From a virus, in IMG/VR virus record IMGVR_UViG_3300037042_003732, positions 1-21,269 of that record: DNA of 21,269 bases. One strand, 5' to 3'. The notes beneath the pieces were generated by a model. That model was not told where the DNA came from and searched no databases. It was given only the letters and a program-made list of their open reading frames with translations. Shown piece by piece: positions 1-21,269 of this stretch. Both the position numbers and the translations under genes were made by a program. How positions within the stretch are numbered: position 1 is the first letter of the stretch; every line of letters starts with the position of its first letter.

Positions 1-1
1 A

Positions 2-673
2 AATATCGGTGGATGGCCAACAAGTATTAATTCTTTCTTAGGACCATTTATGTCCGGTGGATTGGCGGGTTATCCGTTTGTTGGTAGTGTTGGATTTGGG
101 GCATTTGCAAGTCACGTAACAACAACTCTTGGTGGAACCTTGTTTGTAACAAGTACTCCACACATTGGTGTTACTGAAGATGGTCGTTCAGGTAGAATGT
201 TAAGAAGAGGTAAAGCAAATAGTTTAACAGATAATACCTGTGGTGCCGTTGCGGGAGCAATTGATCAAGTTGTAAATCAACTAAGTTCGGCGCCAGATCA
301 AAATAACGCACCTTTTAATAATGAAAATTATTCTTTTTGGAAATTGACTGATATTTTATGGCCATTTAAATCTACTTTAAGTGGATTCACAGGAACTACT
401 GAAGAGATCTATAATAAACAAATGATATTTGCCACAGAAACTATCAGGGATTCTGCTTATGATTATATTATTGCAAATTTACCAAGTCAAGTAACCGCTA
501 ATACCACAAATGATGTATATTTTTTAAGTGGTATTTTTATCAATAGTGATGTTAGTTCCGGTACAACACAATTCGAATCATACGTTGTTGTTGATAAAGT
601 TATGAAATATGTGTTTGGTATTGGGTGGGATGATATTACTGTTGATTATATGTCAGGATTACCGATTGACTAA
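2..673 (+). CDS. LCIB/LCIC-like beta-carbonic anhydrase family protein, 5' partial
   Basis: The reading frame is open to the left edge, so the N-terminus is missing; the first ATG (50) is not taken as the start because 16 in-frame codons precede it without a stop. The visible 223 residues contain GFGAFASH, then TPHIGVTEDGRSGRM, then an NTCGA turn. Counted from the ATG at 50, the His is residue 22 and the Cys residue 64. This order and spacing resemble the 'limiting CO2-inducible protein B/C' family, zinc beta-carbonic anhydrases known from algae and some bacteria, where a His and a CGA-type Cys bind zinc. The first Cys ligand and the Asp-Arg pair would lie in the missing part. The C-terminal half is less diagnostic (IIANLPSQ, VVDKVMKYVFGIGWDD). 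It heads a plus-strand run just upstream of the oxygenase and portal genes. The family call is from motif memory; an unrelated virion protein is the alternative. Confidence 0.55.
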   Translation, partial: NIGGWPTSINSFLGPFMSGGLAGYPFVGSVGFGAFASHVTTTLGGTLFVTSTPHIGVTEDGRSGRMLRRGKANSLTDNTCGAVAGAIDQVVNQLSSAPDQNNAPFNNENYSFWKLTDILWPFKSTLSGFTGTTEEIYNKQMIFATETIRDSAYDYIIANLPSQVTANTTNDVYFLSGIFINSDVSSGTTQFESYVVVDKVMKYVFGIGWDDITVDYMSGLPID

Positions 674-694
674 ATAAATTAAAAAATAAATAAT

Positions 695-943
695 ATGAGA
701 ATTTGTATTTTAACAGAAAACGATAAGGTAGAACAAGTAAGAGAATCTTGGGTAAATAAAAATGTTATGAAAATACCTTGTTCATCAACAGGAGAAGAAC
801 CTGCAACTCATTGGTTTTGTACAATGGCAGGATCTGAAGAAAAAATGATGTCTATTTACGCTAAAAAAAACTTATCTATAATGGAATTAGAAGTTGGCCC
901 AAAAGAATTTCTTAATAAATGGAATCTGAAAATCATAAGGTAG
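695..943 (+). CDS. Small protein of unknown function (82 aa)
   Basis: I do not recognise this protein. It starts with a beta-strand-like MRICILTENDKVEQVRESW and contains two Cys (PCSSTGE and WFCTMAG), with no membrane segment or signal peptide. It follows the LCIB-like gene by 21 nt of A-rich leader and its last 25 nt overlap the start of the oxygenase gene in another frame. That tight packing favours a real, co-transcribed gene. The overlap suggests translational coupling to the oxygenase. A short alpha/beta regulatory or accessory protein is possible, but nothing in the sequence fixes a role. Confidence 0.65.
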   Translation: MRICILTENDKVEQVRESWVNKNVMKIPCSSTGEEPATHWFCTMAGSEEKMMSIYAKKNLSIMELEVGPKEFLNKWNLKIIR

Positions 944-1548
944 TAAAAAATTTTATCAGTGATGATGAGGTTAAACTAATTGTAGATTGGGTTGATTCAT
1001 TAAATCCTGAAGACGGAGACCCGAATTACCATTTAAGTGAGATATCAAAAACACTAAAGGGAAAATCTTGTATTATAGATATCTCAAACACCGAACTTAC
1101 AAACTATATTACAAATTATCAATCAGTTTCTAAAGTTTCAAAACAAGAAGTTCCTACAATAGTCAAAACTATTTTTAAAAGGATATCTGAAGAGAATAAC
1201 CTACCTCTCAATAATATTTTTATTCAAGCGGTTGATATGAATAAGGGTGGTAAAATACAACCCCACTATGATGCGTCACTTGATGGTTACATAAATTATA
1301 AGTGTAACATAAGTGTGTTATCAGAAGATTATAAAATTTTTATAGACGGTTCGTCCCCCGTAATAGAACAAAAGGACTTATACTGTTTTGAGGCGTCTTT
1401 ATACAAACATTGGACCGAAGAGTTTAACTCAAGAAGGGTGTTTTTAAGTTTTGGTTTTATAGTCCCATATAATGTTTTAAATAGAACAGAAAATGATCCA
1501 CGAGTTAGATTAAGTCAAAGAATCACAAAATATTTTCAAAACAAGTGA
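919..1548 (+). CDS. 2-oxoglutarate/Fe(II)-dependent oxygenase
   Basis: Predicted non-haem iron dioxygenase of the double-stranded beta-helix (prolyl-4-hydroxylase-like) type, which uses 2-oxoglutarate and O2 to hydroxylate a substrate. The iron facial triad is visible: H116 and D118 in PHYDAS, and H164 in LYKHWTEE. R172 or R173 in NSRRVFLSFGF is the expected 2-oxoglutarate carboxylate anchor. The N-terminal VVKNFISDDEVKLIVDWVD matches the usual opening helix of phage members. The 209-residue length is normal for a single-domain enzyme. The ATG at 919 lies inside the end of the preceding gene and puts the opening motif at residue 8, so this start is kept. T4-like phages often carry such genes; the substrate (protein, nucleic acid or sugar) cannot be read from the sequence. 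Confidence 0.85.
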   Translation: MESENHKVVKNFISDDEVKLIVDWVDSLNPEDGDPNYHLSEISKTLKGKSCIIDISNTELTNYITNYQSVSKVSKQEVPTIVKTIFKRISEENNLPLNNIFIQAVDMNKGGKIQPHYDASLDGYINYKCNISVLSEDYKIFIDGSSPVIEQKDLYCFEASLYKHWTEEFNSRRVFLSFGFIVPYNVLNRTENDPRVRLSQRITKYFQNK

Positions 1549-1558
1549 ACTATTGAAA

Positions 1559-1565
1559 TATTTAT
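1559..1565 (+). promoter_or_regulatory. TATTTAT box, candidate late promoter for the portal gene
   Basis: AAATATTTATAT lies in the 38-nt gap before the portal start, with 21 nt between the box and the ATG. The same TATTTAT box in coding orientation precedes several other head and tail genes, including 5963 at an almost identical distance. T4 late promoters are a single AT-rich -10 element (TATAAATA) read by gp55; this box has the same bases but mostly in the opposite reading direction. Assignment is by recurrence only. Confidence 0.45.
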
Positions 1566-1586
1566 ATCTATAGTTAAACTTTTAAT

Positions 1587-3395
1587 ATGGAAAATAATAA
1601 TCAAAATCTGACGGTTTGGCAAAGGTTGTCCCAAACATTTGGACCCAATTCCCTTTTGGGTATGGGTCAACCGTCTTATAAGTTAGATAAATCGGAGTTA
1701 CTTAAAACAACAAGTAAACAAGAGTACGAAAAAGAAAAACTCCAACAACAACAATCACTATTTCTTAGTAATCAGTGGGGTAAAATTGAAAACAACCTCT
1801 ATACACAGGCGGTATATTACGAACCGACAAGAATAGCGGCATTTTACGACTATGAGTCAATGGAGTATACTCCAGAAATTTCTACGGCTTTAGATATCTA
1901 CGCTGAGGAGTCTACAACACCCAATCAAGATGGATATGTATTACAAGTTTATTCTGAATCAAAAAGAATCAAATCAATTATTGTAGATCTTTTTATTAAT
2001 AGATTAGATATTAATACTAATTTACCGATGTGGATTAGAAACATGTGTAAATACGGTGATAATTTTGTTTATTTGAAATTGGATGAAGAAAGGGGGGTAA
2101 TAGGATGCCTTCAGTTACCAAATATTGAAATTGAAAGAGTTGAGAGGGGTATGGAAACTAGAACCTTTTCAGCGGTACCAAACATCAAACAAAAATCTCT
2201 AAAATTTAGTTGGAAAGAAAAAAATACAGAATTTCACACATGGGAAGTTGCCCACTTTAGACTTTTAGGTGATGACAGAAAACTTCCTTATGGAACATCA
2301 ATGTTAGAAAAGGCAAGACGTATTTGGAAACAGTTAGTTTTGGCCGAAGATGCAATGTTGATCTATAGAACCTCAAGAGCGCCCGAACGAAGGATATTCA
2401 AAGTATTTGTGGGTAACATGGATGACAAAGACGTTGAGGCTTATGTACAAAGAGTTGCAAACAAATTCAAAAGAGATCAAATAGTTGACAATAAAACAGG
2501 AAACGTTGATTTAAGATTTAATCAAATGGCGGTTGATCAAGATTACTTTGTTCCTGTTCGTGACCAAGCGGCTCCTGACCCAATCACAACACTTCCTGGT
2601 GGTACAAATTTGTCCGAAATCGCGGATATTGAATATATTCAGAAAAAACTTGTTACCGCTTTAAGAATTCCAAAGGCTTATTTAGGTTTCGAGGAAGTTG
2701 TAGGAGATGGTAAAAATTTATCTCTTTTGGATATTCGTTTTGCTCGAACAATCAATAAAATTCAAAAAAGTGTAATTGCCGAAATGAATAAAATCGCAAT
2801 TATACATTTGTTTTTAATGGGGTTTGAAGATGAGTTAGAAAATTTTACACTACAATTGACAAACCCATCTAAACAAGCGGATCTATTGATGATTGATGTT
2901 TGGAAAGAAAAAGTATTATTGTATAAAGATTTGGTTGCTGAGATCCCTAAATCCATCCAAGCAACTTCTGCAACTTGGGCTAAAAAACACATATTTGGTT
3001 TCTCTGATGAAGAAATTAAACTTGATGTACAACAAATTAGAATGGAAAGAGCTGTATCTTCTGAATTGGATAATACGGCGACAATAATTACCCATACAGG
3101 TTTATTTGATAATGTTGATAAGTTATACGGAATCGTTACTGGAGGTACTGAAAGCGGATCTACCGATGAAATGGGTGGTGATGACTCTGGAGGAGCACCA
3201 TCACCAGCAGGACCACCACCACCACCTGAACCCGCTGGCGGAGGTGGAGAACCACCAATTCCTGAAAATTTTGTCGTAAACAAAAATTTAAAAATTTTAA
3301 CTGAGTCAAAAGAAGAAGATTGTTGGAACTTTGAAAAAGGGTCACAGTCTTTTGGCGATTTAGATGAACAACTAGGCAAACTTTTGGGTGATTAG
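1587..3395 (+). CDS. Portal vertex protein, T4 gp20-like
   Basis: Dodecameric portal at the unique head vertex, through which DNA is packaged and to which the neck attaches. The 602 residues show the T4-like portal signature: an N-terminal ALDIYAEEST block near residue 100, the stem region FKVFVGNMDDKDVEAYV near 270-290, and ITTLPGGTNLSEIADIEYI near 330-350, followed by KKLVTALRIPKAYLGF. T4 gp20 is about 524 residues. The extra length is mainly a C-terminal tail with Gly/Pro runs (about residues 525-560, PAGPPPPPEPAGGGG) and then an acidic end. The tail contains ILTE|S, a possible gp21-type cleavage site. The order portal, core protein, protease, scaffold, capsid is the T4 head order. The ATG at 1587 follows an AT-rich leader with a TATTTAT box. 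Confidence 0.93.
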   Translation: MENNNQNLTVWQRLSQTFGPNSLLGMGQPSYKLDKSELLKTTSKQEYEKEKLQQQQSLFLSNQWGKIENNLYTQAVYYEPTRIAAFYDYESMEYTPEISTALDIYAEESTTPNQDGYVLQVYSESKRIKSIIVDLFINRLDINTNLPMWIRNMCKYGDNFVYLKLDEERGVIGCLQLPNIEIERVERGMETRTFSAVPNIKQKSLKFSWKEKNTEFHTWEVAHFRLLGDDRKLPYGTSMLEKARRIWKQLVLAEDAMLIYRTSRAPERRIFKVFVGNMDDKDVEAYVQRVANKFKRDQIVDNKTGNVDLRFNQMAVDQDYFVPVRDQAAPDPITTLPGGTNLSEIADIEYIQKKLVTALRIPKAYLGFEEVVGDGKNLSLLDIRFARTINKIQKSVIAEMNKIAIIHLFLMGFEDELENFTLQLTNPSKQADLLMIDVWKEKVLLYKDLVAEIPKSIQATSATWAKKHIFGFSDEEIKLDVQQIRMERAVSSELDNTATIITHTGLFDNVDKLYGIVTGGTESGSTDEMGGDDSGGAPSPAGPPPPPEPAGGGGEPPIPENFVVNKNLKILTESKEEDCWNFEKGSQSFGDLDEQLGKLLGD

Positions 3396-3415
3396 TTTTA
3401 AATCAAAATACTTGA

Positions 3416-3422
3416 TATTTAT
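3416..3422 (+). promoter_or_regulatory. TATTTAT box, candidate late promoter
   Basis: GATATTTATTT occurs in the 41-nt gap after the portal stop, 14 nt before the ATG at 3437. The 14-nt spacing recurs exactly at 4884-4890 and, on the minus strand, at 12868-12874. Confidence 0.42.
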
Positions 3423-3436
3423 TTAAAAAGAAAAAA

Positions 3437-4153
3437 ATGAAATTTGGTGAATTGAAGTCTAAAATTGAAAAGTGTCTTACCGAGTCATACGGTAAAAACT
3501 CAATGAAAAAAGACCTATTTGTTTTTAAGGAATTGGTTTTAAAAAATAAAAATGTTTCTAAACTTTTTTATTTATACGATGAACTATCTTCTAAAAAAGG
3601 TTTAAACGAGGATGTTGCAAATGAACTTGTAAATCAGGCAATTGTCGTATACGAAAATACAGTTAACAAAATTTCGACAGAAACAATCCAAGAGATAAAA
3701 ATGTGGGTTGGACACATTAATAGTGGTAATGACTATTCAAACATCGACCAACTTTTCTCTAAAAGTTTATTAAATTTGGAATCTAAAATTAAAAGTAAAA
3801 AAATAATTGTAGAAAATTTAAAAAAACAAGAAGTTTTGACTAACAAACAAATTATAAATGTTCCGTTGAAGTCGATGACAAATGTCGCTAACAGAACAAT
3901 CAATTCATACTTATCAAATCTTACAGAGTCAGAACAAAAAGAAGTATTGAATATTCTAAACACACCAAAAGAAAAACTCAACAAAGAGTACAACTCAATC
4001 AAAAATGTTGTTTTAGAAAAATTAGAAAATCAAAAGTTGACAAGTGACGAAGAAACTAAGCAAAAAATAGACGAAGCCGTTAAAAAAATAACAACTGAAG
4101 AGTTTAACGAACTCAACTTTTTTAAACTCAAAAGTCTTTCAGAAGGACTTTAA
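3437..4153 (+). CDS. Putative prohead core protein (gp67/gp68 position)
   Basis: No sequence family is recognised with confidence. The 238-residue protein is rich in Lys, Glu, Asn and Leu and largely helical, with coiled-coil-like stretches around 95-150 and 170-235. It lies between the portal and the protease, where T4 has the small core proteins gp67 and gp68, which fill the prohead and are degraded by gp21. The N-terminus MKFGELKSKIEKCLTESYG carries LTE|S (E16) and the C-terminus ends in KSLSEGL (LSE|G); both fit the L/I-x-E cleavage pattern of gp21-type proteases. Its stop codon shares bases with the stop of the convergent bS21 gene. The role is inferred from position, composition and the possible cleavage sites. 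Confidence 0.6.
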   Translation: MKFGELKSKIEKCLTESYGKNSMKKDLFVFKELVLKNKNVSKLFYLYDELSSKKGLNEDVANELVNQAIVVYENTVNKISTETIQEIKMWVGHINSGNDYSNIDQLFSKSLLNLESKIKSKKIIVENLKKQEVLTNKQIINVPLKSMTNVANRTINSYLSNLTESEQKEVLNILNTPKEKLNKEYNSIKNVVLEKLENQKLTSDEETKQKIDEAVKKITTEEFNELNFFKLKSLSEGL

Positions 4154-4338
4154 ATATTGTTTTTGAATTTTTGAAGGTATTCGGCCTTTTGAAGTACTTT
4201 TCTTTTCTTGACAGAATTTTTTTCAAACTCCTTTCTTTCAAACAAAACTTTATTTTGTTTTGTTTTTATAACCTTCCCCTTCAACTCTTTTAGAGCTCGT
4301 TCGATGTTACCTTTATTGTCTACTTTAACTATTAGCAT
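4150..4338 (-). CDS. rpsU: Phage-encoded ribosomal protein bS21
   Basis: A 62-residue basic protein of the small ribosomal subunit. The start MLIVKVDNKGNIERALKELK matches the opening of Bacteroidota bS21 (MLI-P/V-V...NIDRALK-KFK). It continues KVIKTKQ, then RKEFEKNSVKKRKVLQKAEY, corresponding to the family's RxxFxKPSxxKRxxxxKAxY. An upstream in-frame ATG would add 32 hydrophobic residues unlike any bS21, so the internal ATG at 4338 is used. bS21 sits by the anti-Shine-Dalgarno end of 16S rRNA; in Bacteroidota it takes part in hiding that sequence. A viral copy could replace the host protein and shift translation toward phage mRNAs. The gene runs antisense inside the head operon, converging on the core-protein gene with a shared stop region and diverging from the gene at 4416. 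Confidence 0.87.
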   Translation of the reverse strand: MLIVKVDNKGNIERALKELKGKVIKTKQNKVLFERKEFEKNSVKKRKVLQKAEYLQKFKNNI

Positions 4339-4355
4339 AAAATTTCTTGGTTGAT

Positions 4356-4362
4356 ATAAATA
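4356..4362 (-). promoter_or_regulatory. TATTTAT box upstream of bS21
   Basis: On the coding strand of bS21 this reads TTATATTTATATC, 17 nt before the ATG at 4338. It lies in the 77-nt gap between the divergent bS21 gene and the gene at 4416, so bS21 probably has its own promoter of the same class as the head genes, indicating late expression. Confidence 0.4.
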
Positions 4363-4415
4363 TAATAATTGTTTAAAATTATAAAAAATAAACTTCTGAA
4401 GTATGAAAAATTTAT

Positions 4416-4883
4416 ATGAAAAAAGGAAAAACATGCAAAATCAATGGTTTTCGCACATTTAAATCCCAATATGGGACAATCGACTCACAAACCCTAAAAT
4501 CAATTTACCTCAATTTACAAACTTGGGTCGAACCAAAAGAAGAAATCGAAAATTGGAATCGTGTGGTTTTAAACATGACAAGAAATGTAAAACACTCGGT
4601 TTACGAAAATTTAAACAAAGAACTTTTTGATGACAAATTTATTGTCGATTTGGACCTCAGGACAAGCGGGATCCAATTAAAAAAGAAATCTTTTATGAAC
4701 TTAGAGGTAAACCTCTATCTTAATGATCATATGGATTTCAAGTCTCCAAAACTAAAAAAAATTGTCAAAAATTTGATTAAAGAAATTTACGGTGACGTTT
4801 TTTCTAAAAACAAATATTTTAAATTCTACCTAACAAAAAATGGTAATGTTAAACCAATAAAAAAACAAACTGAAAGTGTTTAG
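4416..4883 (+). CDS. Unknown protein between core and protease genes (155 aa)
   Basis: I do not recognise this protein. It is basic (many Lys), soluble, with no signal or membrane segment. Visible patterns are IDSQTLKSIYLNLQTWVEP, a WNRVVLNMTRNVKHSVYEN helix, and a beta-rich middle (FIVDLDLRTSGIQLKKKSF, LEVNLYLN) followed by a KLKKIVKNLIKEIY helix. It lies in the head module directly before the protease gene, with only 21 nt between them, so a role in head assembly or a linked late function is likely. The start at 4416 lies 77 nt from the bS21 start. An out-of-frame ATG occurs at 4404 but leads to no long frame. Confidence 0.75.
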   Translation: MKKGKTCKINGFRTFKSQYGTIDSQTLKSIYLNLQTWVEPKEEIENWNRVVLNMTRNVKHSVYENLNKELFDDKFIVDLDLRTSGIQLKKKSFMNLEVNLYLNDHMDFKSPKLKKIVKNLIKEIYGDVFSKNKYFKFYLTKNGNVKPIKKQTESV

Positions 4884-4890
4884 TATTTAT
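4884..4890 (+). promoter_or_regulatory. TATTTAT box before the prohead protease gene
   Basis: AGTATTTATTG begins immediately at the stop of the preceding gene (4881-4883), leaving 14 nt to the ATG at 4905. The tight placement in a 21-nt gap, with the same spacing as the box at 3416, makes chance AT-richness less likely. Confidence 0.42.
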
Positions 4891-4904
4891 TGTTAAAAAC
4901 ATTT

Positions 4905-5633
4905 ATGAAAGATCTAAGAATTTTAGGGCCAAGAGAAAGTGGTAGAGGGATTTTAGTTGAGTATGATGCAGGATACATTAATCCCATGGAAAGAAGAAAT
5001 TTGGACTTGATAAGGGAGAACAAAAGTTTTTTGGATCATTCAAAACCATTTGAGTTTTTTGCGGTTTTACAAAAATATGACACCCCAAATAGAAATGGTA
5101 GAATATACCCTGAAAAAATATTGAAACGTGAATCAGATAATTATAAAAAAATGATTCAAAAGGGAGTTGCTTTATCTGAACTCAATCACCCCGAATCATC
5201 ATTGATTGATTTAGATCGTGTATCACATATTATCACTGATGTGTGGTGGGAAGGTCCTATATTATTGGGTAAAATAAAATTACTCACAAGCCCTGGTTTT
5301 CATGAAAGTGGTATTGTTTCTACAAAGGGCGATTTAGCCGCAAACTATTTACGTCAAGGAGTTACTTTAGGTATTTCTTCTCGTGGTGTAGGATCACTTA
5401 AAAAAGTGGGGGATCAAAATGAAGTACAAGATGACTTTGAATTAATTTGTTTTGACCTTGTATCTTCACCTTCTACACCAGGAGCTTACTTATTTCTTAA
5501 TCCTGAAGACAGAGCGTCATTAGAAGAAAACTTAGATGAAGAAAAACAAAGACAGGTTGAAAGACATGTTGGGGATAGTGGTAACGCTTCTCTTGACTTA
5601 ATGAGAAGATTAACCGATTATTTGGATAAATAA
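4905..5633 (+). CDS. Prohead core protease, T4 gp21-like
   Basis: Serine protease of the T4 prohead type (herpes-assemblin-like fold) that matures the head by cutting capsid, core and scaffold proteins, usually after L/I-x-E. The hallmarks are present: FEFFAVLQKYDTPNRNGRIYP near residues 50-70, SELNHPES with the catalytic His at 95, and GVTLGISSRGVGS with the catalytic Ser at 158 or 159, followed by LVSSPSTPGAY. The ATG at 4905 (242 residues) is preferred over an in-frame TTG at 4890, because the TTG falls within the TATTTAT box and adds only LLKTF. The C-terminal 40 residues are acidic and helical, and may be lost on self-activation. It sits between the portal and scaffold genes as in T4, with the DUF4494-like gene 6 nt downstream. 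Confidence 0.93.
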   Translation: MKDLRILGPRESGRGILVEYDAGYINPMERRNLDLIRENKSFLDHSKPFEFFAVLQKYDTPNRNGRIYPEKILKRESDNYKKMIQKGVALSELNHPESSLIDLDRVSHIITDVWWEGPILLGKIKLLTSPGFHESGIVSTKGDLAANYLRQGVTLGISSRGVGSLKKVGDQNEVQDDFELICFDLVSSPSTPGAYLFLNPEDRASLEENLDEEKQRQVERHVGDSGNASLDLMRRLTDYLDK

Positions 5634-5639
5634 TAAAAA

Positions 5640-5849
5640 ATGGACGAAAAATATTTTGTAGCAAAAATTACCACTGACATGGTTGACAACGATTCAGGTA
5701 AGGTAAAAAAAATGAGGGAGGAAAAATTGGTTAGAGGTTATTCTCCTACGGATGTCGAAGCAAAAGTTACTAAAGTTTATGGGAACTATTCTATGGATTG
5801 GAGGATCACTGCAATTGTGGAATCAAAAATTGATGAGGTAATTGAGTAA
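5640..5849 (+). CDS. Small DUF4494-like protein (69 aa)
   Basis: The pattern YFVAKITTDMVDNDSGKVKKM, then EEKLVRGYSPTDVEAKVTKVY, then DWRITAIVESKIDEVIE resembles DUF4494, a short domain found in Bacteroidota and their phages: a strand, a loop with a Lys-rich turn, LV-x-(A/G)-x-(S/T)-xTDAEAR and a final strand. The function of the family is unknown to me. The gene starts 6 nt after the protease stop, and a rho-independent terminator follows 22 nt after its own stop, making it the last gene of the plus-strand unit that includes the protease. The match is from pattern recognition and could be coincidental for so short a protein. Confidence 0.72.
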   Translation: MDEKYFVAKITTDMVDNDSGKVKKMREEKLVRGYSPTDVEAKVTKVYGNYSMDWRITAIVESKIDEVIE

Positions 5850-5871
5850 GAATCTAAGGTATTAATTGTAG

Positions 5872-5900
5872 AAGGGGTGTGATTTCACATCCCTTTTTTT
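5872..5900 (+). terminator. Rho-independent terminator after the protease unit
   Basis: AAGGGGTGTG and CACATCCCTT form a 10-bp stem with one G-U pair and a 4-nt ATTT loop, followed by a run of T. It separates the protease transcription unit from the scaffold and capsid genes, which then have their own TATTTAT box at 5963. Confidence 0.85.
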
Positions 5901-5962
5901 GTGCAATTTAATTTTTTTTGTGATGAAAGGGGTAAAATAATAACTTTTTTTAAAAATCTAAA

Positions 5963-5969
5963 TATTTAT
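5963..5969 (+). promoter_or_regulatory. TATTTAT box before the scaffold gene
   Basis: AAATATTTATTTG lies 22 nt before the ATG at 5992 and 62 nt after the terminator. Because a strong terminator precedes the scaffold and capsid genes, a promoter is expected here, which makes this one of the better-supported copies of the box. Confidence 0.5.
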
Positions 5970-5991
5970 TTGAAAACTCGTATAAAAAAAT

Positions 5992-7494
5992 ATGCAAAAA
6001 AACAAAAACGTAGTTGAAGACGCTCTTTTACAAATTAAGAATTTGGAAGAAGCTCTCCAAGAGAATGCAAAAGGAATACTTCATTCAACAATGAAAGAAG
6101 AAATCAAACAATTGGTAAAAGAATCTCTCAATGAGGAGGAAGATGAAGACATTGACGATGAGGTTGAAACTGTTTCAGATGATGAAACACTAAACACAGG
6201 GGATGAAAGTGATGATGAATTTGACATGGGTATGTCGATTCAAGAACCGATGAGTAACGAGGTTCCTGATGAGAATGAACAAGAACCCATTAATATGACA
6301 AAAGCGCCTGATTCCGAGGTTCTAAGAGTATTTAGAGCTATGGGACCCGAAGACGGTATAATCGTGCAAAAAGAAGACGATATGATTAATATAAAAGATG
6401 GCGAAAGAGAATATATGATCCAACTTGGTGAATCTGAGGAAGAATTTGGATTCGAGGCAGATTTTACTGATAATGATTTTCCTGAAGATTTGGAAGAAAT
6501 GATGTTCAATCAATTTGGTGACGAAGATGATGATGATGGTGAATACTCAGAAGGTTACATTTATGAAATTGTTATGGATGAGGAAGATACTACTAATTCA
6601 GCTTACGATCCTAACCAAGAAGCACAAATTTCTGAAGATGATGATTTAGAAACTTTCGCATCTGAAGAAGATGATGACGATGATGAATATAGTTTAGAAG
6701 ACTTGGAAGAGGAAGATGATCTACCAATGTCTTTAGATGATGCAATCATGGAGGCTATCAAAAAAACATCAAAACCAAAAGGAGTAGGAATCGGAAATGG
6801 ACCTAAATTCAAATATGGTAAGACAACTGATTACCCAACAAAAAAACAAAAGAGTGCGTTTGGTAATGACAGTGTTAAGGCTAAAGGAACTGGCAAAGCT
6901 AAGTTCGAATATGATGAAGACGTGAACATGGATGGTTACTCAGATAAAAAACCTAAAAGAAGTGTTAAGAAAGTAGAAACTAAAGAAGCGTCAAGAACTA
7001 ATAGTTACCCTAACGCTAACAAAGTTGGTAACAGAAAAGGTTCAAATCAAAACATCAATAGAACCCAAGTGAGAGTTAGACCTAATAATAGAGTTAACGA
7101 AGAAGTTGAAGTTCTTAAAGAAAAAAATGAAGAGTACAAAAAAGCCCTTGATGTTTTCAGAAACAAACTTAACGAAGTTGCAATTTTCAATTCTAATTTG
7201 GCTTACGCAACTAGACTGTTTACAGAACACTCAACAACTAAACAAGAAAAAATCAACATCCTTAGAAGATTTGATTCGGTTGAAACTTTGAAAGAATCTA
7301 AAAATCTATACAGAACTATCAAAGACGAATTAGGATCTACTACTAAAGGTGGTGAGGCAACAATTAAAGAATCATTCGAAAGAAACGTAGTTAAAACTCC
7401 TTCAACAGGATCCTCTACAAATCTAATCGAATCTAAGACTTATGAGAATCCACAATTCTTAAGAATGAAGGATCTTATGTCAAAATTAAAATAA
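5992..7494 (+). CDS. Prohead scaffold (core) protein, T4 gp22-like
   Basis: Major internal scaffold around which the capsid protein assembles, later cut to peptides by the gp21-like protease. Identification is by position directly before the capsid gene and by architecture; sequence identity to gp22 is not evident. The 500 residues fall into zones: a helical N-terminus (1-45, LLQIKNLEEALQE); a very acidic, repetitive Asp/Glu stretch (about 45-250, with runs such as EEDDDDDEYSLEDLEEEDD); a Lys-rich basic zone (about 255-370); a coiled coil (about 373-410, EVEVLKEKNEEYKKALDVF); and a conserved-looking C-terminus. That terminal LNEVAIFNSNLAYATRLF to RFDSVETLKESKNLYRTI stretch is typical of T4-like scaffold proteins, followed by LIESKTYENPQFLRMKDLM. 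Several L/I-x-E sites are present, including LIE|S near the end. It is nearly twice the length of T4 gp22 (about 269). Confidence 0.85.
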   Translation: MQKNKNVVEDALLQIKNLEEALQENAKGILHSTMKEEIKQLVKESLNEEEDEDIDDEVETVSDDETLNTGDESDDEFDMGMSIQEPMSNEVPDENEQEPINMTKAPDSEVLRVFRAMGPEDGIIVQKEDDMINIKDGEREYMIQLGESEEEFGFEADFTDNDFPEDLEEMMFNQFGDEDDDDGEYSEGYIYEIVMDEEDTTNSAYDPNQEAQISEDDDLETFASEEDDDDDEYSLEDLEEEDDLPMSLDDAIMEAIKKTSKPKGVGIGNGPKFKYGKTTDYPTKKQKSAFGNDSVKAKGTGKAKFEYDEDVNMDGYSDKKPKRSVKKVETKEASRTNSYPNANKVGNRKGSNQNINRTQVRVRPNNRVNEEVEVLKEKNEEYKKALDVFRNKLNEVAIFNSNLAYATRLFTEHSTTKQEKINILRRFDSVETLKESKNLYRTIKDELGSTTKGGEATIKESFERNVVKTPSTGSSTNLIESKTYENPQFLRMKDLMSKLK

Positions 7495-7522
7495 ACAATA
7501 AAATAAAAAAAAAACAAGAAAA

Positions 7523-9409
7523 ATGGGAGCATTATTAGAATCAGGTCTTGTAGGTAACATTGGTTTAAAACACCTTAAAGTTATCAAAGAAGACACTATT
7601 AACAAATGGGACAGATTAGGCTTTTTAGATGGCCTAAGAGGTCACTTAAAAGAAAACGTGGCTCAATTATATGAGAACCAAGCATCTTACTTAATTAACG
7701 AAGCAACTTCTGACGGATCTTCTAACGGAGCATTCGAAACGGTTGTTTTCCCTATCGTAAGACGTGTATTCTCTAAATTGTTGGCTAACGACATCGTATC
7801 AGTACAAGCAATGAACTTACCTATTGGTAAATTGTTCTACTTTGTACCTCGTATCCAAGGGTATGCTAACGACGTAGCAACAGACAACGGTGGTGTACAT
7901 TACCCACCAATCGGTTCACCTGAGGCTGTAAATGCAGGTCAAAATAACCCAGGACAAGGTTATCCAGATTCAGGAGCAGTTCCTAATTACCCTTACGGTA
8001 AAAACCTTTATGACTTGTTCTACGAAGGTAACGAAGCAGGTTTAGATCCTCCAGGATTGTTTGACTACTCTAAAGGTAGATGGACTGCTTGTAGCTCTAA
8101 CACTCAAGTTCAAGTATGGCAAAATGGTATGTTGGTTGACGCTACAGGTATATTGGTTAATTCTTATACAGGTAACACAAGAAAAGTGTTAATGAAACTT
8201 TGTGGATTTACACCTGTAGGTGCTGGTAAATTGATTGGACCTGATGGTCAAGAAATGGATACAGAATCTTTCTTATCTGATTTGACTATTACGCCTCTTG
8301 CAGGTTTAGAGTTTTCATCAGGTAACACATGTCCTCAAACAGGTGGACCAATCCTTTTTAGAGTTGTAACTCAAATCTACGGAAAAGGAATCGTTCAGTA
8401 CGGTAACCAAACACAAACTAACTTTAACGCATTCACATACGGTACAGGTGCTGCGGCTACCAACTCAGGTAACGGTGGAAACTATTGGGATATTTGTGAC
8501 TCACAAGGTTGTATCTATCTTGAAGTGGATCTTTCTTGTCCGGCTTGTGCAACTTGTGGTAATGACACTTTAGATGGTTACACAGGAGCAACAATTTCAG
8601 CAATCACTTCAGGAAGTTCTTTCTTGGCAACTTGGAGACGTTACGAAGAGATGGAATTTGAAGACAAAATTGGTGAGGTTTCTTTTGACCTTGAGTCAGT
8701 AACTGTATCTGTTACAGAAAGAAAACTAAGAGCACAATGGTCTCCTGAATTAGCTCAAGACGTTGCGGCATTCCACAACATCGATGCTGAAGCTGAATTG
8801 ACAGCATTGTTGTCAGAACAAGTAGCGGCTGAGATCGACCGTGAAATCTTACGTGACTTACGTAAAGGTGCAGCTTGGAACTTACGTTGGGACTACAACG
8901 GATGGAGAAGAATTGGTGCTACCACTTCTTACACTCAAAAAGATTGGAACCAAACATTGATTACAGCAATCAACCAATTGTCAGCACAAATCCACAAATC
9001 TACTTTGAGAGGCGGTGCTAACTGGATCGTTGTTTCATCTGAGGTTTCTGCAATCTTTGACGATTTAGAATACTTCCACGTATCTAACGCGGCTCCTGAG
9101 CAAGATCAATACAACATGGGTATTGAAAGAGTTGGTACATTATCTGGACGTTACCAAGTTTACCGTGATCCTTACTTCCCACCAAACCAAGTATTGGTAG
9201 GACACAAAGGTACATCATTGTTAGACACAGGTTACATTTACGCTCCGTACGTACCTCTACAATTAACACCTACAATGTACAACCCATTCAACTTTACACC
9301 TATCAAAGGTATTATGACACGTTACGCTAAGAAAATGGTTAACAACCGTTTCTACGGACGTATCACAGTTGATGGAGTTAGAACATTTGACTTGAGAGAA
9401 TTGAGATAA
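7523..9409 (+). CDS. Major capsid protein, T4 gp23-like
   Basis: HK97-fold shell protein of the head. The T4 signature is clear: after the pro-region comes GAFETVVFPIVRRVFSKLLANDIVSVQAMNLPIGKLFYFVPRI, the counterpart of the gp23 segment ending in VQPMNSPTGQVF. Later blocks are EMEFEDKIGEVSFDLESVTV, RKLRAQWSPELAQDVAAFHNIDAEAELTALLSEQ, and the C-terminal TRYAKKMVNNRFYGRITV. A pro-peptide cut site INE|A lies at residue 60 (gp23 is cut after 65). The 628 residues exceed gp23 (521), mostly through an insert at about 185-350 that holds all eight Cys (190, 227, 270, 325, 330, 339, 342, 345). Codon use is cleaner and richer in C-ending codons than in its neighbours, fitting very high expression. The leader is A-rich, without a Shine-Dalgarno sequence. 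Confidence 0.96.
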   Translation: MGALLESGLVGNIGLKHLKVIKEDTINKWDRLGFLDGLRGHLKENVAQLYENQASYLINEATSDGSSNGAFETVVFPIVRRVFSKLLANDIVSVQAMNLPIGKLFYFVPRIQGYANDVATDNGGVHYPPIGSPEAVNAGQNNPGQGYPDSGAVPNYPYGKNLYDLFYEGNEAGLDPPGLFDYSKGRWTACSSNTQVQVWQNGMLVDATGILVNSYTGNTRKVLMKLCGFTPVGAGKLIGPDGQEMDTESFLSDLTITPLAGLEFSSGNTCPQTGGPILFRVVTQIYGKGIVQYGNQTQTNFNAFTYGTGAAATNSGNGGNYWDICDSQGCIYLEVDLSCPACATCGNDTLDGYTGATISAITSGSSFLATWRRYEEMEFEDKIGEVSFDLESVTVSVTERKLRAQWSPELAQDVAAFHNIDAEAELTALLSEQVAAEIDREILRDLRKGAAWNLRWDYNGWRRIGATTSYTQKDWNQTLITAINQLSAQIHKSTLRGGANWIVVSSEVSAIFDDLEYFHVSNAAPEQDQYNMGIERVGTLSGRYQVYRDPYFPPNQVLVGHKGTSLLDTGYIYAPYVPLQLTPTMYNPFNFTPIKGIMTRYAKKMVNNRFYGRITVDGVRTFDLRELR

Positions 9410-9428
9410 TCAATTAAAACCGAATAAG

Positions 9429-9458
9429 AAAAAGGTCAGAGAAATCTGACCTTTTTTT
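9429..9458 (+). terminator. Strong rho-independent terminator after the capsid gene
   Basis: AAAAAGGTCAGA and TCTGACCTTTTT pair perfectly over 12 bp around a GAAA loop, followed by more T. The A-run and T-run symmetry means it can also act for the minus-strand gene whose stop overlaps the T-run (9457-9459). Confidence 0.93.
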
Positions 9459-9687
9459 ATTTATTAACTTCTGATTGATCGGAAAGTACTCGTATTGATT
9501 TGGATATTACCTCTACTTCACCAATAGTATAAATGTTACTCTTGTATGCAAGTTTTATAGACTCTACCAAAAAAAATAATGCTTGTTCTCTATTCATGTT
9601 GACTAAAATCGTTTCCAAATGATCCTTTGTAAAAAGATCTACCGAACCAAAAAGATTTCCGTACTTTTTTATTTCCTCGTTACCCAT
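9457..9687 (-). CDS. Small unknown protein, antisense after capsid gene (76 aa)
   Basis: I do not recognise this protein. It is a short, mostly helical soluble protein (LETILVNMNREQALFFLVES, then IKLAYKSNIYTIGEVEVI) without signal peptide, Cys or His clusters. The architecture of two amphipathic helices and an acidic mid-segment would suit a small oligomer or adaptor. It is read toward the capsid terminator, which probably serves both strands, and diverges from the gene at 9732 across a 44-nt gap with AT-rich promoter-like boxes. The leader is short and AT-rich, with no Shine-Dalgarno sequence. Confidence 0.7.
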   Translation of the reverse strand: MGNEEIKKYGNLFGSVDLFTKDHLETILVNMNREQALFFLVESIKLAYKSNIYTIGEVEVISKSIRVLSDQSEVNK

Positions 9688-9702
9688 TTCTATTTAATAT
9701 GA

Positions 9703-9723
9703 TATTTATAATATAATATTTAT
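9703..9723 (+). promoter_or_regulatory. Two TATTTAT boxes in a divergent intergenic region
   Basis: TATTTAT occurs at 9703-9709 (22 nt before the ATG at 9732) and again at 9717-9723 (8 nt before it). The 22-nt spacing equals that of the scaffold gene, so the first copy is the more likely one for the plus-strand gene. Their complements could serve the minus-strand gene at 9687. Confidence 0.45.
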
Positions 9724-9731
9724 TGTTCTAT

Positions 9732-10823
9732 ATGGAAAGTAATTACTCTAAAATAAAATCTATCGGAGGGTGGGTTGAGATAAACCCTGATATACCAACT
9801 GAGGATTACATAAACTTTTTCAAAAAAAACATCCAAGAGGCAACTGGAGACAGGGTTGGTGGTGCAGGTGTGTATGTTCCTCCTTTACAACCTGGTGAAA
9901 GAGAGTTTGCTAAATCACAGTTAGGACCATTTAATATACCTGTTTCTGATTATAAAAGTCCATTAGTTCAATATGATAGTTATGATCACAAATTGGATCT
10001 GAGTCGAAAACAAATTAAGGATTTAGAAAAAAAAGCTAAAAAGATTACTAACTACATAAAACACCACCCATACTCAACTTTTTCTGATCAAGATGGTAAT
10101 GCAATAAATGCAACCCCAAGTGGAAAAGTAAAAAAAGACCCATTTAATTTAGAGGTTGTTCCTATTGAAAGATCAGGAAAGAAGATAAATGAAGTAACCA
10201 CATCAACAACTTCTGGAGAATATAGCGGACCCCAAGAATTGGGTATGAGAAAATGGACCAAATCGGAACTAGGGGCATTTTCCCAAGGTTCTTCTCATCC
10301 TGCAAACGTAGATCAAATTAAAAAATCTATTAAAGACAATATATCTAAAGTAGTGGGGGGATGGGAACCAAGGAAAGGGTCGTTTGATGTACCTACGGAA
10401 CCCGTAAAATATAAAAAAGAAAAAAGAGTTAAATCTCACGGAGAGGTAACAAATGATCCGATAGAATGGTACAAACAATTTAACAAAAAAAGAGAAATTG
10501 CAAAAAAAATTGCTAAAAAAACAATAATGGAAGATTTGGCAGTTTGGTTTGGTAAAAAGAAGAAGCCTAAGGGATCTTCTCAACCGAAAGGACCTTGGGT
10601 TGACATTTGTCGTAAAGTCGACGGAAAACACCCCCCTTGTGGACGTAGTGATACTTCTCAGGGGTCTTACCCTAAATGTAGAGCCGCAGGAGTTGCAGGT
10701 AAAATGTCGGATTCAGCAAAAAGAGCCGCATGTCAACAAAAAAGAAATGCAGAAAAGAAAGACTCTCAAACAGGGAAAGGTCAAAAACCAATTATGACAA
10801 GTTATAAACCAAGAAAGAAATAA
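9732..10823 (+). CDS. Putative virion protein with basic CGR/YPKC tail domain
   Basis: The product has 363 residues from the ATG at 9732; the earlier in-frame TTG at 9723 overlaps the promoter-like box and is rejected. The N-terminal two-thirds is polar, probably loosely folded and not recognised. The C-terminal 95 residues are Lys/Arg-rich and hold WVDICRKVDGKH, PPCGRSD, YPKCRAAGVAGKMSDSAKRA and ACQQKR. This W-V-D-I...CGR...YPKC pattern is a module I have seen in phage and giant-virus proteins (it resembles DUF5872). Its four Cys and high charge suggest nucleic-acid or capsid contact. L/I-x-E sites at IQE36|A and IME267|D would release the tail if cut by the gp21-like protease. It follows the capsid gene and is co-oriented with the next gene, 1 nt away. 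A head-internal or DNA-binding role is inference. Confidence 0.72.
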   Translation: MESNYSKIKSIGGWVEINPDIPTEDYINFFKKNIQEATGDRVGGAGVYVPPLQPGEREFAKSQLGPFNIPVSDYKSPLVQYDSYDHKLDLSRKQIKDLEKKAKKITNYIKHHPYSTFSDQDGNAINATPSGKVKKDPFNLEVVPIERSGKKINEVTTSTTSGEYSGPQELGMRKWTKSELGAFSQGSSHPANVDQIKKSIKDNISKVVGGWEPRKGSFDVPTEPVKYKKEKRVKSHGEVTNDPIEWYKQFNKKREIAKKIAKKTIMEDLAVWFGKKKKPKGSSQPKGPWVDICRKVDGKHPPCGRSDTSQGSYPKCRAAGVAGKMSDSAKRAACQQKRNAEKKDSQTGKGQKPIMTSYKPRKK

Positions 10824-10824
10824 A

Positions 10825-11265
10825 ATGAACAAATTAAGATTTAATCAACTATTAGAATCAAACATGGGTAATGTAAAACCATTATTGATGGAACAACCAA
10901 GTAAAGACAAGAAATTAAACCTATTTTGTCAGGGAGGAAGTGATCAGAAAAGAGAACAAGGTTTAACTTACGATAGTGAACAAGATATGGGCGGGGGAAT
11001 CAATCAAGGTGGATTTAAGAAAATATACCTAAATGTCCAACCATCACCAACCGCTCAAGAATATGAAACAGCAGGTGATCAAATATTTGTAAGGGTTTTA
11101 GATGCCAACAATCCTGACTTGGATAGATTTAAAAAAACAATAGGTGTAGAAAATACTCAAGGTAAATTGGTTATTTTATACACACCAACAGAGGCCAATC
11201 CATATTTTTGTACAATAGATTCAGGGACAGATCAAGAGTGGGCTAGTTACTTCAATTCCCTTTAA
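10825..11265 (+). CDS. Unknown protein with capsid-targeting-like N-terminus (146 aa)
   Basis: I do not recognise the fold. The N-terminus MNKLRFNQLLESNMGNVKPL is an amphipathic helix with LLE11|S, and LME23|Q follows shortly after. Such starts recur in small proteins of these phages and look like the cleavable head-targeting segments of T4 internal proteins. The rest is a beta-rich soluble domain (KKIYLNVQPSPTAQEYE, QIFVRVLDANNPDLDRFKK, KLVILYTPTEANPYFCTID). It begins 1 nt after the upstream stop, so it is translated with that gene. Its end overlaps the convergent lipoprotein gene by 14 nt, marking the switch to the minus-strand half. Confidence 0.75.
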   Translation: MNKLRFNQLLESNMGNVKPLLMEQPSKDKKLNLFCQGGSDQKREQGLTYDSEQDMGGGINQGGFKKIYLNVQPSPTAQEYETAGDQIFVRVLDANNPDLDRFKKTIGVENTQGKLVILYTPTEANPYFCTIDSGTDQEWASYFNSL

Positions 11266-11515
11266 ACGTCTTTAAAACTATTGGTTCGTTAGGTACGGTA
11301 AACTGACCTCTCTCGATAAAAAAAACCTTTGCAAACTCTTCTTTTTGTTCTGTAGACCAATTTTTTGCAGAGTCTGAAAGTACATCAAGAGATCTTACAA
11401 TTGAACTATCCTCCGTAATTATGTTTTGACTATATGCGTCACAATCTGTGTGTTTTGTGGTTTTACAACTTACGATAGTTAATCCTAATAGGATTGGTAA
11501 AAGTACTTTTTTCAT
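11252..11515 (-). CDS. Small phage lipoprotein (87 aa)
   Basis: A type II signal peptide is visible: MKK, a hydrophobic core VLLPILLGLTIV, then SC, with the lipidated Cys at residue 17. The mature protein is about 70 residues, polar, with one more Cys (HTDCD) and a helix WSTEQKEEFAKVFF. An upstream in-frame ATG (11545) would add ten residues before the signal and overlap the preceding gene, so the ATG at 11515 is used. It would be anchored in the outer or inner membrane of the host. Phage lipoproteins of this size act in superinfection exclusion or as outer spanins; no lysis genes are nearby, so exclusion is the better guess. It is the second gene of a two-gene unit behind a host-type promoter. 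Confidence 0.82.
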   Translation of the reverse strand: MKKVLLPILLGLTIVSCKTTKHTDCDAYSQNIITEDSSIVRSLDVLSDSAKNWSTEQKEEFAKVFFIERGQFTVPNEPIVLKTFKGN

Positions 11516-11522
11516 TTTATTA

Positions 11523-11948
11523 TTAATTTTTAGTTTGTTCAACAATTGATTCGTAAATTTTATCTAACGTATTTTTAATATTTGATTTAACCAATATTTC
11601 AGTTTTATTACGTCTCTTTTCTGTTTCCATATCATATAAATACGTAATCCTTTCATTATCACGAGATGACAACTTTACATCATAGTGAAAAATATGGTTG
11701 GTAATCTCAACTCGTCCCCAATCTAATACAACAAAAAGATTTAATTTTTCATTAATAATAAATCTTTTCTGTGACATTGGTGCAATCATAAAATCAGAGT
11801 CTTTGTCTGAAATTAATTTTAAACAAATTTTAAATGCAGTTTTTTCGTGGGGTTCCACCTCTTCGTAAGTTTTAAAAGACGAAGATCTACCGACCTTACC
11901 AAAACGTACCTTCATTCTTTTGAAGAATCGTATGATGAATTTTTTCAT
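11523..11948 (-). CDS. Unknown basic protein, first gene of host-promoter cassette (141 aa)
   Basis: I do not recognise a named family. The N-terminus MKKFIIRFFKRMKVRFGKVG is strongly basic and amphipathic, which would suit membrane-surface or nucleic-acid binding. The centre has SDFMIAPMSQKRFIINEKL then NLFVVLDWGRVEITNHIFHY, a beta-sheet pattern, and the C-terminus is a long charged helix (TLDKIYESIVEQ). It is followed by the lipoprotein gene after 7 nt. A promoter of the Bacteroidota host type lies just upstream, unlike the TATTTAT boxes of the structural genes, so it may be expressed early or without phage factors. Confidence 0.75.
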   Translation of the reverse strand: MKKFIIRFFKRMKVRFGKVGRSSSFKTYEEVEPHEKTAFKICLKLISDKDSDFMIAPMSQKRFIINEKLNLFVVLDWGRVEITNHIFHYDVKLSSRDNERITYLYDMETEKRRNKTEILVKSNIKNTLDKIYESIVEQTKN

Positions 11949-11971
11949 AGTTAGTTGTTTGTTTCTAACTA
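11948..11971 (-). repeat. Inverted repeat overlapping the leader and start codon
   Basis: TAGTTAG (11948-11954) and CTAACTA (11965-11971) are perfect 7-bp arms around a 10-nt TTGTTTGTTT loop. The repeat lies between the -7 box and the start of the gene at 11948, and one arm takes in the first base of the ATG. It could be an operator over the transcription start or an mRNA hairpin limiting translation. A 7-bp AT-rich repeat can arise by chance. Confidence 0.45.
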
Positions 11972-12002
11972 CAAATATAGTAAAGTTATTTGATTAAACA
12001 AA
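11972..12002 (-). promoter_or_regulatory. Bacteroidota-type promoter (TTTG-N19-TATATTTG)
   Basis: On the minus strand a TTTG (-33 box, 11999-12002) is followed after 19 nt by TATATTTG (-7 box, 11972-11979), then 23 nt to the ATG at 11948. This matches the Bacteroidota primary-sigma consensus TTTG-N19/21-TAnnTTTG in both boxes and spacing. It would let the unmodified host RNA polymerase transcribe the two-gene cassette. Confidence 0.65.
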
Positions 12003-12017
12003 AAGAAAGTAAAAAAT

Positions 12018-12485
12018 TTAACAATATGCTCCTGAGCATCTCTTTTTACCATCCAATCCAGGTTGTTTTCCTTTACATACTTGGACTGCATATCCGTTAG
12101 CATATGCCGAAGGGTAAACGTCATACTTAGCCTTTGCTGCTGATTTTCCTCTCGCACAAAGTTTAGTACCTGTTTTTTTTCTACCTTCCATCATGACCAT
12201 ATCTTCATCATCAATGTCCATTGACATTTGCATTCCATGTTTTTTTGTCTCATTCATTAAAAAATCAAAAACTTGATCCATATTGTTTTTTGCTTCACTA
12301 ATGTGATCTTGAGCCCAGTCATGACCATTTTCAAGAATTTCTTCAATCATGGAATGATCCAATTCTAATAACATATCACATTGTCTTCTCATTTGTTGTA
12401 AATTTGAAAAGAACATATATCTAGAGGATTTTTCGTCGTGAGTTTCTCTAATAACTCTTTTAATGATTGAATCTAAGTTTCTCAT
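12018..12485 (-). CDS. Protein with basic Cys-containing tail (LCARGK...YPSAYANGYA module)
   Basis: The product has 155 residues. The N-terminal half is helical and acidic (residues 1-95, with Met-rich stretches such as MQMSMDIDDEDMVMM). The last 55 residues switch to a basic module: TKLCARGKSAAKAKYDVYPS, then AYANGYAVQVCKGK, then GLDGKKRCSGAYC. I have seen this C-A-R-G-K...YPSAYAN...C-K-G-K pattern at the C-termini of otherwise unrelated phage proteins; its function is not known to me. The boundary is marked by VMME100|GRKK, and ISE64|A also fits protease specificity. It is packed 2 nt after the next upstream gene, in the virion-protein block. Binding packaged DNA or the inner capsid is inferred from charge and from the similar tail at 10530-10820. 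Confidence 0.75.
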   Translation of the reverse strand: MRNLDSIIKRVIRETHDEKSSRYMFFSNLQQMRRQCDMLLELDHSMIEEILENGHDWAQDHISEAKNNMDQVFDFLMNETKKHGMQMSMDIDDEDMVMMEGRKKTGTKLCARGKSAAKAKYDVYPSAYANGYAVQVCKGKQPGLDGKKRCSGAYC

Positions 12486-12487
12486 AT

Positions 12488-12853
12488 TTAATTATTTAAT
12501 CCATTAGGTCCACCCAAAGCCACTGCATTAAGTTGAGTGACTGCAGTTCCATAATTATTTGTCCAAACAGGATGAGGAAATGTAAGTTCTAACAAATCAC
12601 CATTACAATCTGTAATACATAAGGTGTATTCGGGATTGACCGCCTGAGGATTACAATCCTCGCAAGTGTCGTATGGTAGTAATACAATATAACTTGGTAT
12701 ACCAGGTTCTGTATCAGTCACAGTTGCACATAAAATGTTACCAATCTCATCTTGAATTGAATAAACGTCTCCAGTATTTGGGGTAATCCCCCCAAAATCA
12801 ACAGTAACCTCAATCAACGGATTACCACATATTACCATATTAAAATTTGCCAT
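12488..12853 (-). CDS. Small beta-rich, Cys-containing probable virion protein (121 aa)
   Basis: I do not recognise a named family. The protein is acidic, poor in Lys and beta-rich, with paired Cys at YDTCEDCNPQ and LCITDCNGD, plus single Cys near residues 9 and 42. It resembles an Ig-like or small beta-sandwich domain, as in decoration or tail-fibre accessory proteins (ILCATVTDTEPGIPSYIVLL, EYTLCITDCNGDLLELTF). It is flanked by a likely virion gene on one side and the basic-tail protein on the other, and has its own TATTTAT box, consistent with late expression. Confidence 0.72.
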   Translation of the reverse strand: MANFNMVICGNPLIEVTVDFGGITPNTGDVYSIQDEIGNILCATVTDTEPGIPSYIVLLPYDTCEDCNPQAVNPEYTLCITDCNGDLLELTFPHPVWTNNYGTAVTQLNAVALGGPNGLNN

Positions 12854-12867
12854 TTTATTTTTTTATT

Positions 12868-12874
12868 ATAAATA
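12868..12874 (-). promoter_or_regulatory. TATTTAT box on minus strand
   Basis: On the coding strand AGTATTTATAAT lies 14 nt before the ATG at 12853, the same spacing as at 3416 and 4884 on the other strand. It lies in the 24-nt gap between two genes. Confidence 0.45.
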
Positions 12875-12877
12875 CTT

Positions 12878-14341
12878 TTATTTTTTGTTTACGATTTGAA
12901 ATTGTATTTGTTTTTTGTAGGTAGTAGTTTGACCCATCATTTTTATTTGGATGTCAATAAAATATTCATTAGGGATTTTGTCTCTCATATCGAACATAAA
13001 ATAATATTCATTTGGAGTTCTATTTATGTTTGTCCAATCTTGTACCACAACTTCTGTTTGTCCTTCTCTTACATAAACTCGATATTTGGCATCTACATTA
13101 GGTAACATTTTGTTTGTTGTATAAGCCTCTTTGATAATAACACCAACTTTTCTAATATCGGTATTTATTATTTTTTCGTTTTGTAAAATACCATAGTACT
13201 CAAACCCAAACTTGGATGGGTCAAATGTTGAAATACCAATTTGTATAGATTTTTTTATCGGATATAAAGTAAAATCATTAATAACGTCAGGTAATGCAAA
13301 TCCACCTAACTTCAGATTTGACCACGTGTCCGTAAATTGACATGGAGTTTTATAACCCATGAATGCCGGTAACGTTATTTCATAAACACCTCTTGTTCTT
13401 CTACAAGATGGTAAATTAACCAATCCTGTAATAGGATCTCCAGCAGGATTTTTTATTGTCACTAAAGGAAGGTCATCCAAATTAATAAAATCTCCATCTT
13501 CATAAACATATAGATAAAGTTTGTTTGCCTTACCCATTGAAAAATAATTTCTATCATCTTCGATTAAATCGTTGTAAGTCGTTTCTAAAAATGGTTCATA
13601 AAATGTTTGAGTATGTCTTGTAAAAAATCCAACCGAATAAGTTCCGTCAGTGCCTGTCAACAACTCAAGTTGAGGTAAATATGCAATACCCCATGTTGTA
13701 TCAGGAGGAAGATTACCATCTAACAAATTGTTGATTTCTCCTGACATATCAAATTCTATATTTTCATCACCAAACTCGAAATGTTGAGCGTCGACTATGG
13801 TCAATGCTGAGAAAGGGTAAGCGCCTATGTTCATATTATTGTAGATACCTGGCTCACCCCATTTATCTAATGTTGTGGTTTGATACCAATTTGAAGGTCT
13901 ATTTGAATAGTTTTTGTCACTTTCTATTGGGTCTTTAACGTCATAGAAATCGTAACCTACGCCCTCATCCCACAACTGTGGCAAGTCAAGATCGTCATTC
14001 AAATAAGGTACTCTAAATAAAATCAAATCGAATGATGTAGATCTTAATCTACCATCAGGAGTTGTTGTATTTAATAAATCCTTATCGAAATAAGAAGTGT
14101 TTGTCATTTTTAGAACATGGGTCATGTAGGCATCCGCACAACTCATGGATATTGTTCCATCGGCAAGTTTTTCCCTAACCAAATCTAAATCAATCCCAAA
14201 AATGAATCTTGAATAACCAATAGGTTCTGATAGACCACCGTCACCGTAAAAAAGTTGCATAACAGGATTCCTACCTGTATTAACGTAACTATTTGAAACA
14301 ATGGTGTTGTTTTTATTGAAATACGAATTATTAATTGACAT
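12878..14341 (-). CDS. Probable tail or baseplate structural protein (487 aa)
   Basis: I do not recognise a named family. It is a large, acidic, aromatic-rich beta protein with no signal or membrane segments, the composition of a tail, baseplate or fibre component. Notable stretches are YSRFIFGIDLDLVREKLADG (residues about 43-62, like the opening of extended beta-sandwich adhesin domains), a Trp/Tyr-rich middle, and ISTFDPSKFGFEYYGIL in the C-terminal half. The last 120 residues look Ig-like (AKYRVYVREGQTEVVVQDW, then NEYYFMFDMRDKIPNEYFID). It lies downstream of the gp5-like gene in the same direction, after 20 nt with its own TATTTAT box. A receptor-binding or baseplate-wedge role is a guess from context. 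Confidence 0.82.
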   Translation of the reverse strand: MSINNSYFNKNNTIVSNSYVNTGRNPVMQLFYGDGGLSEPIGYSRFIFGIDLDLVREKLADGTISMSCADAYMTHVLKMTNTSYFDKDLLNTTTPDGRLRSTSFDLILFRVPYLNDDLDLPQLWDEGVGYDFYDVKDPIESDKNYSNRPSNWYQTTTLDKWGEPGIYNNMNIGAYPFSALTIVDAQHFEFGDENIEFDMSGEINNLLDGNLPPDTTWGIAYLPQLELLTGTDGTYSVGFFTRHTQTFYEPFLETTYNDLIEDDRNYFSMGKANKLYLYVYEDGDFINLDDLPLVTIKNPAGDPITGLVNLPSCRRTRGVYEITLPAFMGYKTPCQFTDTWSNLKLGGFALPDVINDFTLYPIKKSIQIGISTFDPSKFGFEYYGILQNEKIINTDIRKVGVIIKEAYTTNKMLPNVDAKYRVYVREGQTEVVVQDWTNINRTPNEYYFMFDMRDKIPNEYFIDIQIKMMGQTTTYKKQIQFQIVNKK

Positions 14342-14354
14342 TTACCTTTTATTA

Positions 14355-14361
14355 ATAAATA
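14355..14361 (-). promoter_or_regulatory. TATTTAT box on minus strand
   Basis: On the coding strand GATATTTATTA begins at the stop of the upstream gp5-like gene and leaves 13 nt to the ATG at 14341, in a 20-nt gap. The same layout of stop codon, box and short spacer occurs at 4884. Confidence 0.43.
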
Positions 14362-15921
14362 TCAATTAAGTCGAATATTTTGATTTAATATTGTTGCGTC
14401 AGCGTCTTGGATTAATTTTCGTATTTCTTCTATCTGTGTTCCGTCAGTTCCAATAGGAATCGGTGCCTTATTTGGGTTGTGAACATGGGATGCTAAAAAG
14501 TCTACAATCTTATTTAGGAGCTTCATTAATTGATCCCCCCTAACCATTGGGTCGGTTCTATCTAAAATTTCTTCGGTATATTGTAATTGTGTAATTCCGT
14601 ATAAAGATTCTTGTAAATTTACTTTATCTCCTTTTGATGGTATTTGACTTCTGTGTGAAATAAGATATAGGTTGTCGGCAACCAAAGATCCGTAGGAAAC
14701 GGGGTTTGCTCTATATTCTGTTCTTTCTACCTCATTTTCTACGAAAGTTGTTTGTTGACCAATTACACCTCTTGACCAAACCAAGAAATTACCATATTCA
14801 GACTCGGAAGGGTTCAGTTTAATTTTTTGGTTAAAGGTTGCCGCTGGATTAAATTGTGTTGCCCCCGTCGAATTTAAATTATTGAGTGTAGACTGTGTTG
14901 GTCTCACATAAAAAGGAAATTGGTTGACTAAAGGTTCATCATTTGCCGGTGGGTATTGAGGATATCCGTTGATATTGATTTTTCCGTCATTAACATTTTG
15001 AATGAAGGTATTAATTAAGTCCAATGCCAAATCAAAAGTCAAACCTGAAAAACAAATAGAATAGTCTGTGGTGGTTAGAAATTGACTTATTGGGGTATCT
15101 AAATCTATTGTCGTTGAAAGTGCTACTGTGTTTGGTATCATTGAGTACAAATAAACACAACCGTTATAAAAAGTATCTCCAGTTGTTGTATTAAACAGAG
15201 TTGTACCTGAAATATATTGTGAACCGTCTATTGACCACTCTATTACTTTTTTTATTGGTAATTGTTCCTGAATAAACTCTTCAAGTGTTAGTGGTTGTAA
15301 AGGAACTCTTTCTTGTTCAAAAGTAGAAAGTTGTAAAAAACTCCAATTTGGATTTTTTTGTGGTAGATTAAAGTTGGCAGTTTGTGTTTGAAAGTTTTTA
15401 CCTGATCTTACTAAAGCGGTGTCTCGTCTTAATACAACATCGGTAGTACCTCTACCCATAAGTGCATTATCCCCTGGTTCAGGATATATTCCATATACAC
15501 TTGGAATTGTTGACCCTGTAGTATCACGAAGGGAGTTTGATAATTTGAGATATTCACCACTAGCCAATAAAGACTCAGAATTTGTGTAAGTTTCGTAAGA
15601 ATTATTTTGAGGTCTTGTAATTGGTCCTTGAATGTAAAATTTACTATTACTTGTTCTTTCTTTTACGTTATAATATAAAAGATGGACATACTCACCAACA
15701 TCAGGAGTTTGACTTATGTAATAAGGCAAGAGAGGTAAAAAAATAAACGGGTCATCTGCGGTCCATCTCCAAGAAGATTCGGGTAATGGGTTTCCTTTTA
15801 CATCAACCGGACTTAAATCAGCTTTTGTTTCGTGTTTTGGAAAGATACGCAACCTCCCCAACATTAGAGGGTCTTTGTTATCTAAAACATAACCATAAAA
15901 TATAGATTTATTCTCAAACAT
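14362..15921 (-). CDS. Baseplate hub/spike protein with gp5-like OB fold
   Basis: Likely central-spike or hub component of a contractile tail baseplate. Residues 5-105 fit the OB-fold domain at the start of T4 gp5 and related VgrG-like proteins: FYGYVLDNKDPLMLGRLRIF, a Trp-containing loop (SWRWTADDPFIFLPLLPYY), VGEYVHLLYYNVK and FYIQGPITRP. The 519-residue length is close to gp5 (575), but I see neither a lysozyme catalytic domain nor the repeating beta-helix of the gp5 C-terminus. The middle is an unrecognised beta-rich region. The C-terminus has a helix and LASHVHNPNKAPIPIG, a His/Pro turn common near the end of such hub proteins. Its start overlaps the end of the small coiled-coil gene upstream by 8 nt, so the two are probably translationally coupled. 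Confidence 0.8.
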   Translation of the reverse strand: MFENKSIFYGYVLDNKDPLMLGRLRIFPKHETKADLSPVDVKGNPLPESSWRWTADDPFIFLPLLPYYISQTPDVGEYVHLLYYNVKERTSNSKFYIQGPITRPQNNSYETYTNSESLLASGEYLKLSNSLRDTTGSTIPSVYGIYPEPGDNALMGRGTTDVVLRRDTALVRSGKNFQTQTANFNLPQKNPNWSFLQLSTFEQERVPLQPLTLEEFIQEQLPIKKVIEWSIDGSQYISGTTLFNTTTGDTFYNGCVYLYSMIPNTVALSTTIDLDTPISQFLTTTDYSICFSGLTFDLALDLINTFIQNVNDGKININGYPQYPPANDEPLVNQFPFYVRPTQSTLNNLNSTGATQFNPAATFNQKIKLNPSESEYGNFLVWSRGVIGQQTTFVENEVERTEYRANPVSYGSLVADNLYLISHRSQIPSKGDKVNLQESLYGITQLQYTEEILDRTDPMVRGDQLMKLLNKIVDFLASHVHNPNKAPIPIGTDGTQIEEIRKLIQDADATILNQNIRLN

Positions 15922-16144
15922 TTCTAGACATGTATTCTTTATGTAATAAATTATAAGTCATTTCTAATTTATCTAAATGTTCACTCATTTTTAATAAAGT
16001 TGATTTTGTATGTTCAAAATCTTTTTGAATAAATTGAAGTGCTATATTTAAATCTTTATTTGAAGAATTTTTATAATCCTTGACTATCTCCAAAATTTTT
16101 TTCGAATCTATTTTGTCTCGTTCTAATTTAAAATGATTTTCCAT
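15914..16144 (-). CDS. Small coiled-coil protein between baseplate genes (76 aa)
   Basis: Almost entirely helical, with heptad-like spacing (DLNIALQFIQKDFEHTKSTL, then LKMSEHLDKLEMTYNLLHKE), no Cys and a mixed charge. It overlaps the upstream large gene by 17 nt and the downstream gp5-like gene by 8 nt, which strongly supports a real coupled gene despite its size. A baseplate assembly factor or tail chaperone would fit the position, but no family is recognised. Confidence 0.78.
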   Translation of the reverse strand: MENHFKLERDKIDSKKILEIVKDYKNSSNKDLNIALQFIQKDFEHTKSTLLKMSEHLDKLEMTYNLLHKEYMSRNV

Positions 16145-18053
16145 ATGCCTTTTGTGGTACTGTTGTAAATAATGGTGTAACTGTTAAAGGACCTACCGCC
16201 ACAACAGATTTACCGTTTTCTGCATTTTCTTTATCCATACCCTCTATAACCGCAGCAATAGCAGCTAAGAACTCGTTGGGGCTCCCGTCTGGCATAGGAC
16301 CGGTTGGTATTCCCAAATCCTCTAACCTTTGTATTGCATTTATGTAAGATCTTGTTGGTGACGCTCCCTCTAATAATTTGGCGGTAAATAATAAAGGTAA
16401 AGGTACGTCAGCATTTGGATTTGATTGTAAGGCACTTATCTTCCTTTTTAAAACTAAACTTAAAATTTTAGTCAATTCATCTACTATACTTTTACAATCT
16501 CTAAAATCCTTTAACAGTTTTATAGACGCACCAAGACCAAGAACGGTAAGTGGAAAGATCATCCTTTTGATCTTCAGTTTTTTTTCTATTGAGATGTCGC
16601 TAAGCACTTCCTTCAATAATTTTTTAATGTCTTTTCTAACTATAGTGTAGATAATTTTTGTGTATACAGCACCTATTTGAGACATAAACTCGATCAAAAA
16701 TGTTCTACAGTTTTTTGTAAAATCTTCTAAGTTAACCGTATTATCAACAAATGGTTGTGCTAAAGACTTACCTGTAACCATAAATGGTAGAAGTATTTTT
16801 GGGGACAAAACCGCAGTTGCTAAAGCCTTAGGAAATTCCTCAATCCATGAATCATCATAAGCTTGTCTGAAGGTTTGGTCTGTTACGTTATTTATTATAT
16901 TGGTAGTTTGGTTGATAACATTATTTTCATTAACACCCTCAACAAAAACAATTTGGTTTAAGGCATCAATAACCGCCTCATTATTCATGATCACTTTGAT
17001 TGTACTACAATCCTCAAATTGTAAAACATTCTTTTGTATGTCAGAAACTTTTTGTTCTATTAACCTAAGATCTAAATTACTTAATTCAAAAAAATCATCA
17101 GATACAATATCTCTTTCAGAAATTTTTGCAACACCACTAACGTCTATCTCAGGAGTTGCATCATAACATAGACCCAAAATTCTTTGTAAAATTTTTAAGT
17201 ATTTTTGATACGCCGAAATTTCATTGGATCCCGCATCTTTGTATGCATATATTGATCCGGTAATTATATTGATTAATTGTGTGTAAACATTTTTCTGATC
17301 AAAAATATCAATCGATTCAAAATAATCATTCAGAAACTCATCAACTGTTAGTGGGGTTTGTCGAGTACTAAATGTTACCTTGAAAAAATTTCCTTGAATA
17401 ACTTGGTTAAGGGGGTTTGTATATTGTTGGACGTATTCTAAATCAAAAATGTTTTGTGAAGATTTTCCAATGTAGGGAGTACCCGCCACGGCACTAATTG
17501 GTTGACCTAAGTTCTGAACCCTATCATATAAACACTTATTCATAGTAAACGGATAACTAAAGTAATTCAATGGGCCCGGCTCGTAAATCAACTTACCAAC
17601 TTTTGTTTCTGCACTGACTGTCAAGTAGTTAAAAAAATCAATTGATTGTAATTTTACGTATAGTGGAACGTTAGGAGGTAATATTTGGTCACTTGAACAT
17701 CCCAAAGTTTTTTTAATGGTGTCAATTAAGATGGTTTTGAGTTGAGGACTCAATTCTTTAAGGGATTTAATAAAAATTTTTTTGAGATATGAGCTAGTAT
17801 CGGCTCCCGATCCATTTAACAACTTTGATAAATTAACCAATTCTTTAAAAGCGGTAACTACGTCATCTTGAAAATCTTGTTTTTTTTCTGACCACTCAGA
17901 TAATTGAGTTTTAAGATAATTTTCATTAGTATCAAATGAAGAAGAAACTTTTTTTTCTAATCTTTTTTGTTCCGATCTCAATCTTTTATAAGTAGGAAAG
18001 ATTTGTGCCTCTTTGTCTACTTTTTTAAAACTTTCTTGTACGTCTATTGGCAT
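16128..18053 (-). CDS. Large probable baseplate or tail protein (641 aa)
   Basis: I do not recognise a named family. The N-terminal 80 residues are a charged coiled coil (YKRLRSEQKRLEKKVSSSF). The rest is mixed alpha/beta with scattered hydrophobic stretches (KILLPFMVTGKSLAQPF, KRMIFPLTVLGLGASIKLLK) that are too short or too polar for certain membrane spans, but could be buried helices or membrane-contacting segments. The end is flexible and Pro/Gly-containing (GIPTGPMPDGSPNEFLAAI). It is upstream of, and overlaps, the coiled-coil gene of the baseplate group. In T4-like phages a protein of this size next to the hub would be a baseplate wedge, hub or tape-associated component; this is context, not homology. 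Confidence 0.8.
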   Translation of the reverse strand: MPIDVQESFKKVDKEAQIFPTYKRLRSEQKRLEKKVSSSFDTNENYLKTQLSEWSEKKQDFQDDVVTAFKELVNLSKLLNGSGADTSSYLKKIFIKSLKELSPQLKTILIDTIKKTLGCSSDQILPPNVPLYVKLQSIDFFNYLTVSAETKVGKLIYEPGPLNYFSYPFTMNKCLYDRVQNLGQPISAVAGTPYIGKSSQNIFDLEYVQQYTNPLNQVIQGNFFKVTFSTRQTPLTVDEFLNDYFESIDIFDQKNVYTQLINIITGSIYAYKDAGSNEISAYQKYLKILQRILGLCYDATPEIDVSGVAKISERDIVSDDFFELSNLDLRLIEQKVSDIQKNVLQFEDCSTIKVIMNNEAVIDALNQIVFVEGVNENNVINQTTNIINNVTDQTFRQAYDDSWIEEFPKALATAVLSPKILLPFMVTGKSLAQPFVDNTVNLEDFTKNCRTFLIEFMSQIGAVYTKIIYTIVRKDIKKLLKEVLSDISIEKKLKIKRMIFPLTVLGLGASIKLLKDFRDCKSIVDELTKILSLVLKRKISALQSNPNADVPLPLLFTAKLLEGASPTRSYINAIQRLEDLGIPTGPMPDGSPNEFLAAIAAVIEGMDKENAENGKSVVAVGPLTVTPLFTTVPQKAYGKSF

Positions 18054-18065
18054 TTTAAATTAAAT

Positions 18066-18431
18066 TCACATTTTATATTTATAATCGGAATTAACATCCT
18101 TTTTTAATAAATTTTGAATTGTATCATCATCTATCTCCAAATCTGATAATGTGAAGTCTTCTTCTTTGGTTGAATTTTTTTGCCAAATTTGAGCTTGTAA
18201 CTTTGATAGAGTCAATTTTTTCTCAACACAGTCATTTATTATTTTTTGTTGTTTTTCAATAACAGGACCTATAAGAGTCATATCTTCAGGTTCTTTCATC
18301 ATTGTTAACATTTTATTTTGGATTCTGATTGCGGTCTGTCTCTGTTCTACAAGTTCGTTGTATATCTCTTGCATTAAGGATAACATGGATTCCTTACTTA
18401 GATTAATCTGTTTTTTTGTTGGTCTTGGCAT
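18066..18431 (-). CDS. Small helical protein beside the late sigma gene; gp33-type coactivator candidate
   Basis: The product has 121 residues. A basic start (MPRPTKKQINLSKESMLSLM) is followed by a long helix region (EIYNELVEQRQTAIRIQNKM, then IEKQQKIINDCVEKKLTLSK) and an acidic C-terminal segment, FTLSDLEIDDDTIQNLLKKD. No homology is recognised. The size (T4 gp33 is 112 aa), its position 11 nt after the gp55-like gene, and the acidic-hydrophobic tail make a gp33-like coactivator worth testing. In T4, gp33 bridges the polymerase flap and the sliding clamp. A small tail-assembly protein is the main alternative, since baseplate genes lie on the other side. Confidence 0.7.
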   Translation of the reverse strand: MPRPTKKQINLSKESMLSLMQEIYNELVEQRQTAIRIQNKMLTMMKEPEDMTLIGPVIEKQQKIINDCVEKKLTLSKLQAQIWQKNSTKEEDFTLSDLEIDDDTIQNLLKKDVNSDYKYKM

Positions 18432-18435
18432 ACCT

Positions 18436-18442
18436 ATAAATA
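18436..18442 (-). promoter_or_regulatory. TATTTAT sequence in the sigma/coactivator gap
   Basis: On the coding strand TAATATTTATAGG lies only 4 nt before the ATG at 18431. The spacing is too short for a normal leader, so it may drive a nearly leaderless message or be a chance AT-rich match. It is included because orientation and core agree with the other boxes. Confidence 0.25.
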
Positions 18443-19186
18443 TTATTTTTTCAAAATTTCTTGAACTAACTCAAAGTATATTTTTTTATATTTCTTTAAT
18501 GAGGTTCTAATTTCTTTAGTTGACAAATTAGTCATCTCCCTTAATTCGAATAAAATAATGTTTTTGTTAAATTTGTTATTGTTGGAGTCAGGAAATATTG
18601 TACCGTAATTTTCAAATAAGTCATAAATTGCGGATCCTAATTTGAGTTCTTGTTCATTTACACAATCATTTTCTAAAGTTGACTTTAGTTTATCTAAAAA
18701 TTTTTTAATTATAACTTCTGAACCAACATCATCTGAGTCTATGTAATAAGACATATTCATGTTGTTATTCAAATCGGATGAAATATCTTCGTAAGATATT
18801 TTCCTATTCATTTCTTTTTGATCTTTCATGATCTGACCCATCAAGTAATTTTTACAGATGGTTCCAAAATAAGAATAAGCCTTCTTTTCCTTTGAAGGCT
18901 TAAACTTTTCTATTTTTGTCATCAAAAAAGAATGAGTGTCATTATGAATTTCTTCATAATTCATGTCTTTCCTGTACAATTTATATCTTCGGATTATGGA
19001 AGATATCATTTTATCTAAAGGGTGTCTTAAAAACTCATTATAAATTTTATTTCTTTCATAATCCGAATCAGTTACTAAAAAAAGTCTTACAGCATTTTCC
19101 TCTCTTTCGGCAAAATAATTTAATGTGGTGGGTTTTCTTCCTTTCTTTTTCTTTTCTAATTGTTCGACGTTTTCATTTTCAAACAT
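18443..19186 (-). CDS. Late-transcription sigma factor, T4 gp55-like
   Basis: Sigma factor directing host RNA polymerase to phage late promoters. Residues about 55-125 show a reduced sigma region 2: MISSIIRRYKLYRKDMNYEE, then SFLMTKIEKFKPSKEKKAYSYFGT, then CKNYLMGQIMKDQKE. The K-F-x-P-x-K...Y-F-x-T block is the best match to T4 gp55 and its relatives. At 247 residues it is longer than gp55 (185). The extra C-terminus has LREMTNLSTKEIRTSLKKYK, which looks like a helix-turn-helix that gp55 lacks. The Lys-rich N-terminus (EKKKKGRKPT) may contact DNA. The start overlaps the stop of the glycosyltransferase gene upstream as TAATG, so translation is coupled. An ECF-like sigma factor is the alternative label. 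Confidence 0.82.
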   Translation of the reverse strand: MFENENVEQLEKKKKGRKPTTLNYFAEREENAVRLFLVTDSDYERNKIYNEFLRHPLDKMISSIIRRYKLYRKDMNYEEIHNDTHSFLMTKIEKFKPSKEKKAYSYFGTICKNYLMGQIMKDQKEMNRKISYEDISSDLNNNMNMSYYIDSDDVGSEVIIKKFLDKLKSTLENDCVNEQELKLGSAIYDLFENYGTIFPDSNNNKFNKNIILFELREMTNLSTKEIRTSLKKYKKIYFELVQEILKK

Positions 19187-19992
19187 TAAACATTTTCGGG
19201 CTCATAATTTATATCTCTTTCGACGTTAAAAAATGATTCTTTTTTTGCGGTTTCGATCCAAAATCTTGCCTCATCTTCACCAATTTTGTTTTCTCCATTT
19301 TTGTAGTTCCAAAAAATTGATCCAACTCTAAGATTAATGTGTTTGTAACCTACTTTTGGTATACTCATAACTTTTACAGAATTGTGAGTAATTCTCAAAA
19401 AGAATTCATAATTAAAAGTTAACCTGAAATTTGATTTTAAACCACCAAAGTTTTCAAACATTTCTTTTTTGAATACACATCCAGAGAATTGAAAATTTTG
19501 AAAAGTTTGTAAAGTCTCGTTAGTAAGTGTTCCTATTTCCGAAGAGATGTTTGCGGCAAATGTTGCTTCATTGGTAAATCCAGCAAATACTGATTTATCA
19601 TCTACATCTACAACAATCGGTAGAAAACACTCAACATCTTTATAGTGGCCCATATATTTTTTTACGTTCTTGAACCAAATGTTAGAATACTCATCATCAA
19701 ACTCTAAGACACTCACCCAATTTGAACTACTTTCTGAAACTCCTTTATTAACTTGTGATTGAAAATTTGGGGTTTCTTCCCACTTAACTAGTTTGACGTT
19801 TAAATTTCCAAAATCATAAGAATTTAAATAATTTTCTAATGAGGTCTCATCACAATAGACAATTACTAATTCATCAACATGTTCATTTTGAAATTGAACT
19901 GATTTGATACTTTTTTCAAAAAAATCTTCGAATTCGAATGCTGATGATGATTTGATAGGTAGTACGACCGATATTTTATTAATATTTTCCAT
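19186..19992 (-). CDS. Glycosyltransferase, GT-A fold (GT2-like)
   Basis: Transfers a sugar from a nucleotide-sugar donor to an unknown acceptor. Features of family 2: ISVVLPIKSSSAFEFEDFFE at the N-terminus (nucleotide-binding strand, residues 7-27), VNKGVSESSSNWVSVLEFDD ending in the metal-binding DxD-like motif (D99, D100), and FSGCVFKKEMFENFGGL with FNYEFFLRI, the acceptor-side block including the usual E-x-x-L-x-x-R-like feature. It has 268 residues, with no membrane helix, so it is cytoplasmic and soluble. It overlaps the sigma gene by one base and starts 2 nt after the next glycosyltransferase, so the two enzymes are co-expressed. Possible targets are virion proteins, modified DNA bases or host surface sugars. 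Confidence 0.82.
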   Translation of the reverse strand: MENINKISVVLPIKSSSAFEFEDFFEKSIKSVQFQNEHVDELVIVYCDETSLENYLNSYDFGNLNVKLVKWEETPNFQSQVNKGVSESSSNWVSVLEFDDEYSNIWFKNVKKYMGHYKDVECFLPIVVDVDDKSVFAGFTNEATFAANISSEIGTLTNETLQTFQNFQFSGCVFKKEMFENFGGLKSNFRLTFNYEFFLRITHNSVKVMSIPKVGYKHINLRVGSIFWNYKNGENKIGEDEARFWIETAKKESFFNVERDINYEPENV

Positions 19993-19994
19993 AA

Positions 19995-21056
19995 TTATTC
20001 TTCTATTGTTTGAAATTTATCTAATTGAATTACAAAGTTTTCTTTTCTTTTTTCGAACATCTTGGTAAATAGTGAAATAACTTCCTCCTCAAAATTTTCT
20101 TTTGTTTGTAAAGACCCAACTGTTTCGTCCATTGTTTCAAAAAGAGAAGGATTTAAATTATCCTCTAACCAATTTTGAATAAAGTCAGAAAGAACGTCTG
20201 TAATCATATTTTTGTTGTTAATCCAAATACCATTGTTTTCATTCATCCAAGATGGTACTAAATCAGGTACTAACCCAATTACTGGTATTCCCATTTTCAT
20301 AGATTCCAAAGGGAACGTACCATATGAACTTTGTTGGTCAATCCAAATAGAAACAAAACTTTCTTTCATTGCCTCTGCAAATTGTTCTTCTGATAATCCT
20401 CTTAGATCCCTAAATGTGATCCATCTGTATTGAGGAAACTTGGCGTAAAAATGTTTAATTAAATTTACGGTATCTCTATGATCTCTAGTGTGGACATTAA
20501 CTATTGTCTTTGGGGGTAAAGGATTTTTTACAAAAACGTCAGAAATGTAAGGAGTTAAAATATCAAACGAAACGTTTCTCATAGCACCTTCCAAATATTC
20601 CTTTTGTTTTTCTGAGGTAGTAATACATTTCAAGAAACCTAAATTACTCCAAGTTTGACCTGGCTGTAGAGTTTCAAAAATATAATCATAACACTGACTC
20701 AACACTACTTTACCACAAGGAAGTTTTGTTATTTGATCCATAACAAAACCATAAAGTTCTGGTACAACGATCAAATCATCAGGAGATATTTCTAAATTTG
20801 TACCCTCAATTGCTCTATGTTCTAAATACATGTATTCTTCACCTAACCATGTGGATACACCAAAATAATCTGGTTTTTCATGTAAAATTATGGTATTGAA
20901 TCCACTGTCTTTCAATACCTTTGCCATCTGATAAATGTACTTTACCGATGCCTTTGCGTTACCTTTGGTATCCTGAACTAAAAAATAAATCCTAGATTTT
21001 TTTTCTTCCATGTTCAGAATTGCCATTTCTAATTTGGAAATCTGTTCGTTAGTCAT
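19995..21056 (-). CDS. Glycosyltransferase, GT-B fold (GT4-like)
   Basis: The product is a 353-residue two-domain enzyme. The N-terminal half has IYFLVQDTKGNAKASVKYIY, the Gly-containing first loop of a GT-B domain with an MAKVLKDSGFNTIIL helix-strand after it. The C-terminal half has YRWITFRDLRGLSEEQFAEAM and DQQSSYGTFPLESMKMGIPV, the donor-binding block of family 4 with E251 as the conserved Glu. The C-terminus is a helical tail. No signal or membrane segment is present. Later Met residues (11, 16) are possible starts; the first ATG is kept because an AT-rich leader precedes it. It is the first of two glycosyltransferases in a row, suggesting a two-step sugar addition. Confidence 0.82.
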   Translation of the reverse strand: MTNEQISKLEMAILNMEEKKSRIYFLVQDTKGNAKASVKYIYQMAKVLKDSGFNTIILHEKPDYFGVSTWLGEEYMYLEHRAIEGTNLEISPDDLIVVPELYGFVMDQITKLPCGKVVLSQCYDYIFETLQPGQTWSNLGFLKCITTSEKQKEYLEGAMRNVSFDILTPYISDVFVKNPLPPKTIVNVHTRDHRDTVNLIKHFYAKFPQYRWITFRDLRGLSEEQFAEAMKESFVSIWIDQQSSYGTFPLESMKMGIPVIGLVPDLVPSWMNENNGIWINNKNMITDVLSDFIQNWLEDNLNPSLFETMDETVGSLQTKENFEEEVISLFTKMFEKRKENFVIQLDKFQTIEE

Positions 21057-21061
21057 TTTTT

Positions 21062-21268
21062 TTATATTTTGTTTATTATTTTTTTGAAAAGTAGTGTGTT
21101 GAATGCTAACTTAAATGGGATTGTTAGTTCGGTACTTTTCTCCCCCATTTTTTCATCAACTTGGTCTACTTCCGAGATTAAAGTTTCTATCATTAATTTT
21201 ACCACCTCATATTTTACAAGATGAATTTGAGTTTCCCCTGAAGGAGTTACTATTTGTAATTCAGAATC
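21062..21268 (-). CDS. Unknown protein, 5' partial at window edge
   Basis: A minus-strand frame is open from the right edge to a TAA at 21062-21064, giving at least 68 C-terminal residues. These include LQIVTPSGETQIHLVKYEVV, MIETLISEVDQVDEKMGEKS and a basic hydrophobic end, FKLAFNTLLFKKIINKI. The start lies beyond the window. It ends 5 nt before the glycosyltransferase ATG, continuing the tightly packed minus-strand unit. No family is recognised. Confidence 0.65.
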   Translation of the reverse strand, partial: DSELQIVTPSGETQIHLVKYEVVKLMIETLISEVDQVDEKMGEKSTELTIPFKLAFNTLLFKKIINKI

Positions 21269-21269
21269 T

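Follow-up and report, generated by a model that had tools for sequence, protein, structure and literature searches.

A conserved phage bS21 gene opposite T4-type head genes carries a late-type promoter box and lacks a Shine-Dalgarno sequence

The IMG/VR virus record analysed here, a stretch of 21,269 bases that we call the window, carries a bS21 gene on the strand opposite its head genes. We propose, with a probability of about 0.7, that its product is a functional phage paralogue of bS21 that is made late, replaces host bS21 on the 30S subunit and keeps Shine-Dalgarno (SD)-independent initiation going, outside the feedback to which the host gene is subject. The gene, its conservation and selection, a promoter-like box, an SD-less leader, Tyr54 and a phage clade are observed here; the published sources cited below add late transcription of such genes and, by analogy, incorporation into ribosomes, reported for the bS21 of one other phage alone. 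Phage bS21 genes are a natural setting in which to ask if viruses can alter a bacterial ribosome's choice of mRNAs for initiation, and the missing SD ties these phages to the known autoregulation of rpsU.

An earlier note on this DNA had proposed a 62-residue bS21 on the reverse strand, and an open reading frame of exactly this extent is present (Table 1). Its product matches Pfam PF01165 (Ribosomal_S21) at 29.9 bits (E 4.6e-7), above the curated cut-off of 27, so the bS21 profile hit on which that note had made its proposal depend is there; 17 of 17 sampled relatives match the same family. A profile of the window protein's relatives found the solved F. johnsoniae bS21 (7jil) at E 3e-18, and the predicted structure consists of two helices (residues 12-36 and 41-61) and a linker (pLDDT 79.8, pTM 0.41). 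Tyr54, which stacks on the anti-SD, is present, in line with the Bacteroidota type assigned earlier. The NCBIfam model for the cellular bS21 equivalog, TIGR00030, scored the window protein at 16.5 bits, under its cut-off of 28.95, and full ribosomal equivalence is therefore not certain; two other head-locus phages scored 17.7 and 23.7, both also below the cut-off, compared with 55 for host bS21 and 41.6 for the bS21 of a 735-kb phage. Judged by these matches, the window protein is a bS21-family member on a divergent branch and probably works like bS21. The low equivalog score would also suit a non-ribosomal or virion role, with the protein either packaged or serving assembly as a small RNA-binding protein; this would explain why bS21 lies between head genes in all relatives, and packaging is raised as a possibility in PMC9723584. 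We nevertheless consider such a role very unlikely, given that K40, S42 and R46 of the ribosome-bound half are invariant in the phage proteins and Tyr54 is nearly so.

Two sets of relatives were gathered, one by bS21 (L002-L081) and one by the gp21 protease alone, not bS21 (L082-L161). Among the protease-selected loci, 67 were usable, each with at least 1,100 bases upstream, and in all 67 an antisense bS21 lies between the same two conserved genes. Because IMG/VR holds 589 candidate stretches encoding bS21 relatives, and because slot and orientation are the same in 67/67, the placement is not a matter of chance. The median dN/dS across 39 close pairs of phage bS21 was 0.08, and by this sequence measure purifying selection on the phage protein is strong. 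Four long relatives each have one bS21 copy, and the gene is real, conserved and ordinary for its phage group. As a separate observation, a few genomes of the phylum and order samples (G127, G046, G097, G112, G149 and G237) have bS21 in two or three copies.

The stop codons of bS21 (4150-4152, reverse strand) and of the convergent gene (4151-4153, forward strand) interlock, which bears out the earlier statement that the antisense bS21 has its stop region in common with its neighbour. By its position, the convergent gene may encode a gp67/68-like prohead core protein. Interlocking stops and an orientation that is always kept could also mean that the antisense placement is itself the function, with bS21 transcription interfering with the convergent gene or vice versa; we regard this as highly improbable, as it is the protein sequence that is under strong purifying selection and the stops show no conserved hairpin beyond shuffled sequence. 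The idea that the convergent stops hold a conserved terminator hairpin was also discarded: the best hairpins hardly differed from those of shuffled sequence, and a terminator scan found none. The earlier description of the surroundings as a head operon holds for the neighbours, gp20, gp21 and gp23 being of T4 type, but not for the transcription, since Chen et al. (PMC9723584) found that its genes are not transcribed together as a single operon. No TerL match was found in the window, a fragment of 21 kb, and it is therefore not assignable to clades a-e of Chen et al.

Table 1. Features of the window, with coordinates in bases from its first letter
Feature	Coordinates	Strand	Remarks
bS21 gene	4150..4338	-	62 aa; ATG start, TAA stop; Tyr54; phage signature V23-I24-K27-Q28
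TATTTAT late-type promoter box of bS21	4356..4362	-	18-24 nt ahead of ATG
TTAA, interlocking stops of bS21 (-) and convergent gene (+)	4150..4153		four-base overlap, palindrome
Convergent conserved gene, between gp20 and bS21	3437..4153	+	238 aa; TATTTAT box 3416..3422 (+)
Divergent conserved gene	4416..4883	+	155 aa; confident predicted alpha/beta fold, pLDDT 88.7
TTGATA-N17-TAAAAT ... AATAAAC ahead of divergent gene	4351..4393	+	conserved in relatives
gp20 portal	1587..3395	+	PF07230, E 1e-76; TATTTAT box 1559-1565
gp21 prohead protease	4905..5633	+	PF03420, E 4e-22; TATTTAT box 4884-4890
Scaffold-like gene, by position	5992..7494	+	TATTTAT box 5963-5969
gp23 major capsid protein	7523..9409	+	PF07068, E 3e-73; without own TATTTAT box
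Candidate gp55-like late sigma factor	18443..19186	-	weak: PHROG 234 E 0.004; Pfam Sigma70_r2 E 0.03, below cut-off

Upstream of gp20, the window opens with a forward-strand gene (2-673, open at its 5' end) for a protein of the LCIB carbonic anhydrase family (PF18599, 89 bits, E 3e-25). LCIB relatives occur in 42 IMG/VR loci, and the same two genes, of 82 aa and 209 aa, often come next; no match was found in the cultured-phage collection, and no open-literature paper linking LCIB to phages was found. The 209-aa gene (919-1548, forward strand) is 98% identical to its counterpart in L046 over the part present there (6859-7152), whereas identity in the adjoining gp20 is only 70%, a contrast suggestive of a recently exchanged cassette beside gp20.

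The earlier note had given bS21 a TATTTAT box of its own, and the box found on the bS21 strand is of a type common to the head genes. In a 149-kb relative (G003), TATTTAT is the most strand-biased 7-mer ahead of genes (45 sense, 11 antisense; binomial p 5e-6), and a 165-kb relative (G004) shows a weaker bias (30 sense versus 14 antisense, p 0.02). Among distinct relatives, the sense box precedes the convergent gene in 65/65, gp21 in 68/68 and gp20 in 39/46; it precedes the scaffold gene in 43/90, where many starts are misplaced, the capsid gene (gp23) in 2/66 and the divergent gene in 0/67. The capsid gene, so rarely with a box of its own, may therefore rely on transcripts that start at the scaffold gene, or on some other signal. 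Ahead of bS21, 35 of 69 distinct relatives have the sense box, where about 5 would be expected by shuffling and the antisense form occurs once. Its presence clusters on the gp21 tree, with 33 of 34 members of a supported set that includes the window possessing it. As about half of the relatives are without TATTTAT at bS21, the late box is not universal there, and these phages must use something else. TATTTAT thus behaves like a strand-specific late promoter of these phages, a promoter-like element as far as sequence can tell, and a late sigma factor might read it, the candidate being the gp55-like gene of Table 1. Late expression of such bS21 genes is published (PMC9723584), and together with the late-type box this agrees with the timing late in infection put forward earlier; the box is a likely cause of the published late (co-)expression.

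Several other readings of the upstream elements were set aside. The box does not fit a T4-type TATAAATA promoter for the divergent forward-strand gene, since the strand bias is the opposite, TATTTAT being the sense form. Relatives lacking TATTTAT at bS21 (L051, L053, L057, L075, L142, L150 and others) share a conserved element resembling GATATWTGTAWTAT immediately ahead of the bS21 ATG, sometimes palindromic (ATATT-TGT-AATAT); GATATWTGTA is at most a candidate for the bS21 promoter of such phages, as it is not repeated ahead of other genes in one of them. AATAAAC was likewise dropped as a general promoter element, being scattered and without consistent position in two long relatives, yet it is conserved before the divergent gene, and in nearly all relatives a forward-strand TTGAYA-like hexamer lies 35-39 bases ahead of it. 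In the window this -35 hexamer, TTGATA, abuts the late box of bS21, and base 4356 is common to both. Promoter-like matches in the region numbered 13 against 11.6 expected by chance, so the argument for a divergent-gene promoter comes from conservation. The divergent gene has no informative family in Pfam, NCBIfam or PHROG, and a fold search with its protein returned a single strong match, to an uncharacterised myovirus protein; assignment of a known function was accordingly dropped.

We then considered how translation of bS21 begins. The 25 bases ahead of bS21 were paired with the 3' tail of 16S rRNA, which we take to be AUCACCUCCUUUCU, with a threshold of -8 kcal/mol. No SD was found in the phage bS21 leaders, none of the 62 reaching the threshold, and their mean pairing energy is close to that of shuffled sequence (-0.7 versus -0.5 kcal/mol). 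Other phage genes are SD-less as well, with 0-2% below -8 kcal/mol, and the phage leaders are A-rich. Host rpsU loci were gathered with the F. johnsoniae sequence, a query with the phage alignment having given no tblastn-confirmed host locus. All 15 distinct rpsU leaders from Flavobacterium-type hosts fall below -13 kcal/mol, as expected of an extended SD; a strong rpsU SD is less common in the wider host samples (4/10 and 5/26 distinct leaders). One 735-kb uncultured phage (L317, LR756501; bS21 at 6001) has a strong SD, AAAGGAGG, at -12.1 kcal/mol, and SD absence is therefore not common to all phage bS21.

These observations bear on what the phage protein would do. Nearly all Bacteroidota mRNAs are SD-free (PMC9976891, PMC6847099), and in F. 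johnsoniae rpsU is under autoregulation, by way of an extended SD that bS21-lacking ribosomes recognise (McNutt et al. 2023, PMC9976891, who also discuss phage bS21). The earlier suggestion that a phage copy retunes host ribosomes toward SD-free capsid mRNAs is weakened by this: host mRNAs are SD-free too, so the idea, which is not new, does not separate phage from host. In the reading that we prefer, a late-type promoter of its own, opposite the head genes, would drive bS21 late in infection, and the product would most likely substitute for host bS21 on the 30S subunit. The phage protein keeps Tyr54 and is therefore predicted to conceal the anti-SD as host bS21 does, with the 3' tail of 16S rRNA tucked away; ribosomes would stay bS21-replete, maintaining the SD-independent initiation used by host and phage alike. 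Such a late supply should keep ribosomes competent for SD-less initiation, because in F. johnsoniae initiation on SD-less mRNAs is poor when the ribosome lacks bS21 or the C-terminus of that protein (PMC9976891). As the phage bS21 mRNA has no SD, its synthesis should escape the feedback that limits bS21 in hosts such as Flavobacterium.

A stronger version would have the phage turn this feedback against the host: phage bS21, free of SD control, would fill all 30S subunits, hide the anti-SD and stop rpsU translation, since rpsU needs bS21-lacking ribosomes, and host bS21 would be replaced without a protease. The SD that is absent from phage leaders and present in Flavobacterium rpsU, the retention of Tyr54 and the demonstrated autoregulation of rpsU (PMC9976891) are all consistent with this, yet many sampled Bacteroidota are without a strong rpsU SD, and with expression this late, host bS21 would hardly have time to turn over; we therefore find it doubtful. 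That the phage protein is a replacement decoupled from feedback, an SD-free bS21 from a late promoter that hides the anti-SD on all ribosomes and so switches off rpsU translation, with host autoregulation itself removing host bS21, seems to us unlikely. Silencing of rpsU by phage bS21 through the autoregulatory loop was not found in the available text of the literature on phage bS21 and rpsU.

Among the checks suggested earlier were a phylogeny against host bS21 and a comparison of the residues that contact the anti-SD. A tree of 73 distinct phage proteins and 85 from hosts, limited to 64 columns, places phage bS21 on one side of a branch with SH-aLRT 100, and thus in a separate clade. Tyr54 is kept, residue 54 being aromatic in 73/73 phage proteins (Y in 66, H in 5, F in 2). 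The N-terminal half differs, with K/E5, G/S21, V23, I24, K/R27 and Q28 in phages versus P5, R21, F23, D24, G27 and T28 in hosts. V23 occurs in 62/73 phage proteins and I24, K/R27 and Q28 each in 71/73; F23, D24, G27 and T28 occur in 49/49 distinct proteins of Flavobacterium-type hosts, from which the phage signature is absent. A fixed phage signature suggests that the protein may have a further property; Chen et al. propose that the altered N-terminal half makes loaded ribosomes prefer phage mRNAs. This specialised ribosome would be compatible with late replacement of host bS21, and the near-fixation of the signature in a single phage clade and the mapping of the divergent residues to the mRNA-facing helix (PMC9723584) argue for it; against it, no selectable sequence is known in the phage leaders, which are A-rich and SD-less like those of Bacteroidota generally. 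We consider it less likely than not.

Taken together, the finding is already known in kind, because Chen et al. 2022 (PMC9723584) reported its main features: the gene on the reverse strand amid head genes, the aromatic residue 54 and late expression. Their Bacteroidetes myoviruses have, like the window, a reverse-strand bS21 between two hypothetical families, with the portal, protease and capsid genes no more than a few genes away, TerL being among the neighbours they describe, and they likewise share the phage clade and the N-terminal divergence from host bS21. Neither the TATTTAT box nor SD absence was found in the available text of PMC9723584, and the late box on the bS21 strand and the missing SD appear to be regulatory additions; the V23-I24-[K/R]27-Q28 signature of a single phage clade was not found published either. 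Pelagiphage HTVC008M also encodes a bS21, which enters E. coli ribosomes (Mizuno et al. 2019, PMC6375957), those containing it being almost inactive in vitro; this is another phage with a host of another phylum. Uncultured phages of 634-735 kb (LR756501 and others) encode a bS21 about 50% identical to that of the window over 90-98% of its length, and that of the 735-kb phage differs in keeping its SD and passing the equivalog cut-off. The cultured Flavobacterium phage immuto (NC_055915) shares the T4-like head locus and has TATTTAT before terL, gp20 and other genes (7/20 genes sense, 2 antisense), with no bS21 gene anywhere in its 160-kb record. Flavobacterium host bS21 (rpsU, 7JIL) belongs to the same family as the window protein, with similar length, Tyr54 and a conserved C-terminal half, and differs from it in having F23-D24-G27-T28, an extended SD and 55 bits, where the phage has V23-I24-K27-Q28, no SD and 16.5 bits.
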